Positions 1 through 64,000 of a DNA stretch of 64,000 nt are shown here, piece by piece. Source of the DNA: Planotetraspora mira (GTDB lineage: Bacteria; Actinomycetota; Actinomycetes; Streptosporangiales; Streptosporangiaceae); assembly GCF_016863275.1 (NCBI RefSeq), contig NZ_BOOO01000049.1, positions 1 through 64,000 on the forward strand. Direction: 5' to 3'. The position numbers and the translations under genes are program-made. Numbering within the stretch: position 1 is the first letter of the stretch; every line of letters begins with the position of its first letter. A model generated the notes under the pieces. That model saw nothing but the letters and a program-made list of their open reading frames with translations. It did not search any database and was not told the origin of the DNA.

Positions 1-152
1 CGGCCGCCCGGCAACGGGAGCTGGAGCGCCTCTCTCAACCCTTGTCTCGCCCGGCGGGCTGGTCCGAAGCACGCGGCGCCAAGCTGCGGCGTGAGGCCGA
101 GCAGGTCCGCCACGACATGGGGAGCCGACTCCTCCAGCAGATCAAAGGATGA
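1..152 (+). CDS. C-terminal end of an upstream gene (partial)
   Basis: An open frame enters the window and ends at TGA 150-152. The 49 visible residues are charged and helix-prone, ending RLLQQIKG. The stop overlaps the ATG of the next gene in an ATGA arrangement, so the two are probably translated together. Too little is present to name a family. Confidence 0.6.
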   Translation, partial: AARQRELERLSQPLSRPAGWSEARGAKLRREAEQVRHDMGSRLLQQIKG

Positions 153-2524
153 CCCACATGCAACTCTCCCCAGCGGCAGGCCAACTGCTCACGCTCATGA
201 CCGATCCGGCCGCGGACCGTCCGTCACCATGGCCTGATCACTCCCAGCTGAGCCCCTTCGACCTGGGAACTCTCCTGCCGATCGCCTACCGGACCGCCGG
301 AGACGGCAGCGCGGCGGGAGGGGCCAGGTTCATGGTGGAGGACACGGCCAAGCAGCGCCAGCCGCTGTTCACGCCTGAGGCCTGCCAGGACCTGTTCGCG
401 GCACTGGTCGACGGCCTGGAAACCCGGAAGTGGGCCGACCTGTGCGTTGCCGCGGGCGCGCTGCTGCGTTGCCCTGACGGGCCGCCCCTCACCGCCCTCG
501 CGGACCCCGCCCGGACTCTGGTCCGGTTTCTGCTCCGAGCCGGCCGGACCGACCACCCCTATGCGCTGCTGACGATTGCCGGACTCGGCGGGCTGGACAA
601 TGAGGTCACCCGAACGCTCGAGAAAGGCCGAGGGCCGATCGCCGTCGACGAGATCGACTTGCTGCGCGGCTGGGACGTGCAGCGCCGGGCCCTGCTGCTC
701 GAAGTCGTCCAGGACAGGTCGTACAACTCCCCTACTCCACTACCGGACGCCTGGGAGCGGCTGGCAGCACTTCCGGATTACGTGACCTTCGCCCGCACGA
801 CTCTGGAAGCGGCGGACGCCAGGATCGCCGCGATCCACGCCTACGAGCTTCCCTTCAAGGCCGACCGTGCCTTCGACGACGCGGAGAAGGAGACGATCGG
901 CCGTGCCGTACGGCTGGCGCTCCTCCGTGACGAGCCGTGGCTACCCGACCTGCTGACCAGACTGCTGGCCGGGGCCGCGGTCGCGCCCACCACAGCCAAG
1001 ACCCTGCCCTCCCAAGCCGTGCTGTATGAGGTCGGCCGCGCCGCTCAGGAGTTCCCGACCCCCGAGGTGCTCGTCGCCCTGCGCGCGGCGAGCGCGGTGA
1101 CCCGGCACAAGGGCGTGCCCAAACAGCTCGACCGCATGATCAAGCGGATCGAACGCGCACTCGCCGACCGGGTCGAGGTGGCCTTCAGGATGCCGGATCT
1201 CGGCTTCGACTCCAGCGGACGGATCAGCGTCCCGCTGGGCGACCACACGGCGCTGATCACGATCGGCGAGGACGTCGAACTGACGTGGTGGCTGGGCGAC
1301 AGGCAGTTGAAGAGCATCCCCTCGGCACTGCGCAAAGACCACGCCGACGAGGTCAAACGCCTTCGCGAGCTGGTGGCGCAGGTCCGTCGCCAGATCGTCA
1401 CTCTGGTCCGGGCCCTCGAGGCCGGATACACCGGCGAGGCCGTCCACCCTTATGCGAAGTGGCGCGAGGACATGGCGACGCACCCCGTCGCCGGCACTGT
1501 CGCGAACCGCCTGATCTGGGAAATCGAAACCTCACCCGGACACTGGCAGACCGTGCTGCCAGACCTCCACGACGCCGCTGGGCGCTCCCTCGCGGAGCCC
1601 GCACCCGACGCCCCGGTCCGGCTGTGGCACCCCGCCCGCGCCTCGCTGGCGGAGGTCACCGCGTGGCGGGAGATGGTAACCGAGCGACGGCTGCGCCAAC
1701 CGTTCAAGCAGGCGTTCCGCGAGGTCTACTTGCTCACCCCCGCCGAGGAACAGACCCGCGCCTACTCCAACCGGTTCGCCGCCCACATTGTCGACTACCA
1801 GAAGCTGTACGCGCTCTTCAAGCAGCGCGGTTGGGAGGCAGGCTTTCTCGGCCCCTGGGACGGCGGCGATGCGGGCGAGGCCCGGCGCGTGCTGGCCGAG
1901 GGACGCTGGCGGGCTTCCTTCTTCCACGACCACCTCCACGACGCCGGGAATTACGCCGCCACCGACCAGATCCGCTTCCACCTCAACGTGGACGGCGAAT
2001 GGCGGGAGGCGACGCTCGCCGACGTGCCGCCGCTGGTGTTCAGCGAGGCGATGCGGGATGTGGATCTCTTCGTCGCGGTCACCTCGATCGCCGCCGACCC
2101 CGAATGGGTGGACCGCGGCGAGGACCGGCACCACGATTATTGGAGACAGACCTCCTTCGGCGCTCTGCCGCCATCGGCCGAGGTGCGCCGCGACGCGCTG
2201 GCGCGACTGCTTCCCCGTACGGCTCTCGCCGACCGCTGCATCCTCACCGACCGTTTCCTCGTCGTCCGCGGAGACCTGCGCACCTACAAGATCCACCTGG
2301 GCAGTGCCAACATCCTCATGGACCCCGGCGACGTCTACTTGTGCATCGTCTCCGCTCGCAAACACGACGCCAGGTTGTTCCTCCCCTTCGAAGAAGACGG
2401 CCGCCTATCCCTCATTCTCAGCAAGGCATTCCTCCTCGCCGACGACAAAAAGATCACGGACGAGACCATCCTCCAGCAGATTCAGAGGACGGCAGTTCCG
2501 ACTCAAGCTGGAGCGAATCTCTGA
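149..2524 (+). CDS. DUF4132 domain protein
   Basis: 791 residues, cytoplasmic, no signal peptide or membrane segment. The DUF4132 signature covers roughly residues 490-660 and includes the motif LRQPFKQAFREVYLLTPAEE and a YKIHLGSANILMDPGD stretch near residue 711. That domain occurs in large bacterial proteins related to MolR, often fused to a WGR domain; its biochemical role is unsettled. Here the N-terminal half is helical and carries no WGR domain, although a separate WGR protein is encoded at 33.3 kb. The start overlaps the upstream stop (ATGA), which indicates an operon with the truncated gene before it. The family call is good; no function is claimed. Confidence 0.85.
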   Translation: MTHMQLSPAAGQLLTLMTDPAADRPSPWPDHSQLSPFDLGTLLPIAYRTAGDGSAAGGARFMVEDTAKQRQPLFTPEACQDLFAALVDGLETRKWADLCVAAGALLRCPDGPPLTALADPARTLVRFLLRAGRTDHPYALLTIAGLGGLDNEVTRTLEKGRGPIAVDEIDLLRGWDVQRRALLLEVVQDRSYNSPTPLPDAWERLAALPDYVTFARTTLEAADARIAAIHAYELPFKADRAFDDAEKETIGRAVRLALLRDEPWLPDLLTRLLAGAAVAPTTAKTLPSQAVLYEVGRAAQEFPTPEVLVALRAASAVTRHKGVPKQLDRMIKRIERALADRVEVAFRMPDLGFDSSGRISVPLGDHTALITIGEDVELTWWLGDRQLKSIPSALRKDHADEVKRLRELVAQVRRQIVTLVRALEAGYTGEAVHPYAKWREDMATHPVAGTVANRLIWEIETSPGHWQTVLPDLHDAAGRSLAEPAPDAPVRLWHPARASLAEVTAWREMVTERRLRQPFKQAFREVYLLTPAEEQTRAYSNRFAAHIVDYQKLYALFKQRGWEAGFLGPWDGGDAGEARRVLAEGRWRASFFHDHLHDAGNYAATDQIRFHLNVDGEWREATLADVPPLVFSEAMRDVDLFVAVTSIAADPEWVDRGEDRHHDYWRQTSFGALPPSAEVRRDALARLLPRTALADRCILTDRFLVVRGDLRTYKIHLGSANILMDPGDVYLCIVSARKHDARLFLPFEEDGRLSLILSKAFLLADDKKITDETILQQIQRTAVPTQAGANL

Positions 2525-2764
2525 CAGGTCTGGGCTAACCAGGGGAACACGAGACGATCGCGCAGCGCTTCGAAGCCGCATCCAGGATGAATAACACGGC
2601 CACGCCGACCATCCGGATGTGGAGCCGCGCCCAGGGCCACCGAGGTACCGGATCTGCCAAGAAAGGCTCGAGAGAGATCCAACGTTGCAGGGGCCCGGCT
2701 GAAGCAACCCGATCCTTGCCTCAGAGTCGCTCCAGTGTGCAAAACGCAGAGCGGAGTGCTGAAA

Positions 2765-2872
2765 ATGAGTCGCTGGGTCCCTTCGTTTGTCGGGCTGTTC
2801 TGCCTCTTGGCGGCCGGCTGCGGAGCAAGCACCGAGAGGGCTGGTGCGTACGGTGATCGAGTACCAGACTGA
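2765..2872 (+). pseudogene. Truncated lipoprotein start, paralogue of the 61.1 kb lipoprotein
   Basis: The 35-codon frame starts MSRWVPSFVGLF and has a lipobox LAAGC followed by GAST, then stops. The intact lipoprotein at 61121 starts MSRWVTMYVGLF with AMAACGAST. The roughly 45 bases before both starts also match (cagagtcgct, then gcaaaacg, then gagcgga). Similarity ends at gcaagcaccga, where the intact copy continues for about 210 more codons. This is therefore a 5' duplicate or a decayed paralogue, not a functional short gene. Confidence 0.6.
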
Positions 2873-3229
2873 CGCCGTCATCGAGCCCCAGGAGCAATTC
2901 TTATATACCTGAGTGACGTTCTTCACCCGCTGGTTGGTTACGCACACGGGCCGCCTTGACCACCGGTCAAGCAGCGCTACCAGGCCGGACGCAAGATGAT
3001 CGTGGTCCCCAAGACAGCGCTGTGCACCCATCCTCGAACGACCCCCTGGGGAACGATCAGGTCTGGGCGCCCACTGCGGGCTGACAGCACCCATCTCATG
3101 ACTCCGGCGGCCAGGACGGTGAGTTCGGCGGTGTCTCGCATGAGGCGTTTGATGTCATCGACGGTCAGAGCTTCCCGCCGCGCGTGGTGTTCGCTTTGAT
3201 CTCGCGGGCGAAGCGGGCGCGGCGTTTGG
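2873..3229. other. Intergenic stretch, no gene supported
   Basis: 357 bases between the lipoprotein fragment and the convergent MBL gene. On the minus strand a 22-codon frame (GTG, ending GGKL) starts inside the MBL stop codon, and an unrelated frame follows. Neither resembles a known family. It may be debris of a lost downstream gene of the MBL operon. Confidence 0.4.
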
Positions 3230-4021
3230 TCACACGACCACGTCCGCTGAAGTGCCCTTGGGGAGCCAGCGGAGGCTCTCACGCAGAATGGATGACCCGC
3301 CGGCGAGTTCCCGCTCGATGCCTTCGCGGTTTTCCCGGAAGTGCTGCCAGCCCTCGTAGTGGATGGGCAGGACGGTGCGCGGTGTGATCGCCTCGTGAAG
3401 GAGGGTGGCCTGCCTCGCGGTCATCGTGTAGCGCAGCGCTCCGGTGATCGGGAAGCCGACGCCGCCCAGGTGGAGCAGGATCGTTCCGGGCCGCAGGCGG
3501 GTGGCCGTGTCGCGAAGCGCGCGGTAGTAGACGGTGTCTCCGGTGATCCAGAGTGGCCCATGGGCCTGCCCGGGCCAGGTGAGGGAGAAGCCGATGACCT
3601 CGCCCACGATCGGCCTGCTGAATGGGGGGCCGTGCCGGCATGGGGTGGCGGCGATGTCGATGGGCGGGCGCCCGGGGGCTTCCAGCCGGGTCGCCTGTCC
3701 CACTCGCAGGCCGCGGGCTGAATAGGGCAGGGAGCGGGCGCCCGAGAAGGTCGTCACAATAGTTCCGGCGGCCGGCAGCAGGGCTCGGCCGGCGTCGTCG
3801 AGGTTGTCGCCGTGGTGTACGTGGGTGAGCAGAATCGCGTCTATGGGCGGCAGGTCAGCAGGGGCGATGGCAGGACCAGTGAGCTTACGGGAGGAGGCTC
3901 CCCAGCCGAAGGCGTAGGTCCGGCCGGGGGGATCGAAGGTCGGGTCTGTCAGTAGGCGCCACCCGTCGAAGTCGATGAGCACGGTCGGGCCGCCGATGTG
4001 GGTGAAATGGACCCTCGTCAT
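3230..4021 (-). CDS. MBL-fold metallo-hydrolase (UlaG-like)
   Basis: 263 residues. It starts MTRVHFTHIGGPTVLIDF, the usual beta-strand entry of UlaG-type metallo-beta-lactamase-fold hydrolases. The metal motif near residue 67 reads THVHHGDNLD, the relaxed HxHxxDN form, with a further His in PCRHGPPF, an Asp in ITGDTVYY and a late His in LPIHYEGW. These fit a dinuclear metal site; the substrate is unknown. It is followed by debris and preceded by 370 bases without a gene, so it is probably monocistronic. It stands next to the hydrolase cluster but shares none of its motifs. Confidence 0.85.
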   Translation of the reverse strand: MTRVHFTHIGGPTVLIDFDGWRLLTDPTFDPPGRTYAFGWGASSRKLTGPAIAPADLPPIDAILLTHVHHGDNLDDAGRALLPAAGTIVTTFSGARSLPYSARGLRVGQATRLEAPGRPPIDIAATPCRHGPPFSRPIVGEVIGFSLTWPGQAHGPLWITGDTVYYRALRDTATRLRPGTILLHLGGVGFPITGALRYTMTARQATLLHEAITPRTVLPIHYEGWQHFRENREGIERELAGGSSILRESLRWLPKGTSADVVV

Positions 4022-4394
4022 GTGAACGCTTCCTTCCCCGTGGTGTCCTCGTACCGGTCAGCACGCCAGTAGTCGATGGTGGCGAACACCAGCGCGCCAC
4101 CACCTGCGCGGCGGCGATCAGGCTGCCGCCATGGTTCACGCGGTCGTCCTGCAGGGCCCCTCCTTGGTGGCACCCTCCTCATCGCGATCCTGGGGGGCAG
4201 GCGGCGCAGATCCGGCGAATTGTCGCAGTCTGCGCCGCCGGGATGGTCTCCCAGGCCAGGGGAAGAACACGTCAGGGTTGTGGCCGCCGCCTGCCGCCAA
4301 CTCGGCCCAGCGCCGGTTCGTCTGGGTCATGGCCGTGGCTCTCGCGGAGTGCCGAGGTCCGGCATGGCCGTGTGGCAACGCCGGACCACCCGCC
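4022..4394. other. Intergenic stretch, no gene supported
   Basis: 373 bases between two minus-strand genes. It should contain the promoter of the MBL gene. The open frames here are antisense shadows without family resemblance or ribosome-binding sites. Confidence 0.4.
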
Positions 4395-5189
4395 TCAGCC
4401 GGCGTGCTTGAGTGCCCAGTCGAGGGCCTGGTCGGCGATCTCCTCCCAGCCCTTCTCCGCGGGCATCAGGTGGGCACGGCCGGGGTACTCGACCACTTCG
4501 GTGATGGTGTCGGACTTGTAGTGCTTGGCGTTGGAACGCTGGACCTTCGGCGGCATCAGGTTGTCGTTCTCGCCGGCGATGAACAGCAGCGGCTTGCGGT
4601 CGTCGTTGTGGTAGTTCACCCAGTTGTCGTCCTTGCCCGGGTGGATGTTGGCCAGCGCGCTGCCCCAGAAAATGTGACCGGAGGCGGGGATGTGGTACCG
4701 CTCGTAGGTGGCGCGCGCCTCGTCCTCGGGGAAGGTGTTGGTGAAGGCGTAGCGCCACTGGTCGTAGGTGAAGCCGACGGCCTTGTGGCGGTTGGCCGGG
4801 TTCTTCAATACGGGGAAGGTCGCGCGGATCTGCGACAGCGGCACCACCTGGACGCCCTCGGTGGGAGCGGAGTTGATCGCCACCCCGGCGGCGCCGAAGC
4901 CGTGGTCGAGCAGGACCTGAGTGAACACCCCGCCCGCGGAGTGGCCCATGATGATCGGCGGGGTTTCCAGCCCGCGGATGAGCGTTTCCAGCGATTCGAT
5001 GATCTGGGGGACGGTGACCTGTTCGATCGGGGTGGGGTCGGCGTTGAGCGCTTCGACCTCGACCTCGAAGCCGGGGTAGGCGGGGGCGTGCACCGTGAAG
5101 CCCTGGGCCTGGTAGCGCGTGATCCAGTGTTCCCAGCTGCGGGGTGTCACCCAGAAGCCGTGGATCAGGACGATGGTGTCGGGTTTCAT
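4395..5189 (-). CDS. Alpha/beta hydrolase
   Basis: 264 residues, no signal peptide. It starts MKPDTIVLIHGFW, with the HGF oxyanion segment. The nucleophile elbow is GHSAGG (Ser84), the acid is probably the Asp in AGENDNLMP, and the histidine is in YPGRAHLMP, giving a complete catalytic triad. The substrate cannot be read from sequence. It lies 11 bases downstream of the secreted hydrolase at 5201-6031 on the same strand, so the two form an operon with one cytoplasmic and one exported hydrolase. The operon carries the shared 18-bp element upstream. Confidence 0.85.
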   Translation of the reverse strand: MKPDTIVLIHGFWVTPRSWEHWITRYQAQGFTVHAPAYPGFEVEVEALNADPTPIEQVTVPQIIESLETLIRGLETPPIIMGHSAGGVFTQVLLDHGFGAAGVAINSAPTEGVQVVPLSQIRATFPVLKNPANRHKAVGFTYDQWRYAFTNTFPEDEARATYERYHIPASGHIFWGSALANIHPGKDDNWVNYHNDDRKPLLFIAGENDNLMPPKVQRSNAKHYKSDTITEVVEYPGRAHLMPAEKGWEEIADQALDWALKHAG

Positions 5190-5200
5190 GGTCTGCTCCT

Positions 5201-6031
5201 TCAGCGTGTGGCTTTGTAGGCGGACAGGACCACCGCGGTCGCGGCAGCGGGGTTGGACATCATCACGACGTGCGACGAGCGGATCTCACGGACCTTGCTG
5301 CCGGCGCGCTGGGCCATGAACCGCTGCACGGCCGGCGGGATCACGTTGTCCTGGGTGGGGATCAGGTACCAGGACGGGATGGTCTTCCAGGCCGGCTCGC
5401 CGCTGCCGCCGCTCAGGCCGTTGACGCTGCCGGGCCGCTGGGTGGCGGCCATCAGCCGGGTCTTGCTCTCGGGCAGGTCGGCGGCGAACACCTCGCGGAA
5501 CTTCTCGGCCCTGATGTAGCCGTCGATGCCGTTCATCGTGCCGTCGGGCAGCGGGTAGTGCCGCGCCAGCAGCGCGTCGCCCAGCTTGCTGCCCGGGAAC
5601 TTGTCGGCCAGTTGCAGGGCGCTTTCGCCCTGGTCGGGCGCGAAGGCGCCGAGGTAGACCAGGGCCTTGACGTTGTCGTGGCCGCGGGCGGCGTTGGTGA
5701 TGACGATGCCGCCGTAGGAGTGCCCGACGAGGATGATCGGGCCGGTGATGGTGTCCAGGATGCTGGAGACATAGGCGGCGTCACCAGCCACGTCGCGCAG
5801 CGGGTTGGACGGCGCGATCACCGGGAACCCGTCCCGCTGTAATCGGTCGATCATGTCGTTGAAACCGGAGGCGTCGGCGAACGCCCCGTGGACGAGCACC
5901 ACGGTCGGCTTCGCGGCAGTGGTTGTGGACTGCGCGGCCGAGGCAGGGGCGACGGTGGCGGTCAGGCCGAGTGCGAGAGTCAGGATGGCGAGGGCGAGCC
6001 TCAATCCGGGGCGGAGCCGGGTGCGGGTCAT
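5201..6031 (-). CDS. Secreted alpha/beta hydrolase
   Basis: 276 residues. It has an N-terminal signal peptide: an Arg-rich start, a Leu/Ala core and a likely cleavage after APASA near residue 32. The mature part opens TVVLVHGAFADASGF, has the nucleophile elbow VGHSYGG, and ends with an acid in PTQDNVIP and a His in IRSSHVVMM. This subfamily is typical of actinobacterial exported esterase-like hydrolases. It is a paralogue of the cytoplasmic hydrolase at 16071, which shares the HSYGG and PSWYL blocks. It is the first gene of a two-gene operon, with one 18-bp cluster element about 70 bases upstream. Confidence 0.87.
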   Translation of the reverse strand: MTRTRLRPGLRLALAILTLALGLTATVAPASAAQSTTTAAKPTVVLVHGAFADASGFNDMIDRLQRDGFPVIAPSNPLRDVAGDAAYVSSILDTITGPIILVGHSYGGIVITNAARGHDNVKALVYLGAFAPDQGESALQLADKFPGSKLGDALLARHYPLPDGTMNGIDGYIRAEKFREVFAADLPESKTRLMAATQRPGSVNGLSGGSGEPAWKTIPSWYLIPTQDNVIPPAVQRFMAQRAGSKVREIRSSHVVMMSNPAAATAVVLSAYKATR

Positions 6032-6100
6032 GGCGGGTTTCTCCTTGGATGCCCGTACTGTCGTTGCAGCACGAGCATCCGGGGCCCGCCGGTGGTATGA

Positions 6101-6118
6101 ATCGGTCAGTTGACTGCA
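6101..6118 (-). promoter_or_regulatory. Shared 18-bp element, copy 1
   Basis: Read on the minus strand this is TGCAGTCAACTGACCGAT, 70-87 bases before the secreted hydrolase start and overlapping the stop codon of the LAL regulator gene. Its core GTCA-NN-TGAC is an inverted repeat. Sixteen of 18 positions are identical to the copies at 8760 and 18263; only the two central bases differ. It is a probable binding site for a cluster regulator, or a shared promoter element. Confidence 0.65.
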
Positions 6119-8742
6119 TCTGCGGTCACCCCTTCGAGTGCGTCACGTAGTGCAGCCCGCGAGGTGATGCCGAGCTTGGGGAATATCCGGTACAGGTGGG
6201 CGCTGACGGTGCGGGATGACAGGAACAGCCGTTCACCGATCTCCTTGTTACTCAGTCCGGAGGCGGCCAGCCTCGCCACCTCCAGTTGCTGGGCGGTCAG
6301 GCCATGCGCGGCGTTGGGCCGCTGAGTCACCGCCACGCCGGTGGCCCGCAGTTCCTGCTCGGCCCGCTGCTGCCAGGCAGTCGCACCGACGCGGGCGAAC
6401 AGGTCGGCAGCCCGGCGCAGCTCGGGCCTGGCCTCGCCGGGTTGCAGTCGGCGGCGTTGCAACTCGCCCAGGGCCAGCCGTACCCGAGCGTGGTCGAACG
6501 GCCAGCGTTCGGTCCTCGGCAGCGCGAGCGCGGACCGGAACAGTGCGACCGCTTCGCCGGGCGGTGCCACCAGCGCCTGTGCGGCCCTGACGTGCAGGCG
6601 CAGCCGGGGTGCCCGCTCGGCCAGGTTCTCGGCCGCGGCGGCGTGCGCCCTGGCCTCCTCGATCCGGCCGGTGCGCACCGCCGATTCCACCAGATCGAAA
6701 ACCGCCCACGGCGCGTAGGCAACATATGGGGGGATGACGCCTGGTGGGCTGACGCTCGTCCAGTACGCGTAGGCGCTGTCGTAGTCACCGTGCGCCATCG
6801 CGGCGAGCGCGAGATTGCGGGCTGACAGGGACAGGTGCAGGCCGCTGCCGCGCGGCGCGGCCCACTGCTCGACGGTCTTGCTGTACTCCTTGGCGCTGTC
6901 GGCGTCGCCCCGGGCGGCGGCGAGCCAGCCGAGGCTGCAGCGCAGGTCGTGAGCCAGGAGGTCCAGGTCGTGGCGCACGCACAGGTCGAGTCCTGCGTTG
7001 GCTGCGTTTTCGGCGTCCTCCCATTCACCGGCCAGAAAATGGTCGTGCGCGGCGAGCCAGTAGCCACTGGCGGCGTGTGTCACCGCACCCCGACCGGTCT
7101 CGCCCTCGATCAGACCGCGGATGCGGTCCCGGTAGTCCGGCAGCAGGTCCATCCAGGTAGCCGCCCGGCACAGCGCGGCCACGCGCCCTGGCGGGGCGTC
7201 CGCAGGCAGCGCGTCGAGGGCGGTACGCACGAGCGTCGCCGAACCCCGGCCCAGGAACACGTCGTGCAGCAGGCGGACGAGGTCGTCGTCGCACCCGGTG
7301 ACCACGTCAGTGACTTCCGCCCATTCCTTCGGATCCTGCGTGTACGAGGCAGCCATCACCCTGACCAGAGGGCCCGCCGCTGGTGTGCCGCGCAGCAGGC
7401 GGCGCGCAGCGTCGAGATCGCCGTCGCGCAGCATGAGGATCTGCGCCCTGGTGGCCAGGGCCCTGGCCGGGTCGTCGAGGTAACGGCGCGCCTGGTCCAG
7501 CAGGTTCTGAGCCAGGTCGAGCTGCCCGGACTCGCTCGCCAGCTCGGCGGCGTGCTCCAGCCGCGCAGCGCGGGCCGGCGGGTCGGGGGTGAGGTCGGCC
7601 GCCCGCTGCAGCGCTTTGACCGCCAGCCCGGTGCCGCCCTTGAGACTCACCGCGCGAGCGGCCTTCTCGATCTCGGCCGCCACCCGTTCGTCCGGCTCCA
7701 CCGTAGCCGCCGCCAGATGCCACATGCGCTGCTCGGGATCGGCCTTGTGCTGCTCGGCCAGCACGGCGTGCGCCTCGCGCGTCTCCTCCGGCGAGGCCGT
7801 CTTGATGATCGCCGATCTGACCAGGGGGTGGCGGAACCGCAGGCCCGACGGGGTCGAGTCACGGGTGACCAGACCCGCCCGCTCGGCCTCCAGCAGCTCG
7901 TACGGCGACAGCTCGGCCCGATGCTCCAGCCGGTCACCGTCGAGGGCAGCCACCAGCAGCGTCGTACGGATCCGCGGCGGCAACTCCAGCAGCCGGCCCG
8001 CGAACCCGGTCTCCAGCCGGGTGCGCAGGGACGCGCCGCTGGGCAGCAGCTCCACGCCCACGGAGGTCTGCGGCAGCTCGATGATCGCCAGGGGATTGCC
8101 CGCGGCCTCGGCGAGCACGCGCTCGCGCACCGACGGTGGCAGGCCCGGGTGGAGCAGGTCCAGCAGCTGCCCGGCCGCCTCGTCGTCGAGCGGCCCGACC
8201 TCCTGCATGTGGATGCCCGGCGTGACGCGCTCGGTGGCCGTCAGCGGCCTGCGGGCGAAGACGGCCCGCGCGTCGTAGGGCTGCAGCCGTAACAGGATGA
8301 ACATCATCACCTCGCGCGTGGGATGGTCCACCCAGTGCGCGTCCTCCACGGCGATCAGCACCGGCCCGTCCTCGGCCACGGCCGCCATCACCGCCAAGGA
8401 CGCCACCGAGGTCGCCAGACGGTCGGGCGCCGGCCCGTCCCGCAACCCCAACGCCCGGCGCAAGGTGTCCCGGTGGAAGGGCTCCACCCGGTCCAGGTAC
8501 TCCATCACCGGTGCGAACAACTGATGCAGCCCGGCGAAGGCCAGCTGTGCCTCGGATTCGAAGCCACTGCCGCCCAGCACCCTGACGCCCTGCTGCCGGG
8601 CGTAGGCGACTGCGGCCTGCAACAGTGCGGACTTGCCCACGCCCGGGTCTCCGTGCAGCACGACGTTGGGCGGCACGCCGGGGGCACGGTCGATCGTCTG
8701 CCACAGCGAGGTCAGCTCTATGTTCCGTCCGATGATGTCCAC
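6106..8742 (-). CDS. LAL-type LuxR family regulator 1
   Basis: 878 residues. An N-terminal AAA/STAND ATPase has Walker A GDPGVGKS (31-38) and a Walker B-like VLIAVED (128-134). A long helical/TPR-like middle follows. The C-terminal LuxR helix-turn-helix (about 815-870) reads LSNKEIGERLFLSSRTVSAH. This is the MalT/LAL architecture, where ATP and an inducer control DNA binding. GTG start at 8742, preceded by AGGAGGAG. It is divergent from the hydrolase at 8811, with an 18-bp element between them, and its stop overlaps another copy, so it is the most obvious candidate to bind that element. The effector is unknown. Confidence 0.9.
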   Translation of the reverse strand: MDIIGRNIELTSLWQTIDRAPGVPPNVVLHGDPGVGKSALLQAAVAYARQQGVRVLGGSGFESEAQLAFAGLHQLFAPVMEYLDRVEPFHRDTLRRALGLRDGPAPDRLATSVASLAVMAAVAEDGPVLIAVEDAHWVDHPTREVMMFILLRLQPYDARAVFARRPLTATERVTPGIHMQEVGPLDDEAAGQLLDLLHPGLPPSVRERVLAEAAGNPLAIIELPQTSVGVELLPSGASLRTRLETGFAGRLLELPPRIRTTLLVAALDGDRLEHRAELSPYELLEAERAGLVTRDSTPSGLRFRHPLVRSAIIKTASPEETREAHAVLAEQHKADPEQRMWHLAAATVEPDERVAAEIEKAARAVSLKGGTGLAVKALQRAADLTPDPPARAARLEHAAELASESGQLDLAQNLLDQARRYLDDPARALATRAQILMLRDGDLDAARRLLRGTPAAGPLVRVMAASYTQDPKEWAEVTDVVTGCDDDLVRLLHDVFLGRGSATLVRTALDALPADAPPGRVAALCRAATWMDLLPDYRDRIRGLIEGETGRGAVTHAASGYWLAAHDHFLAGEWEDAENAANAGLDLCVRHDLDLLAHDLRCSLGWLAAARGDADSAKEYSKTVEQWAAPRGSGLHLSLSARNLALAAMAHGDYDSAYAYWTSVSPPGVIPPYVAYAPWAVFDLVESAVRTGRIEEARAHAAAAENLAERAPRLRLHVRAAQALVAPPGEAVALFRSALALPRTERWPFDHARVRLALGELQRRRLQPGEARPELRRAADLFARVGATAWQQRAEQELRATGVAVTQRPNAAHGLTAQQLEVARLAASGLSNKEIGERLFLSSRTVSAHLYRIFPKLGITSRAALRDALEGVTADAVN

Positions 8743-8759
8743 GTGGTTCTCCTCCTCGG

Positions 8760-8777
8760 TGCAGTCAGTTGACCGAT
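8760..8777 (+). promoter_or_regulatory. Shared 18-bp element, copy 2
   Basis: TGCAGTCAGTTGACCGAT lies in the 68-base region between the divergent LAL regulator (8742) and the alpha/beta hydrolase (8811). TTGACC within it could double as a -35 hexamer for the hydrolase. The identity to the copy at 18263 continues a few bases further on both sides (ggtgcagtca ... gattgccg). Confidence 0.65.
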
Positions 8778-8810
8778 TGCCGTGCTTCCGGATTGCGGCA
8801 TGCTGGGCGG

Positions 8811-9587
8811 GTGCCGCGGCTACAGGTGGGAACAGACGTGAACCTCTTCTACGAGGACGTCGGTGACGGGCCGCCCGTGGTCCTGGTACATGGCTGGCCC
8901 CTGTCGCGCCGGTTCTGGGAGCTCCAGATCGGCCCGCTCGTCGAGGCCCGCCGCCGGGTCATCTGCTACGACCGGCGTGGCTTCGGGCGCTCCAGCCAGC
9001 CCTGGCACGGCTACGACCTCGACACCTTCACCGCCGATCTGGCGGCTCTGATCGAGAGCCTTGACCTGACCGGGCTGACGCTGGTGGGCTTCTCCACCGG
9101 CTGCGCCGAGGCCGTCAGCTACGCCGCCGCATCCGAACGGGTGGCCAGGCTGGTGCTGGGCAGTCCGGTGCTGTATCCGGACCCGCTCGCGCACGAGCTC
9201 CGGACCGCCTCGAAGCGGCACCGCATCCCCATGCTCGACGATCTGCTGCTCAGGTTCTTCGCAGTCGACGGGCACAGCACGCTGGACGAGCCGACGCGCC
9301 AGTACCTGCTGCGGCAGGCTGCGGATGCCTCCCCCAAGGGAACCACCGACTCGCTGGCGGTGTGGGGCGCCGCCGACCCCTACCCCGAGCTGGCCCGCGT
9401 CACGGTGCCCACGCTGATCATCCAGGGCGAGGGGGATGCGTTCGTGCCCCCGGAGGACAGCGGAACGCGCGTCGCGCGGGCGGTCGCCGGCAGCTCGCTC
9501 GTGACGATTCCCGCCGCACCGCACGGTGCTCCGCTCACCCACTTCGAGCAGTGGAATGAGCTCATGCTGGAGTTCCTGGCGAGATGA
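8811..9587 (+). CDS. Alpha/beta hydrolase, chloroperoxidase/esterase-like
   Basis: 258 residues from GTG 8811. The frame also opens at a TTG at 8769, but that lies inside the 18-bp element and has no ribosome-binding site. The family pattern is clear: FYEDVGDGPPVVLVHGWP, DRRGFGRSSQPWHGYD, elbow GFSTG with Ser95, acid in QGEGDAFVP and His in AAPHGAP. This resembles cofactor-free haloperoxidases/aryl esterases. It is collinear with the hydrolase at 18343 (same Ser95 position), so the two are paralogues. It is divergent from LAL regulator 1 and probably under its control. Confidence 0.87.
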   Translation: MPRLQVGTDVNLFYEDVGDGPPVVLVHGWPLSRRFWELQIGPLVEARRRVICYDRRGFGRSSQPWHGYDLDTFTADLAALIESLDLTGLTLVGFSTGCAEAVSYAAASERVARLVLGSPVLYPDPLAHELRTASKRHRIPMLDDLLLRFFAVDGHSTLDEPTRQYLLRQAADASPKGTTDSLAVWGAADPYPELARVTVPTLIIQGEGDAFVPPEDSGTRVARAVAGSSLVTIPAAPHGAPLTHFEQWNELMLEFLAR

Positions 9588-9629
9588 CGGCACGCAGAGA
9601 CGGTACGTTCCGCGTGACGGACCCGGGTA

Positions 9630-12353
9630 TCAGTCGCGTGACGTATCTCCCAGGGCGTCGCGCAGTTGCGCCCGCGAGGTGATGCCGAGCTTGGGGAAGG
9701 CCCTGTACAGGTGAGTGCTGACGGTACGGTGCGACAGGTAGAGCTGCTGACCGATCTCGCGGTTGGACAGCCCGGCGGCGGCCAACCGGGCGATGTGCAG
9801 TTCCTGCGAGGTGAGCAGTTCGGCGGCAGGCGCGACGCGTAGGTCGCTCACCTCGCCCGCGGCCCGCAGCTCCTGGCGGGCCTTCTCGCCCCAGGCGAGC
9901 AGCCCGAGCACGTCGAAGGCGTCGCGGGAGGCCCGCAAGGGCACACGTGCTTCCTGGATCCGCCGACGGCGGCGCAGCCACATGCCGTGAGCGAGCAGCA
10001 GACGCGCCCTGGCGGTGGGCCAGCGCGACAGGTCGGCGCTCAACGCGTCCTGGTAGAGCGCCCCGGCGTCGGAGTCGTCGGCCAGCAACGCACGGGCGTG
10101 CCGGAGCCCCACGTGCAGCAGCGGGGACGGGGTACGGGCGGCCACCTGATCCAGCTCTGCCACCGCGCGCCTGGCCGGCTCCGGCCGGCCGGCCGCGACG
10201 GCGGCCTCGGCCAGCTCGCTGATCACCCACTGCCGCCAGATCCTGTGGTGGGCGGCGTCGCCCGGCTCGAACAGCCGCCACAGGTGCCCGAACGCGTCGT
10301 CGTGCCGCCCGGCGCACAACGCGATAATGCCCCGGGCATGCTGGAGCAACGCCACAACCGAGCTGATGGCAACGGTGCCGAGCACCCGCTCGCCCTCGGC
10401 GACCAGCGCCAGGCCGCGCTCCTCCTCGCCGCGGAGTCCGGCCAGCAGCGCCAGCATCCCCAGGGCGGTGGCCTGCCGGCGCGGCTGCGCGGTCTCGCGG
10501 GCCAGGCGTTCGGCCTCTTCCGCGCCCAGCAGCGCCCCGGCCCAGTCGCCGCAGAAGATCTGCCGCCACACCTGCGTGCTGAGCGCCCGCGTGAGCAGGC
10601 CCAGCCTGCCCTGGGCTCGCAGGTCTGCGATCGAGATCTCCATGAAGTCGCCGACGAGGTCGAAGGCGCCGACCGTACTCGCCGCGAGACCCAGCAACCT
10701 GGTCACGCCTCCGTCCAGCCGGGCGTCGCGCACCCTGGTCAGGCGCTCGATGACGTCCGCCCCGCGTTCCACCGCACCCGCCGTGGCCAGGGTGACCAGC
10801 AATTCCGGGTCGTCGTCGCCGGCCGCGAGCCGTTCGGCCAGGGCGATGACGCGGCTGCGCTGATCCCAGCCGGGATCGCTCCACCAACAGCGGATGGCCG
10901 CCGCACGGACGATGTTGAGCGCGAGTTCGCGGTCGCCCGCCGCCTCCGCCACTTCGGCCGTCATGACCAGCCGACGGACCCGCGCGGGGCCCTCGTTGCG
11001 TCCCTCGCCGAGCACCTCGCTCAGCAAGACGCCCCTGGCGCGCGGCAGCTCGCCGAGGAAGGACGGCTTCGCCAGCGCGAGCAGTTCGGCGGCCTGATCG
11101 CTGCGGCCGAGCTCGAAGGCCAGCTCGGCCGCGGCCAGCAGGCGGTGGGCGCCGGCTGTCGGTTCCTCGCTGACCTCCGCCGCCCGGCGCAGGGCGGTCA
11201 CCGCCACCGGGATCGCGCCGCGCTGCCGTGCCCGCGCGGCCACCTCCTCCAGTTCGGCGGCGACGGACTCGTCCTGGTGAGCGATCGCCGCGGCACGGTG
11301 CCATGCCCTGCGGTCCAGGTCGTGGCTGTGCACCAGGGCCAGCGCGGCGTGGGCGGCCATGCGATCGGTGCGGCCGGCCCTGTGGTAGATCGCCGAACGC
11401 ACCAGCGGGTGGCGGAAGCGAAGTGTCTGGTCGTGGAGCTCGACCAGGCCCGCGTCCACGGCCGGAGCCAGCGCCTCGGCGGTCAGCTCGGTGCCCGTCA
11501 CCACACTTCCGCCCGCGCAGGCGGAGGCCAGATCGTGTCCATCGTTGGCCGCGGCCACCAGCAGCATTCCTCTGGTGTGTGGCGGAAGCTCGGCCAGCCG
11601 CACGGCGAAGGCCTGCTCCAGGCGCGCGGTGAGCGGCAGGAACCCCGTCTCGTCCGTGATCCCGGCATCCAGCGCGAGTGGCAGCTCGACCAAGGCGAGC
11701 GGGTTGCCGGCCGCCTCGCTCAGCACGCGCCAGCGCATGCCGACGCTGAGCCCGGTGGCCTGGGCGTCCAGGAGCGCCTCGGCCGCGGCGGACTCCAGGC
11801 CGGTCAGCCGCAGCTCGGGGACATCGCTGGCGTCCAGGCTGGTGGGATAGCCGTCACGCAGGGCCATCAGGAGCACGATCGGATCCGATCGCACGCGCCT
11901 GGCCACGAATCCCAGCACCTCGGTGGTGGGTCCGTCCAGCCACTGGACGTCGTCCACCACGATCAGCAGGGGCCGTCGGGTCGCCGCGTCACCCAGCAGG
12001 TTGAGGACGGCCAGCGCGACCAGGAAGGGCTCGGGGTCGCCGACCTCGGCCATCCCGAAGGCACCGAGCAGGGCCTCGCGCTGACGAGTAGGCAGCTGAT
12101 CGGCGGCGCCGAGCATCGGCCGCAGCAACTGGTGGAGCCCGGCGAAGGGCAGATGTGTCTCGCTCTGCACCCCGGAAGCGGTGGACACCAGCAGATCCCG
12201 GGCCTCGGCCCGCTCCGTGGCGACGGCCAGCAGGGCCGACTTACCGATCCCCGGCGCTCCGCGTACGACCAGAGCGTCTCCGCGCTCGTGCACGCGGTCC
12301 ACGAGCCCTGCGAGTTTCGCGACCTCGCGCTCGCGCCCGAAGAGCCTGATCAC
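9630..12353 (-). CDS. LAL-type LuxR family regulator 2
   Basis: 907 residues with the same architecture as the protein at 6106-8742. Walker A is GAPGIGKS (32-39), Walker B-like PLLIVVDDVQWLD lies around 128-142, there is a long helical middle, and the C-terminal LuxR helix-turn-helix reads LSNREIGQQLYLSHRTVSTH. The last 50 residues are very close to regulator 1 (FPKLGITSRA in both), so the two may recognise related DNA. It is divergent from the esterase at 12477; the 123-base gap holds GTCA and TGACCGA half-sites (12401-12420) with wider spacing than the 18-bp element. It ends 42 bases from the convergent hydrolase. Confidence 0.9.
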   Translation of the reverse strand: MIRLFGREREVAKLAGLVDRVHERGDALVVRGAPGIGKSALLAVATERAEARDLLVSTASGVQSETHLPFAGLHQLLRPMLGAADQLPTRQREALLGAFGMAEVGDPEPFLVALAVLNLLGDAATRRPLLIVVDDVQWLDGPTTEVLGFVARRVRSDPIVLLMALRDGYPTSLDASDVPELRLTGLESAAAEALLDAQATGLSVGMRWRVLSEAAGNPLALVELPLALDAGITDETGFLPLTARLEQAFAVRLAELPPHTRGMLLVAAANDGHDLASACAGGSVVTGTELTAEALAPAVDAGLVELHDQTLRFRHPLVRSAIYHRAGRTDRMAAHAALALVHSHDLDRRAWHRAAAIAHQDESVAAELEEVAARARQRGAIPVAVTALRRAAEVSEEPTAGAHRLLAAAELAFELGRSDQAAELLALAKPSFLGELPRARGVLLSEVLGEGRNEGPARVRRLVMTAEVAEAAGDRELALNIVRAAAIRCWWSDPGWDQRSRVIALAERLAAGDDDPELLVTLATAGAVERGADVIERLTRVRDARLDGGVTRLLGLAASTVGAFDLVGDFMEISIADLRAQGRLGLLTRALSTQVWRQIFCGDWAGALLGAEEAERLARETAQPRRQATALGMLALLAGLRGEEERGLALVAEGERVLGTVAISSVVALLQHARGIIALCAGRHDDAFGHLWRLFEPGDAAHHRIWRQWVISELAEAAVAAGRPEPARRAVAELDQVAARTPSPLLHVGLRHARALLADDSDAGALYQDALSADLSRWPTARARLLLAHGMWLRRRRRIQEARVPLRASRDAFDVLGLLAWGEKARQELRAAGEVSDLRVAPAAELLTSQELHIARLAAAGLSNREIGQQLYLSHRTVSTHLYRAFPKLGITSRAQLRDALGDTSRD

Positions 12354-12476
12354 GCGCCACCTCCCGCCGGAGCGCCATGATCAAATTGTGGCACAAGTAC
12401 GTCATGTTACGAATGACCGAGGTCTTGACTACTCCTTAGCATCAGCAGTGCCTCGCATCAGCCCGTGGAGCGGTCA

Positions 12477-13397
12477 ATGATCAAACCCGTCCTGGAACCG
12501 GCTGCCCAGGCCTTCGCCGATGCCACCACCGGCCCTCCGTACCTGCACAGCATGCCGCTCGAAGTGGGCCGCCGGGCGCTGGCCGAGGTCCAGTGCCCGG
12601 ACATCCGCGTGCCAGGCGTCACCCGGCAGCCGATCGAGGGGACGAGGCTCACCGTCTTCCGCCCCGAGAACACCGCGGGCCTGCTGCCCGCGGTGCTCTA
12701 CCTGCACGACGACTGGGTGTTCGGCGGCGAGCACGCCCACGGGCGGCTGGCACGCGAACTGGCCTCCGAGTCGGGGGCGGCGACAGTGTTCGTCGACTAC
12801 AGTCTCTCGCCCGAGGCCCGCTACCCCGTCGCGCTCGGCGAGGGGGAGGCGGCGCTGGACTGGATACGCGCGTACGGCGGCGCCTGCGGCCTGGACGCCT
12901 CGAGGATCGCGGTGGCCGGCGGCAACCTGGCCGCCGCGCTTGCCCTGACCGCCCGTGGGCGCCTGGCCGCGCAGATGCTGCTGTGCCCGGCCACCGACGC
13001 GTCCTGCGACACCGCCTCCTACCGTGAGTTCGCCGAGGGCTATTTTCTGCGCGCCGACGGCATGCGCTGGTCCTGGGACCAGTACACCGTGGACGAGGTA
13101 CAGCGCGACGAGATGACCGCCTCGCCGTTGCGGGCCACGGCGCACCAGCTGGCCGGGCTGCCGCCGGCCCTGGTCATCACCGCCGAGGCCGACGTGCTGC
13201 GGGACGAGGGCGAGGCCTACGCCGCCAACCTACGGCGAGCGGGCGTGCCCGTGACCTCAGTCCGCTACCAGGGCGTCATCCACGGGTTCCTCACGCTCAA
13301 CGCCCTGCGCGGCACCCATGCCGCCCAGGCGGCGATCGATCAGGCCGGACACTTTCTGGCGCGGGCGCTCGACCCTGACAACAGGAGGCAGTCATGA
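12477..13397 (+). CDS. HSL-family esterase homologue lacking its nucleophile
   Basis: 306 residues from ATG 12477, with GGAG six bases upstream. The fold is that of hormone-sensitive-lipase-type acetyl esterases: VFVDYSLSPEARYP, a late Asp in TAEADVLRD and a His in GVIHGFLTLN are intact. The usual oxyanion HGGGW is replaced by HDDW (77-80). The elbow normally written GDSxGG is missing: the protein reads IAVAGGNLAAALAL (from residue 144), as if four residues including the serine were deleted in frame. It is therefore probably not a hydrolase; it might be a binding protein or early decay. The 3' end is duplicated at 16.8 kb. It is divergent from LAL regulator 2. Confidence 0.82.
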   Translation: MIKPVLEPAAQAFADATTGPPYLHSMPLEVGRRALAEVQCPDIRVPGVTRQPIEGTRLTVFRPENTAGLLPAVLYLHDDWVFGGEHAHGRLARELASESGAATVFVDYSLSPEARYPVALGEGEAALDWIRAYGGACGLDASRIAVAGGNLAAALALTARGRLAAQMLLCPATDASCDTASYREFAEGYFLRADGMRWSWDQYTVDEVQRDEMTASPLRATAHQLAGLPPALVITAEADVLRDEGEAYAANLRRAGVPVTSVRYQGVIHGFLTLNALRGTHAAQAAIDQAGHFLARALDPDNRRQS

Positions 13398-13435
13398 CGC
13401 CGAGATTCTCGCCGATGGTGGAGACACAGACGTAG
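13394..13435 (+). pseudogene. 13-codon leftover after the esterase
   Basis: An ATG overlaps the esterase stop (ATGA) and is preceded by the ribosome-binding site acaacaggaggcag. The frame stops after 13 codons (MTPRFSP...). The same ribosome-binding site, in the duplicated copy, drives the transporter at 16977. This suggests that a downstream cistron was replaced here by unrelated DNA. Confidence 0.35.
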
Positions 13436-13503
13436 CCGGTGCGGATCTTGCTGGGCGGGCGGAGAAGGCTGCGAGTGGGATCCGCGGTGAGGTCCAGAGG
13501 CGT

Positions 13504-13530
13504 GATCAACATCGCCGGAGGTTGTTGATC
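13504..13530. terminator. Weak hairpin after the esterase
   Basis: GATCAACA (13504-13511) pairs with TGTTGATC (13523-13530) around an 11-base loop. There is no T-run. It may end the esterase transcript before the XRE/NB-ARC gene. Confidence 0.3.
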
Positions 13531-13655
13531 CACCGAGATTGTTGAAGGAGTATTGAAGGCCCCTACGTCGTCTCATGTCGTCCGAGCGGCATCCTTCACG
13601 AACGCCTGTTTTGAAGCCTCGCAAATGATGGGTACACCGGCCTTCCACGCAAGCT

Positions 13656-15956
13656 TTGTGTGATCTCCACCAGATCGCGGAGAAGGAGCACCCGATCACC
13701 ACCCCATCCAGCTTCGCGGAAGCGCTGCGTCGCCATCGGCACTCGGCCCGGATGACGCTGGAGCAGCTCGCCGAGGCCTCGGGGGTCAGCGACCGGACGC
13801 TGTCGGACATGGAACGCGGACGCAGCAGGGGCCCCCAGCACCGGACCGTCACCGCACTGGCCGACGCCCTCGGCCTGGCTGACGCCGACCGCAAACAGCT
13901 TGTCGAGCTGGCGCGCGTGGGCCGCCTGCGTGACCACTGGAACCGTCAGACCGGGCTGTGCGAGCTGCCCCGCTCCGTCGACGACTTCACCGGCCGAGCC
14001 GCGGAACTGGCCTGGACCAACGAGCTGGTGCACGCCGGCAACGCGCCGGGCGTCGCCGGCGTGGGGCTCATCACCGGCTCTGCCGGGCTGGGCAAGACCA
14101 CGTTGACAGTCCGCGCCGCCCACGCCCTGCGGCCGGACTTCCCCAACGGGGTGTTCTTCCTCGACCTGTTCGGCATGTCCCCGCAGCCCCTGCCCGTCGA
14201 CGAGGCCCTGGGCATGCTGCTTCGCGCTCTCGGAATCGCAGATCAGCAGATCCCGGGCGACGTCACCGGGCGTGTGTCCTTGTACCGGTCGCTGCTGCGC
14301 GAGCGGCGCGTGCTGGTCGTGCTCGACAACGCCGCCTCCGAGGAACAGGTCCGGCCGCTGCTGCCGGGCGGCGGCGCGGGCAAAGCCCTGGTGACCAGCC
14401 GCCGCCTGCTGGCCGGTCTGGAAGGAGTACGCAGACTCAGCCTCGGGCCCTTGCCCCTGCTGGAGGCCACCGAACTGCTGACCGAGATCCTGAAAGACCG
14501 CGGCGCCTCGGACGAAGGATCGGCCGTCTGGCAGCTCGCGCAGCTGTGCGGCGGTCTGCCCCTCGCGCTGCGGATCGCCGGAAATCGGTTGGTCAGCCGG
14601 CCCGGATGGAACGCCGCCGACCTCGCCGTCCGGCTGACGAACGAGGAGCACCGCCTGGACCAGCTCAGCGCCGGCGATCTGAAGATCGCCACCGCGTTCG
14701 GCTTGTCCTACGAGCAGCTGGCGGACTCGACGCAGCGGGTCTTCCGCCGGCTCTCCCTGGTGCCGGGTCGCAACTTCGACGCCGCTCTCGCCGCGGTGGT
14801 GGCCGGTAGTGCATCGGCCGAGGGGGCATGGGACGCCCTCGACGAACTCGTGGACCTCGGCCTGCTGCAGGACAACATGTCGGGACGCTACCGTTTCCAC
14901 GACCTGGTCCGGCTGTTCGCCCGCGACCGGCTGCACGCGGAGGAGTCCGAGGCCGACCGCGAGGCGGTCACCGTGACGGTGACGTCGTGGCTGCTGCGGA
15001 TGGCCACCACCGCAGGGCGGTGGTTCGAACCCGCCTACAGTCCTTCCGACCGACCTGACATCGGCCTCGCCGACCTGTCCTCCCCGGAGAAGGCCGACCA
15101 CTGGCTGCGCGCCAATGTGGACAACTGGCTGGGCGCATTACGCCACGTGGCGAGCATCGGCCGGTTCGCCGCCGTCCTCGACTGCACCGAGTCGATGCAC
15201 TGGTTCTCCGACCGCTGGATGCAGGCGCCACATTGGCACGAGGTCTTCACCCTCGGTGCCGAGGCCGCCGCCGCCCTGGGCGATCCGGCCCGGCAGGCCG
15301 CGCAGCTCAACTTGCTGGCCTGGGTCCATCTGGTGCCGCGAGAGGACCTGGAGACCACACTGCGGTACGCAGCCCAGGCGATCGACCTGGCCACCCGCAG
15401 TGGCGCCACGGCGCAGATCGCCCTGGCCCACCACAACGCGGGGGGCGCGCTTCGAAGGCTCGGGCGGCTGGAGGAGGCCATTGCGGCCGAAACCCAGGCG
15501 GCGGAGATGTTCAAGGCGAGCGGCGACATCGATCGGTACGGCCAGTGTCTCGGCGCCCTCGGCACCTGCCTTCGCGATGCCGGACACCACACCGAGGCAC
15601 TGGAGCAATACCTCGATCTGTCGGCCCTGCTGAACGACGACCGGTCGGGGATGACGCCGAGCGTCGCAGCGTTCACCCGGCCGATCGCGCTTGCCCGCGT
15701 CGGCGAATGTCTGGGACTGCTCGGCCACCGGGCCGAAGCGATCATCAAGCTCACCGAGGCGATCGGCCTCATGGAGCAGGCTCAATTACCCGTCCCGCAG
15801 GCCCACTCCCTGGAAACGCTGGCGGCCTTGCTGGCCGAGGAGGGCCGGACCGGCGAGAGCCGCCATGCCTACGCGCGGGCGGCCGAGGTGTACGAGGCCA
15901 TCGACGACGCCGAGGCGAGCACCCGCTGCCGCGACCTGGCGAACGCCGCACCCTGA
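13656..15956 (+). CDS. XRE/NB-ARC/TPR transcriptional regulator
   Basis: Up to 766 residues. In order: an XRE helix-turn-helix (about 20-75, LEQLAEASGVSDRTLSDMER), an NB-ARC ATPase with Walker A GSAGLGKTT (141-149) and Walker B RRVLVVLDNA (about 206-215), a winged-helix linker, and a C-terminal TPR region. This is the AfsR/SARP-regulator body without a SARP domain, common in actinomycetes as a STAND switch. The start is uncertain: the TTG at 13656 has no good ribosome-binding site, while ggagaaggag sits ideally before an ATC codon at 13695. It lies upstream of the hydrolase at 16071 on the same strand, its likely target by position. Confidence 0.88.
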   Translation: MCDLHQIAEKEHPITTPSSFAEALRRHRHSARMTLEQLAEASGVSDRTLSDMERGRSRGPQHRTVTALADALGLADADRKQLVELARVGRLRDHWNRQTGLCELPRSVDDFTGRAAELAWTNELVHAGNAPGVAGVGLITGSAGLGKTTLTVRAAHALRPDFPNGVFFLDLFGMSPQPLPVDEALGMLLRALGIADQQIPGDVTGRVSLYRSLLRERRVLVVLDNAASEEQVRPLLPGGGAGKALVTSRRLLAGLEGVRRLSLGPLPLLEATELLTEILKDRGASDEGSAVWQLAQLCGGLPLALRIAGNRLVSRPGWNAADLAVRLTNEEHRLDQLSAGDLKIATAFGLSYEQLADSTQRVFRRLSLVPGRNFDAALAAVVAGSASAEGAWDALDELVDLGLLQDNMSGRYRFHDLVRLFARDRLHAEESEADREAVTVTVTSWLLRMATTAGRWFEPAYSPSDRPDIGLADLSSPEKADHWLRANVDNWLGALRHVASIGRFAAVLDCTESMHWFSDRWMQAPHWHEVFTLGAEAAAALGDPARQAAQLNLLAWVHLVPREDLETTLRYAAQAIDLATRSGATAQIALAHHNAGGALRRLGRLEEAIAAETQAAEMFKASGDIDRYGQCLGALGTCLRDAGHHTEALEQYLDLSALLNDDRSGMTPSVAAFTRPIALARVGECLGLLGHRAEAIIKLTEAIGLMEQAQLPVPQAHSLETLAALLAEEGRTGESRHAYARAAEVYEAIDDAEASTRCRDLANAAP

Positions 15957-16070
15957 CAGTGTCCGCGCTACTTCTGCGTCCTGTTCTTCGTGGCCGGGCC
16001 GCGTGCGCGCGGCTTCGATGGAGTGCACCGGGACAGGCATCGGGCCTGTCCCTCCAGATCAGGAGCAACC

Positions 16071-16751
16071 ATGACAAGCATCAGGAACATCGTGCTCGTG
16101 CACGGTGGCTTCGTGGACGGATCCGGCTGGCAGGGCGTCTACGACGAGCTGACCAGGGATGGGCTCCGCGTCCACATCGTGCAGAACCCGACACTGTCGC
16201 TGGAGGATGACGCCGCTGTGACCCGCCGGGTCCTGGACGGCCTCGACGGCCCGGCCATCCTGATCGGCCACTCCTACGGCGGGGCCGTCATCAGCGAAGC
16301 CGGCACCCACCCCAACGTCGCGGCGCTGGTGTACATCGCCGCCTTCGCCCCCGACAAGGGCGAATCGGTCAACACGCTCATCGCCGACCCGCCGCCCGGG
16401 ACGCCGGTGCCGCCCATCCTGCCCCCGCGCGACGGCTTCCTGTTCCTTGACCGCGACAAGTTCCACGGATCGTTCGCCGCCGACCTGCCCCCGCAACTGG
16501 CCGCGTTCATGGCCGACGCCCAGGTCCCCTGGGGCGTCGACGCCCTCAACGGCGCAGTCACCGAACCGGCCTGGCGGCACAGGCCCAGCTGGTACCTGGT
16601 CGCGACCGAGGACCGCATGATCCCGCCGCCGGCCCAGCGCGCCATGGCAGAACGCGCCGGATCGTTCGTCGTCGACGCGATCGGCAGCCACGCCGTCTAC
16701 GTTTCCCAGCCCGCCGCGGTCGCCGACCTCATCCGCCAGGCAGCCGCCTGA
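16071..16751 (+). CDS. Alpha/beta hydrolase
   Basis: 226 residues from ATG 16071, with aggag eight bases upstream. No signal peptide. It has IVLVHGGFVDGSGW, the elbow IGHSYGG (Ser68), an acid in ATEDRMIP and a His in IGSHAVYVS. It is close in sequence to the secreted hydrolase at 5201-6031 (shared HSYGG, IAAFAPDKGES-type and PSWYL blocks) but lacks the export signal, so the pair looks like cytoplasmic and exported versions of one enzyme type. It lies 114 bases behind the XRE/NB-ARC regulator. Confidence 0.87.
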   Translation: MTSIRNIVLVHGGFVDGSGWQGVYDELTRDGLRVHIVQNPTLSLEDDAAVTRRVLDGLDGPAILIGHSYGGAVISEAGTHPNVAALVYIAAFAPDKGESVNTLIADPPPGTPVPPILPPRDGFLFLDRDKFHGSFAADLPPQLAAFMADAQVPWGVDALNGAVTEPAWRHRPSWYLVATEDRMIPPPAQRAMAERAGSFVVDAIGSHAVYVSQPAAVADLIRQAAA

Positions 16752-16795
16752 CGACGTCCGCCCTCGCGCGCTCGGATACCGGTCGCGTCCAGCCG

Positions 16796-16961
16796 GACAG
16801 AGGGCGAGGCCTACGCCGTCAACCCGCGGCGGGCGGACGTGCCCGTGACCACAGCCAACTGCCAGTCAGCCATCCACGGATTTCTCACGCTCAACGCCCT
16901 GCGCGGCAAGGCGGCGATCGATCAGGCCGAACGCCTTCTGGCCCGGGCGCTCGGCCCCTGA
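16796..16961 (+). pseudogene. Duplicated 3' fragment of the 12477 esterase
   Basis: The DNA repeats the end of the esterase gene (about 13199-13393). It encodes EGEAYAVN, IHGFLTLNALRG, AAIDQAERLLARAL and then TGA, with about 80 percent identity by eye and a small internal deletion. The repeat includes the stop region and the ribosome-binding site acaacaggaggcag that now serves the transporter at 16977. It has no start codon, so it is not a gene. It records a segmental duplication or insertion event in this cluster. Confidence 0.75.
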
Positions 16962-16976
16962 CAACAGGAGGCAGAC

Positions 16977-18275
16977 ATGACAAGCAGACCGGTGACCAAG
17001 GCCGCCGTCATCGGCACCGCGCTCGAGTTCTACGACCACGCCCTCTTCGGACTGGGAGCGGCGATCGTCTTCGACAAACAGTTCTTCCCGGCCGGCCAGC
17101 CTCTCGCGGGCACCCTCGGCTCCTTCGCCGCGTTCGCGGTCGGATTCCTGGCCCGTCCCATCGGCGGTGTCGTGCTCGGCCACTACGGCGACCGCGTCGG
17201 GCGCAAGCCCATGCTGGTCTTGACGCTGCTGCTGATGGGACTGTCCACGGTCGGCATCGGGCTGCTGCCCACCTACGATCAGGTGGGCATGGCGGCGCCT
17301 GTCCTGCTGGCGCTGCTCCGGCTGGCGCAGGGTTTCGGCGCGGGAGCCGAGTACGCGGGCGCCCTGGTCATGGTGGCCGAGAGCAGTGACCCCCGCCGGC
17401 GGGGCCTGTGGGCCTCGCTTCCCGGCGCGGGCGTCCAGATCGGCATCCTGACCGCCACGCTCGTCTTCACCGGGGCCGCGGCGCTGCCGTCGTTCGAGAC
17501 CTGGGGCTGGCGCTTGCCGTTCCTGCTCAGCCTCGTGGGCGTGGGCGTAGGACTGTTCCTCAGGTTCCAGGTGCAGGAGTCGGAGCTCTTCGAGCGCGAG
17601 CGTGCGCGCGGCTTGAGCCGCTTCCCGGCGCTGGAGGTCGTCAGGAGGCAGCCGCGGATCCTGCTGATCGCCTTCGCGGCCAATGCTCCCTTCGGCGCGA
17701 TCGCCTACATCCTGAATGTCTTCATGTTGTCATACGTGACCAGGACGCTCGGCCTGCCGGCCACGGTGGGTCTGGTCGCCAAACTGCTCGCCGCCGCAGT
17801 GGCGATCGCGGTCACGCCGCTGTTCGGGCTTCTGGCCGACCGCGTCGGCCGTCGTCCCGTCTTCCTCAGCGCCGCGCTCCTGCTCGGCGTGTTCGCCTTC
17901 CCGATGTTATGGCTGGTCGACACCGGTCACCCCGCATTGGTGATCCTCGCTGTCACGGTGGGTTACGGCGTCTGCGTCGCCGGGATGTTCGCCGTGCTGG
18001 CCTCGATGTTGACCGAGCTGTTCGACACCCGCTACCGCTACAGCGGCGTCGCGATCGCCCGCGAGTGGACGGCCGCGCTGACCAGCGGCCCCGCCCCGCT
18101 CGTGGCGGCAGCCCTTGTGGCGGGCGCCGGTGGAGCGTCTTGGCCCATCGCCCTCCTGCTGGTGGTGTGCGCGGCGATCACCTTCACCGCCGTCCTTTTC
18201 GCTCCGGAAACCCGCCATCGGAACCTGACCGAAGTCGTGAGCGAACCGGCGTTCCGTACGGGTGCAGTCATCTGA
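16977..18275 (+). CDS. MFS transporter, metabolite:H+ symporter type
   Basis: 432 residues, about 12 hydrophobic segments. The MFS loop motif is seen as [11 protein letters not shown] (about residue 62) and again as [10 protein letters not shown] (about 282); the N-terminus reads [17 protein letters not shown], as in the MHS family (ShiA, KgtP, ProP relatives). Such carriers import organic acids or compatible solutes with protons, so uptake of a carboxylated substrate or of hydrolase products is plausible but not shown. Its ribosome-binding site comes from the duplicated esterase tail. The stop codon overlaps the third 18-bp element. Confidence 0.88.
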
Positions 18276-18280
18276 CCGAT
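18263..18280 (+). promoter_or_regulatory. Shared 18-bp element, copy 3
   Basis: TGCAGTCATCTGACCGAT overlaps the transporter stop codon and lies 63-80 bases before the haloperoxidase-like gene at 18343. The GTCA-NN-TGAC core is kept and the flanks match copy 2 (ggtgcagtca, gattgccg). An operator or promoter for 18343 is the simplest reading. Confidence 0.65.
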
Positions 18281-18342
18281 TGCCGCCGAGCGCCGCGGAT
18301 CTAGCGTCGAGCCCATCGACACCCATCCGAAAGAGACGTGAA

Positions 18343-19164
18343 ATGCCCTACGTGAGCGCCGCCGACGGCACACAGATCTTCTACAAGGACTGGGGCAGTG
18401 GTCATCCCATCGTGTTCAGCCATGGATGGCCGCTGAACGCCGACGCGTGGGACAACCAACTCCATCTGGTCGCCTCCCACGGCTGGCGCGCCATCGCCCA
18501 CGACCGTCGCGGCCACGGCCGCTCCAACCAGCCGTGGCACGGCAACGACATGGACACCTACGCCGACGACCTGGCCGCCCTGCTGGACACGCTCGACCTT
18601 CGCGACGTCGTGCTGGTCGGGCACTCCACCGGCGGCGGCGAGGTGACCCGCTACATCGGCAGGCACGGCAGCGCCCGTGTGGCCAAGGCCGTGCTGCTGG
18701 GTGCGGTCCCGCCACTGATGCTCAGGACCGACGCCAACCCTCACGGGTTGCCGATCGAGGAGTTCGACCGCATCAGGGCCGGGGTCGCAGCCGACCGGTC
18801 CCAGTTCTACAAGGAGCTGGCCGTCCCCTTCTACGGTTACAACCGGCCAGGCGCGCAACCGTCGCAGGGCGTCATCGACGCCTTCTGGCTCTGGAGCATG
18901 CAGGTGGGCGTCAAAGGCGCGCTCGACTGCATCAAGGCCTTCTCCGAGACCGACTTCACCGAGGACCTCAAGCGCTTCGACGTCCCCACGCTGATCGCGC
19001 ACGGGGATGACGACCAGATCGTGCCTATCGTCGCCTCCGCGTTGGAATCAGCTCAGCTCGTCAAGGGCGCCACCTTGAAGATCTACGAGGGTGCCCCGCA
19101 CGGCTTGGCGGGTGCCTTCGAAAGTGACTTCAACGACGACCTGCTGGCGTTCATCACCCGGTAA
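18343..19164 (+). CDS. Cofactor-free haloperoxidase / arylesterase-like hydrolase
   Basis: 273 residues from ATG 18343 (gagacgtgaaATG). It opens [18 protein letters not shown], the hallmark of bacterial non-haem chloroperoxidases. [10 protein letters not shown] forms the oxyanion region, [20 protein letters not shown] is the family block, Ser95 sits in GHSTGGG, Asp in HGDDDQIVP and His in GAPHGLAG. These enzymes act as esterases/perhydrolases using peracetic acid chemistry; the natural substrate is unknown. It is a paralogue of 8811-9587, and both have an 18-bp element upstream. A strong hairpin follows at 19319. Confidence 0.9.
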
Positions 19165-19318
19165 AGGCCCCCCACCGCACATCCTATGGACAGCATGCCG
19201 ACGGCCGGCGCTCGCACCGAGGGCCGGCCGGCCGCTGAGGACCGCAAAGAGTGCAACGCATGGAATCTGGTTCGTCGCCTGCGCATCCGTCGGGAATCCA
19301 CGATGACATGCACGAGGC

Positions 19319-19348
19319 AGGCGTCGCCATCATCTGCTGGCGACGCCT
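19319..19348. terminator. Hairpin after the haloperoxidase-like gene
   Basis: AGGCGTCGCCA (19319-19329) pairs perfectly with TGGCGACGCCT (19338-19348) around an 8-base loop. It lies 155 bases after the stop and well before the next gene. There is no T-run, as is common in high-GC actinomycete terminators. The rest of the 392-base gap (19165-19556) shows no gene. Confidence 0.55.
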
Positions 19349-19556
19349 CACCCGCTGATCATTGCGTTGGGAGCGCTGAACCATCTTGACCTAGAAGCAC
19401 CAACCAGGAGCACGCCGAGCAGGCCAAGGCGGGCTGGATCGAGTAAACGTGGCGTGGAGCGGTGCCCGCCGTGGATGATCAAGTTGTCTGCTGAGGTTAC
19501 ACGTGGTGTCGGCTGGGCGTCATCGAACGGTGGCCTGGAGCGGCGATGAATTCCTT

Positions 19557-20531
19557 ATGCGTAAATACCTGCTCGCCGCCACCATGATCGCCACATCACT
19601 GGCCGCCGGTATCGCCTCACCCGGCATCGCCGGCGCCGACTCAGGTCACTCCGGCCGCGGACCTTCCTTCACCTTCGCCCTGCTGGGCGACACGCCCTAC
19701 GGGGAAGCACAGGAAGCCGCGTTCCCCACCCTGGTCGAGGACATCAACTCCGACAGGGACGTCAAGCTCGTCCTGCACGCGGGCGACGTCAAGAGCGGCT
19801 CCACCTCCTGTGACGACGCGCACCTGACCGCGACGGCGAAGCAGTACCAGACCTTCGACGACCCGTTCGTGCTGACTCCCGGCGACAACGACTGGACCGA
19901 CTGTCACCGCACCGCTGCGGGTGGCTTCCTCCCCACGGAACGGCTCGAGGCCTTCCGCCGGATCTTCTACCCGGTCGCCGGCCGTACCCTCGGCCGCCAC
20001 CCCATGAAGGTCGAGACCCAGGCCCGCGACCCGCAGCACCGCGACTACGTCGAGAACGTGCTCTTCACTGAGAAGCGCGTCGTCTTCGCCACGGTGCATG
20101 TGGTCGGCAGCGCGAACGACCTGGCCCCGTGGGCTCAGCTGCCCGGCGGGGACCAGCCAGAGCTGCGAACGGCCGAGTACGAGGCTCGCAAAGCCGCCTC
20201 GCTCGACTGGATCGACAACGCCTTCGACACCGCCCGGCGCACCCACGCCCCTGGTGTCCTGCTCCTGCTGCAGGCCGAGCCCACGCAGTCCGCGGGGTTC
20301 ACCGAAATCCGCGAGCGCATCGTCGAACGTTCTCGCGCGTACGGCAAGCCGGTGCTGCTCGTACACGGTGACGAGCATGTCCAGGAGGTGGAGCCGAACT
20401 ACGCCGGTGTTCCCAACCTGACCCGGCTGGAGACGTTCGGCGACACCGCCAGCCAGTGGCTGCGAGTCACGGTCAAGCCGAAGTCGCCCGAGGTCTTCTC
20501 CTGGAAGCAGGAGACCGTCCCGGCGGCATGA
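19557..20531 (+). CDS. Secreted metallophosphoesterase-like protein
   Basis: 324 residues from ATG 19557. A signal peptide (MRKYLLAATMIATSLAAG, cleavage near GIAGADS) precedes a calcineurin-like phosphoesterase core. Its metal motifs are FALLGDTPYG, VLHAGDVKSG, LTPGDNDW and LVHGDEHVQ, matching the family order GD-x, GDxxD, GDN/GNH, GHxH in slightly relaxed form. An exported phosphatase or phosphodiesterase is the likely role. The ATG was chosen over the upstream GTG because it gives the signal peptide directly; ggag lies upstream. Monocistronic by context. Confidence 0.83.
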   Translation: MRKYLLAATMIATSLAAGIASPGIAGADSGHSGRGPSFTFALLGDTPYGEAQEAAFPTLVEDINSDRDVKLVLHAGDVKSGSTSCDDAHLTATAKQYQTFDDPFVLTPGDNDWTDCHRTAAGGFLPTERLEAFRRIFYPVAGRTLGRHPMKVETQARDPQHRDYVENVLFTEKRVVFATVHVVGSANDLAPWAQLPGGDQPELRTAEYEARKAASLDWIDNAFDTARRTHAPGVLLLLQAEPTQSAGFTEIRERIVERSRAYGKPVLLVHGDEHVQEVEPNYAGVPNLTRLETFGDTASQWLRVTVKPKSPEVFSWKQETVPAA

Positions 20532-20819
20532 CACACCCCGGCCGTAGCCGCTCCGCGCTCGGCGGCGGCTACGGCGGGGAACCCGTAAGCGGACCGGCGC
20601 GTCCGACCCCAGGGGATGACATGCGGGGCCAGCTGTCGGTTGGCGCCCCTGAGCCGGCGGCCGCGCATCACATCGCCAAGTCGAGGACGGCCTGGGCGCC
20701 GACCGGGGCCTTCTTCTTGCGCCGCTGTTAGCCATGTCGTAGCCACCGCCAGGCGCACCTCCCGGGTTGTGCAGATCTCCGGGTGATGCCCCGACCGTGA
20801 CTATCGGGCCCCCGCTCCA

Positions 20820-21003
20820 GCCACACCGCGGTCGCCTCCGCCTCGATGAGTGCCTGCAGCACGGCTTGCAGAGCGTGGCGGATGACGTCGGCGGCGTCGG
20901 CGGCTTTCAAAGACTCCAACAGGTCGAGCAGGGCAGACTGGTCCAGAGCCGTCGTGTGGCGTCCTTCGCGAGAGCCTTTGGTCGGGAACTCGCTGACCGT
21001 CAC
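20820..21003 (-). pseudogene. N-terminal remnant of an IS256-family transposase
   Basis: On the minus strand the frame reads TALDQSALLDLLESLKAADA and then ALQAVLQALIEAEAT, the conserved start of IS256/Mutator-type transposases. Family resemblance stops after about 60 residues; the DDE core is absent. The flanking 20532-20819 shows nothing recognisable. A C-terminal remnant of the same family lies at 29.2 kb. No terminal inverted repeats were found. Confidence 0.65.
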
Positions 21004-21169
21004 ACGATGGCTCGCCCCATGTCCGGGGCTTGCTTCACCAGCTTGGAGTTACACCACCCGAGGGGACGTCACCCTACGCGCATGACGTGTGGTCCCCGAA
21101 TACTCCCTCGCCAGGTCAGGGGCGCGCGAACAGCGTCGCGATTCCCTGCCCCACGCCGCCGTTTCTGCG

Positions 21170-21465
21170 CGTTCTATGGCACGGCACATCGGGGCCGAAC
21201 CGCCTATGCGCTCGGGTTTACCGGACTAGGAGTGGGTGCATCTCGGTTCGCCGCCGACGTCATGTTGGACCTCCTCGATGGTCGGCCGACCGAACGAACG
21301 GAATTGGAGATGGTACGTCGGAAGCCGCTGCCATTCCCGCCAGAGCCCTTCGCCTGGGTGGCGATCCAGGCCACGCGTCGGTCGCTCGCTCTGCACGACG
21401 CAACCGGTCGCCGCAACCTGTGGTTGCGCACGCTGGACAGGCTAGGCCTAGGGTTCGACTCATGA
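21170..21465 (+). pseudogene. C-terminal remnant of an FAD-dependent oxidoreductase (DadA/PuuB-like)
   Basis: The frame contains GRTAYALGFTGLGVGASRFA, the C-terminal FAD-binding block of D-amino-acid-oxidase-type enzymes. It continues through DLLDGRPTERTELEMV and PLPFPPEPFAW to a natural-looking stop after LGLGFDS. The N-terminal GxGxxG domain is missing, and an IS256 remnant sits just upstream. This is the broken 3' end of a once complete gene of about 460 residues. Confidence 0.65.
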
Positions 21466-21778
21466 GCGGCCCTTGGTGACGGCGGCCATGGAAGCTCCCC
21501 TTGGGCGGCCAGATACCTGCGCCTGCCGATAATTACATCCGTCCATGTCATGGCCAGGTGGGGCTTCACGGGCTGGGTGTCCGACAGCCAGTCGGCGAAC
21601 TCTCGGACGCCGTCGGCGTAGGTCTCACGGGGGCTATGTCGTCGTCATCTGTCTTTGCGATATCGCCGGCAAGGCCCGCGGTGGCACGGGCCAGGAGAAT
21701 GGCTCCGACGAGGGTGGCGGTCGCGGCCAGGCCGTCCTCGCGGTCACCGGGCCAGCGCCGTCGCGGAGGCTGCGCGGC
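21466..21778. other. Intergenic stretch, no gene supported
   Basis: 313 bases between the oxidoreductase remnant and the convergent LysR gene. Several overlapping frames are open because of GC content, but none has a ribosome-binding site or family motif. Confidence 0.4.
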
Positions 21779-22666
21779 TCAGACGACGAGGGTGCCGATG
21801 TCTGCGGCGACTTGGGCGAGGGCCCGGATGCGCTCGTTCTCGGTCTCAGTACGCCACACCAGGGCATATGGCAGGGCGTCGATGTCGCTGACGGGCAGGT
21901 AGGCGATGTCGGGCCGGTTCCAATAGCGCGTCATGTGGGCGGGGAAGAGATTGACGAGTTCCCCGGTGCTGGTCAGGGTGAAAATCTCCTCCGTGTTGCG
22001 TACCAACGGGCCGCGTTCGATAGGGCGGCCCTTGCGGGTGTAGAACGGGCAGAAGCTGTCGGCCCAGTAGTCCGGTATCGACGGGCCGTCGCTGTGCTGG
22101 AAGTCGGCGAGCATCTCCAGTGAGACGGAAGTGCGCCGGGTGAGTTCGTGGTCGGCGGCCACAGCCACCACCCGCGGGTCGGCGAACAGGACCGGACCCA
22201 CCGTCAAGTCGGGTTCTTCGACCGGCATCCAGCAGATCAGGATGTCAAGGTCGCCGCGACGCAACCCGGCGAACGGGTCGATGAAGGGGGCGTGCTGGAT
22301 CTGCAGTTTCCACTGCGGGTGACGCGTGCGGAAGGTGTCCCAGTAGGGACGCAGCTCGTGGGCGTTGAGGGGGATCATGCCGACGCGCAGCACGGCGGTG
22401 ACGCCCTGGGCGGCCAGCTTGGCTCGGCGCATGCCGTCCTGCAGCCCGGAGTAGACGGGCCAGAGGTCGTCGCAGAGCTGCCGGCCGAGCGGTGTCAGCC
22501 GGACCGTGCGGCTGGTGCGGTCGAACAGCGGGGCGCCGATCTGGCGTTCCTGTTTCTTGATGGCCTGGGTGATGCGTGCGGGGCTCACGCGCAGCCGTTC
22601 GGCGGTCCGCCCGAAATGCAGCTCTTCGGCAAGGGTCAGGAAGATCTCGATGTCGCGAAGTTCCAC
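21779..22666 (-). CDS. LysR family transcriptional regulator
   Basis: 295 residues from GTG 22666, preceded by gagagagag. An ATG-opened frame extends 55 codons further but gives an atypical tail. The N-terminal winged helix reads MELRDIEIFLTLAEELHFGR, TAERLRVSPARITQAIKK and PLFDRTSRTVRLTPLG, as in the LysR family. The periplasmic-binding-like effector domain follows (about 90-290). The inducer is unknown. It faces no obvious target: the divergent side (22667-23113) is empty and the downstream neighbour is the broken FAD oxidoreductase, which may have been its target. Confidence 0.88.
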   Translation of the reverse strand: MELRDIEIFLTLAEELHFGRTAERLRVSPARITQAIKKQERQIGAPLFDRTSRTVRLTPLGRQLCDDLWPVYSGLQDGMRRAKLAAQGVTAVLRVGMIPLNAHELRPYWDTFRTRHPQWKLQIQHAPFIDPFAGLRRGDLDILICWMPVEEPDLTVGPVLFADPRVVAVAADHELTRRTSVSLEMLADFQHSDGPSIPDYWADSFCPFYTRKGRPIERGPLVRNTEEIFTLTSTGELVNLFPAHMTRYWNRPDIAYLPVSDIDALPYALVWRTETENERIRALAQVAADIGTLVV

Positions 22667-23113
22667 GACTCTCTCTCGCTTAACTCGGGGGGTAATACGG
22701 CCCTGCGTAGATTGCCGTTGTTTCGGGGTTGTCGTCGCGTTGATCCTAGTCACGGCCGAGTCGGGCCACTCCTGCAGTGACGACATGACACCTTCGATGG
22801 GCAAACCTGGTGACGGCTTCGTTAACGACATCTTGTGCCCCTTGATGCGCGCATGCTCGTCTCCACTAGGGGCGCCGACCCTGCTCCGAAATCAGGTCAT
22901 GCTCTTGATCGTGTGCGGCCCCGGCGACGAGGTCATCTGTGATCGACGGGCCATCAGCGGGCCATTAGCTAGGGTGACGATGGGTCAATCACGGTCACTC
23001 ATGGCCGCCCCGAAGCCCAGCTCAGCGAGCCTACGAGGCGTGATCCATACACTTCCCAAGCTGACAGCGCGGGCTCGCTTCCCGTCACCCGCTTCGGGCA
23101 ATGGCGATGTCCC
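22667..23113. other. Intergenic stretch, probable LysR promoter region
   Basis: 447 bases between the LysR start and the end of the SMI1/KNR4 gene. Nothing gene-like is seen. A LysR operator (T-N11-A type) should lie near 22670-22750, but no clear copy stands out. Confidence 0.35.
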
Positions 23114-23695
23114 TCAGCCATGTTCCGACAAACGTGTCCTAGCCATCTCCCAGGGCCGCATGTCGCCATCGTCGTCGGCGTCTCCCACGTACCAACCCGC
23201 GTCTGAAAGCCAGGTTTCCAGCCACTCGGTCAGGCTCCCGGAGTCGACGAACCATGCCTCAGGCCAGTCGTCGTCGCTTCCGATCGCGTTCGGTTCGAAG
23301 AGCAGTACCGCACCCTCAGGGCTGAGGCAGTCCACGGCGGCGTACATGCCGCATCCCCAATCCAGGATCGGTAAGACTCCCGCCGGCCAGCGTGTGCGAT
23401 CTCCGGATAGCAACATCGAACGTTCCTCAAAGTAGGTGTCGATGGCGGTACGCCCCTCTCCCAGGAGTGGGAAGAGTTGGTAGTCAGGGCCGAAGCCGCC
23501 ATTGGCCACCTCGCGGTAGAGCCTGACGAGCACCGGTGGCAACGTGAAGCCCAGCATGCTCTCTGCTTGGGCCAGCTCCTCTACCTTCGCCGTACGAGGC
23601 AACTGCCCCTCGGCCGCGAGGGCCTTCACTGACACCCGCTGGATAAGATCATCTATATTTGCCACGACGATGATCCTGCCATCCGTGCATGACAT
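23114..23695 (-). CDS. SMI1/KNR4 family protein
   Basis: 193 residues from ATG 23695, with GGAGG eight bases upstream. The longer frame to 23890 has no such site. The SMI1/KNR4 fold is seen as VEELAQAESMLGFTLPPVLV, then LYREVANGGFGPDYQLFPLL, then a Trp/acidic C-terminal half (LDWGCGMYAAVD, EWLETWLSDAG). In bacteria the family is widely used as immunity to polymorphic toxins, but single house-keeping copies are common in actinomycetes; no toxin gene lies adjacent. It ends the left block, next to a tRNA-Tyr fragment. Confidence 0.82.
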   Translation of the reverse strand: MSCTDGRIIVVANIDDLIQRVSVKALAAEGQLPRTAKVEELAQAESMLGFTLPPVLVRLYREVANGGFGPDYQLFPLLGEGRTAIDTYFEERSMLLSGDRTRWPAGVLPILDWGCGMYAAVDCLSPEGAVLLFEPNAIGSDDDWPEAWFVDSGSLTEWLETWLSDAGWYVGDADDDGDMRPWEMARTRLSEHG

Positions 23696-23901
23696 TTCTC
23701 CCGCCTCCGCCAGGGCAACCGCGGTGTCGGCGACCAGCGCCACACCTGACTTGAACGCCGCTGGAGATCGTTTGGGGACCTTGTAAACAGAAGGCCCGCA
23801 GAGCGCCTCTCGCACGCGGGTACGAGCTTGATCACGTGCCACAGGCGTGCCATATCCCATGGGAAACAGCGGGGAATCACGGTCATTCACGGATCATGAA
23901 C

Positions 23902-23945
23902 AAAGAGGCCCACGACCGGCATTTCTGCTGATCAGGGGCCTCTTT
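23902..23945 (-). terminator. Hairpin terminator behind the tRNA-Tyr fragment
   Basis: On the minus strand AAAGAGGCCC and GGGCCTCTTT form a 10-bp stem followed by GTT. It begins about 9 bases after the tRNA 3' end. This is the place and shape expected of the original tRNA terminator, which supports a genuine displaced tRNA end. Confidence 0.6.
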
Positions 23946-23953
23946 AGGCTGGT

Positions 23954-24004
23954 GTGGCAGGTGCAAGGTTCGAACTTGCGTAGGCTGAGCCGACGGTTTT
24001 ACAG
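23954..24004 (-). pseudogene. tRNA-Tyr 3' half (integration-site remnant)
   Basis: The minus strand reads from the anticodon loop CTGTAAAACC (anticodon GTA), through the long variable arm typical of bacterial tRNA-Tyr, to the T arm GCAAGTTCGAACCTTGC and the acceptor strand ACCTGCCA. The 5' half is not present: the upstream DNA cannot pair with the anticodon stem. Recombination in the anticodon loop of tRNA genes is the usual mode of actinomycete integrative elements. It therefore looks like an att site, with foreign DNA starting to the right. Confidence 0.72.
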
Positions 24005-24136
24005 AGCGGCGTCTACTACGTCGGCACACATCGCTTTACCTGCTAGAACGTCATCGAAATGGTTCACAGAATGTCCGGGCTACGCGCATACGACGCAAGC
24101 CGCTTCAGCGCCGCTCTTTCGATCTACGCTGGTGAC

Positions 24137-24559
24137 GTGCACAAGGAACTCCTGGCTGCGCTGGAACCGGTATGTCGCGACCTGCACACGAACTGCGCCG
24201 TCCCTCCCGACATCCGCGAGATCCCCGACGGGTGGGAAGGGTTGGCGTCCGCCATGTTCTATGCTCCCGACGGCAGCGGGCAGGGCGTCTCCGTGGTGGT
24301 TGGACAGGACCCGACCGAGCAGGTGTCGCGGCTCGCAGATCAGGTGCAGGAGTGGGCGGTGGAAGCGTTGTGGACCGCAGGCCTGTCCGCGGTGTGGCCT
24401 CACTGCCCGTCGCATCCCGATTCGCACCCTCTGGTCGCCAGGGTTGCATGCGGCGAGGCAGCGTGGTTCTGCCCGAAGACCGGTGAACTGGTTGCTCCCA
24501 TCGGGCAATTGCCTGCTATTACGCCTCCCCCAAAGGGATCCTCGCGCAGGAATCGATAG
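24137..24559 (+). CDS. Hypothetical protein
   Basis: 140 residues if started at GTG 24137 (166 if at ATG 24059); neither has a strong ribosome-binding site. The sequence is balanced, with a HKELLAALEPVCRDL start, a central glycine-rich DGSGQGVSVVVG strand and a Trp/Cys-containing C-terminal part (AVWPHCPSHPDSHPL). Codon bias is actinomycete-like, so it is probably real. No signal peptide or membrane segment. Family not recognised. It is the first gene right of the tRNA-Tyr att remnant. Confidence 0.55.
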   Translation: MHKELLAALEPVCRDLHTNCAVPPDIREIPDGWEGLASAMFYAPDGSGQGVSVVVGQDPTEQVSRLADQVQEWAVEALWTAGLSAVWPHCPSHPDSHPLVARVACGEAAWFCPKTGELVAPIGQLPAITPPPKGSSRRNR

Positions 24560-24841
24560 CACAGCCGGCACGTGAGTCTGGAACGAAGACCACTGCCTCG
24601 CTCTCGTGCGGCCACGTTGCTGTACCTGGCTGCTGTACAGCTCGCTTTGTCAGCTCGGCCAGCTCAACTACTCCACAATCACCCTGGAGCCGGAGCGCCC
24701 CGCTAGAGTCGCGTTCCTTGTCCGAGGTTCATGCCTTACGGATCTTCTCCGTCGTTGTACCAGGTGACAGCGGGCCAGCGCTCCCCTGCGGCGAGGAACT
24801 GGTTCGCAATCGGTACAGGCCTCATCCCGCCGGGATGGCCG

Positions 24842-25073
24842 TCAGGGGGTTGGCGGGCCGGTGGGGAACAGGATGGGGCTGAGCAGGTACGGCGCGCGGC
24901 CCCCGGGACAGACTGGTTTCCGAGGTGGGGTCGAGGACCGCAAGCAGTGTCCCGATGAGGGCGCCGAGTTCGTCTGGGGTGAGCCAGATGGTGCCTTGGC
25001 GGTAGGAGACTGCGTCGGCGGTGGGACTCGCGCCCTGGCGGTCGAGGTAGGCGTTGAACTCGGCTAAGCGCAT
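24842..25073 (-). pseudogene. Frameshifted C-terminal fragment of an ArsR-like regulator
   Basis: The minus frame starts FNAYLDRQGASPTADAV and continues IWLTPDELGALIGTL, the C-terminal half of actinobacterial winged-helix ArsR-type regulators. A one-base shift near 24900 is then needed to continue with the usual tail APYLLSPILFPTGPP and its stop (24842). The DNA-binding N-terminus is gone. Confidence 0.55.
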
Positions 25074-25466
25074 AGATCAGGGTCTTCACCTGTTACAGAG
25101 TGAGACGGTGCTTTCTGGCGGCCCTCTCGCCCGCGGTGCGGCACAGCCCGCCGAGATCTGCGGGGCGAGACCGGAGACGTCGGCGGTGACCGCGTCGATG
25201 TGATCACCGGGATCGAAGAACCTCTGAATGTTCGTTCGCGGTCGCAGGCACGCGTCCACGTCGGCCGGGGTCCTGGGCGCCACGGCCGATCCGACTCCGG
25301 ACAGCCCGCGAACTGACGCGTCGCCTAGCGACCAGGTCAACATTCGCGCTGAAGCCGCAAGGAATCCGTCAAGACGCATCAGAAGCCCGAAGTCTCGCGA
25401 TTCTCTGTATATAAAGCCGTCCGACTTCGATGACTTGAGGTGGTCTCGCGAATCCGAGGAGTGGAG
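25074..25466. other. Intergenic stretch with possible minus-strand debris
   Basis: 393 bases. A minus-strand frame reads TPADVDACLRPRTNIQRFFD and on to AVTADVSGLAPQISAG, which looks like once-coding sequence, but it has no start and no family I can name. The last 80 bases should hold the promoter of the small ORF at 25467 (tgtatataaag). Confidence 0.35.
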
Positions 25467-25550
25467 ATGGCCGACATCATCATCGTCGTTCTGACGATCG
25501 CCATGTTCGCGATCTTTGGACTTGCCGTGAGGGCGCTCGAGCGGCTGTGA
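25467..25550 (+). CDS. 27-residue membrane peptide, like the short ORF before kdpF
   Basis: MADIIIVVLTIAMFAIFGLA followed by VRALERL; ATG with gaggagtggag directly upstream. It is one hydrophobic helix with a basic-acidic C-terminal end. Short genes of this shape are regularly found just upstream of kdpF in actinobacterial kdp potassium-transport operons. Here the rest of the operon is missing, but a kdpA fragment lies at 29.96-30.2 kb on the same strand. It is either an orphan of a lost kdp operon or an independent micro-protein. Confidence 0.55.
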   Translation: MADIIIVVLTIAMFAIFGLAVRALERL

Positions 25551-25872
25551 GTGCCCCACTGGTCTCGTGGCACCATCGGCGGGCCTGGTGCCCCATGGTC
25601 GCGAGCAGACGATGCCGAATCGGCCGGCGATTCGCCGCTGCACGGGTCGAGCAAAGGCTGACGAGCGAGTGCGTCGCCGCAGAAACACAATGTCAGGACC
25701 GCGGGTATGTGTTTCGCAGGGGCCCGCGCCATCTGACCCGAGCCGTGCGCCCGGCCGAGATCTTCGAGGGCCGGGCGTCGGGGCGGGTTTCGCTCGTTAC
25801 CGGTGCCTGTTTGACCGCCTGCTCGAGGAGTCCAGGCGGAGGACGTCACTCTGACCATCTGTGGAGGTAGCC
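25551..25872. other. Intergenic stretch, P450 promoter region
   Basis: 322 bases between the 27-residue ORF and the P450 gene. No gene or clear repeat is seen. Confidence 0.35.
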
Positions 25873-27171
25873 ATGAGCAGTCCGGCCGAGCCGAAGACAA
25901 CCGGTGCCGCCGAGACAGTCGACCTGATGGACCCCGTGCTGATGAGCGACCCGTTCGGCGGGTTTTCGCGAATGCGAGAAACGGCCCCGATGGTGCGCGG
26001 CACTTTGCCCGGTACCGACACACCGATCTGGCTCGTCACCCGGTACGACGACGTCAAGCTGGTGCTGAGTGACCGGCGTTTCGTCAACGACCCCGCGAAT
26101 GTGCCCGGGATGGACGTGCAGAACATCCGCGAGAAGGCGATCCAGGCGCGTGGAATCCCTCCGGAATACGCGCAGTACCTGCTGGACGGCATCCTGGACG
26201 TCGACGGTGCGGACCACATCCGCCTGCGCAAGCTCGTGTCCCGCACGTTCACCGCCCGCCGGGTCTCCGAACTGCGGCCACGGGTGCAGGAGATCACCGA
26301 GGACCTTCTGGACAGACTGGCCGCAACAACCGCGGACGGCGTCGTCGAACTGATGGAGCGATTCGCCTACCCTCTGCCGATCACCGTCATCTGCGAACTG
26401 GTCGGCATTCCCGCGGAGGACCGCCCGCAGTGGCGGGAATGGGGAAAGGCCCTGGTGTCGCTGGAACCCGGACGCTTCGGCGACGTCGTCGCCGCCATGG
26501 TCGCGCACATCCAGGAGTTGATCGAGCGGCGCCGGGCGGAACCCGCCGGCGACCTGCTCACCGGGCTGATCCGCGCCCACGACGAGGACGGCGATCACCT
26601 CAGCGACACCGAGATGATCACGCTCGTCTTGACGTTGGTCCTCGCGGGGCACGAGACCACCGCGCACCTGATCGGCAATGGGATCGCGGCTCTACTCACG
26701 CATCCTGAGCAGCTTGCCCTGCTCCGGGACCAACCAGGGCTGATGCCTCGCGCCGTCCATGAGCTGATGCGCTGGTGCGGCCCCGTCCACGCGACACGGA
26801 TGCGTTACGCCACGGAGGACCTTGAGATCGGCGGCATGCCGGTTCGCCAAGGTGAGGCGGTGATGGCCATTCTTGTGGGAGCCAACTACGACCCGCGCGA
26901 GTTCGATGCGCCGGATCGGCTCGACATCACCCGTGAGCCGGACGAACGCCGGGAGAGCCATGTCGGATTCGGACATGGTTTGCATTACTGCTTGGGCGCG
27001 GCGCTGGCTCGCCAGGAAGGCGAGGTGGCGTTCCAAGCGCTGTTGCGCCACTTCCCCGATCTCGCACTGGCCATCGATCCGAAGGATCTGGAGCGCCAGA
27101 TGCTCCCCGGTTCGTGGCGCCTGGCGCGATTGCCGCTGAGGATCTCAGGACAAGCGACAGCATCTTCCTGA
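25873..27171 (+). CDS. Cytochrome P450
   Basis: 432 residues from ATG 25873 (ggaggtagccATG). Landmarks in order: the I-helix oxygen motif AGHETT (about residue 260), the K-helix ExxR as HELMR (about 297), and the haem loop FGHGLHYCLGAALA with the Cys ligand (about 370). The MDPVLMSDPFGGFSRMRE opening and FVNDPANVPG block resemble CYP107/CYP105-type soluble actinomycete P450s. It would hydroxylate or epoxidise a small molecule with electrons from ferredoxin; no ferredoxin or reductase gene is nearby. It stands alone in a decayed region, so the substrate is unknown. Confidence 0.93.
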   Translation: MSSPAEPKTTGAAETVDLMDPVLMSDPFGGFSRMRETAPMVRGTLPGTDTPIWLVTRYDDVKLVLSDRRFVNDPANVPGMDVQNIREKAIQARGIPPEYAQYLLDGILDVDGADHIRLRKLVSRTFTARRVSELRPRVQEITEDLLDRLAATTADGVVELMERFAYPLPITVICELVGIPAEDRPQWREWGKALVSLEPGRFGDVVAAMVAHIQELIERRRAEPAGDLLTGLIRAHDEDGDHLSDTEMITLVLTLVLAGHETTAHLIGNGIAALLTHPEQLALLRDQPGLMPRAVHELMRWCGPVHATRMRYATEDLEIGGMPVRQGEAVMAILVGANYDPREFDAPDRLDITREPDERRESHVGFGHGLHYCLGAALARQEGEVAFQALLRHFPDLALAIDPKDLERQMLPGSWRLARLPLRISGQATASS

Positions 27172-27285
27172 TCTACCGCGCTGAGACATGGCGGTTCATG
27201 CGCGCCGAAACACCCGACCGGCGCCGGAGCGGATGTGGACCGCACCACTCCCCGGAGCTCAGGCGCGGACCGCCAGGCCGGGGTG

Positions 27286-27621
27286 TCAGCCGAAGAGGGA
27301 GTGCCCGTCGCCGCGCCTGACGCGGCGGCGGATCACCACGGCGAGGTCGACACCGGCGATGAGGGCGAGTACGGCCAGGCCGATCGCCAGAGTGGTCAGC
27401 CCCACGGCGGACGCCGCCGCCGCAAAGACGGCGCAGACGACCAGTCCGAAGGCGGCCAGCACGATCCGCAGATTGAGCGCGCTCTGCGGCCGTTCCGCGG
27501 TCGGAGAGAACACCGACCAGAACCTGTCACGGGCACCCGCACGCCGCTCGCGGGCCTCCTTCCGTCCGCTGTCGCCGATCCCGGGCCCACCGTTGTGGGG
27601 CGGCTTCTCCATGTCGCTCAT
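27286..27621 (-). CDS. Small membrane protein, DUF6343-like
   Basis: 111 residues. A charged N-terminus (KEARERRAGARDRFW) is followed by two hydrophobic helices (LRIVLAAFGLVVCAVFAAAA and LAIGLAVLALIAGVDLAVVI) and a basic tail RRRVRRGD. This is the layout of the DUF6343 family of actinomycetes; the name is a resemblance, not a search result. aggaggATG-type spacing before the start (gaggatgagcgacATG region) supports it. Convergent with the P450. Confidence 0.6.
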   Translation of the reverse strand: MSDMEKPPHNGGPGIGDSGRKEARERRAGARDRFWSVFSPTAERPQSALNLRIVLAAFGLVVCAVFAAAASAVGLTTLAIGLAVLALIAGVDLAVVIRRRVRRGDGHSLFG

Positions 27622-27792
27622 CCTCCTTCCTCACCCTGCACCCCTACCCACACGGCAGGCATCGTCGATGATCACGGTCTTCACCTATCGGTGGGGCAAA
27701 TTCCAGCCCAAATTGCGTCGCCATCAATGTGCGGTCGGGTATCGCGGGCATGGGGCCCGGTAGCGGACCCGGCCCGATCTGTGGAGGACGTC

Positions 27793-28071
27793 ATGGCCCA
27801 GGCATCGACCTCCGTCGGCAGAGCACGCAGCCGGCCTCGCAAGGAGCGACAGGAGCAGCATGAGGAGCAATGCGTCACCCTGCCGCTGATCGGCGAGGTG
27901 ACCATGCCCCCACGCGATCATCTCGTCTTCTATGCGGTGCTGGGGCTCGTGGGTGTGCTCGAGATCATCGAGTGGCCTTTGGTGCTCATAGTCGGTGGCG
28001 GCCACTTCCTTTCTCAGCAGCAGCGGTCCCCCATCCTGCAACAGGCCGGCGAGGCCGCGTCGGCAGCGTAG
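27793..28071 (+). CDS. Small membrane protein, unknown
   Basis: 92 residues from ATG 27793 with ggagg ten bases upstream. A basic, Gln/Glu-rich first 35 residues lead into one or two hydrophobic segments (LVFYAVLGLVGVLEIIEWPL, VLIVGGGHFL) and a short polar tail. No family recognised. It is convergent with the hydrolase at 28211 and divergent from the DUF6343-like gene. Confidence 0.55.
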   Translation: MAQASTSVGRARSRPRKERQEQHEEQCVTLPLIGEVTMPPRDHLVFYAVLGLVGVLEIIEWPLVLIVGGGHFLSQQQRSPILQQAGEAASAA

Positions 28072-28210
28072 GCTCCTCGAAGGCGAGTTCACGTCACGTC
28101 ACACGGTACGGCCGGCAGTTCCGGGGCCGATCTCCGCGGGTCGCACGATCACACCGTCATGGTGACGTTCAACGGGCGGCTCCTGGCGCCACCGCATCTG
28201 ACGGCATGGC

Positions 28211-29071
28211 TCAGTTGGCGGGCGGATCGACGACCTCGGCCACCAGGGACACCACCTCGTGGAGGTGAGCTGGGGTGGTCAGGTGGCCGACGCCGGAGAA
28301 GACCCGAACGTCGAGGTTCATGGTTCGGCGCACTGCCGGTGCCAGTCGATGGGGTGGCAGGAACCGGTCATGTTCTCCGACTCCGACGACGCACGGCTGC
28401 TCGGCGCGACTGGCCAGTAGTTCGGCGGGCAGGGGCGGAGGGGCCAGCGTTGTGCGGCAACAGGTGGCCATGAGGGCCATCCACTCCACCTCGGTCTCGG
28501 GCGGGTCCGCGCCGGGGGCGACGAACAACCGGAGCATGCGGCGGGTGTGTTCGGCTGTGGGACGCAGTAGCCAAACGGCCGAAGCCAGCGCCAATTTCGG
28601 GTCCACACTGAGACGGATGAAGCCGGCGGGTGAGACCAGCGCCCGCGCGGTGATTCGGGGCGAGTCGGCGGCCAGGGCGACGGCGGCGCCCAGTGAATTG
28701 CCCACCAACACAACCCCGTCGGCATCCATGGCCGCCAGAATCTCTTCCAGCGCTCGGCCGTACCAGGCCAGCCGTGCCCGGCGAGGCCGACGCGGATCGC
28801 TGAGTCCGGGCTGACCCGGCAGATCCACCACTGTGGTCGCCCAGTGGACCGACAGCGCCTGCAGCCACGGCAAAGCCACCGCAGCGTTGGAGCCGGTCCC
28901 GGGCACCATGACGACCCGCGGCCGTCCAGTTCCGGCAGAGGTGAGTTCCACTCGGCCGACGCTGGTGTCCAAGGTCGCGCTGGTGAGTGGGAAGTCCGCT
29001 CGCGCGAAAACTTCCGAACACCATTGCCGCACCGCACGTTGACCACGTGGGTTCTTATATACGGTCGGCAT
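28211..29071 (-). CDS. Alpha/beta hydrolase
   Basis: 286 residues. It has VVMVPGTGSNAAVALPW at the first strand, the elbow VGNSLGAA (Ser about 130), an acid in VGEHDRFLP and a His in GVGHLTTP. The GNSLG elbow and DLPGQPGLSD block are typical of actinomycete hydrolases of the 3-oxoadipate enol-lactonase/epoxide-hydrolase-like superfamily; the substrate is unknown. The start lies only about 120 bases from an IS256 transposase remnant, so the native promoter may have been disturbed. Confidence 0.83.
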   Translation of the reverse strand: MPTVYKNPRGQRAVRQWCSEVFARADFPLTSATLDTSVGRVELTSAGTGRPRVVMVPGTGSNAAVALPWLQALSVHWATTVVDLPGQPGLSDPRRPRRARLAWYGRALEEILAAMDADGVVLVGNSLGAAVALAADSPRITARALVSPAGFIRLSVDPKLALASAVWLLRPTAEHTRRMLRLFVAPGADPPETEVEWMALMATCCRTTLAPPPLPAELLASRAEQPCVVGVGEHDRFLPPHRLAPAVRRTMNLDVRVFSGVGHLTTPAHLHEVVSLVAEVVDPPAN

Positions 29072-29189
29072 TGCGCCAGTGTGCGCGGCGGCTCGTGCAT
29101 CGTCCAGCCCTGATCAACCGAGGCGGGTAATGCGACCTCCTCGATGGCGGCAGAGGAAGCGGCAGACGAGGTCTTGTACATGAGGTCGA

Positions 29190-29412
29190 CCGGCCACTCA
29201 AGCAACTTGCCTTTGCGGAACGTCGCTCCTGCGCGTACGAGCACGAGGTAGGGCGCGTTGCCCGACCGCCAGCGGGTCTGCGCGGCCTCGATCAACTTGC
29301 AGACCATCGCCAGGCCTGCGGCGCGAGACCCAGGGCCTTGGTGACCTTGGTGCGCAAACGCATCACCGCGAAAGTTGGATTCGATCGGGCTCATGGTGCA
29401 CAGGTGGATCCA
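29190..29412 (-). pseudogene. C-terminal remnant of an IS256-family transposase
   Basis: The minus frame has CTMSPIES, then GPGSRAAGLAMVCKLIEAAQ, then RWRSGNAPYLVLVRAG, the conserved tail of IS256 transposases. Between PIES and GPGSR two compensating frameshifts hide the expected block (RLRTKVTK is readable in the next frame), so it is inactive. It belongs to the same family as the N-terminal remnant at 20.8 kb. Confidence 0.68.
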
Positions 29413-29491
29413 ATGCATGCCGGATCATCGAGGTCGAGCCGCAGCCCTCAGCAGCCCTCCTCGTCCCAAGATGCGCAACTTGATCGGCAGG

Positions 29492-29893
29492 TCAGGGCGG
29501 AGACCAGTCGTCGTCGTAGCCGTCGCGGTGCCGGTAGCCACTGGAAAGCAGGCGAACCGTGCGGCACGGCACCCCATGCTTGTGGCTACAGGTTCGGCAT
29601 GCCGGGACCTGCGTGGCGCGCATGTCCTCCCCGATCCCGCTCACCTGAACGATGGCGTGGGCGTCGAGGATGGCCAGCTCCGCTTCGCAGCGGGCAATCG
29701 TCTCGTGGGGGTCGTTGGCGGCCATGTGGATTGCCACATTGCGGTCGCCCAACTGATAGAGCTCACCGCCGCTTGTTCGCAGGTCGCCGATGGACGGGTT
29801 GTCCCACACCGGGCCGACGGATTTGCCGGCGTTCTGCGCGTCGCGCAGGGTCACCTCGATGGTGGCGCGGAGCCATTGGTCCAGAGCGCTCAT
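29492..29893 (-). CDS. DUF6221 family protein
   Basis: 133 residues from ATG 29893 with a GGGGG-type site upstream. It has the pattern of DUF6221: MSALDQWLRATIEVTLRDAQ at the start, VAIHMAANDPHETIARCEAE in the middle, a Cys pair (ACRTCSH) and a C-terminal GYRHRDGYDDDWSPP. In actinomycetes the family often rides on phages and integrative elements; its role is unknown. That fits its place inside the region bounded by the tRNA-Tyr remnant. Confidence 0.7.
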   Translation of the reverse strand: MSALDQWLRATIEVTLRDAQNAGKSVGPVWDNPSIGDLRTSGGELYQLGDRNVAIHMAANDPHETIARCEAELAILDAHAIVQVSGIGEDMRATQVPACRTCSHKHGVPCRTVRLLSSGYRHRDGYDDDWSPP

Positions 29894-29960
29894 GACGTGG
29901 CCCCCTTCACGCGTGCCGAGATCGCATGCGCCTCGTCCCACCCGTCGATATACCCGCTCC

Positions 29961-30203
29961 GGCGTCACGGGCAGCGGCCTGTACGGCCTGATCATGGTCG
30001 TGCTGGGTGGCCATCTTCCTGGGCGGTCTCATGGTGGGCCGTACGCCGGAGTTCTCGGGCAAGCGCCGGTTGACGCCGGCACACTGCACACCCAAGTCGT
30101 CAGCTTCGTGACCCTGACCACAGGCGTCGCGCTGATCGTCGCGCTGCTCAACTTCCTGCCCGCGCTCTCCCTCGGCCCCCTCGCCGACGGCCTACTCGGT
30201 TAG
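29961..30203 (+). pseudogene. kdpA: kdpA remnant (K+-transporting ATPase subunit A)
   Basis: Three readable KdpA pieces occur in order. GVTGSGLYGLIMVV is in one frame. VAIFLGGLMVGRTPEFSGKR is shifted by one base; KdpA has the invariant GLMVGRTPE. Then, back in the first frame, come TQVVSFVTLTTGVALIVALL and NFLPALSLGPLADGL with a normal stop. The long N-terminal part and an internal segment are deleted. KdpA is the membrane pore subunit of the Kdp potassium pump; this copy cannot function. No kdpB or kdpC follows. Confidence 0.7.
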
Positions 30204-30479
30204 CCCGGACCGTGCGCCGGACCCCGTCCGGCGCACGGACCACCGACGCGAAAGAGAACGATCAACGGGCGCGATGCCGATCTTGCCGTCGTGCTACCTC
30301 GGCTGATGCTTGACACTGCGGCCTCGGTTGATGGCTGACGTGATCAATCCGGAGTGGGGCCGGGGGTGCGACTCGCGGCATTGGCGTGCACCCGATCAAG
30401 CGATGTTGGCGCAGATCGAACCGCGAACTCATGCTCGGCATGACGCGAGACGTCAACCTTGGTTGACGATCCATGCGAT

Positions 30480-30719
30480 GTCAACTACGCCGCCGACGTG
30501 GCACGGGCAGCTGCACAACCTGGCGTTCTCGCTGCCGGGGTTCGCGGCGTTCGCCGCGGCGATGTTCGTCCTTGTTACGCCTACGCCCGCCGCCGCGCTC
30601 CGTGGTGGGCGACGCTCAGCATGACCAGCGGCGCCGTGTTTGTTGCCCTGTTCGCCCTGACCACGCTGGGCTTCTCGCAGCACCCGCACCTGGTCGGCGC
30701 GGCGGGCCTGCTGCGTTAG
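30480..30719 (+). pseudogene. Frameshifted DUF998 membrane protein fragment
   Basis: The first frame reads TWHGQLHNLAFSLPGFAAFA. After a one-base shift near 30575 the next frame continues YARRRAPWWATLSMTSGAVF and ends LGFSQHPHLVGAAGLLR-stop. Together these match the C-terminal half of DUF998 multi-pass membrane proteins. The N-terminal helices are missing. Confidence 0.5.
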
Positions 30720-30721
30720 CC

Positions 30722-30985
30722 AGCGCAGCAGTGACAGCAGTCCGCCGACGAGAACGCCAGCCGCAAGCGCGATCCAGAAGTCGAAGCAAGCGCAGCGCCG
30801 AGGAGGACCCGTCGCCTGGGTCGGGGAACGACTGATCGAGGTCGTACTCGTCGACCGCCTTGTACGCCGGCGAAATGACCGACCCGCCGTTGATCTCGGT
30901 GACGATCTGCTTCAGCTGCTTGGTGGACCAGTACGTCTCGGAGCCCACCAAGCAGTTGGTGGCGCCCTTGTCGCGTGAGCGCGAG
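30722..30985 (-). pseudogene. Possible gene remnant
   Basis: The minus strand encodes GATNCLVGSETYWSTKQLKQ followed by IVTEINGGSVISPAYKA and VDEYDLDQSFPDPG, a composition typical of a real protein. No start codon is available and the frame runs on into unrelated sequence. Family not recognised. Confidence 0.3.
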
Positions 30986-31195
30986 CTACCCGACGACCGG
31001 CTCCCTGCGCCGCCACGGTGCCCGCAGCGAATCATCCTTCGGGTCATGACGGCCCAGTGAGTTGTACCAAAGCAACCCCACCGCGCCTCCCCAAGCGATG
31101 ATCGCGTTCGCCAGACCAGGATGCACCATCGCCACGATGAAGAAGGCCACCACCCAGACACCAATCAGCAAGGCATCCAACACACGACCGTTCAT
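30986..31195 (-). CDS. Small membrane protein, unknown
   Basis: 69 residues from ATG 31195 with ggggag upstream. Two hydrophobic segments (LDALLIGVWVVAFFIVAM and LANAIIAWGGAVGLLWY) are followed by a basic C-terminal tail. Short two-helix proteins like this are frequent and uncharacterised in actinomycetes. It has no obvious partner gene. Confidence 0.5.
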   Translation of the reverse strand: MNGRVLDALLIGVWVVAFFIVAMVHPGLANAIIAWGGAVGLLWYNSLGRHDPKDDSLRAPWRRREPVVG

Positions 31196-32184
31196 TGCGG
31201 CTCCCCTCACGGACACGTTCGGTCCACAGCCAGACCTGTCAGGCATAGCCAGCCATGTCTAAAGCATCGAACTTGCCGCGGTAACAGCGAGGTGAACGCG
31301 CGCCCGGCCGCGGTGGAGAATCGGTGAACGCCCGCGAACCGTGGGACGGGCACTACAGCACCTGATTCGCCGAGTAGGGCCGACATCGCGGTGGCAGGTC
31401 AGTGCCAGTTACTCGGCGCACGCTCTTTGGCAGAGTCGGAGCGCGTGACTCGCGGCATGTGCGGACGTCAAAATTTAGTTCCCTCTGGCTATTTGTACGG
31501 CCACATGTCCGACGCGGGGAAATGAAGACCCTGGTCGCAGAGTGCGACGTCCGGACCCACTGCGAAGGCGTACGACTGCTCTACGCAGCAGCCAGGAGGC
31601 TCTATGTATTCGCCCTGGGGCGTCCGCTGCGAGCACCGAAGCCGCGTCTGTGCCCGTCGCCGGATCTTGGTCCGGGGCAGTCGGTCGCGCTGCTTCTCGC
31701 TAGCGAAGATCATGCGCTCCCGGCCCCTTTCCACACCGTCGCGCACGATACCCACGAGCTTGCGGGCACCTGCCCCCACGGGTTCCGACTCGCTTGACGA
31801 CCTTCCAGTCGCCACGGCCGGAAGAATCCCAGTCTGTGGTCACGTCGCCAAAGATAGTCAGTGCTGACGACCGAGACGCCACGATGCTGACTCGGTGCAG
31901 AGAGCCGGCCGGGAGGCAGCGCGCAAATGGCTACAACGGCATCGACCTGAGGAGTCCGTAGACGCGTGGCCGCGTGGTCCGCGACCGTAGTACCAGCTAT
32001 GGACTGAAGCTACGTTCATCGACCGGGCACCGTTCAAGGCCGGCCGCACGCTCATCGGCAGGGTCGGGGCCGCTGCCCCACCACTCTTGTCGGCCATGAT
32101 GCTCCATCAGCGGCAGAAGCGGATGTTCAGCGCCGTCATGGTGGACAGTCTGTTGCGTGTGGCGGCGATCGAATCCCGCGACGC
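31196..32184. other. About 1 kb without a recognisable gene
   Basis: Open frames on both strands (for example 31402-31797 plus and 31489-31815 minus) lack ribosome-binding sites, have high Arg/Pro/Ser content and match no family. Base composition is slightly lower in GC than the surroundings. I read it as decayed or foreign DNA. Confidence 0.4.
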
Positions 32185-32553
32185 TTACGCGGTCTGCCCG
32201 TTCACCTCAAGGGTGACGTCTGGCTTCTCGGCCCAGAAGGCGAGCAGTCCGGCGATCTCCTCAACTCTCGGGAACGGCTCCGGGTAGGACCAGACGACGT
32301 CCTCGGCCGCACCGTCACCGGTCTGAACCGACCAGTAGACGGCGTCGCCCTTGAACGGGCAGTGCGACGTGGTTGTCGATGATCTGAGCAGGTCCATCTT
32401 CACGTCCGCCGGCGGCAGATAGTACCGCGGTGGGCAGCCCGTCTCGGTGAGCAGGACCGGCCGGGAGGAGGTCGCGACGACCACGTCCTTGACCCGCACC
32501 ACGACCTGATCCGATACAGGCGTGACCTCGATGTCATGTCCTCGTGTCTTCAT
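32185..32553 (-). CDS. DUF427 domain protein
   Basis: 122 residues from ATG 32553. The DUF427 pattern is clear: VVVATSSRPVLLTETGCPPR, YYLPPADVKMDLL, HCPFKGDAVYWSVQ and WSYPEPFPRVEEIAGLLAFW, the last lying before the end. The family is a compact beta fold found singly in many actinomycetes and fungi; no enzyme activity is established. Probably monocistronic; upstream on the other strand begins the hypothetical gene at 32744. Confidence 0.82.
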   Translation of the reverse strand: MKTRGHDIEVTPVSDQVVVRVKDVVVATSSRPVLLTETGCPPRYYLPPADVKMDLLRSSTTTSHCPFKGDAVYWSVQTGDGAAEDVVWSYPEPFPRVEEIAGLLAFWAEKPDVTLEVNGQTA

Positions 32554-32743
32554 AGAACGATCCAATCAAACGTCTCCCCGCGCGCCGCCAGCGGAACACC
32601 TCCCGGCATGACCGCGCGACCAACGCCAGAAGAGGACGTCACAACGGCAAACGCTCGCCGATCACGGGTGATGTCGCGAGGGCAGCAGGGCGGCGACATA
32701 CGCGCGACCGATCCAGTCGCAGGCGCTCTTGCTACCATCCGCC

Positions 32744-33256
32744 ATGCCCATTCCTTGGGGAACCAGCGCTGATGTGTTCAAGCAGATCCTGCGGCGGCAC
32801 GGCGTCGAACCCGATTCAGTGACCGAGGTCGACGCGGCCTGGCTCGCGTTCGCCGAGTTCCTGCAACTCGGCGTCGAAGGCATCGACCCGACTCCAGACT
32901 CCGACGCTGACGACTTCATCGTCCAGTGGGGTCGCCGCTCCTGGAGCGACAGCCGCCTTACCCTGTCGTTCACTCGACAACTTGCCGTGGCTGACATCGG
33001 CGACAGAGATGATCCCTACTGGCAACCCGAACTGTGGCAGCTCGACTTGGAGATGGCCTTCAACGACGAGCCCCACCTGCTGGGCCTCGACAGGTTGGAT
33101 ATCCGGAACACGGGGTTCAGATTCGAGCCTATAGGCGCACCCCGAGCCGCGGAGCTGGCCGAAATGCGGGCGGATATGCAGCGGTACGCGCCTCTCCAGG
33201 CCGTGTGGAGCGCGATCCCAGCGAGCAGCCAGTTGTCCTTCGAATGCGTCTGCTGA
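32744..33256 (+). CDS. Hypothetical protein
   Basis: 170 residues from ATG 32744. Acidic, with FVQ-type strands (DDFIVQWGRRSWSDSRLTLS) and a Trp-rich centre (DPYWQPELWQLDLEMAF). It resembles the uncharacterised soluble proteins that actinomycetes keep next to immunity-like genes, but I cannot assign a family. It lies 81 bases before the WGR-domain gene on the same strand and may be co-transcribed. Confidence 0.6.
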   Translation: MPIPWGTSADVFKQILRRHGVEPDSVTEVDAAWLAFAEFLQLGVEGIDPTPDSDADDFIVQWGRRSWSDSRLTLSFTRQLAVADIGDRDDPYWQPELWQLDLEMAFNDEPHLLGLDRLDIRNTGFRFEPIGAPRAAELAEMRADMQRYAPLQAVWSAIPASSQLSFECVC

Positions 33257-33337
33257 CCGTCGGCGGCATGAGCGCCCGGTCCGCGGCATGAGCGTGCGTC
33301 GTTGGTAGGGTCCCTGCGGCAGGAAGGCGGGCCTCGG

Positions 33338-34333
33338 GTGGAAAATTGGCGGCGGTTCGAGCGGGTCCATGACGGCGCCTGCGAGTTCTGGCAGATTCGT
33401 CAGGAAGGCATCCGTTGCCACATCAGCTGGGGCCGTGACGGTAGCCGTCGTGGCGGGTCGACGACAGTGGCACTGCTGGATGAGCGTCACGCGAAGTCCC
33501 ACGTCCAGAAGAAGATCAGGGGGCAGCTTCGCAAGGGTTTCCTTGAGGTGGCCGGACTACCTGCACCGATCGGCGACCCGGACGCGCTCGTGGTAGAGAC
33601 CATTGCCGACGCGCAAGCGAAGCCGGCTTACGGGCTTCCCCGCCCTCAGTATCGGCCCGTGGAGGGGTTCCGTGACGTCGTTTGCCACGCGCGAATCCAT
33701 CCGGAGTCTCCCGGTAGGGGGTTCTACCACTACCTGGTCTTGCGTGACGAAGGCCGCAGCGCTCTCGCGTTCAACGTCCGCGAATCGTCACATCGGCCGG
33801 AGGCCGTCACGGGGTTCCTGGAGACGGTCGTTACCGTTCGTGACCTGCCCTTCGACGGGCGACCGCACCACAAGATCGCCCTTGCCCGTCCAGTAGGGCC
33901 GTTCAGCCACGCGCTGCTGTGCTCGCCCGCGCTGGGTCAAGCCGCCGTCGCGTACCCGACGATTGCGGCCAGGGTGGCCACCGCTTTCCCGATCTATGAC
34001 TGCGAGATCGGCGACGCTGATGCGGAGGTCTTCGTTGACGCCCGGATCCGCGGGCATGGGGCGTTGCCGTACAGCGACTGGGCCCGTCGACCGCATCCGG
34101 TCGTCGACCTGCGCTTCGATATCCAAGGCCCCGACCCCGAGCGCGATCGCACCTTCAAGGTGTACCAACGTGCCCGCCTGGACACCCTGATGCCCAAGCT
34201 CGCGGCAGCTTCACCCGACAGCTGGCTGGAAGTCCGGTCCTTTCGCGGTGAGATCCGCCGGCTGACCCCGACCAATCTCGCTGCCCCCAGTGACCTGGAC
34301 AGATTCCTGCTCGACTCCCAACCGGCGATATAG
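33338..34333 (+). CDS. WGR-domain protein
   Basis: 331 residues if started at GTG 33338, which has aggaagg ten bases upstream (an in-frame TTG at 33302 is the alternative). Residues 1-75 form a WGR domain: RRFERVHDGACEFWQIRQEG, HISWGRDGSRRGG, then KIRGQLRKGFLEV, with the Trp-Gly-Arg core. WGR domains occur in PARPs and in MolR/DUF4132-type proteins and bind nucleic acid in PARP1. The rest (about 90-330) is unrecognised. A DUF4132 protein without a WGR domain is encoded 31 kb away. Confidence 0.78.
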   Translation: MENWRRFERVHDGACEFWQIRQEGIRCHISWGRDGSRRGGSTTVALLDERHAKSHVQKKIRGQLRKGFLEVAGLPAPIGDPDALVVETIADAQAKPAYGLPRPQYRPVEGFRDVVCHARIHPESPGRGFYHYLVLRDEGRSALAFNVRESSHRPEAVTGFLETVVTVRDLPFDGRPHHKIALARPVGPFSHALLCSPALGQAAVAYPTIAARVATAFPIYDCEIGDADAEVFVDARIRGHGALPYSDWARRPHPVVDLRFDIQGPDPERDRTFKVYQRARLDTLMPKLAAASPDSWLEVRSFRGEIRRLTPTNLAAPSDLDRFLLDSQPAI

Positions 34334-34412
34334 CTGCCCCGGCGGGACTGGCAACATCCTCATCTCGGCAGAAGAGGAAGTGTCGCCGACCTAGCCGTGA
34401 TCATGTAAAGCC

Positions 34413-34630
34413 TCAGGCGGGGCCGAAGCGTTCGCGTGGAATGGGCATCAGGAATGCGTCAACGCCTCTTGCCCATTGGGCATGCGAACCGAAATAGTCA
34501 AATTTGAAGGAATCGGTCAGTAGAAGGGGGAACATGGCATCGCGGATCTTCTGCTTGGGAATCTCCGGCAGCGCGTGTCGTACCTCCCCTGATTGCGCCC
34601 GTTCGACATCGCGCCCCCTAAGTCGGGGCG
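34413..34630 (-). pseudogene. C-terminal fragment of an unrecognised gene
   Basis: The minus strand reads DVERAQSGEVRHALPEIPKQ, then KIRDAMFPLLLTDSFKFDYF and GSHAQWARGVDAFLMPIPRE before a stop. The composition is that of a genuine protein, but the frame opens after a stop codon and has no ATG, GTG or TTG in place. Probably a decayed gene tail. The interval 34631-35052 upstream shows nothing I can identify. Confidence 0.4.
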
Positions 34631-35052
34631 CTCATTCAAGGGTCGGGACTCCGCCGTATCGAGACTGACCCGTACCCAGCCGTGATCACAACGGCGTGCG
34701 GCGGGATGGCCTCCCGGTAAATGCCACAGGCCGGCGAACGAGAACGCGCCGGGCCCACCGCATTCCACCCGGCGTGGCCGTAGATGCCGTGGAGGCCGTA
34801 ACCGTGCCTGGTCACGAGCACGCCATCACCGACGTCAGCGACGCGATCGGCCGCGCTCCCGCACATCGAGAGGGGCGCGCAACGGCGCCTGACCCTTCTG
34901 AGAGAGACCACCACGTCCAAGCGTGCCCGTAATAAGTGCATTCGCAAGAACAAGAACGCCAACCATCGGATGAAGCCGGGCCACGGCTGATAGCCGAGGC
35001 GGCTCCGGCGCGTGGCACGTCGGAGTCGCCAGGCCCGAGAAAGTGATCAATC

Positions 35053-35577
35053 ATGCTGACCCAGCTCTTCCATCCGCGCCCGTCCCGCGGCTATCTGTCG
35101 CTGGCCGTTGTGACGGCGGCGCTGGGTTTCGCCGCCGTGAGGAACCTGTCCGCCGGCACCGGCGCCGAATTCCTTGTCGGTCTCGGCCTCACTCTCGTGG
35201 CGGCGTACCTGCTCGCGCTTGCGCTGTGCTTTCCCCTGATGCGATACGTGGTCTCGGAGACGACGCTGACAGCCCGGTATGGCCCGCTGCTCCGCTACCG
35301 CATCCAACTGTCCGACGTCACCTCGGTGACTCGTGCGCACCTGTCACCCGACTTCGTCGCCGCCCTGGCCCTGCCCGGCATCGCCCTGTACGGGATGCGC
35401 TGCACCGGGATCGGCCGCGTGCGCATGTGCGCCACCCGGCCGTCGAACAACGTGCTCGTGATCAAGACCAGGAACGGGCACCACTACGGATTCACCCCGG
35501 CTGACGACCGTGCCTTCATGAAGGCGCTACACCGACACGGCGTCCCGGTGAATCCTCTGGATTCCGACTACATGTAA
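35053..35577 (+). CDS. Membrane protein with bacterial PH-like domain
   Basis: 174 residues. Two transmembrane helices (about 14-33 and 37-65) are followed by a beta-rich cytoplasmic domain: RYVVSETTLTARYGPLLRYR, IQLSDVTSVTR and NVLVIKTRNGHHYGFTP, the pattern of bacterial PH domains (bPH). Such proteins are membrane-anchored and usually uncharacterised. Convergent with the exporter operon, 41 bases away. Confidence 0.72.
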   Translation: MLTQLFHPRPSRGYLSLAVVTAALGFAAVRNLSAGTGAEFLVGLGLTLVAAYLLALALCFPLMRYVVSETTLTARYGPLLRYRIQLSDVTSVTRAHLSPDFVAALALPGIALYGMRCTGIGRVRMCATRPSNNVLVIKTRNGHHYGFTPADDRAFMKALHRHGVPVNPLDSDYM

Positions 35578-35618
35578 CCGAATATGGCTCCACCCATAAG
35601 GTGCAAGCTTGCCTGCGA

Positions 35619-36422
35619 TCACCGGCTGACCGCCCTCTTGTACAGGCGCGTGGCCAGCGGAGCGAACACCACCAGGATCAGCACCGACCAGAGCAGCGAC
35701 GCCGCCACCGCGTGCTGGAGCGGCCATGCGCCGGGGACGGGCATGGCAGGGCTGGTGTTGCCGAACAGCACGCGCGCGCCCTGGACGATCGTGGAGACGG
35801 GGTTCCACTCGGCGACGACCATCAGCGGCCCGGGAAGGCGCGAACTGTCGACGAAGACGTTGGACAGGAACATCAGCGGCATCGACACGACGGTGGCGAC
35901 GTTGTTGAACACCTCGGGCGTCCGCAGAGCCAGCGCGACCGTAGCCGTCACCCAAGAGAACGCGTAGGAGAAGAACAACAGCAGCAGGAGGCCCATGGCC
36001 GCCTCGTACGGCGTGGAGTGGATCCGCCAGCCGACGGCCAGCCCCACCACGGCCATGACGACAACGCTGGTGAGGTTCATGAGCACGTCGCAGAGGGTCT
36101 GGCCGATCAGCACCGCCGACGGCGCCATCGGGAGCGTGCGGAACCTGTCGAAGATGCCCTTCCGAAGGTCCAGGGTCAGGGTGTAGCCGGTGATCTGCGC
36201 ACCGGAGACGATCGCCACGACGAAGACCCCGGGGACCATGTACTCGCGGTAGGACATGCCCGGCACATCGATCATGCTGCCGAAGACGTAGGCGAACAGC
36301 AGGACGAACACGATCGGGAGAATGATCGCGCCCCCGAGCTGGTCGGGCACCCGCTTGATCTTGAGGGTGTTGCGCTTGGTGATCGTCATGCCGTCTGCGA
36401 TCGCCGTCTGGAGGGCGTTCAT
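35619..36422 (-). CDS. ABC-2 type permease, DrrB-like
   Basis: 267 residues, six membrane segments. The N-terminal region ITKRNTLKIKRVPDQLGGAI and the central LRKGIFDRFRTLPMAPSAVL are the DrrB/ABC-2 signature. It forms the membrane half of an exporter with the ATPase encoded just before it; start and stop overlap by four bases (ATGA, 36419-36422). The family exports daunorubicin-like drugs or lipids; the substrate here is unknown. Confidence 0.9.
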   Translation of the reverse strand: MNALQTAIADGMTITKRNTLKIKRVPDQLGGAIILPIVFVLLFAYVFGSMIDVPGMSYREYMVPGVFVVAIVSGAQITGYTLTLDLRKGIFDRFRTLPMAPSAVLIGQTLCDVLMNLTSVVVMAVVGLAVGWRIHSTPYEAAMGLLLLLFFSYAFSWVTATVALALRTPEVFNNVATVVSMPLMFLSNVFVDSSRLPGPLMVVAEWNPVSTIVQGARVLFGNTSPAMPVPGAWPLQHAVAASLLWSVLILVVFAPLATRLYKRAVSR

Positions 36423-37426
36423 CGGCTGTGCTCCTTCGCGGTAGCGGTCGCGGTGAGGTTCTCGTTCGCGCTGGGGTTCTCGTTCGCGGACGCCTCGTGC
36501 CCGGTGAGCGCGAGGAACACGTCGTCCAGCGTCGGCCGTCGCAGGCCGGCATCCCGTACGGTGACCCGCTCGGCGGCCAGCCTGCCCAGGGCGTCGGTGA
36601 GCGACGCCGCGCCATGGGTCACCGGGACCGTCACCCGCAGCGCGGTGGCATCGATCCGCATGTCTCCGACGGCGAGGGGCGCCAACTCCCGCCGTACGGT
36701 CTCGAGGTCCGTCTCCTTCGTCACCGTCAGCTCGATCCGGTCGCCGCCGACCTGGTCCTTGAGCTCATCGGCCGTGCCGAGCGCGATCACGCGGCCGTGG
36801 TCGACCACCGCGATCCCGTCGGCGAGCCGATCGGCCTCCTCCATGTACTGGGTGGTGAGCAGCAGCGTCGTGCCGCCGGCGACGAGCTCGGAGATGACGT
36901 CCCACAGGCCCACCCGGGCCCGGGGGTCGAGGCCGGTGGTCGGCTCGTCCAGGAACAGCACGGGCGGGTTGGCGACCAGCGCCCCGGCGAGGTCGAGCCG
37001 GCGCCGCATGCCTCCGGAGTAGCCCTGCACCGGGCGATCTCCCGCCTCCACCAGGTCGAAGCGTTCCAGCAGTTCTCGAGCGCGCTCTTTGCTGCGCCGG
37101 GTGCCCAGGTGGTAGAGGCGTCCCACCATCTCCAGGTTCTCCGCGCCGGTGAGGTGATCGTCCACTGCTGCGTACTGTCCGGACGCTCCGATGCGGGATC
37201 GCAGCCGCGGGGCGTCGCCGACGACGTCGAGTCCGGCGACGGTGGCATGGCCGGCGTCCGGCTTCAGCAAGGTGGTCAGGATCCGCACGGCTGTCGTCTT
37301 TCCGGCGCCGTTCGGGCCGAGCAGCCCGAACACCGTTCCCTCGGGAACGGACAGATCCATCCCGTCGAGGGCTGTCACGTCGCCGTACTTCTTGACCAGG
37401 CCTTCGGCCGTGATCGCGGGGGGCAT
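36419..37426 (-). CDS. ABC transporter ATPase, DrrA-like
   Basis: 335 residues. Walker A is GPNGAGKTT (about 37-45), signature YSGGMRRRLDLA, Walker B VLFLDEPTTGLD, switch His replaced by Gln in LLLTTQYMEEADRLAD, as usual in DrrA. A C-terminal DrrA extension follows (about 225-310). The last 25 residues hold a small tandem repeat, SANENP/SANENL, encoded by an 18-bp DNA repeat near 36458-36488. gaggagaatcccATG gives a good start. Operon order is EXLDI, DUF1707, DrrA, DrrB, suggesting a self-regulated exporter. Confidence 0.92.
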   Translation of the reverse strand: MPPAITAEGLVKKYGDVTALDGMDLSVPEGTVFGLLGPNGAGKTTAVRILTTLLKPDAGHATVAGLDVVGDAPRLRSRIGASGQYAAVDDHLTGAENLEMVGRLYHLGTRRSKERARELLERFDLVEAGDRPVQGYSGGMRRRLDLAGALVANPPVLFLDEPTTGLDPRARVGLWDVISELVAGGTTLLLTTQYMEEADRLADGIAVVDHGRVIALGTADELKDQVGGDRIELTVTKETDLETVRRELAPLAVGDMRIDATALRVTVPVTHGAASLTDALGRLAAERVTVRDAGLRRPTLDDVFLALTGHEASANENPSANENLTATATAKEHSR

Positions 37427-37672
37427 GGGATTCTCCTCTGCTTGCTTCGCCGGGCTTGCTTCCTCGAGGGTCCGGGGTTGGATTCATGGCATGCCGGCAT
37501 GGCGGGCGATCGATTTCCGATCGCCCGACTGGCTGTCGAACCGGAGTTCAGCCGTCGATAACGTCGATCGACGACCGGGTGACGGGCATGTACGGGGCGC
37601 CTGTTTGCCGCCGCCCGGCCATGCCCGATCGATCAGCGCGGGGATTCCGCTGGCGCGCCATGTCCCCGTCGT

Positions 37673-38245
37673 TCAGCGAGGCGTTCTGAACCATGTGCGC
37701 CGGTAGCGGATCTTCAAGGAACCGTAGGCCAGCTCCCCGGTGATCCGAACGTGGAGCCTGCCTGGACGCCTTCGCCCCGACACTTTGCAGTTCACGGTGC
37801 CCCACTCAGCGAACGCCTCATCCGCGTCCGCTGTCGCGCCGGGCGGCAGGACGATCGTCGCGGAGCCGTATGTGATGTGGAGTTCGATCTGGATTTCCGG
37901 ATGGTCGATGACGCCCTCGGACAGGTCGAGCCTCACGCCGCCATGCGTGGAGGCGACCCGAAGCAGGCGCGGAACCCGCCATTCGCCCACTCGCCTGACC
38001 CTTCCGCCCGTGGACTTCAACTGGACCACGTCGTCCATGAGATCGTCAGGCAGACCCACGACGGCCGGCATCAGATCGCCATGAGACTCGGCCGTGAGAG
38101 CCACCTCGAGCCGCTCGTCCATCTCCTCAGATCTCAGGCGCCCCTCGGCGTACGCCCGCTGAAGACGCTGAACGGCCCTGTCGCGATCATCGTCGGAGAC
38201 ACGGACCTGCGATTCCGAGATACTTTTCAGCCCGGCCTCTGCCAT
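37673..38245 (-). CDS. DUF1707 (SHOCT-like) protein
   Basis: 190 residues. The N-terminal DUF1707 helix pair reads QVRVSDDDRDRAVQRLQRAY and AEGRLRSEEMDERLEVALTA. The C-terminal half is a beta-helix-like domain (IQIELHITYGSATIVLPPGA, LHVRITGELAYGSLKIRYR) as in cell-wall-active antibiotic-response proteins of the LiaF type. It lies between the EXLDI gene and drrAB on the same strand, 103 and 246 bases away, so it probably belongs to the same envelope-stress or export unit. Confidence 0.83.
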   Translation of the reverse strand: MAEAGLKSISESQVRVSDDDRDRAVQRLQRAYAEGRLRSEEMDERLEVALTAESHGDLMPAVVGLPDDLMDDVVQLKSTGGRVRRVGEWRVPRLLRVASTHGGVRLDLSEGVIDHPEIQIELHITYGSATIVLPPGATADADEAFAEWGTVNCKVSGRRRPGRLHVRITGELAYGSLKIRYRRTWFRTPR

Positions 38246-38348
38246 GCCTTTCTCCTTCCATTGCTCCTCCTGTTCGATCCGGTAGGGGCGATCCGGCGGA
38301 CCACCGCCGGTTCGACGACCGACGGTCCCCCGCCGACGGGTCGAGCCC

Positions 38349-38870
38349 TCAGATGTCGAGATCCTCCACGGCGGGACGCTCGGCCAGGTCGGCGATCAAC
38401 TCGTAGAACTCGTCGGGCACCTTCCCGCGCAGGTCCTGGAAGGAGTCGACGACCTCCAACGTGGATTCACCCTGTACGAAGCCCCAACTCGAATCACCGA
38501 GGCCAAGCAGAGTCCGCCACGACAGCCAGTTGTCGGAATCCGATCCGTCCGTCCAGTCGGGAGAGCGATCCACATGCAGGACGAACTTGCCCTTGCGGGA
38601 CCGATAGACCCGGAACATCTCGACCCGGCTTCCAGTGGTACGCCCCCACTCGCCGAGGAGCACCCCGGAGAAGCGCTGCTTGCGCCCGACGCCCTGGAGG
38701 CCGACCTCGACGATGATCTCGTCGTAACCTTCCTGGCGTCCTTCCTCCATCTCGATGTAGCGCCGCAGGGCCGCCGAGATCGCCTGAGACAGGTTTCCCC
38801 CGGACAACTCCTGAGCCTGCTGGAAGAGCGCCAGATCGTCCTCGGACACATAGATCGTTTTGTTCGGCAT
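38349..38870 (-). CDS. EXLDI family protein
   Basis: 173 residues from ATG 38870 (aaggagg seven bases upstream). It ends PAVEDLDI, giving the five-residue signature that names the family (TIGR04342). The N-terminus NKTIYVSEDDLALFQQAQEL with SQAISAALRRYIEMEE has the beta-helix-helix look of ribbon-helix-helix DNA-binding proteins. A perfect 10-bp inverted repeat sits directly upstream, so autoregulation is a reasonable inference. It heads a set of minus-strand genes with DUF1707 and the DrrAB-like exporter. Confidence 0.88.
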   Translation of the reverse strand: MPNKTIYVSEDDLALFQQAQELSGGNLSQAISAALRRYIEMEEGRQEGYDEIIVEVGLQGVGRKQRFSGVLLGEWGRTTGSRVEMFRVYRSRKGKFVLHVDRSPDWTDGSDSDNWLSWRTLLGLGDSSWGFVQGESTLEVVDSFQDLRGKVPDEFYELIADLAERPAVEDLDI

Positions 38871-38881
38871 CGTCAAGCCTC

Positions 38882-38907
38882 CTTATACGTATGAGTCTAC
38901 GTATAAG
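38882..38907. promoter_or_regulatory. Perfect palindrome before the EXLDI gene
   Basis: CTTATACGTA (38882-38891), spacer TGAGTC, TACGTATAAG (38898-38907). The two 10-base arms are perfect and AT-rich in a GC-rich genome. The left arm touches the Shine-Dalgarno sequence of the EXLDI gene. This is an operator by its shape; the EXLDI protein or a distant TetR/PadR protein may bind it. Confidence 0.72.
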
Positions 38908-39117
38908 AGACCGGTTCGACAAACGCCTGTCATCAGTGGGAGTGCGATCACCGCCGTGCTCGGCCGAGAACATCGTTGGCACTCAGCGGCCTTGCCACTG
39001 CGCGCGTGACACGGGGTTTCCGCCGACGCCGACCAGCGGCGACGACGTACATCGGTAAGGGGTGGCCAGCGGTTTGCACACCGTGGCTCCCGTTGGCCGA
39101 CCGACAACGCTCACTGT

Positions 39118-39372
39118 TCAGCCCGGCGGCCCCCAACCGGCGCGGCAGGGCGCGTTTCTCCCTCGGGGGCGGAGGTTTCGGCATGGCGGGAGGAAGAGCG
39201 GCAGGATCGTGACCACGACCGCGACGCCTTCGCCTTCGCCTGCCACAGCCCGTGCGACGAGCTCACCCAGCAGAGCCGCCCGAGCTGGCGGCGTGGTCAG
39301 CGATGCCGGGTTGCTGAGGAACATCCATGCGAGATCGTGCGCTAAGCCTTCGCCCTCGTGTTTCGCGGTCAA
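39118..39372 (-). CDS. Small ORF coupled to 39369-39551, unknown
   Basis: 84 residues from TTG 39372, whose TTGA overlaps the stop of the preceding small ORF. It reads LTAKHEGEGLAHDLAWMFLS and contains LLGELVARAVAGEGEGVAVV. No family recognised. The overlap and the codon use suggest a coupled pair; it could still be an accidental frame. Confidence 0.35.
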   Translation of the reverse strand: MTAKHEGEGLAHDLAWMFLSNPASLTTPPARAALLGELVARAVAGEGEGVAVVVTILPLFLPPCRNLRPRGRNAPCRAGWGPPG

Positions 39373-39551
39373 GCCGCCACGTCGGCCCAAACCAGGCAGA
39401 TGGCCTCGATTTGTTCCGGGGTGGGCTCGTCAGCCGGGGTCCGCACGATATTGGGCGGGATCAACCCGACTGGGGCAGGCTCTCGGCTCGACGCACAGCA
39501 CATGCTCGACCCGCCAACAGCCGTCCAGTCTCCGTTTGTGACGATCGCCAC
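39369..39551 (-). CDS. Small ORF, unknown
   Basis: 60 residues from GTG 39551 with aaagga eight bases upstream. It reads MAIVTNGDWTAVGG at the start, has a Cys pair (SSMCCASS) and ends PTPEQIEAICLVWADVAA. No family recognised. It is divergent from the esterase at 39591, sharing a 39-base control region. Confidence 0.4.
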   Translation of the reverse strand: MAIVTNGDWTAVGGSSMCCASSREPAPVGLIPPNIVRTPADEPTPEQIEAICLVWADVAA

Positions 39552-39590
39552 CGACCGATTCCTTTAGGTGGTGTGCGGGGTCAATCCGTC

Positions 39591-40439
39591 ATGACGACCA
39601 CGACGCAGGACCCCAACCGTGCCTTGTGGGAGGCGCGGGCGCGCGGCGAGCAGACCCCTGACTGGGAGGCGCTGGCCTCGGAGCCTGACGGCATCGAGCA
39701 GGAGTATCTCGACGCCCCGGGCGGACTCTGGCTGCGACCTCCAGGCGCCCTCACCGGGCCGGCGGTGCTGGCCATCCACGGCGGCGGCTTCGTCAGTGGC
39801 TCGGTTGCGACTCATCGGCGGATGTTCGGCCACCTGGCCCGAGCCGCAGGCGTGGCCACGCTGGCGGTCGAGTATGGGCTGGTGCCTGAGCATGTATTTC
39901 CCAGCCAGCTCGACGCCGTCACGGCGGCCTACCAGTGGCTGCTCGACCGGGGGGTGACCCGTATCTGCGTCTCCGGCGACTCGTGCGGCGCCATGCTGGC
40001 CTTGGCCCTCGCGGTGCGCGCCCGGGACGAGGGCCTGCCGCTGCCGGCGTCGCTGCTGCTGATGTCGGCGTGGACCGACCTCGAGGCCACGGGCGCGTCC
40101 TACGACAGCGGCAGTGACCCGTTTTTCACTCGCGAACTGGTGCGCGGGCTCGCCGCGGGCTACCTGGCCGGGGCAGACCCGCACGACCCGCTGGCCGCGC
40201 CGCTGCACGCCGACCTGCGCGGGCTGCCGCCGACGTACCTTCAAGTCGGCGCCGAGGAGTCGCTGCTGGATGACAGCAAGCGGCTCGCGGACCGACTGCG
40301 GGAGGCGGGCGTCGAGGTACGCCTCGACGAGTTCGCCGATCAGCTGCATACGTTTCAGATGGGGGCCGGCCGCACGAGGGTGGCCGACGACGCGATCGGG
40401 AGGGCAGGGTCGTGGCTGCGGTCAACCCTGGTTACATGA
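39591..40439 (+). CDS. HSL-family esterase
   Basis: 282 residues from ATG 39591. The oxyanion motif is IHGGGFVSGS, the elbow SGDSCGAM, the acid is Asp in GAEESLLDD and the His lies in FADQLHTFQMG, so the active site is complete, unlike the esterase at 12477. HSL-type enzymes hydrolyse short acyl esters. The stop overlaps the ATG of the sigma factor gene by four bases, so the enzyme and sigma factor are made from one message. Confidence 0.88.
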   Translation: MTTTTQDPNRALWEARARGEQTPDWEALASEPDGIEQEYLDAPGGLWLRPPGALTGPAVLAIHGGGFVSGSVATHRRMFGHLARAAGVATLAVEYGLVPEHVFPSQLDAVTAAYQWLLDRGVTRICVSGDSCGAMLALALAVRARDEGLPLPASLLLMSAWTDLEATGASYDSGSDPFFTRELVRGLAAGYLAGADPHDPLAAPLHADLRGLPPTYLQVGAEESLLDDSKRLADRLREAGVEVRLDEFADQLHTFQMGAGRTRVADDAIGRAGSWLRSTLVT

Positions 40440-41365
40440 CCGGATTCGAGGAAGCGGCCGCCCCGTTGCGCAGCGAACTGCTGGCGCACTGCTACCGGAT
40501 GCTCGGGTCCTGGGACGAGGCCGAGGATGCGGTGCAGGAGACATACCTGCGTGGCTGGCGGGCCTGGGACGGCTTCGAGGAGCGCGCTTCGGTGCGCACG
40601 TGGCTGCACCGAATCGCCACCAACGTCTGCCTCAACGCCGTCCGCGACCGCGGCCGGCGCGCGCTGCCGTCGGGAATCGGCGCTCCGACCGACGAGATCG
40701 GCGGACCGCCGGACGTGCTGCCACCCGAGACCTGGATCCAACCATTCGCCGGCGACCGCGACAACCTGCGGCTGGCGCTGATCGCGGGGATGCAGACGCT
40801 GCCAGCGACTCAGCGGGCGGTGCTGTTGCTGCGGGACGTGCTGGCGTTCCCGGCCTCTGACGTCGCGGACATGATGGACATGTCGGTGGCGGCGGTGAAG
40901 AGCAGCCTCCAGCGCGCTCGAGCTCGGATAGCCGAGGTCGCGCCCGGCCCCTACGACGTGGTCGAGCCCAGCGACCCCCAGGCGCGGCGGCTGCTCGACA
41001 CCTACGTGATCGCGTTCGAAACGGCAAACGTCGAGGCGCTGACGGCCGTGCTGCGAGCCGACGCGACCCTTCAATTGCTGCCAGACCGAGCGTGGTACGC
41101 CGGCAAGGCCGCCTGCTCGCGCGTCCTCGCGGAAGCCGTGGGCAGTCCCGGTGACTGGCGTATGGACCGCTCGGTCGCGAATGGCCAGCCCGCGGTCGCG
41201 GCCTATCTGCGCGGGCAGCCGTTTGGCGTCGCGGTGCTCGATGTACGTCATGACGGAATCGCGGGGATCACGGTCTTCGGCGACCCTGCACTCGTGGAAA
41301 GGTTCATCTCGGCCCCCGTCCGAGCACGGGATGCCACACCCTATGAACATGGGACACCGGAATGA
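40436..41365 (+). CDS. ECF sigma factor with SnoaL-like C-terminal domain (SigX5/SigG type)
   Basis: 309 residues from ATG 40436. Sigma region 2 (about 8-75) reads LLAHCYRMLGSWDEAEDAVQ and WLHRIATNVCLNAVRDRGRR; region 4 (about 115-165) reads LPATQRAVLLLRDVLAFPAS. Residues about 190-300 form the SnoaL/NTF2-like domain (YVIAFETANVEALTAVLRAD) found in ECF sigma factors that lack an anti-sigma factor, where it is thought to control activity. It is coupled to the esterase by an ATGA overlap, suggesting that they act together. A strong hairpin follows. Confidence 0.9.
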   Translation: MTGFEEAAAPLRSELLAHCYRMLGSWDEAEDAVQETYLRGWRAWDGFEERASVRTWLHRIATNVCLNAVRDRGRRALPSGIGAPTDEIGGPPDVLPPETWIQPFAGDRDNLRLALIAGMQTLPATQRAVLLLRDVLAFPASDVADMMDMSVAAVKSSLQRARARIAEVAPGPYDVVEPSDPQARRLLDTYVIAFETANVEALTAVLRADATLQLLPDRAWYAGKAACSRVLAEAVGSPGDWRMDRSVANGQPAVAAYLRGQPFGVAVLDVRHDGIAGITVFGDPALVERFISAPVRARDATPYEHGTPE

Positions 41366-41510
41366 TCCGGCCGAAATTCGGCCGCCACGTTCACGATGAC
41401 GCGTTGCTGTTCATCATGACGGCTCCGGCCGTCGGGTATCGGTCCGCAGGCCACTGGGAGTAGCGCTCCGTTGCGGGGCTGGAGTCGACCTCTCATGGCG
41501 AGATGAGTGT

Positions 41511-41540
41511 GATGTGGCCGCCCCGTGGGGCGGCCACATC
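41511..41540. terminator. Bidirectional hairpin terminator
   Basis: GATGTGGCCGCCCC pairs perfectly with GGGGCGGCCACATC around GT (14-bp arms). It lies between the convergent sigma factor and NmrA-like genes. Confidence 0.72.
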
Positions 41541-41557
41541 ATCGAGAAGAGGAGAGG

Positions 41558-42421
41558 TCACGGCTGGGTGGTGAGTCCCTCCAGCATCGAACGGACCGGC
41601 GTGGGTGTGCGCTGGAGGAGATTCTCGAGCTCCGGTCCGGTGGTGGCGAACTCCCCGCGGCGTGCTGCGTGGAACATGCCGAGCAGCATGTCCGCCTGAT
41701 CCGCGGGTACACCGTGGCCGATCATGGTGGCCGTCCACTCGGCGTCGTCGGCGACGACGCGGCGGATGGTGCGTCCAGTGAGTTCGGTGACGATGCCGGC
41801 GATGGCTGCGAGGTCGAGCGCGTCCGGTGCGGTCAGCGGCGGGGTCGGACCATCGAACCGGCCCTCGTCGGCGAGGATGATCGCTGCCGCTTCGGCGAGG
41901 TCGGCGTGCGTGGTCCAGGATACGGGCCCGTCGGCCGGTGCGACGAGTTCGCCGGTTTCGAGCGCCCGGCCGAGTAGGTGCCGGACGGTGCTGGTGTAGA
42001 ACCCGTTCCGCAGCGCCGTGAACGGTGTGCCCGTCTTCGACAGGTAGCGCTCGGTGGCGGCGTGGTCGGGCATCGGCGCGAAGACCGAGTCCTCGGCGGC
42101 GCCCTGGTGGCTGGTGTAGAGGATGCGCTTGGCACCGGCATCGCGAGCGGCGTCGATCGCTGCGACGTGCTGGGCAACCGCTGCCTCGCCCGCCTGGTCG
42201 GTCGAGACGATGAGCACCTGTGTTGCGCCCTCGAACGCATCGGCGAGGGATTTGGGCTCGGTGAAGTCGCCGCGTCGCACGCGCACCCCGCGTGCGGCCA
42301 GTTCGCCGGCGCGGTCGGTGTCGCGGACGCTCACGCCGACCCGGTCTGCCGAGACTCGATCGAGCAGCCGATCAACGATCTGGGAGCCGAGTTGGCCGGT
42401 ACCGCCGGTAATGATGATCAT
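41558..42421 (-). CDS. NmrA-like NAD(P)H reductase (QorB type)
   Basis: 287 residues. It opens MIIITGGTGQLGSQIVDRLL, a Rossmann fold with GGTGQLG. LIVSTDQAGEAAVAQHVAAI and ILYTSHQGA follow, and there is no Tyr-xxx-Lys catalytic pair, which fits the atypical SDR/NmrA group; the resemblance is strongest to NAD(P)H:quinone reductase QorB. It is divergent from a TetR gene with two inverted repeats between them, the classic arrangement for an electrophile- or quinone-responsive reductase. Confidence 0.87.
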   Translation of the reverse strand: MIIITGGTGQLGSQIVDRLLDRVSADRVGVSVRDTDRAGELAARGVRVRRGDFTEPKSLADAFEGATQVLIVSTDQAGEAAVAQHVAAIDAARDAGAKRILYTSHQGAAEDSVFAPMPDHAATERYLSKTGTPFTALRNGFYTSTVRHLLGRALETGELVAPADGPVSWTTHADLAEAAAIILADEGRFDGPTPPLTAPDALDLAAIAGIVTELTGRTIRRVVADDAEWTATMIGHGVPADQADMLLGMFHAARRGEFATTGPELENLLQRTPTPVRSMLEGLTTQP

Positions 42422-42458
42422 GATCTTTCCCCTCCTGCTAACGCTGGAACGATTTGAA

Positions 42459-42475
42459 TGCTACCAACGTTAGCA
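42459..42475. promoter_or_regulatory. Inverted repeat in the NmrA/TetR control region
   Basis: TGCTACCAACGTTAGCA has TGCTA/TAGCA arms. The half-site TGCTAACG recurs at 42436-42443. It lies in the 88-base gap between the reductase and the TetR gene, over the expected promoter of the reductase. Confidence 0.45.
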
Positions 42476-42479
42476 ACAG

Positions 42480-42501
42480 GGATAGCAAAATTTCGTTATC
42501 C
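42480..42501. promoter_or_regulatory. 22-bp imperfect palindrome before the TetR gene
   Basis: The arms GGATAGCAAAA and TTTCGTTATCC match at 9 of 11 positions. The size and place, just before the TetR start at 42510, are those of a TetR autoregulatory operator. Confidence 0.6.
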
Positions 42502-42509
42502 TTGGAAAC

Positions 42510-43250
42510 ATGGCAGAGGTGAGGCCGGATAGCGCCAGCAGGCGAAAGACGCGAGCGAACATCGTCGAGTGCGCGGCGCAGCTCCTGCGTGAGCAGGGCG
42601 CAAGCGCGGTCACCACCCGTGCGGTCGCGCAGGCGGTCGGCATGCAGGCGCCGACCATCTATCGGTTCTTCGAGGACAAGGACGCGCTGCTCGACGCCGT
42701 TGCCGAACATGTCTTCGCCACCTACGTCTCCGGGAAGACCCTCGTCGAGGACAGCGGCGACCCGGTTGCAGACCTGCGGGCGGGGTGGGACACGCATATT
42801 GGCTTCGGTCTCGCCAACGCAGCGCTGTTCGGTCTCCTCACCGACCCCAGCCGTGGGGTTCGTTCACCGGCGGCGGCCGCCGGCTTGGAGGTACTGCGCG
42901 CCCGGGTGCACCGCGTTGCGGCAATCGGCCGGCTTCGGGTCCCAGAAAAACGTGCCGTCGAACTCATCCACGCCGCCGGCACCGGCGCCGTGCTCACCTT
43001 GCTCTCCACCCCGCCGGAACACCGGGACCGCGACCTTGCCGACGCGATGTACGAGGCGGTGATGCGATCGATCCTCACCGACGTGCCGACGCTTCCCGCG
43101 GACAGCACGACCGCAGTCGCTGTCGCATTCCGGGCCGTCGCACCGAAGCTGACAATGCTCACCGGCGCCGAGCGCGCCCTGCTGTCGGAGTGGCTGGATC
43201 GAACCGGCGACGGCCCAACCACCCCCGGTGCCTCAGCCGGCCCAGACTGA
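42510..43250 (+). CDS. TetR family repressor
   Basis: 246 residues. The N-terminal helix-turn-helix (about 12-58) reads KTRANIVECAAQLLREQGAS and AVAQAVGMQAPTIYRFFEDK, with the TetR pattern. The ligand domain is long (to about 235). It is divergent from the NmrA-like reductase and has a palindrome immediately upstream, so it probably represses itself and the reductase until a ligand binds. Confidence 0.9.
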   Translation: MAEVRPDSASRRKTRANIVECAAQLLREQGASAVTTRAVAQAVGMQAPTIYRFFEDKDALLDAVAEHVFATYVSGKTLVEDSGDPVADLRAGWDTHIGFGLANAALFGLLTDPSRGVRSPAAAAGLEVLRARVHRVAAIGRLRVPEKRAVELIHAAGTGAVLTLLSTPPEHRDRDLADAMYEAVMRSILTDVPTLPADSTTAVAVAFRAVAPKLTMLTGAERALLSEWLDRTGDGPTTPGASAGPD

Positions 43251-43734
43251 GACCGCGATCAGGTGCCGTCCAAGATTGACCGCATCCGCGAGCGGATTGT
43301 TCCGTTCCCGGCAGTTCTGTCGCCCGTCATCGCGGCGGCATCGACGGCGTGTCGGGTTGAGCGGATGCGCGTCCGGACGTCGATCCGACGCTCAGCCCCA
43401 CGTCGCCACCAGGTCGGTGGCACAGGTTCGCTCGTGCTCCCTTGCTACCACGCTGAAGACCAGCGCGGTCTGATCAACGCGATCGCCGGGTGCGGGCGGG
43501 CGCCTAGGCCCGGACGCGCACTCATCTGCCGCTGACCGGGCGGAGCATGCACAGGTGCTCGACTCTGCCGATGAGCGAGCGGATGAGGGTCGTTGCGGTC
43601 ACGCGGCCCAGCGATAACTCGCGAAGGCGATCGCGTAGTACCGAACCGTTATCGCAGCCGCACTCCCCATCTCTGAACCCCTCGAGGCCTCCTGTCGTTG
43701 AATGAAAGGATGTGGAGGGCGGAGGTGAGCCAGG
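43251..43734. other. Intergenic stretch, no gene supported
   Basis: 484 bases between the TetR gene and the lipoprotein. Frames are open (43263-43535) but have no ribosome-binding site or family motif. The lipoprotein promoter should be near 43650-43700. Confidence 0.4.
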
Positions 43735-44619
43735 ATGGCGCGACGGCGCTGGATGCTCTGGATCGCGGTGGTGGCCATACTCAGCGGCTGCGGCTCGGCT
43801 GGGAACGGCCGGGGCGCGGACGGGTTGGACCAGCTGCACCAGCAGGCTCGCGACGCCCTGGCCCGATACGACAAGGCGGTCCTCGATGCCGGCGGGCACC
43901 AGGGATTCGTCCCGGTCGGGGAGCTGACCGGCCAACTCGGCGACTGGGAGCCCAAGAACGGCGACAACAAACAAGCGCTGCTGTCTGGCCGTGTCCTCGC
44001 CGCCGCGGCGCTGCCCGCCGCGCCGCGACGGACGGGAAAGGTGGTCTGGAAGAACGGAGCCACCCAGACAGTCCCTCTGCTCTCAGCCGACGAGGCACTC
44101 AACCAGATGGCAGCCGCGGGCGCCGGGTCCTGTCCCGAATGCGTACCGCTGGAGGTCACCGGTGCGCGTATGACCACAATGCGGATCCAGACCACCCGCG
44201 GCCCGGCGACAGCGCCGGCCTGGGAGTACACACTCAAGGGAACGGGGGTACGGGTGACCCGCGTGACGGTTGCCAGTTCGGCCACCATCCACGTCACGCC
44301 GCCGTCATCGGATCCCTACAACCCACCCGGCGGCGTGGCAATCGGGTCGGTGACCACTACCACGTCCGGTCGGCAGTTGACCGTAGCCTTCACCGGCGCC
44401 CGGGGCCCGAGAAGCCAGCCATGCGGCGCTGATTACAGCGCAGAAGCCGTCGAGTCGGCCAATGCGGTCGTCATCATTGTCATCGAACACCGGCACGCGG
44501 GCGACGAGGCATGCCTGGCCCTCGGCGCACAGCGTGCCACCACCGTCGAGCTGGCTCAACCGCTGGGCACGCGGGCGGTCCTCGAGGTGCAGCATGGAAT
44601 GCCCATCCCGGTGAGATGA
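43735..44619 (+). CDS. Lipoprotein, unknown function
   Basis: 294 residues from ATG 43735 (ggaggtgagccaggATG). The signal peptide MARRRWMLWIAVVAILSGC ends in a lipobox, with Cys19 as the lipidation site. The mature protein has a helical first third (DQLHQQARDALARYDKAVLD) and a beta-rich rest with a Cys pair (SCPECVP). Several related orphan lipoproteins occur in Streptosporangiales; no function is known. It would be anchored on the outer face of the membrane. Confidence 0.72.
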   Translation: MARRRWMLWIAVVAILSGCGSAGNGRGADGLDQLHQQARDALARYDKAVLDAGGHQGFVPVGELTGQLGDWEPKNGDNKQALLSGRVLAAAALPAAPRRTGKVVWKNGATQTVPLLSADEALNQMAAAGAGSCPECVPLEVTGARMTTMRIQTTRGPATAPAWEYTLKGTGVRVTRVTVASSATIHVTPPSSDPYNPPGGVAIGSVTTTTSGRQLTVAFTGARGPRSQPCGADYSAEAVESANAVVIIVIEHRHAGDEACLALGAQRATTVELAQPLGTRAVLEVQHGMPIPVR

Positions 44620-44800
44620 CCGCCACAGCTGAAAGATCTTCAAAGTCGGACAAGTCGCGGACGGACACGAACATCCGATCAACGCCGTGATCCGCGCGCT
44701 CTCATGCCGCGATCCGCGCGCTCCACAGTTACGGCAAGTCGGCGCGCCGTCAGCGCACGGACATGCCGATGAGCGGATGCCGCTGTTGCGTGAGGCATCG

Positions 44801-45127
44801 CTAGCCGTGCTCCGCCGCCCAGGCGCAGATGGCCGACAGCGGCTCCCGCAGGGTTTTGCCGAGTGTGGTCAGGGCGTACTCCACATGCTGTGGGGCGGTT
44901 TCCTTGAGCACCCGTCGTTCGACCAGCCCGTCGCTTTCCATGTTCCGCAGGGTCTCGGTCAGGACCTTTTGAGTGATACCAGGTAGCCTGCGGCGCAGCT
45001 CGGCGTGCCGCTGTGGTCCCGCGAGTAGTGCGTAGATCAGCAGGACGCGCCACTTGGCGGCCAGCCGCTCCAGCGCCTGCCGGGTCGTGCAGCTTTCTTC
45101 CAGGACGTCGGGTATCACCAGTGCCAT
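44801..45127 (-). CDS. HxlR family regulator
   Basis: 108 residues from ATG 45127 (cacgggagaaccccATG). It has the HxlR winged helix: ALERLAAKWRVLLIYALLAG, RHAELRRRLPGITQKVLTET and LVERRVLKETAPQHVEYALT. A Cys in EESCTTRQAL near residue 11 is the position at which some HxlR proteins sense electrophiles or thiol stress. It is divergent from the MBL-fold gene, with an inverted repeat between them, and probably controls it. Confidence 0.9.
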   Translation of the reverse strand: MALVIPDVLEESCTTRQALERLAAKWRVLLIYALLAGPQRHAELRRRLPGITQKVLTETLRNMESDGLVERRVLKETAPQHVEYALTTLGKTLREPLSAICAWAAEHG

Positions 45128-45147
45128 GGGGTTCTCCCGTGTGGAGG

Positions 45148-45163
45148 GGCACCTCAAAGTGCC
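45148..45163. promoter_or_regulatory. Possible HxlR operator
   Basis: GGCAC-CTCAAA-GTGCC is an inverted repeat in the 76-base region between the HxlR and MBL genes. The arms are short, so this is tentative. Confidence 0.35.
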
Positions 45164-45203
45164 TTCTGGCCGGTTCAAGATCAGGGCGCCTAGTGTCTCG
45201 GTC

Positions 45204-46025
45204 ATGACAGAGCTTAAGGTCCACACGTACACGGCCGCGGAGCCCGGGATCTTCGTCAACAGTTACCTGCTGGAGACGGTGGACGGCGTGGTGCTCGTCG
45301 ATGCCGGACTGCTGGTGTCCGACGCCAGGGCGCTGGCCGCGCGGCTCGCGGCGTTGCGCAAGCCACTGGTCGCGGCGTTCGTGACGCATCCCCACCCGGA
45401 TCACTTCAACGGGCTGCCATACGTGGTCGGCGACGACGTGCCGGTCTATGCGACGGCGTTGGTCGCCAAGACGATCGAGCAGACTGCGGTCGCCAAGCGG
45501 GAGCAGTGGCAGCCCACCTACGGCGAGGAGTGGCCGGACCGGTTCCGGGTGCCGGACCGGCCGCTGGACGGTGGCGGCACCGTGGACGTCGCCGGGCTGC
45601 GGATTCAGGTGCACGACCTCGGGGCCGCTGAAAGTCACGCCGACTCCTATCTCCTCGTCGAGGCCGGCGAGAAGCGGAATGCCTTCATCGGTGACCTGGC
45701 CTTCGACGGCGTGCACTCCTACACGGTGGACGGGCATTCGGGCGCGTGGCTGAGTGTGCTCGACCGGCTGGTGGACGAGCTGGCCGGGGTGCCGCTGTAT
45801 CCGGGCCACGGCGCGCCCGGCGACACCGGCCTGCTGACCCGGCAGCGCCAGTACCTGCTGATGTACCGAGAGGCGGTGGGGCACTTGGCCGCCGGTGCGC
45901 CGAATCTGAGCGACACGCAGAAGCTGGAGCTGACGCAGACCATGACCCGCTTCCTGCCTGATGCGCCCCTGGGCTGGCTGGTCGGCCTGGGCGCGGACGC
46001 CGTTGCCGCCGAACTCGCCGCGTGA
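45204..46025 (+). CDS. MBL-fold metallo-hydrolase
   Basis: 273 residues from ATG 45204. The metal motif THPHPDHFNG gives the full HxHxDH set, followed by His in AAESHADSYLL, Asp in FIGDLAFDG and His in YPGHGAPGD, so a two-metal site is complete. This glyoxalase-II-like group hydrolyses thioesters, lactones or related electrophiles. It is divergent from HxlR and 36 bases before the dienelactone-hydrolase-like gene, forming a probable detoxification operon. Confidence 0.87.
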   Translation: MTELKVHTYTAAEPGIFVNSYLLETVDGVVLVDAGLLVSDARALAARLAALRKPLVAAFVTHPHPDHFNGLPYVVGDDVPVYATALVAKTIEQTAVAKREQWQPTYGEEWPDRFRVPDRPLDGGGTVDVAGLRIQVHDLGAAESHADSYLLVEAGEKRNAFIGDLAFDGVHSYTVDGHSGAWLSVLDRLVDELAGVPLYPGHGAPGDTGLLTRQRQYLLMYREAVGHLAAGAPNLSDTQKLELTQTMTRFLPDAPLGWLVGLGADAVAAELAA

Positions 46026-46061
46026 TCACGAAGGTTGGGATCTCGGCGCCTGGGAGGGCTC

Positions 46062-46943
46062 ATGACCACTGTCAAAACTGAGCGGATCACCTTCGGCAGC
46101 GAAGGTGTGGAGTTGGTGGGCGAGCTCCGGGTTCCGGACGCGGACGGTCCGCAGCCTGCCGTGGCACTCACCGGCCCCTTCACCGGGGTGAAAGAGCAAG
46201 TGGTCGGCACCTACGCCGAGCTACTCGCTCAGGCTGGGCTCGTCACGCTCGCCTTTGACCACCGGGGCTTCGGGGAAAGCGGCGGACGCCGCCAGCATGA
46301 GGACAGTCAGGGAAAACTGGCCGACCTGAGAGCCGCGGTCGGCGTGCTGGCCGGCCGGCCCGAGGTAGACCCGGCTCGGATCGGTGTGGTCGGCGTCTGC
46401 CTCGGCGGGGGCTATGCGGTGCGGGCCGCCGCCACGGATCCCCGTGTGAAGGCGGTGGCCGGAATAGCGGGTGCCTACAACAGCCCGGCTCGGATCACCC
46501 AGACCATGGGCATTGACGCCTACCGGTCCGCGCTCGGCGGCTTCCTGGACCGGTACGACGAGTACGTGCCCGCCGTGGCGCCCGACGGCGGCGAGGCCGC
46601 GATGGCAGGCGATGAACCGTACGCCTACTACGGCACCGCCCGGTCCGCGTCGCCGTACTGGCGCGACGAAGTCACCGGAGGATCGCTCCACTCCCTGATG
46701 ACCTTCGACGCCCTCAGTGCGGCTGATCTCCTGGCCGCCACCCCGCTATTGATTGTCCACGGAAAGACCGACGCCTACTGCTCGCCGGAGCTGGCTCGGG
46801 AGCTCTACGAACGCAAGCCCGGCGACAAGGAGATCCTTTGGCTGGACGCCGACCAGCATATCGACCTCTATGACGTGAAACCGCACGTCACCCGAGCCGC
46901 TCAGGCGACCGCCGACTTCCTCCACCGCAACCTCAGGCCCTGA
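46062..46943 (+). CDS. Dienelactone-hydrolase-like protein with cysteine nucleophile
   Basis: 293 residues from ATG 46062 (tgggagggctcATG). The alpha/beta hydrolase fold has DHRGFGESGGRRQHED, the elbow GVCLGGG with Cys in place of Ser, Asp in VHGKTDAYC and His in DADQHIDLYD. A Cys-Asp-His triad is the hallmark of dienelactone hydrolases, which open lactones. It follows the MBL hydrolase by 36 bases and is probably co-regulated by HxlR. Confidence 0.85.
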   Translation: MTTVKTERITFGSEGVELVGELRVPDADGPQPAVALTGPFTGVKEQVVGTYAELLAQAGLVTLAFDHRGFGESGGRRQHEDSQGKLADLRAAVGVLAGRPEVDPARIGVVGVCLGGGYAVRAAATDPRVKAVAGIAGAYNSPARITQTMGIDAYRSALGGFLDRYDEYVPAVAPDGGEAAMAGDEPYAYYGTARSASPYWRDEVTGGSLHSLMTFDALSAADLLAATPLLIVHGKTDAYCSPELARELYERKPGDKEILWLDADQHIDLYDVKPHVTRAAQATADFLHRNLRP

Positions 46944-47181
46944 CGGCTGGGAACGATGAGCCGCCCGTTCCAAGTCAACGGGTTCAGTCTCAGCCGAACC
47001 GGAACACACTGACATGCCGTATGAGCGCGCACCCGGTCTTGGTCGAAGAGAGGGGCGCCGGACGGGGAAGGCAAGGTAAGGCAGGAGGGATCGCGCTGGT
47101 AGGTGTTTGCTGCAGTCTGCTGGGATTTCCGAGCGCAAGTCCGTAATCTGGACCCTCGATCTTCTCGGTCTGGGGGTAGTG

Positions 47182-47640
47182 ATGCCGGTCGTGCTTGGGC
47201 CCTACCCACTGTGTCCAGCCTGCCGGAAGACGAACGGCGGACTGATCGCCGTCGGGCACCGCCAGGTTCATCTCCGAGCGCACGGCAAAGAGGCGTGTGT
47301 GGATCAAGGCGTTGCCGGACTGCTGGCCAGCCTGTGGGCTGTGTGCGACACGCGGAGCTGTTGCGAGAACGACGGCGGACGCGCATACGTGGTGCCCACC
47401 GCCGATAGCTGCGACGTGGCAACACAATTGCTGGCCGACCTCGGGCTCCATCCCACGGTCGTGGACGGCATCGTCTATTTCCGGATGCCGGACTCATTCC
47501 GCCTGGACGACGTGGAGCAGGTACGACGAAGGCTCCAACGACCAACAGGCATACAAACGAACTGGCGGGTGAACGACAGCGGCGTGTTCAGGCGGGACGG
47601 ATCAGCCGACGATTCGGATGCGCTGGATACCTGGATCTGA
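47182..47640 (+). CDS. Hypothetical protein
   Basis: 152 residues from ATG 47182; an upstream TTG-opened extension is less likely. It has a Cys pair (LCPACRKTNGG) and an acidic, mixed alpha/beta C-terminal part (VATQLLADLGLHPTVVDGIV). It might be a small zinc-binding protein. Family not recognised. It is followed on the same strand by another unrecognised gene at 47859. Confidence 0.5.
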   Translation: MPVVLGPYPLCPACRKTNGGLIAVGHRQVHLRAHGKEACVDQGVAGLLASLWAVCDTRSCCENDGGRAYVVPTADSCDVATQLLADLGLHPTVVDGIVYFRMPDSFRLDDVEQVRRRLQRPTGIQTNWRVNDSGVFRRDGSADDSDALDTWI

Positions 47641-47858
47641 CGAACAGACGTCCGGACATGGCACCCGGCGCGCGCTGTCCGCCGGAGCTCTGGAACAGTC
47701 CATACTGGCCGTCGCCAGCGCCCGTTCGAGCGGTGCCAGGGCGCACGACATCGCTCGATGAGCACGCACTCGGTCTGTCCTCTTGGTGTCTTCCGCCATG
47801 TCTGAATCCGTTGCCGGTGACCCGCGCTGGTTCCATCTGTCGGACTACGCTGCGCTTC

Positions 47859-48467
47859 GTGGACCTGTCCCAGCTCGAGCCCGGCACGGTGTTCCGGTTT
47901 CCGCACGACGAGCGTCCCCTCCGGGTGCTCGTCCACGACAGCAACATCGTCATGTATGACTGCTGGTGGCCGCATCTCGACGGCTGGGGTCTCGCGGACC
48001 TGGAGCAGATCAAGCGCAAACGGATCACGTACTACGTGACCGCCGCCTCAACGGTCGCCGATCAGGCGGCCCTTGTCCGATCGGACCCGTTGTCGGATGA
48101 CGAACGCACGGTCCACCGGCCCGATCTGCCCTTCGTCGCCGTACAGGCTACGGACCTGACGTGGTCCTCTGGCGATCCGGCGAGGCTTGTCGCGGCCGAC
48201 TCCCGGCTCCAGGTGCCGCAGCTGTACCTGTTGCCTTTCGGACCGGGCGGAGGCACCAAGCCGGGGATCCGAGTCAGCGCCGACAACGGCTCGTTCTTCA
48301 CCACTGATGAACTTCTGCGCAAAGCCCGAGCCGTCCAGGCCGAACACCTCAACAAGGCAACAGCGGTGGATGGGATAGGGATCTATCGTTCCGGACTGCA
48401 GCGTGGCCTGCCAGCCTTCTACCTGTGGGGAGCCGAGAGCCGACTGCACCGTGGCACCCGCCACTGA
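47859..48467 (+). CDS. Hypothetical protein
   Basis: 202 residues from GTG 47859. It reads VDLSQLEPGTVFRFPHDERP, then MYDCWWPHLDGWGLADLEQI and ITYYVTAASTV; well-ordered beta-strand patterning, cytoplasmic. The upstream codons of the open frame are Pro/Arg-rich and probably not translated. Family not recognised. It is next to 47182-47640 on the same strand, spaced by about 220 bases. Confidence 0.5.
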   Translation: MDLSQLEPGTVFRFPHDERPLRVLVHDSNIVMYDCWWPHLDGWGLADLEQIKRKRITYYVTAASTVADQAALVRSDPLSDDERTVHRPDLPFVAVQATDLTWSSGDPARLVAADSRLQVPQLYLLPFGPGGGTKPGIRVSADNGSFFTTDELLRKARAVQAEHLNKATAVDGIGIYRSGLQRGLPAFYLWGAESRLHRGTRH

Positions 48468-48512
48468 CGAGGCACCCGCTCATGCCGCGGATGGTGCTGC
48501 GGCGAAGTGGTT

Positions 48513-48845
48513 TCACCAGATGTGCTTGGCGGGCGGAGCTTCGAGTTCGGCGTTTACGCGTTCTTGCCAACCTTCGTTGGCCAGGCCGGCGGAGACGAGG
48601 AGGTCGCGCCAGTCCGTGTTGCCGAGGACCAGCGCGTCGTCGAGTCGTCGGAGGTTGCCTTTGGCGAGGATGAGCGCGGCTAGCTGAATGCGCTCGATCC
48701 TGAGGGCGTCGCGAGGTTCACCGGCAAAGACTTCACTGGTCAGTTCGGTCAGGGCCGCGATCACGACGTTGGGATGATGTGGGAAGTCCGTGCGGATGCG
48801 GCGTTCGAGACGCGTGGAGACCCTGGCCACGGCCCACGGTCGCAC
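48513..48845 (-). CDS. Conserved hypothetical protein
   Basis: 110 residues if started at GTG 48845; the open frame upstream is Arg/Pro-rich and unlikely. The protein is helical: RLERRIRTDFPHHPNVVIAA, RIERIQLAALILAKGNLRRL, and ALVLGNTDWRDLLVSAGLAN near the end. Similar short helical proteins with the DWRDLLVxAGLA motif are common in actinomycetes. Function unknown. Confidence 0.6.
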   Translation of the reverse strand: MRPWAVARVSTRLERRIRTDFPHHPNVVIAALTELTSEVFAGEPRDALRIERIQLAALILAKGNLRRLDDALVLGNTDWRDLLVSAGLANEGWQERVNAELEAPPAKHIW

Positions 48846-49349
48846 GCCAGCCGATCCGACGACCAGCCCCCCTCGCGTACCTGTGACTTGTCCACTTAGG
48901 GCATCAGTCGACCGAGCCAGACACACTCTTCTGCCGCCGACAGCGCGCTCGATCCGACGGCGAGGGTCCGGAGCAGTTGCCCGACCTCCCGGTCGCCAGT
49001 TTTGATGCTGGGAGACAAGGAGGGCGTGTGGCCGAGGGCACTGAGAATTGGCGGCTGATCCTCCAGGCGCCCGCGCATTGACGACCGCTGGGCAGGCAGA
49101 CGCCATTCACGCGGATCGCCGTCTACGAGTGGATCTGGGCACGCTACTTGCGCCGTGATCATGACCGGCCAAGCCTCGATCCCACTTTTCAGGGCATGAT
49201 CAGTAATGCGCCTGGAGGACCGCCCAGCGCAGGTGGAACACCGCTCGGCCGGACGGGTCCAGGACTCTACGTGGTGGCCAGCCCGCCCGGATGGTGTCCG
49301 GGCCCGGAGCCTCCAGGGGGTGGGGCCCCGGGCGGGGACACGCCTTGGG
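48846..49349. other. Intergenic stretch, no gene supported
   Basis: 504 bases rich in G/C runs (for example near 49300-49340). No start with a ribosome-binding site and no family motif on either strand. Confidence 0.4.
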
Positions 49350-49719
49350 TTACTGCGGGCGGACGTACCGCTCCTGCAGTTCCTTGACGGTGAGCTTCTC
49401 CGCCTTGGCGCGGTCCTGGCCTTGGGTCGACTGCGTAGTCGACGAGCTCAGGCTTCGTCGACCGGGCGGTCACCTGCGGCGTCTCCGCCCCCGGCTTGGC
49501 CGGGGCCGGTGCGGGCTTGTCGACGGCGCCAGCGGTCACGGCCTGGCCGTCTTGGCCGAACTCAACGACCATGCCACTGTCCAGCAGGTGCCGGATCTTG
49601 TCGCTGTCGGGGTCGCCGACGAACACGGCGTCCCGGTAGAGCGTGCCCAGGGCCGTGCCGGCCTGCGTCGCGATCGGGACGTGCACCACGCACGCCGCGG
49701 TCACCCTGTACTCCTTCAT
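49350..49719 (-). pseudogene. Frameshifted phage-like hypothetical gene
   Basis: The first frame (ATG 49719) reads MKEYRVTAACVVHVPIATQA, IRHLLDSGMVVEFGQDGQ and TKPELVDYAV. After a one-base shift near 49435 the next frame continues TQGQDRAKAEKLTVKELQER and YVRPQ-stop. The two-part pattern, with KPELVDYA...LTVKELxERY, is the tail of small phage structural or head-tail-joining-type proteins. Unless the shift is a sequencing error or programmed, the gene is broken. Confidence 0.5.
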
Positions 49720-50183
49720 GAGGCCGAAGCACGCCCTGGGAAGTCTGGTGGCCGCGGGTGGTCGAGGCGGACGAGCGGTTGACCGCCGCCGCGGGTGCGA
49801 CGGAGATCCGTCGGGACGACCTAAAGGGAAGGCCTGATCAGGTGGTGGTAGCCGACCGGCAGGAGATGAGTTCTGCCTGCTCTGACGCTTCACCAAGCGG
49901 GCACCACGGCGGAGCCGTACTGGAGATCGCCCGCACGGTCCTCGATCTTGTATCCGTCGTGACCTCGCCCATCGTGGTCCTCGTCGGATCATCGCTGCAC
50001 AGGCGCCGCCGCACCGCACGTAGGCCGTGAAGCGAGCCCGCCAAGATGAGCTTCCGTACGCGACGGTCACGCAATCCATGACGACGGGACCAATCGTGAT
50101 CCCCGTATGGCGGGATCCTCGTCCCGGGCGATTGCCTCGTCCGTGGGCAGCTCCTTCTCCACGGCCAAGGAAAGTCGTGAGGG
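49720..50183. other. Intergenic stretch, no gene supported
   Basis: 464 bases upstream of the MarR control region. Minus-strand frames are open but compositionally random. Confidence 0.35.
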
Positions 50184-50219
50184 TAACTTGCATTGCTAAG
50201 TTAGCGTGTTAAGTTAGCG
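50184..50219 (+). promoter_or_regulatory. MarR operator region
   Basis: TAACTTGCATTGCTAAGTTA (50184-50203) is an imperfect 20-bp palindrome with TAACTT/AAGTTA arms. TAAGTTAGCG then repeats directly at 50197-50206 and 50210-50219, ending three bases before the MarR start. AT-rich repeats here in a GC-rich genome point to autoregulation by the MarR protein. Confidence 0.6.
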
Positions 50220-50221
50220 GC

Positions 50222-50659
50222 ATGGAACGAAATCTGAGCTTCAACCTGCATGTGCTCACCGCCCGCTTGGACCGGGCGGCTGACCGGATCCTGCGGGCGG
50301 AGCACAACATCTCCTACAGCCGCTTCCTGGCGCTGACCCTGGTGGGGGAGCTAGGGGCCTCGACACAACGGACCCTTGCCGAATACCTGGGTGTGACTGA
50401 GCCGTCGGTAAGCCGCATGACCGCCGTCCTCGCCGCCGACGGGCTTCTCGACGTCCAGCCCGACCCGGCCGGGGGGAACCGCCGGCGGCTGAGTCTCACC
50501 GACGAAGGAAAGCAGCTGATGACCTCGATCCGGCAGGGATTCGAAGACCGGCTGGCCGCGATCGTCGCCCACAGCGGCGTGCCCTACGCCGAGTACGCCG
50601 AGCACACGGCGCGGCTGCTGGCGACGTTCAACCACCTTGAGCAGGAGGCAGGCAAATGA
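50222..50659 (+). CDS. MarR family regulator
   Basis: 145 residues. The winged helix (about 45-105) reads TQRTLAEYLGVTEPSVSRMT and VLAADGLLDVQPDPAGGNRR, with the wing Asp/Arg pattern of MarR. Flanking helices would form the dimer. Its stop overlaps the ATG of the following hydrolase (ATGA at 50656), so repressor and enzyme are one transcription unit controlled by the repeats at 50184-50219. Confidence 0.9.
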   Translation: MERNLSFNLHVLTARLDRAADRILRAEHNISYSRFLALTLVGELGASTQRTLAEYLGVTEPSVSRMTAVLAADGLLDVQPDPAGGNRRRLSLTDEGKQLMTSIRQGFEDRLAAIVAHSGVPYAEYAEHTARLLATFNHLEQEAGK

Positions 50660-51501
50660 GCCGGAACACCCAGACCCCACCGGTGCACCAGCGCACCGTC
50701 TTCTCAGCCGACGGCACAGCGATCAGCTATCAGACGATGGGAACCGGGCCGGGCCTCATCGTGCTCGGCGGCAATCTGCGAACATCGGAGGACTACCTGC
50801 CACTGGCCTCCGAGCTGGCCCGCTCCTTCACAGTGCACCTCGTCGACCGGCGAGGGCGCGGCGCCAGCGGCCCTCAGGGGCCCGAGTACACCCTGGCGAA
50901 GGAAGTAGAAGATCTCCTTGCCGTCCAGGAGGGGACCGGGGCGCGCCTCGCGTTCGGACACAGCTACGGCGGACTCGTCATCCTGGAGACCGCACGCTCA
51001 TTCCAGCTGTTCAATCGCATCACGGTCTACGAGCCCGGAGTGCCCGCCGCTCCCGTCCCCACCGACTGGATGGCCCCGTACCGAGAGCGGCTGGCCGCCG
51101 GCGATCCCTACGGCGCCTTCGTTCACTTCATCCAAGGTTCGGGCGGCGCGCCGGCCTTCATGACCAAGATGCCGCACTGGTATCTCCGCATGGTGATGCG
51201 GGTGGGATTCCGCGGGCCGAGCTGGCAGCGGATGCGACCCCTTCTGGAGGCCAATCTGGCCGAGCACGAGCAGATCGCAGCCCAACAGGGTCGGCTCCCC
51301 GAGTTCGCGAGCGTTACCGCCACGGTGCTGCTCCTGTGCGGGAGCCGCTCCCCGCGCGCGCATCGAGAGGAGTTCGCCATGCTCCGCGACACCCTTCCCA
51401 ACGCCACACTCCAAACTTTGGACGGCCTCAACCACTTCGGGCCGGAAGGGAAGACAGCCCCGGTTGTGGCCGAGCGGGCTCAGGCGTTCTTCCTGTGGTG
51501 A
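50656..51501 (+). CDS. Alpha/beta hydrolase
   Basis: 281 residues. LIVLGGNLRTSEDY replaces the more usual HG loop; the elbow is FGHSYGGL (Ser about 98) and the His is in GLNHFGPE. The expected acid strand reads LLLCGSRSPRAH, with no Asp, so the acid may come from elsewhere. This belongs to a group of actinomycete hydrolases encoded next to MarR or TetR genes. It is translationally coupled to MarR. Confidence 0.83.
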   Translation: MSRNTQTPPVHQRTVFSADGTAISYQTMGTGPGLIVLGGNLRTSEDYLPLASELARSFTVHLVDRRGRGASGPQGPEYTLAKEVEDLLAVQEGTGARLAFGHSYGGLVILETARSFQLFNRITVYEPGVPAAPVPTDWMAPYRERLAAGDPYGAFVHFIQGSGGAPAFMTKMPHWYLRMVMRVGFRGPSWQRMRPLLEANLAEHEQIAAQQGRLPEFASVTATVLLLCGSRSPRAHREEFAMLRDTLPNATLQTLDGLNHFGPEGKTAPVVAERAQAFFLW

Positions 51502-51870
51502 TCTCCGGGCCAACCCCCGTGATGCCGGCCGGGCAGGCCTTCGTCGTCGACCTGGCCAAGCTGAATCCCACGCTTCCGACCCCAGACCACGTCCCCCTTC
51601 CTCGCCCCCGCACGACCACGCCACAGGAGCTGCAGCATGACGCCGCGCCGGCGACCTGGCCAGCTGGCGGCGGCCACACCGTGGGCGACGGATGTTCCCA
51701 GTGGCCCTTCGTGGCGCGGTGGAAGGTACCGACGACGACGCACGGTGTCGAGAGCCGAGTCGGTCGTCGTGCGAATGTTCTGGGAAATGCAGGCAAGGCG
51801 CGGTGCTTGCTGCCTCGGCACCTACGCGGCCGCTCGGGAATCCACGCAAGGAAAGATGGTGGGCGGTTGC

Positions 51871-51910
51871 AGTCAGTGTCGAGCATCCCTGCGGATGCTC
51901 GACACTGACT
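51871..51910. terminator. Perfect 40-base hairpin between convergent genes
   Basis: The arms 51871-51888 and 51893-51910 are 18 bases long and perfectly complementary, with loop CTGC. It lies between the convergent hydrolase and SDR genes, 30 bases from the SDR stop. There is no T-run; a bidirectional terminator is likely. The rest of 51502-51870 shows no gene. Confidence 0.65.
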
Positions 51911-51939
51911 CTGTATGGTGCTCGTGGCCTCCGCGGATT

Positions 51940-52770
51940 TCAGGCTGGCGAGGTCCCCTGTGCGAGCTGTGCGAGGTGGTCCCACTCCTCCCAGAGGGCA
52001 ATCCGGCGGGCGTACTCCGGGCGGATGAGTGGAAGCCCGTTCGCGCCGAACAGAGTCCTCAGCGGAGGATTGGGGTCATCGGCGAGGGTAAGCATTGCTC
52101 GCCCAGCCGCCGCAGGGTCTCCTGGGGCGATTCCCGTGCCCTCGAACCCGGCCATCACCAGCGCGCGTGCGTGGTCGTATTCGGGCATCGGTGGCGCCAT
52201 GTTCCCGAGCTCGCTCGGGAACATGAGCGGCTCAACGAGCGTGACATGCACGCCATACTCCGCGACCTCCGCCGCTAACGCTTGGCTCAACGCCTCCAGC
52301 GCCCACTTAGTCGCGTGGTACGTCCCCATAGTTGGAAGCGCCACGACCCCGCCCATTGAGGAGATCTGGATGATCCGACCGCTGCGACGCTTCCGCATGT
52401 GCGGGACGACTGCCTGCGACGTGTAGAGGGCGCCGAAGTAGTTGACCTCCATCTGCTCACGGGCCTGGGCGGCCGTGACTTCCTCTACCGCTCCCATCAC
52501 GGCCTGTCCCGCGTTGTTGACGAGGATGTCGATCCCGCCGAACCGCTCTTCGGCAGCCGCGACCGCCCGATGTACTGCGGCCTCGTCCGTGACGTCGAGC
52601 TCCAGGGGAAGGACCAGGTCGCCGTAGTTCTCAGCGAGTGAGTCCAGCGTGCCGGCGGAGCGGGCGGCCGCGGCAACACGATCGCCGCGAGAGAGCGCGG
52701 CTTCCGCCCACTGGGCTCCCAAGCCTCGCGATGCTCCGGTGATGAACCAGGTCTTGGGTGTGTTCGACAT
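51940..52770 (-). CDS. Short-chain dehydrogenase/reductase
   Basis: 276 residues. It has the classical SDR pattern: TWFITGASRGLGAQWAEAAL (TGxxxGxG), NNAGQAV (NNAG), ISSMGGVV and YHATKWALEAL (YxxxK). NADP-dependent oxidation or reduction of a small carbonyl is expected. It lies 39 bases downstream of the aldo/keto reductase on the same strand; together they form a reductase operon with a divergent TetR gene. Confidence 0.9.
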   Translation of the reverse strand: MSNTPKTWFITGASRGLGAQWAEAALSRGDRVAAAARSAGTLDSLAENYGDLVLPLELDVTDEAAVHRAVAAAEERFGGIDILVNNAGQAVMGAVEEVTAAQAREQMEVNYFGALYTSQAVVPHMRKRRSGRIIQISSMGGVVALPTMGTYHATKWALEALSQALAAEVAEYGVHVTLVEPLMFPSELGNMAPPMPEYDHARALVMAGFEGTGIAPGDPAAAGRAMLTLADDPNPPLRTLFGANGLPLIRPEYARRIALWEEWDHLAQLAQGTSPA

Positions 52771-52809
52771 ATCAGTGATCTCCTTCGTGGCTTTCGTTGT
52801 CTGTGAGAG

Positions 52810-53796
52810 TCAGGCTGGACGCGCTGACGGCCAGGCCAAGCGCGCGGTCTCGCTCGCTTCGTCGATCGCTCTGAGTAGCTCGGGAGGCAGTGGCGCGTCC
52901 TGCACCGCATCGAGGTTCTGGGCGAGGTGTTCGGGGCGGGATGCGCCGAGGATGATCCCGTCGCCGTGTACGACGTCGAGGTGCGAGTGATGCACGAGCC
53001 AGCGCAGGGCCGCATCGGTCGGCGAGATCCCAGACGATTCGCAACTGGCCTTGAATGTGCGCATCGCCTGCAGGTACGGCTCGTTCCAGTAACGACGGCG
53101 GTACTGCGCGCCTTGGGCATGACTTCCGTCGAACCGCGATCCGGAGTCCACGGCGGCTTCGTCGCCGAAGGACGCAGCGAAGGCCCCGCCCGCAAGCGGG
53201 TTGTAGGCATGGAAACGAAGCCCGTGCCGCCGAAGGACCGGCAGCAGTTCGGTCTCCGCCGCACGGGTCGCGGCGTTGTAGAGACCCTGGTAGACCGTGG
53301 GGCGGAGCCAGCCGTTGTCCTTGACGATGGCAATCGTCTCCTCGACGTCGTCAGCGGCGACGTTGCTCAGTCCGAACTCGGCGATGGCGCCTTCGTCATG
53401 AAGCTCATGAACGGTGCGCAGCGTGTTCTCCCATGGCGTGTCCTGTGCGCGCACATTGAGGTAGAGCAGGTCGGCGCGCTCTGCCCGAAGCCGGTCAAGG
53501 CTCGCCCGCAGGGAGGCGCGGAGCACGTCCGGCTCGTGTCCTCGTTCGGTGGCGAGGGGGTCGTATCTGACGGCGATCTCAAACGTATCGGGGGCATGCA
53601 GATCGCCGAGCATCTGCTCGCAGGATCCGTCGCCGTACACGTAGCAGGTGTCGACCTCGCGGTAGGCGCGATCATGGAACAGATCGAGCATCGAGCGAGC
53701 TGTGGACGCATCGCGAACACGCGCGCCGCGCCCGTGATAGCCGAGCGTCATGGTGCCGAAGATGATCCGTTCAACAGGCACGGCGATCCTCCTCAT
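52810..53796 (-). CDS. Aldo/keto reductase (AKR7-like)
   Basis: 328 residues from ATG 53796 (four codons after a TTG-opened frame). The TIM-barrel landmarks are IIFGTMTLGYHGRG, REVDTCYVYGDGSCEQMLGD with catalytic Asp and Tyr, FGLSNVAADDVEE, FHAYNPLAGGAF and the C-terminal GASRPEHLAQNL cofactor block. The pattern is closest to aflatoxin-aldehyde-reductase-type AKR7 enzymes. First gene of the AKR-SDR operon, with two palindromes just upstream. Confidence 0.88.
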   Translation of the reverse strand: MRRIAVPVERIIFGTMTLGYHGRGARVRDASTARSMLDLFHDRAYREVDTCYVYGDGSCEQMLGDLHAPDTFEIAVRYDPLATERGHEPDVLRASLRASLDRLRAERADLLYLNVRAQDTPWENTLRTVHELHDEGAIAEFGLSNVAADDVEETIAIVKDNGWLRPTVYQGLYNAATRAAETELLPVLRRHGLRFHAYNPLAGGAFAASFGDEAAVDSGSRFDGSHAQGAQYRRRYWNEPYLQAMRTFKASCESSGISPTDAALRWLVHHSHLDVVHGDGIILGASRPEHLAQNLDAVQDAPLPPELLRAIDEASETARLAWPSARPA

Positions 53797-53823
53797 CTTT
53801 TGAAGCAAAGCGAACGTCTGTAC

Positions 53824-53839
53824 CGGAGATGTATCTCCG
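53824..53839. promoter_or_regulatory. TetR operator 1 (perfect)
   Basis: CGGAGATGTATCTCCG, perfect 7-bp arms around GT, in the 112-base region between the AKR and TetR genes. Confidence 0.68.
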
Positions 53840-53859
53840 TTACGTGGAAGCTAGCATAG

Positions 53860-53875
53860 CGGAGACCAATCTCCG
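53860..53875. promoter_or_regulatory. TetR operator 2
   Basis: CGGAGACCAATCTCCG, the same palindrome with one mismatch, exactly 36 bases from the first. Two sites in phase suggest two repressor dimers, one over each divergent promoter. Confidence 0.68.
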
Positions 53876-53908
53876 ATTCCGGTCTGATGCTGTGAGGTGA
53901 GGAGCCGC

Positions 53909-54571
53909 ATGGAAGAGAACGCGACGAACCAGTCGGCTGATCAGCGGGCACGGCGCAAGGACGCGACGCGGAACCGTGCGGCATTGATCGCGGCCGGCGC
54001 CGAGCTGTTCGACGCGGCTGGCATGATGCCGACGCTGGACGATGTGGCGCGACGAGCCGGCGTGGGCGTGGGGACCGCCTATCGTCACTTCCCCAACAAG
54101 TACGTTCTGGCGCAGGCAGTGCTGGCCGAGACGATGGAAGCGATGCTTGACGCCGCGGAGAGGGCGGCGACGATGGAGGATGCGGCCGCTGGACTCACGG
54201 CCTTCTTCGAGGCTGTGCTCGAGCCTCAGGCGAGCAAGCGCGCTCTTGGGGAACTTCTGAGGAGCACGCAAACCTCAGAGCCCGACGCCAACGATGTGCA
54301 GAGCCGAGTCGAACGCTGTATCGAGCTGCTTTTGCAGCGTGGTCGCGAGCAGCGGGTGATCCGCGCCGATCTTGCAGCGACAGACATCGGCGTGCTGATG
54401 TCTGTGATGACCCACCTGATCGAGACCTTTGGCGAGGCCGACCCGCAACTGTGGCGCCGCTTCGTGCCGATCCTGCTCGACGGGCTGCGGGCGGATGCGC
54501 CGAGTCCGCTCCCCGGTGAGGCGCTCAGCCGGGAGCAGTTCCTGACCCGGCTTCTTGGAGCCAAGGGCTGA
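53909..54571 (+). CDS. TetR family repressor
   Basis: 220 residues from ATG 53909 (gaggtgaggagccgcATG). The helix-turn-helix (about 20-68) reads LIAAGAELFDAAGMMPTLDD, VARRAGVGVGTAYRHFPNKY. The C-terminal SBP-type TetR domain begins near residue 85. It is divergent from the AKR-SDR operon, with twin 16-bp palindromes in between, so it is the evident repressor of that operon. Confidence 0.9.
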   Translation: MEENATNQSADQRARRKDATRNRAALIAAGAELFDAAGMMPTLDDVARRAGVGVGTAYRHFPNKYVLAQAVLAETMEAMLDAAERAATMEDAAAGLTAFFEAVLEPQASKRALGELLRSTQTSEPDANDVQSRVERCIELLLQRGREQRVIRADLAATDIGVLMSVMTHLIETFGEADPQLWRRFVPILLDGLRADAPSPLPGEALSREQFLTRLLGAKG

Positions 54572-54675
54572 CCTACGCCTGCTTTACGCCCAGAGCTGTG
54601 TCGTTCTGAAGCTCCCCCGTAGTGCGGACACCTACGGTGCAACCCTGCCGAGGGCGCTCAGTGGATGAGTGCCAG

Positions 54676-55197
54676 TCACGACCTGCCGACATCGGACGAG
54701 TGGAGGTCTTTTCTGTGACTTTCCGGTGAGTCCTCAGCTGTTTCCAGCTTCCGCCAGATCCGCGCCAGCGCGGCAATGTCGTCCGCATCGAGGACATCGA
54801 CGAAGAACTGCTTAATTGATTCTTCGAAGGTCCGCGCCACGATCTGGATGTAGCGGCGCCCCTCCTCGGTCAGGCTGATCAAAGAAATCCGGCCATCAGC
54901 TTGGTTAGCACCGCGTACGAGGTGGCCAGCGTCGATCAGATCCTGCACGAGCCGGGACGCCCGGGTAGGACTGACGGTCACCAGCTCACTCGCCAGGGAG
55001 CGGACAGGCTGGGGTTCGAGGTCCTTGAGGCGGCAGAGGATCTCGAAAGCGCTGAACGAGAGCCGGTGGCGTTCCATCAGTACGGCCTCGATCCGTGACC
55101 GCATGGCCGCCTGGGCGTAGATCAGCCCGAACCAGCCGTCCTGTTCCGGCTGGGAGATGACCGCGGACGTTGTTCGGGGCGCCTTCACGAAATCCAC
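54676..55197 (-). CDS. MarR family regulator
   Basis: 173 residues, GTG start. It has the MarR winged helix: SFSAFEILCRLKDLEPQPVR, SLASELVTVSPTRASRLVQD and LVRGANQADGRISLISLTEE. It is divergent from the broken SDR gene at 55362, which would have been its likely target. No strong palindrome is evident in the 160-base gap. Confidence 0.88.
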   Translation of the reverse strand: MDFVKAPRTTSAVISQPEQDGWFGLIYAQAAMRSRIEAVLMERHRLSFSAFEILCRLKDLEPQPVRSLASELVTVSPTRASRLVQDLIDAGHLVRGANQADGRISLISLTEEGRRYIQIVARTFEESIKQFFVDVLDADDIAALARIWRKLETAEDSPESHRKDLHSSDVGRS

Positions 55198-55361
55198 ACT
55201 ACCAGCGTCTACATGCCCCCAAGTTTAGGTGCCTGCGCACGCATCAGATAGTGTGCCGATGCAACCCAGCTAGGAGCACGAGTGCTCGCCCGGCAACCAC
55301 GTGACGCAGGTACATCGCCCGCGCCGGACGGCCAGCCGGCCCCGTAAAGAAGGAGAAGTGC

Positions 55362-55962
55362 ATGTCAGGCAAGCTCGACGGGAAGGTCGCGCTCATCACA
55401 GGCGGCTCATCGGGAATGGCGCTGGCCACCGCGGAGCTGTTCGTGGAGGAAGGCGCCCTGGTCTACATCACCGGCCGGCGCCAGCAGCCCCTCGACGACG
55501 CGGCGAGCCGTCTCGGCCCGCGACTGCGAGGAATCAGTGCCGATGCGGCCAGCCTGGAAGACATCGAGACCCTGTTCGCCACCATCACGGCCGAAGCAGG
55601 GAAGCTGGACATCCTCTACGCCAGCGCAGGGGTCGGCAAACTCCACGAACCCCTGCACGAGATCACGTCGGCCAGTCTACGCGGCCAGTAAGGCGGCGTT
55701 GCGCTCGTTCGCGCGGGTATGGAGCGCCGAACTGTCCGGCCGCGGCATCCGCGTCAACGTACTGCACCCCGGCCCGATCGACACACCGGCGCTGGGGCGA
55801 CTCGCCCCCGAGGCGCGCGACTATCTCATGTCACTTACCACCATTGGCCGACTTGGGCAGCCCCGAGAGGTGGCGAAGGCCGCCCTCTTCCTGGCCTCCG
55901 CCGACGCCGGCTTCGTCAGCTGCACCGAACTGTTCGTCTCCGGGGGCATGGGCCAGTCCTAG
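55362..55962 (+). pseudogene. SDR gene with internal deletion and frameshift
   Basis: The 5' part (frame 1) is a normal SDR start: MSGKLDGKVALITGGSSGMA and on to LDILYASAGVGKLHEPLHEI. The 3' part (frame 2) resumes at VYAASKAALRSFARVWSAEL and runs to LFVSGGMGQS-stop. About 45 residues between, including the catalytic Ser strand, are missing, and the frame changes at the junction near 55676. The enzyme cannot be made whole. Confidence 0.78.
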
Positions 55963-56186
55963 GCGTGTTCGACGTTCGAATCATTAGGCCGGTTTGAGGC
56001 TTCGGATCCACAAGATGGCCGCGTCGCTGAAAGCCAGGGCGCACCGGCGGCCCCGCCCGTCAGCGGATGCCATCGATCAGCTGCCGCTCGCTGAACAACG
56101 ACGGCCGCCGCTGCCGGAGACCCGCTCACGCGGCTGCGGCCGCGGGCGACCCCGGAACAACTCTCACCAAAACATGGAGGATCACA

Positions 56187-57125
56187 GTGCTCAGCATCGA
56201 CAACGAACTTCTCGAGGTGGTCGGCGCGATCGCAGCCGCCACCCCGCAGACGCCGCCGGCCATCGGAGACTGGCAGACGCGGCGGGCGACCATCGATTCC
56301 GTCTATGGCGCGCTGGCCGCCGCCGCAGCACGGGACGACCGCATCGAAGCGGCCGACTTCACTGTGCCGTCATCCGACGGGCACGCCGTCCCGCTGCGCA
56401 TGTACAAGCCGACACATGCGCCGAATGCCCTTGTCGTCTACGTGCACGGCGGTGGCCTCATCGCGGGAAGCCTCGACGGATACGACCACGTCTGCCGCCG
56501 ATACGCATCAGAGGCCGGGGTGGCGTTGATCGCAGTCGACTACCGTCTCGCGCCCGAATCACCGTTCCCGGGAGCCGTCGACGACTGCGTCGCAGCGGTC
56601 GAGTGGGCGATCAGGCATGCTGCGGAACATGCGCCCGGAGCGCGCGTCGCAATCATGGGTGACTCCGCCGGGGGCGGCCTTGCGGCCGCAACGGCGCTGG
56701 TATGCCGCGACCGTCAGATCGGCCCTTTGGCCGCGCAAATCCTCGTGTACCCGATGCTCGACGACCGCACGGCGATCGCCGACTCAGCTATTGAGCCGTT
56801 CCTCGCCTGGTCGGTCGCCGACAACATCACCGGCTGGCAGGCATATCTCGGCGAGAGGTACGGCACGGACGAGGTGCCTGCTTCGGCTTCGGTCGCTCGT
56901 GCGGACTCGCTCCATGACATGCCGTCGGCCTACCTCGAGGTTGGGCAGTTGGATCTCTTCTGCGCAGAGACCGTGACCTACGCCGAGCGGCTCATGGAAC
57001 ACGGCGTGGCCGTACATCTGTCAGTCCGTCCCGGCGCGATCCACGGCTTCGACCAGTTCGCGCCCGGCTCCGGGCTGGCACGACATGCGTTCGCCGATCG
57101 TGTCGCCTTCCTGCAGAGCTTGTGA
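56187..57125 (+). CDS. HSL-family esterase
   Basis: 312 residues from GTG 56187 (ggagg eight bases upstream). The oxyanion motif is VHGGGLIAGS, YRLAPESPFPGAVDD is present, the elbow is MGDSAGGG, the acid is in VGQLDLFCAE and the His in GAIHGFDQF. A complete active site for short-chain acyl ester hydrolysis. It lies 100 bases before an SDR gene on the same strand, a pairing frequent in actinomycete catabolic modules. Confidence 0.9.
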   Translation: MLSIDNELLEVVGAIAAATPQTPPAIGDWQTRRATIDSVYGALAAAAARDDRIEAADFTVPSSDGHAVPLRMYKPTHAPNALVVYVHGGGLIAGSLDGYDHVCRRYASEAGVALIAVDYRLAPESPFPGAVDDCVAAVEWAIRHAAEHAPGARVAIMGDSAGGGLAAATALVCRDRQIGPLAAQILVYPMLDDRTAIADSAIEPFLAWSVADNITGWQAYLGERYGTDEVPASASVARADSLHDMPSAYLEVGQLDLFCAETVTYAERLMEHGVAVHLSVRPGAIHGFDQFAPGSGLARHAFADRVAFLQSL

Positions 57126-57225
57126 TCGGAGCTGGCGACGCGGCCCCACCCCCTGCACACAACCGCGTCAACTCAGCCGAACCCCATCCGCCCCGCCTGA
57201 ACTCATTCATCTGAGGAGATACCCG

Positions 57226-57972
57226 ATGGAGACCAAGACTGCCCTCATTACCGGCTCGACAAGTGGAATCGGTCGTGCCACTGCCCTCAAGCTCGCCCGT
57301 GACGGCGTCCGCGTCGTGGTTTCCGGCCGCGACGCTGACCGAGGCATGGAAGTTGTGAAGCGGATCCGCGCCGAAGGAGGAGGGGCCGAGTTCGTCGGTG
57401 CCGAGCTACGTGATGCCCAGTCCGCGGCGGAACTCGCGGCCAAGGCGACCAAGGTCGCCGAGTCTGCTGGTGGCGTCCTAAACATTCTGGTGAACAACGC
57501 GGCGATCGGATCCGGTGGGCCTACGGCGGGCACCGAGGAGTCGACTTTCGATGCGGTGCTGGCCACTAACCTGAAGGTCCCGTTCTATTTGGTCGCGAAC
57601 ATCGCACCGGCGATGGCGGCACGTGGCGGGGGCGCGATCGTCAATGTGTCCACGCTCGCCGCCGAAGTCGCGCTTCCGGGGCTGTCGGTGTACGGAGCGA
57701 GCAAGGCGGCCTTGGACCTGCTGACCAAGAGCTGGGCAGCTGAGTTCGGTCCCGCCGGGGTGCGCGTGAACTCCGTGAGCCCCGGCCCAACCCGTACCCC
57801 GGGATCCGAGGCCTTGGGGGAGGCGCTGGAGCAGCTCGCGGCGCAGGCCCCGCTGGGATTCGTTGCGGATCCGGAAGACATCGCCGCGGCCATCGCGTTC
57901 CTCATCAGCGATCAGGCCCGCTTCATTACCGGTGCCGTGCTCGATGTGAACGGTGGCCGTACGGTCGTATGA
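57226..57972 (+). CDS. Short-chain dehydrogenase/reductase
   Basis: 248 residues from ATG 57226 (ctgaggag upstream). TALITGSTSGIGRATALKLA gives TGxxxGIG, LVNNAAIGSG the NNA motif, IVNVSTLAAEVALPGLSVYG the Ser and Tyr, and ASKAAL the Lys. FabG-like, 3-oxoacyl reductase shape, NADPH-preferring by the Arg in SGRDADRG. It probably works with the esterase upstream. A recombinase remnant begins 45 bases downstream. Confidence 0.9.
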   Translation: METKTALITGSTSGIGRATALKLARDGVRVVVSGRDADRGMEVVKRIRAEGGGAEFVGAELRDAQSAAELAAKATKVAESAGGVLNILVNNAAIGSGGPTAGTEESTFDAVLATNLKVPFYLVANIAPAMAARGGGAIVNVSTLAAEVALPGLSVYGASKAALDLLTKSWAAEFGPAGVRVNSVSPGPTRTPGSEALGEALEQLAAQAPLGFVADPEDIAAAIAFLISDQARFITGAVLDVNGGRTVV

Positions 57973-58017
57973 GAGTGGGACAGTTCGTCCCCGACGAGCA
58001 CCCTGTCCTCGACCACT

Positions 58018-58565
58018 GTCTGGCGCGTCATCCGCCGCGCCTGCGAGGAACTCGCGGCCACTCGACCCGAGTTCGAGAACGTGAAGTTCGCACCCCGCGA
58101 CTCCCGTCGACCCTTCGCCACCGAGCTGGTCAACAATGGTCTGCCGATCCACATCGGTGCCGCTCTGCTCGGGCACCTCGATATCCGGACCACCCGCGGC
58201 TACGTCGCCGTCTTCGAAGAAGACGTCATCACCCGCTACCAGCAGTTCCTCGCACAGCGCCGGTCCATGTGCCCGGTGGAGGAATACCGCGAACCCACCG
58301 CCGAGGAGTGGTCCGACTTCCGAGACCACTTCGACAAGCGGCGCGTTGAACTCGGCTCCTGCGGCCGCCCTACGGGACGCCCTGCGCCCACGAACTCGCC
58401 TGCATCCGCTGCCCGATGCTCAGCATCAACCGAAGATGCTGCCCCACCTCGACGAACTGGAGGAGGATCTCGTCGCCCGCCGCAAACGCGCAGTTGAAGA
58501 GGACTTGGGAGGTGAGATCGGCCTCACCCTCACCTTCCCGCGGAGCAAGCGTGAGCAGACCCGCC
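58018..58565 (+). pseudogene. Tyrosine recombinase, C-terminal remnant
   Basis: The frame reads VWRVIRRACEELAATRPEFE, then PRDSRRPFATELVNNGLPIH and GAALLGHLDIRTTRGYVAVF, which carries the LGH and catalytic Tyr boxes of tyrosine recombinases. A one-base deletion near 58370 moves the rest (PCAHELACIRCPMLSINPKM, LTLTFPRSKREQ) into the next frame. The N-terminal two-thirds and the first catalytic Arg are missing. The HxxR box reads RDSR, so its His is lost too. It is transposon-type integrase debris. Confidence 0.78.
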
Positions 58566-58830
58566 GGCCGATCATGATGGACACCCAGTCGTCGGCGAGG
58601 TGCTTGGCGCGGAACGGCAAGCCGAACGTCTCGGCCATGCGGATGAGCATCTCGGCGTTGGTGGCGCGTGCGGCGGACTGGTGCACGTAGCGGTCGCGCT
58701 CGAGCCGCTCCCAGATCTGCCAGCTTCGAAGCCGCGAGTGAACTTCGGGGTCGTCGCTGTCGAACGCGAGGCGCAGCCGGTGTTCGACCTCTCCGCCATG
58801 CTCGCCGATGTGGGGGGAGCCGACGGGCAC
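58566..58830 (-). pseudogene. 5' part of a gene cut by the recombinase remnant
   Basis: From GTG 58830, 30 bases after the SGNH hydrolase stop on the same strand, a well-formed frame reads HRLRLAFDSDDPEVHSRLRS, WQIWERLERDRYVHQSAARA and AEMLIRMAETFGLPFRAKHL. It then loses coding character where the recombinase fragment begins. It appears to be the first 85 or so residues of the next operon gene. Family not recognised. Confidence 0.5.
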
Positions 58831-58860
58831 GGTCTCCTCGTCGGCCGGGGCAGTGCGGGG

Positions 58861-60039
58861 TCAGCCGGTCTTGGTGGTGAAGGGGCCGTTGTTCGCGAAC
58901 ACGAGCTTGGCGAAGTTCTCGCCGATGCGGCGATGCCCTTCGGGGCTGGGGTGGATCGCGTCCGGCAGCGGGAACTTGGCGTGGTCGCTCTCGCCGTAGA
59001 GGTCGAGTCCGTCAAGGTAGTGGAGGTTCGGGTCCTCGGTGGCTCGCTGCTTGACGATGTTGGCGAGTACCTCACGGATGATCGTGAGCGTCAGCCGTCC
59101 GGCGGCGGTTTCGGCCGGATCGCCGGTGGCCTTGAACTGGAGGGTTCCGCTTTCGAGGTCCGGCATCAGGGGGCCGGGGGTGTTTTCGTGGGTCGGGCAC
59201 AGGATCGGCGACACAAGGAGCAGGGGTGTCGTCGGGTGGCCCTCGCGGATGGTGTCGAGGAAGCCGTGGATGGCGGGGGCGAAGGCGCGCAGGCGCATGG
59301 CGTCGCTGTTGACGACGTTGATGCCGAGCTTGACGCTGATCAGGTCGGCGGGGGTGTCGCGCATCGCACGCGCGGTGAACGGGTCCACCAGTGCGCTGCC
59401 GCCGAACCCGAGGTTGATCAGTTCCACGCCGCCCGCGGCCGCGGCCAGGGCGGGCCAGATGGTGCTCGGGAAGACGGCGTTCGAGCCGTGGCTGATGGAG
59501 CTGCCGTGGTGCAGCCACACTCTGCGTCCGTTGTCCGGGGCCGGCTCGACGGGGGCGTCGGTGTGCAGGGCGATCACCTCGGTGATCTCCGCGTGCGGAA
59601 GCCAGATCTCGATGTTCTTCTCGCCCTCGGGGAGGTCGGTGAAGTGGGCGGTGCCCGCCGGTCCCTCGGTGAACTCCGCGGTCTGGGTCTGCATGTCGGT
59701 GATCGTGCTGAGGTTTCCGCCGTCCACGGTGGCCTGGGCGGTGAGCCGGCCGTCGACCAGGAGGTCGTACACGCCGTCCGGCGGAGGCGGGAAGCCCAGG
59801 TAGACCCGCTTGGTGGGCAGCGTGTCCAGTTCGATGGTGGTGGCGCGGGTGCGGAAAGCCAGTCGGACGCCGGAGGGCTGGGCCTCGGCCACGGCCAGCC
59901 GGTCGTCGGGGATCTGGCGGCGCGCCCAGGCGGGCAGCCGGTGCGGCAGCAGACCGTGCGCGGTTTCTTCCACCTCGAGGTGCCCGCGCAGGAAGTCGGC
60001 GGTGATGGGGGTGGTGATCCAGTTGTGATCGGTGCTCAT
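58861..60039 (-). CDS. SGNH/GDSL hydrolase
   Basis: 392 residues from ATG 60039 (ggcttgaggcaATG). A beta-sandwich N-terminal part (about 60-170, VYLGFPPPPDGVYDLLVDG) precedes the SGNH fold. Block I is HHGSSISHGS with the nucleophile, block II is NLGFGGSA, block III is LGINVVNS, and block V is LPDAIHPSPEGH. Such two-domain SGNH proteins are carbohydrate or acyl esterases; no signal peptide is present. A TetR gene lies upstream on the same strand, and a truncated gene follows. Confidence 0.88.
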   Translation of the reverse strand: MSTDHNWITTPITADFLRGHLEVEETAHGLLPHRLPAWARRQIPDDRLAVAEAQPSGVRLAFRTRATTIELDTLPTKRVYLGFPPPPDGVYDLLVDGRLTAQATVDGGNLSTITDMQTQTAEFTEGPAGTAHFTDLPEGEKNIEIWLPHAEITEVIALHTDAPVEPAPDNGRRVWLHHGSSISHGSNAVFPSTIWPALAAAAGGVELINLGFGGSALVDPFTARAMRDTPADLISVKLGINVVNSDAMRLRAFAPAIHGFLDTIREGHPTTPLLLVSPILCPTHENTPGPLMPDLESGTLQFKATGDPAETAAGRLTLTIIREVLANIVKQRATEDPNLHYLDGLDLYGESDHAKFPLPDAIHPSPEGHRRIGENFAKLVFANNGPFTTKTG

Positions 60040-60118
60040 TGCCTCAAGCCTTTGGTTCTGGGTGGGTGGGGGAATCGGGTCAGTACGCGGGGACCGTTCG
60101 AAGGGTGCGTGCCGCTGG

Positions 60119-60694
60119 TCAGGGGGTGGCCCGGTTCCGCAATGCGGCGTCGAGGGAGTCCAGGGTCCACACCCAGGATTCCTGTGAGGCGACGTCCGTG
60201 TGGCTGAAGCCACCGGCTGCCTCCAGGTTGGCGTAACCGTGGAAGACGCTGCCGAGCATGCGGACCGCGTGCGTCTGGTCCGGCTCCGTGAGGTTGTAGC
60301 CGCGCAAAATCGCCCGTGTCATCTGCGCGTGCCGGACGCCGGCACTGGCTGCGGCCGTCCGCGGGTCGAGCCGGAACCGGGCTGCTTCGTACCGGCCGGG
60401 GTGCGCGCGGGCGTAGTCCCGGTAGGCGTTCGCGAAGGCCATCAGGGCGTCTTTGCCCGCACGTCCGGCCACGGCATGGGCGACCTGGTCGGCGAGTTCC
60501 TCCAGTGCAAGCAGCGCGATCCGGGTTTTGAGCTCCTGGGAGTTCTTCAGGTGCGAGTACAGGCTCGCAACCTTCACGTCGAAGCGCCGGGCGAGCGCCG
60601 ACAGAGTCACTTGGTCGAAACCGGCTTCATCGGCAAGTTCCGCACCGGCGAGCGTCAGCCGCTCCGGGCTCAGTCCTGCCCGAACCACAACCAT
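60119..60694 (-). CDS. TetR family regulator (WHG C-terminal domain)
   Basis: 191 residues from ATG 60694 (a GTG three bases earlier is possible). The helix-turn-helix is atypically close to the N-terminus: AELADEAGFDQVTLSALARR, FDVKVASLYSHLKNSQELKT. The C-terminal WHG-type domain includes HPGRYEAARF and MLGSVFHGYANLEAAGGFSH. It lies 79 bases before the SGNH hydrolase gene on the same strand, and a long inverted repeat lies just upstream, so it likely autoregulates and controls the hydrolase. Confidence 0.88.
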   Translation of the reverse strand: MVVVRAGLSPERLTLAGAELADEAGFDQVTLSALARRFDVKVASLYSHLKNSQELKTRIALLALEELADQVAHAVAGRAGKDALMAFANAYRDYARAHPGRYEAARFRLDPRTAAASAGVRHAQMTRAILRGYNLTEPDQTHAVRMLGSVFHGYANLEAAGGFSHTDVASQESWVWTLDSLDAALRNRATP

Positions 60695-60700
60695 CACCTA

Positions 60701-60758
60701 CTATCGATTTACCTACATGAAGTATGCGTCTACCTAAATCCTGTAGGCAAATCGATGG
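60701..60758. promoter_or_regulatory. Long inverted repeat before the TetR gene
   Basis: CTATCGATTTACCTAC (60701-60716) and GTAGGCAAATCGATGG (60743-60758) are inverted copies matching at 14 of 16 bases, separated by 26 bases that contain further CTAC/GTAG pieces. The left arm starts 6 bases before the TetR start codon. Probable double operator. Confidence 0.66.
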
Positions 60759-61120
60759 ACCGCTTCAGGGGAGAGCCGTGAAGCGGATCACGCGCGCCTG
60801 GCACCGCCGCACCTACCGGGAGACGGGAAAAAAACGGATATGCCCCCGGGCCCCCCGGCCCCGGGCCCCGCGGCGGGCAGCCCTGGGTCCTGGTCACCAC
60901 GCCGCCGCAGCCGCACGCGCGTTCAATCGCTCCTGAACGTTCTTCACGTCTGAAAACGGCCGACGCACCAAGCTGACATTGACCATCACTGTGCTGTCTC
61001 CAGTGACGCCCCGACAAGGAGCAAGCAAGAGAACCCCAATCTTTCGGGGTTGTAACTGAACTGCCTAAGACGCGTGCCCCAGAGTCGCTTCGACGCAAAA
61101 CGGGAGAGCGGAGCGGAGAG

Positions 61121-61837
61121 ATGAGTCGCTGGGTGACCATGTACGTCGGACTGTTCGGGCTCGCAATGGCCGCCTGCGGGGCAAGCACCGATGGTGCCTC
61201 CCACCCCAGCACACGCCCTTCGACCGCCCACCCCACCCCCATCGCCCACTCCGCGAAGGCTGCGACCGACGAGGACGTCGCATCGTCTTTCCTTGATCCC
61301 GCAGAGGCCGGCTTGGCTGGCGGTGAAACTCGAACCATCCCTGCGGGCACGCTCTCTAAGCTCAGCATCTGCGTGCCGCTCAACCCGCTGAACACCCCCG
61401 AAGTAGCCGTCAACAAGCGGTACGCGACGGCCAAGGAAGAGATCACCGTGCCCTACAAGGGCCACCTCACCCAACAGGGTTGGGTGCTGCCGAGCGAGGC
61501 CGCCGCCTCCGCTCTCATGAAGCAGGTCACCCGGAGACTCCCCCAATGCCGCTACAACGGTTCTGCCAGCGACCCGGTAGACCCGACAAGACGGATCAGC
61601 GGCATCTCCAACCCCAAGACCTACGAGCCCGACGCTTTCGGCTGGCACGGCCACCAGATCGAGCAACTCATGAACGTCAACGGCGAACGCGCATCCGTCA
61701 GCACCGTGCTCATCCTGCAGCGCGGCCCGGTCGTTCTCGCCCTCGACTACGTCAACTACACAGAGAAGGCCCCGGCGCAGACCCTGCGCACCTACAACCT
61801 CAGCGTCCTTCGCAGGGTCCTCGCACACCCAGCTTGA
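61121..61837 (+). CDS. Lipoprotein, sensor-domain-like
   Basis: 238 residues from ATG 61121 (ggagagATG). The signal peptide MSRWVTMYVGLFGLAMAAC ends at Cys19 of a lipobox. A Ser/Thr/Pro-rich linker (about 22-48) is followed by an alpha/beta domain with LLP-, Cys- and VNGER-type strands (LPQCRYNGSA, RASVSTVLILQRG) reminiscent of extracellular PknH-like sensor domains; that resemblance is weak. A broken copy of its first 30 codons and leader lies at 2765. A hairpin follows at 61859. Confidence 0.7.
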   Translation: MSRWVTMYVGLFGLAMAACGASTDGASHPSTRPSTAHPTPIAHSAKAATDEDVASSFLDPAEAGLAGGETRTIPAGTLSKLSICVPLNPLNTPEVAVNKRYATAKEEITVPYKGHLTQQGWVLPSEAAASALMKQVTRRLPQCRYNGSASDPVDPTRRISGISNPKTYEPDAFGWHGHQIEQLMNVNGERASVSTVLILQRGPVVLALDYVNYTEKAPAQTLRTYNLSVLRRVLAHPA

Positions 61838-61858
61838 TCACAGTACGAGTCGCGCGTT

Positions 61859-61882
61859 CTGGAGACGCCCGAACGTCTCCAG
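61859..61882. terminator. Hairpin after the lipoprotein
   Basis: CTGGAGACG pairs with CGTCTCCAG around CCCGAA, 21 bases after the stop codon. Confidence 0.6.
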
Positions 61883-62065
61883 CACGACCCACGATCTTTC
61901 CCGCACCGTGTCCGAGCGCCGTCCTTTACAACGTAGATCCGCCGCGCATTTGAACTCCGCAACGGCCATCAAGCCAGGAGTCGGCGAAGACGGTGACACT
62001 GAGGAGAGAGACCTGTCACCCGACAACAGCCCCTGAGACGGCGAGCCTGGGTGACACAAGCGAAA

Positions 62066-62097
62066 AGCCACAGTATCCGATCACGGATACTGTGGCT
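62066..62097 (-). terminator. Intrinsic terminator of the tRNA-Pro remnant
   Basis: AGCCACAGTATCCG and CGGATACTGTGGCT form a perfect 14-bp stem with a 4-base loop. On the minus strand it is followed by TTTTCG, making a canonical terminator 18 bases behind the tRNA 3' end. Confidence 0.75.
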
Positions 62098-62115
62098 CCG
62101 ACCTGCAGAAACAGA

Positions 62116-62158
62116 GTCGGGACGACAGGATTTGAACCTGCGACCCCTTGACCCCCAG
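62116..62158 (-). pseudogene. tRNA-Pro 3' half (integration-site remnant)
   Basis: On the minus strand: anticodon-loop region CTGGGGGTCAAGG (anticodon GGG), T arm GCAGGTTCAAATCCTGT, and acceptor strand CGTCCCGAC. The 5' half is missing: the sequence before the anticodon loop cannot form the stem. With the terminator behind it, this is the displaced end of a real tRNA-Pro gene, so an att site. Foreign DNA would begin to the right of 62158. Confidence 0.75.
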
Positions 62159-62670
62159 GCAACCCAGACGGGGGCGAGAACAGCCCCGATCTCTGCCTCC
62201 ACCTGCGGAAACGATCCTCAGCCATCCACCGGTGTATGCGGCCGTCCACGGCGATAGTCACCCAGATAGTCACCCAGTCCGAGGCGATCTGGAGATACCT
62301 GACGTGGCCTCGGCGTGCGTTCTCCTGAGCACGCTGGGCCGCACTCCCCCGCCAAGCTTGTCGGCCCGTAAGCAAGAATGCCAGCCATGACGGCTGCCGC
62401 TGCTAACTACCTGTGGTTCGAGCTGCGCTTCCCAGACCTCGGCGAGGGACCCGACCGCAAAGCCGCCAAACCGACCACCGGAAGCCGCGCTGCAGTTACC
62501 CCTGCCCACCAAGATCTGGGTGATCTCCGCCGCGCCCCTGATCTACCTGCGATAACCGCTGGATCTTGTCGTTGACCAGGGAATACGCTTGCCGCGACCT
62601 TCCATCGTTTGCCGTTGATTTCGGCGCTCCCACGGAACAATGACGGAACAGATCATGATCAGAAGGGCTC
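62159..62670. other. Stretch right of the tRNA-Pro att site, one doubtful small ORF
   Basis: 512 bases. An ATG at 62387 opens MTAAAANYLWFELRFPDLGE, but the frame drifts; after a shift near 62490 another frame reads LPLPTKIWVISAAPLIYLR-stop. This may be a broken small gene of about 60-70 codons. No integrase gene is seen before the window continues. Confidence 0.35.
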
Positions 62671-62994
62671 ATGACGCTCCCCAAGAAGGGCTCTCGCCTC
62701 ATCACCGTAAGTGACACGACATACCGCTGGCGCGTCCGCCACAAACCGACCTACTGCGAAGGAGTCGGCTGGTCTCATATGACCTTCGCGGTTGAACTGG
62801 CGGAGAGGCCACACAACGTCCTACTCGTCACGCTCCCCTACGCCAGGCCTGACAACTGGGTTCTCGAACAATCGATGAGCGTTCGCCCTGCCCTTGTCGC
62901 GGACTGCATCTGTAGAGCCATAAACGAAGGATGGACCCCGCACCGCCCAGGATACGCACACCAGTTGGAACTCACCCGCGACGACGCCGCCTAA
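62671..62994 (+). CDS. Conserved hypothetical protein
   Basis: 107 residues. It starts MTLPKKGSRLITVSDTTYRW with RVRHKPTYCEGVGWSHMTFA, a pattern met in many short actinomycete proteins of unknown function. A beta-rich middle (VLLVTLPYARPDNWVL) and a helical, Cys-containing end (ALVADCICRAINEGWTPHR) follow. Single domain, cytoplasmic. No partner gene is visible. Confidence 0.7.
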   Translation: MTLPKKGSRLITVSDTTYRWRVRHKPTYCEGVGWSHMTFAVELAERPHNVLLVTLPYARPDNWVLEQSMSVRPALVADCICRAINEGWTPHRPGYAHQLELTRDDAA

Positions 62995-63529
62995 GCAGGC
63001 CCGAGCACCGGAAGCGGCGCGGCAGCATGACCGTCCGCTTTCGCGGATGACGGCTTCGCTGCCCGCTCCTCGATGCAACCCTGGTCCAGCAAAGACAGAG
63101 ACCGCGTGCACGTGAAGGAAGCCGACGGCAGGTTGCGCGTCCAGGCACTGATACCCGCGATGTTCAGCCTCCCGCCCAGGCGTCGGCGTCCACCAGCCGC
63201 ATACCTCGGCGAGCAGTCGAGCATCCTCACGCCAACTAGCGTGTGTGCAGTGTTCAGCCTGCTGGCACACCGGGAACGGTTCTACCTCGATGTGATGTAC
63301 GAGTACATCGCTTGATTGGACGTACGGACGGAGTGTGCCCTGCCATAGGCAGATGGGCCGAAGCCTCGCGCATCCGATTGGCCCTGGTATGTGCGGGAAA
63401 GGCGAAGCCCAAGTGCAAGATGTGAGGGGTTCCTCGATTTTTGGCGGTATCGAGAAAGATGCGTGAGCCGTATAGCAAGTTATGGCGGCTAGACGAGACC
63501 CTGGGCACGCTCACCTTCACGGACGCGAG
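62995..63529. other. Intergenic stretch, no gene supported
   Basis: 535 bases. Several frames are open on both strands but none has a ribosome-binding site plus family pattern. Confidence 0.4.
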
Positions 63530-63567
63530 ACGCCCGCCCACCCCTGCGCGAGGGGGTGGGCGGGCGT
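63530..63567. terminator. Strong GC hairpin after the RCC1-repeat gene
   Basis: ACGCCCGCCCACCCC (63530-63544) pairs perfectly with GGGGTGGGCGGGCGT (63553-63567), 15 bp around an 8-base loop. It lies about 60 bases behind the stop of the minus-strand RCC1 gene. Confidence 0.65.
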
Positions 63568-63625
63568 AAGCGATGAAGACCAGCGAGGTCGGGCCGCGCT
63601 AGGAGTCAGATCGCGAACTTCCCGG

Positions 63626-64000
63626 TTATGCGGCGAGGCTGAAAAACGTGCCGGCAGCAATGGATGTGATTCCGATGAGACCGGTCCGGATGCCGATGGG
63701 TGTATCTCGGCTGACGATGCTGCCGTCGCCGAGTGCGCCGTCGAAGTTGTTCCCCCAGGTGTTGACGGGGCCGTTGGTCAGATAGGCGATGCTGTGACTG
63801 CTGCCGGCGGCGATGAGTGCGACGTCGCTGAGCACGCCGACGCCGCCGGGGCCGAGCACAGTGACGGGCGTTCTGCTGACGCCGCCGGTGACGCCGTTGC
63901 CGAGCTGACCGAAGTTGTTCAAGCCCCATGACCGGACGGTGTTGTTGGTCAGCAGAGCGAGCGAGTGAGCGCCGCCGGCGTCGACTGCTTTGACATTGCT
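63626..64000 (-). CDS. RCC1-repeat protein (C-terminal part, cut by the window end)
   Basis: 125 residues are visible, open to the window end. Three RCC1/BNR-type blade repeats can be seen: AGGAHSLALLTNNTVRSWGL NNFGQLGNG; AGSSHSIAYLTNGPVNTWGN NFDGALGDG; AGTFFSLAA. Each has the Ala-Gly-x-x-His/Phe-Ser pattern and the NxxGQLG turn, giving a beta-propeller. Bacterial members are often secreted or surface proteins; the N-terminus is outside the window, so location is unknown. Confidence 0.85.
   Translation of the reverse strand, partial: SNVKAVDAGGAHSLALLTNNTVRSWGLNNFGQLGNGVTGGVSRTPVTVLGPGGVGVLSDVALIAAGSSHSIAYLTNGPVNTWGNNFDGALGDGSIVSRDTPIGIRTGLIGITSIAAGTFFSLAA

Follow-up and report, generated by a model that had tools for sequence, protein, structure and literature searches.

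What does an 18-bp element do that stands before three hydrolase genes of one actinobacterial gene cluster, and which protein reads it? LAL regulators, two of which are encoded in the same cluster, are numerous in actinobacteria (14 putative members are given for S. coelicolor; PMC3282765), and the control of antibiotic clusters is attributed to several of them. For one LAL, SCO6993, the published account states that no consensus could be predicted (PMC9628970), and the sequences recognised by the Gdm regulators are described as still to be elucidated (PMC6784220); text searches of the literature on LAL operators found no publication giving the sequence of this element. A site of this kind, present beside many related actinobacterial regulators, could make LAL target genes predictable. 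Judging from sequence, we think it very probable that the element is an operator for the LuxR-type HTH dimer of one of the two regulators, LAL1, for class II activation of the three hydrolase genes, and that it is shared by many actinobacterial LALs.

An inverted repeat before three hydrolase genes

The window (the whole stretch of 64,000 nucleotides analysed) holds three copies of the element, each a predicted operator and each where the earlier note had placed it. Copy 1 (TGCAGTCAACTGACCGAT; 6101..6118, minus strand) stands before H1 (5201..6031, minus; Abhydrolase_6), copy 2 (TGCAGTCAGTTGACCGAT; 8760..8777, plus) between the divergent genes LAL1 and H2 (8811..9587, plus; Abhydrolase_1, open reading frame from 8769), and copy 3 (TGCAGTCATCTGACCGAT; 18263..18280, plus) before H3 (18343..19164, plus; Abhydrolase_1, open reading frame from 18262), all three genes encoding alpha/beta hydrolases; by eye, the N-terminus of H1 resembles a signal peptide. 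The element is an 18-bp imperfect inverted repeat of 8-2-8 layout, a dyad-symmetric site with two half-sites, C.GTCA-NN-TGAC.G, in every window copy; its fixed bases are identical throughout (16/16), with AC, GT and TC at the centres. Gaps to the start codon are 69 bases for H1 (ATG 6031), 33 for H2 (GTG 8811) and 62 for H3 (ATG 18343). Two copies contain the stop codon of a neighbouring gene, as had been noted: that of LAL1 (6106-6108) lies in copy 1, whose position is retained in L033, L053, L065, L081, L082 and L092, and that of an MFS transporter (16977..18275, plus) lies in copy 3, at 18273-18275.

A chance repeat is ruled out by shuffles, base composition and a genome scan. At the base composition of the window about 1e-5 exact copies are expected in 64 kb and 0.0015 in a whole genome; the 9.03-Mb genome holds exactly three exact copies of TGCAGTCANNTGACCGAT, every one in the cluster, and the genome-wide search with two mismatches that the earlier note proposed added two 2-mismatch matches and no further exact copy. 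With up to three mismatches the window yields 4 matches against a shuffle mean of 0.47, a count reached in 0/100 shuffles. Within the window the bare core GTCANNTGAC alone does not reach significance (3 copies against 1.2 expected, 14/100 shuffles reaching 3); it is the full set of 16 bases that makes the repeat significant.

The element accompanies LAL1

Two large regulators lie among these genes: LAL1 (6106..8742, minus; 878 aa) and LAL2 (9630..12353, minus; 907 aa). Both score above gathering for an N-terminal AAA_16 P-loop ATPase, with Walker A motifs GDPGVGKS in LAL1 and GAPGIGKS in LAL2 in their translations, and for a C-terminal GerE (LuxR-type) HTH. Their DNA-binding ends had been called nearly identical, which overstates a relatedness of 70% identity (43/61 residues); 16 related DNA-binding ends occur in this genome. 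The proposal that the LuxR LALs are the regulators concerned is supported for the family, with LAL1 a better candidate than LAL2. All five full-length LAL1 matches of at least 68% identity that a protein search found outside the window have the element, with at most one mismatch, in front of LAL1, bearing out the expected conservation in orthologous clusters of related genomes. In G152, G254 and G157, LAL1 and the element are present without an adjacent LAL2, XRE or MFS orthologue in the 20 kb read. We also saw a weak 30% LAL2-like match in G254 and a separate pair of LAL-like fragments in G152. The core is absent from the stretch read around a partial sixth LAL1 match (G036, 87% over 248 residues), and four other genomes of the genus have neither a LAL1 match at 1e-120 nor an exact element; the distribution of the cluster is patchy.

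The element might instead be the operator of another cluster regulator, either LAL2 alone or the XRE/NB-ARC/TPR protein encoded at 13656-15956, with LAL1 a mere neighbour. Both proteins are present in several related clusters, and the DNA-binding end of LAL2 is related to that of LAL1 as given above. Against this stand the three genomes in which the element persists beside LAL1 without an orthologue of either, and the occurrence of the palindrome near LAL genes of 13 groups beyond the window's own. We regard this reading as unlikely, and the XRE protein or LAL2 as sole binder is less parsimonious. LAL1 is most likely the binder, because it stays with the element where LAL2 is not adjacent (20 kb read), and LAL2 may bind the element too.

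The core beside other LAL regulators

The core CNGTCANNTGACNG also adjoins distantly related LAL genes that were collected independently of the motif. It occurs exactly within 450 bp upstream or 250 bp downstream of 15/30 LALs, the window's own included, and in the loci of 8/17 non-window LALs of a second set. We also surveyed 80 LAL loci chosen by DNA-binding domain, namely the best 60 DNA-binding matches by similarity (leaving out the window's two LALs and one match with a 108-residue frame; G167, contig 11) and 20 hand-picked from lower down; some of these genes are shared with the 30-LAL and 17-LAL sets, five belong to this genome, and there are two pairs of overlapping stretches. Here the core flanks 7/30 of the most similar loci and 1/50 of the others, with 0 core matches in 209 kb of gene bodies. 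Among 28 LALs with the recognition helix T[VI][SG][SAT]HL, a rule drawn after the 80-locus survey, GTCA-N2-TGAC ranks first of 1560 gapped palindromes, at 14/28 loci with 2.1 expected (p 5e-8; 1e-4 for the next best). The flanks of 21 of these 28 lack the exact core and those of 14 lack GTCA-N2-TGAC, and the helix rule leaks: LALs with TVGYHLY, TVGHHLYK or TVASHLYK helices are also near such sites. Ten other LAL loci examined in this genome, five of them in the 80-locus survey, all lack the core. At 7/14 composite sites outside the window no LAL was found within ~8 kb, although some LALs may have escaped the finder and one of the stretches is truncated by a contig end.

Among loci with exact 18-mers, LAL matches of at least 80 bits lie at 28/46 actinobacterial ones against 0/41 others. 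The genes that follow the element elsewhere encode, by eye, metallo-beta-lactamase-fold, SDR-type, FAD-monooxygenase, transporter and LAL proteins, which rules out a signal specific to hydrolases and indicates that the element tracks the regulator family.

Predicted promoter geometry

In all three window copies a -10-like hexamer (NANNNT) begins 21 bases past the element: GATGCT before H1 (6074..6079, minus; predicted start point ~6067), CATGCT before H2 (8799..8804, plus; 8811) and TAGCGT before H3 (18302..18307, plus; ~18314). With this spacing the dyad would be centred at -42.5, where lux boxes lie. The A2/T6 hexamer rule was derived from the cluster copies and then tried on other sites. 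Such a hexamer lies 21-23 nt past the site in 36/37 cluster and Streptomyces copies, grouped by hand. With each site context counted once, the spacing recurs in 31/32 cluster sites (control offsets mean 2.1) and in 30/35 sites from LAL loci (mean 2.9). Each of 15 LAL groups, two of which involve the window's own LALs, has one or more sites with it. Among exact 18-mers, sorted by hand from record titles, the geometry is present in 38/49 scorable actinobacterial copies and in 6/41 outside actinobacteria. The hexamer is missing from the other 11/49 scorable actinobacterial copies, from the copy before LAL1 in G152, and from the L006 copy in front of H3, in which the element apparently continues directly into coding sequence. 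Besides the window's three, the genome has 17 core sites; no peak of -10-like hexamers is seen at the 15 that we examined (both sides taken together, offsets 21-23 hold 4), and these sites are probably due to chance or other factors.

Start codons pile up behind the site. An ATG lies exactly 6 nt past the hexamer in 11/86 oriented sites, every other offset from 0 to 29 having 0-3; six of the 11 belong to one orthologous Streptomyces group. GTG counts have peaks too, at offset 1 (16 for ATG or GTG) and offset 21 (11), and we attribute these peaks to orthologous H1 and H2 leaders. Taken with the hexamer, the leaderless start codons give a predicted site centre of -42.5 or -43.5. Because of this leaderless pattern we prefer GTG 8811, probably a leaderless start, for H2, and an orthologue has ATG at the same position; GTG 8838, which has a Shine-Dalgarno-like sequence, is kept as a less favoured alternative.

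The earlier note had asked whether TTGACC/CTGACC serves as a -35 box, in which case the palindrome would be incidental to a strong promoter. TGAC does resemble part of a -35 hexamer and sits upstream of the -10-like hexamer, but that hexamer starts 24 bases after YTGACC in the three window copies, not the ~17 nt of sigma-70 spacing between TTGACN and -10. It is this spacing that leads us to reject an ordinary -35 box; in addition the distal half, CAGTCA, is conserved although it lies outside any such box, and the full site occurs nowhere else in the genome. We hold this reading to be highly improbable.

Discussion

These results agree with the idea of a dimeric regulator whose operator defines a small regulon within the cluster. 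We propose that a LAL1 HTH dimer binds the 8-2-8 inverted repeat, which would span -51 to -34 relative to the predicted start point of each of the three hydrolase genes, centred at -42.5. An operator so placed is next to the RNA polymerase contact region, and the activated regulator would thus recruit polymerase as LuxR does, in class II activation. ATP would presumably have a role, and a small molecule could act as inducer, one candidate being an ester or lactone on which the hydrolases act. Copy 2 is directly before the LAL1 ribosome-binding site, so that its occupancy could damp LAL1 itself.

Adjacency to that ribosome-binding site would also suit a LAL protein that represses through the operator, and repression is reported for the S. 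coelicolor LAL SCO6993 (PMC9628970). Activators, however, are the regulators whose sites have a centre at -42.5 or -43.5 and a fixed -10 spacing, and repressor sites would not need such constancy across many LAL groups; repression seems to us an unlikely alternative to activation by LAL1.

More symmetric forms, NNCAGTCA-NN-TGACNGAT, probably serve a wide group of other actinobacterial LALs adjoining the site. It is likely, if somewhat less so than the operator role at this locus, that a large actinobacterial LAL clade uses CAGTCA-N2-TGACNGAT, placed at -42.5/-43.5 in a fixed promoter architecture, as its general operator. If so, operator, spacing and recognition-helix type would together let LAL regulons, including hydrolases, SDRs, monooxygenases and transporters, be read from genome sequence. 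A shared, position-fixed operator is a testable rule that names regulator, target promoters and start points, and would supply high-GC hosts with a class II promoter module.

Among solved relatives of the LAL1 HTH are chains of NarL, which likewise has a GerE-type HTH and differs in being a two-component response regulator. NarL-type sites have another sequence than the element. AlkS counts as a LAL, and resembles the system proposed here as a catabolic-gene activator with an inverted-repeat operator. It is described as a LuxR/MalT-type activator of alkane degradation that recognises a 20-bp inverted repeat situated upstream of its target promoters (PMC8784404); in contrast to LAL1 it is proteobacterial and responds to n-alkane inducers, and its operator is called homologous to LuxR-family operators. 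MalT, the LAL prototype, has an N-terminal ATP-binding domain and a C-terminal LuxR-type HTH (PMC9628970, PMC6099782), but its sites are short GGA[TG]GA boxes in direct repeat, unlike the 8-2-8 inverted repeat. TpdR, SCO6993 and IniR are actinobacterial ATP-binding regulators with a LuxR-like HTH (PMC6099782, PMC9628970, PMC5760070): the TpdR site is proposed as a 15-nt direct repeat (PMC6099782), the SCO6993 palindromes are reported to have no common consensus (PMC9628970), and the terms palindrome, inverted repeat and binding site are absent from the searched text of the IniR paper (PMC5760070). Lux boxes, which are described as 20 bp long and centred at -42.5 (PMC4471428), are likewise palindromic sites for a LuxR-type HTH protein, and the centre predicted here is identical; the element differs from them in sequence, with its GTCA-NN-TGAC core, and in its 18-bp length, and its proposed regulator is a large ATPase in place of an acyl-homoserine-lactone receptor.

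An operator-like element before three hydrolase genes

The window carries three exact copies of TGCAGTCANNTGACCGAT, an 18-bp imperfect inverted repeat (8-2-8) with the core GTCA-NN-TGAC, at 6101-6118 (minus strand), 8760-8777 (plus) and 18263-18280 (plus), confirming the sites proposed in the earlier note. They precede three alpha/beta hydrolase genes assigned by Pfam, H1 (5201-6031), H2 (8811-9587) and H3 (18343-19164). The fourth-best match in the window differs at 3 positions (shuffle mean at that tolerance 0.47), and the bare core GTCANNTGAC alone is without significance there. The element is not spread at random: a scan of the 9.03-Mb P. mira genome returned no exact copy beyond these three, plus two with 2 mismatches, with 0.0015 exact copies per genome expected by chance from window composition.

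Two large LuxR-type regulators, LAL1 (6106-8742, 878 aa) and LAL2 (9630-12353, 907 aa), each have AAA_16 and GerE domains by Pfam; their DNA-binding ends, previously called nearly identical, share 70% identity, and that description was too strong. None of the hydrolases reaches an NCBIfam model at its cut-off; for H2 and H3 the strongest partial matches are to enol-lactonase models. A protein with XRE HTH, NB-ARC and TPR regions (13656-15956) resembles AfsR and HaaT models in its ATPase/TPR part, below their cut-offs, and a 791-aa protein at 149-2524 contains DUF4132 and DUF7737. Two copies do overlap upstream stop codons, as the earlier note had observed: the element's own TGA serves as the stop codon of LAL1 at 6106-6108 and, at 18273-18275, as that of the MFS transporter gene upstream of H3 (16977-18275). 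Gene end and predicted promoter overlap compactly, with a stop codon inside the operator; judged by tblastn ends, the LAL1-stop overlap recurs in L033, L082 and L092 and is absent in L065 and L081.

The element in other genomes

Scanning genome contigs for the exact element gave 87 stretches; by record title, 46 of these loci are actinobacterial and hold 50 copies, and the other 41 hold 41 copies. A hexamer resembling a -10 box (A at position 2, T at position 6) lay 21-23 nt downstream of 38 of the 49 actinobacterial copies that could be scored (one was cut off), versus 6 of 41 others. Open frames with a LuxR-type HTH, found by pattern search, accompanied 19/46 actinobacterial loci versus 0/41, and tblastn with the window's LALs gave matches of at least 80 bits in 28/46 versus 0/41. 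The 41 non-actinobacterial copies behave like chance matches, and are usable as a control.

The expected conservation in orthologous clusters was borne out, with the element before H1, H2 or H3 homologues in Nonomuraea, Streptosporangium, Sphaerisporangium, Planobispora, Actinoplanes and Yinghuangia. The gene behind the element in six Streptomyces records encodes, by eye, a protein of the metallo-beta-lactamase fold; five of these records have a LAL frame on the far side of that gene, and in the sixth the stretch is too short to tell. Four other genomes of the genus had neither a LAL1 match at 1e-120 nor an exact element, and the distribution of the cluster is patchy. In Nonomuraea thailandensis an extra copy (L037:6778-6795) sits roughly 2.1 Mb away from the main cluster; the DNA behind it resembles the start of H3 by eye, and tblastn found no H3 there.

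Linkage to LAL genes

Loci were also collected by protein search, independently of the motif. LAL1 matches at 1e-120 or better occur in 34 of 250 genomes of the family, its own included, and all five full-length matches outside the window with at least 68% identity have the element before LAL1, with 0-1 mismatch; the G036 match, which is partial (87% over 248 residues), has no core within the stretch read. Three genomes, G152, G254 and G157, keep both LAL1 and the element with no LAL2, XRE or MFS orthologue adjoining in the 20 kb read, and LAL1 is therefore the element's constant partner. A weak LAL2-like match (30%) occurs in G254, and G152 has a separate pair of LAL-like fragments. The core CNGTCANNTGACNG, sought from 450 bp upstream to 250 bp downstream, is present at 15 of 30 LAL loci (L102-L131, window's own included), ten of these LALs being only 38-44% identical to LAL1. 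It is present at 8/17 non-window loci of a second set (296 class genomes), and at 0/5 further LALs of P. mira.

Using the DNA-binding end of LAL1 as query, we searched 197 genomes of the class and took 80 loci: the best 60 once the window's two and one very-short-frame match had been set aside, plus 20 picked lower in the list. The core occurred in flanks of 5/20 best matches, 2/10 next, then 0/10, 1/20 and 0/20, and nowhere in 209 kb of gene bodies of these loci. Among 1560 gapped palindromes, GTCA-N2-TGAC ranked first at LALs with the helix T[VI][SG][SAT]HL (14/28 loci versus 2.1 expected, p 5e-8; next-best pattern p 1e-4), and is missing from the flanks read in the other half. The exact core accompanied 7/28 such LALs versus 1/52 others, with a Fisher p of 0.002 that is exploratory because the helix rule was drawn after the flank counts were seen, and leaks.

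Promoter geometry

The hexamers of the window (GATGCT, CATGCT and TAGCGT) each start exactly 21 nt after the element. The 21-23 nt spacing holds in 36/37 cluster and Streptomyces copies, the sole exception being L006 (H3), where coding sequence seems to follow the element directly, and in 5/8 scorable copies of nine further actinobacterial ones; the element before LAL1 in G152 lacks the hexamer. Against eleven control offset triples, the spacing occurs in 30 of 35 LAL-locus sites, located in the 1-3.6 kb read next to the match (control mean 2.9), and in 31 of 32 cluster sites (control mean 2.1). All 15 LAL groups at 60% identity have at least one such site, two involving the window's own LALs, and the 15 further core sites read in the P. 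mira genome show no hexamer peak. The 29 hexamer-oriented sites read nnCAGTCAnnTGACnGAt, with A at position 17 (28/29) and at position 4 (23/29) conserved though outside the search core.

An ATG lies exactly 6 nt past the hexamer in 11 of 86 oriented sites (other offsets from 0 to 29, 0-3 each), six of them one orthologous Streptomyces group. Pooled ATG or GTG peaks at offset 6 (23), and also at 1 (16) and 21 (11), two peaks apparently due to conserved leaders of H1 and H2 orthologues. If the hexamer spans -12 to -7, a start codon 6 nt beyond it is at the leaderless position, and the operator is predicted to span -51 to -34, centred at -42.5. H2 looks leaderless from its sequence, with CATGCT, six bases and GTG 8811 (8799-8813); in the L105 orthologue an ATG occupies this position. 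Next to some LAL genes (L128, L186, L208, L124) operators occur in tandem, 28-37 bp apart, an arrangement that may permit cooperative binding or act on two promoters.

The composite CAGTCANNTGACNGAT-N22/23-ANNNT matched 17 times in 296 genomes, three being the window's, and its reversed control 0 times. A LAL gene lies within about 8 kb of 7/14 non-window sites (one stretch was truncated where its contig ends). Judged by eye, the genes that follow these 14 sites comprise four for SDR- or epimerase-type proteins, two for small secreted proteins, two unclear frames and one each for an alpha/beta hydrolase, FAD monooxygenase, metallo-beta-lactamase-fold protein, transporter, LAL and FtsH-like ATPase; chance probably accounts for some of the sites. 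The two small secreted proteins (L319, L323), so named by eye, are related, and no LAL was found within about 8 kb.

A proposed mechanism and known systems

The best reading, and in our view a highly probable one, is that a LAL dimer acts from the 8-2-8 operator as a class II activator; this reading draws directly on sequence, conservation, LAL-gene linkage and geometry; our confidence is slightly reduced because the element is patchy within the genus and some copies lack the hexamer. The dimer would bind the operator and activate transcription from it, its activity presumably ATP-dependent and responsive to an inducer, and occupancy of copy 2 might damp LAL1.

Among matches listed for half-site strings and for LAL operators, in literature mostly excluding subscription papers, we found no description of this operator, which does not establish its absence from print. 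For the actinobacterial regulator SCO6993 the sites are reported to have no consensus (PMC9628970), for TpdR, also actinobacterial, a direct repeat was proposed (PMC6099782), and the target sequences of the Gdm regulators are said to need elucidation (PMC6784220). The LuxR/MalT-type activator AlkS is described as having a 20-bp inverted repeat as its site (PMC8784404). The predicted centre of the element, -42.5, is likewise that given for lux boxes (PMC4471428).
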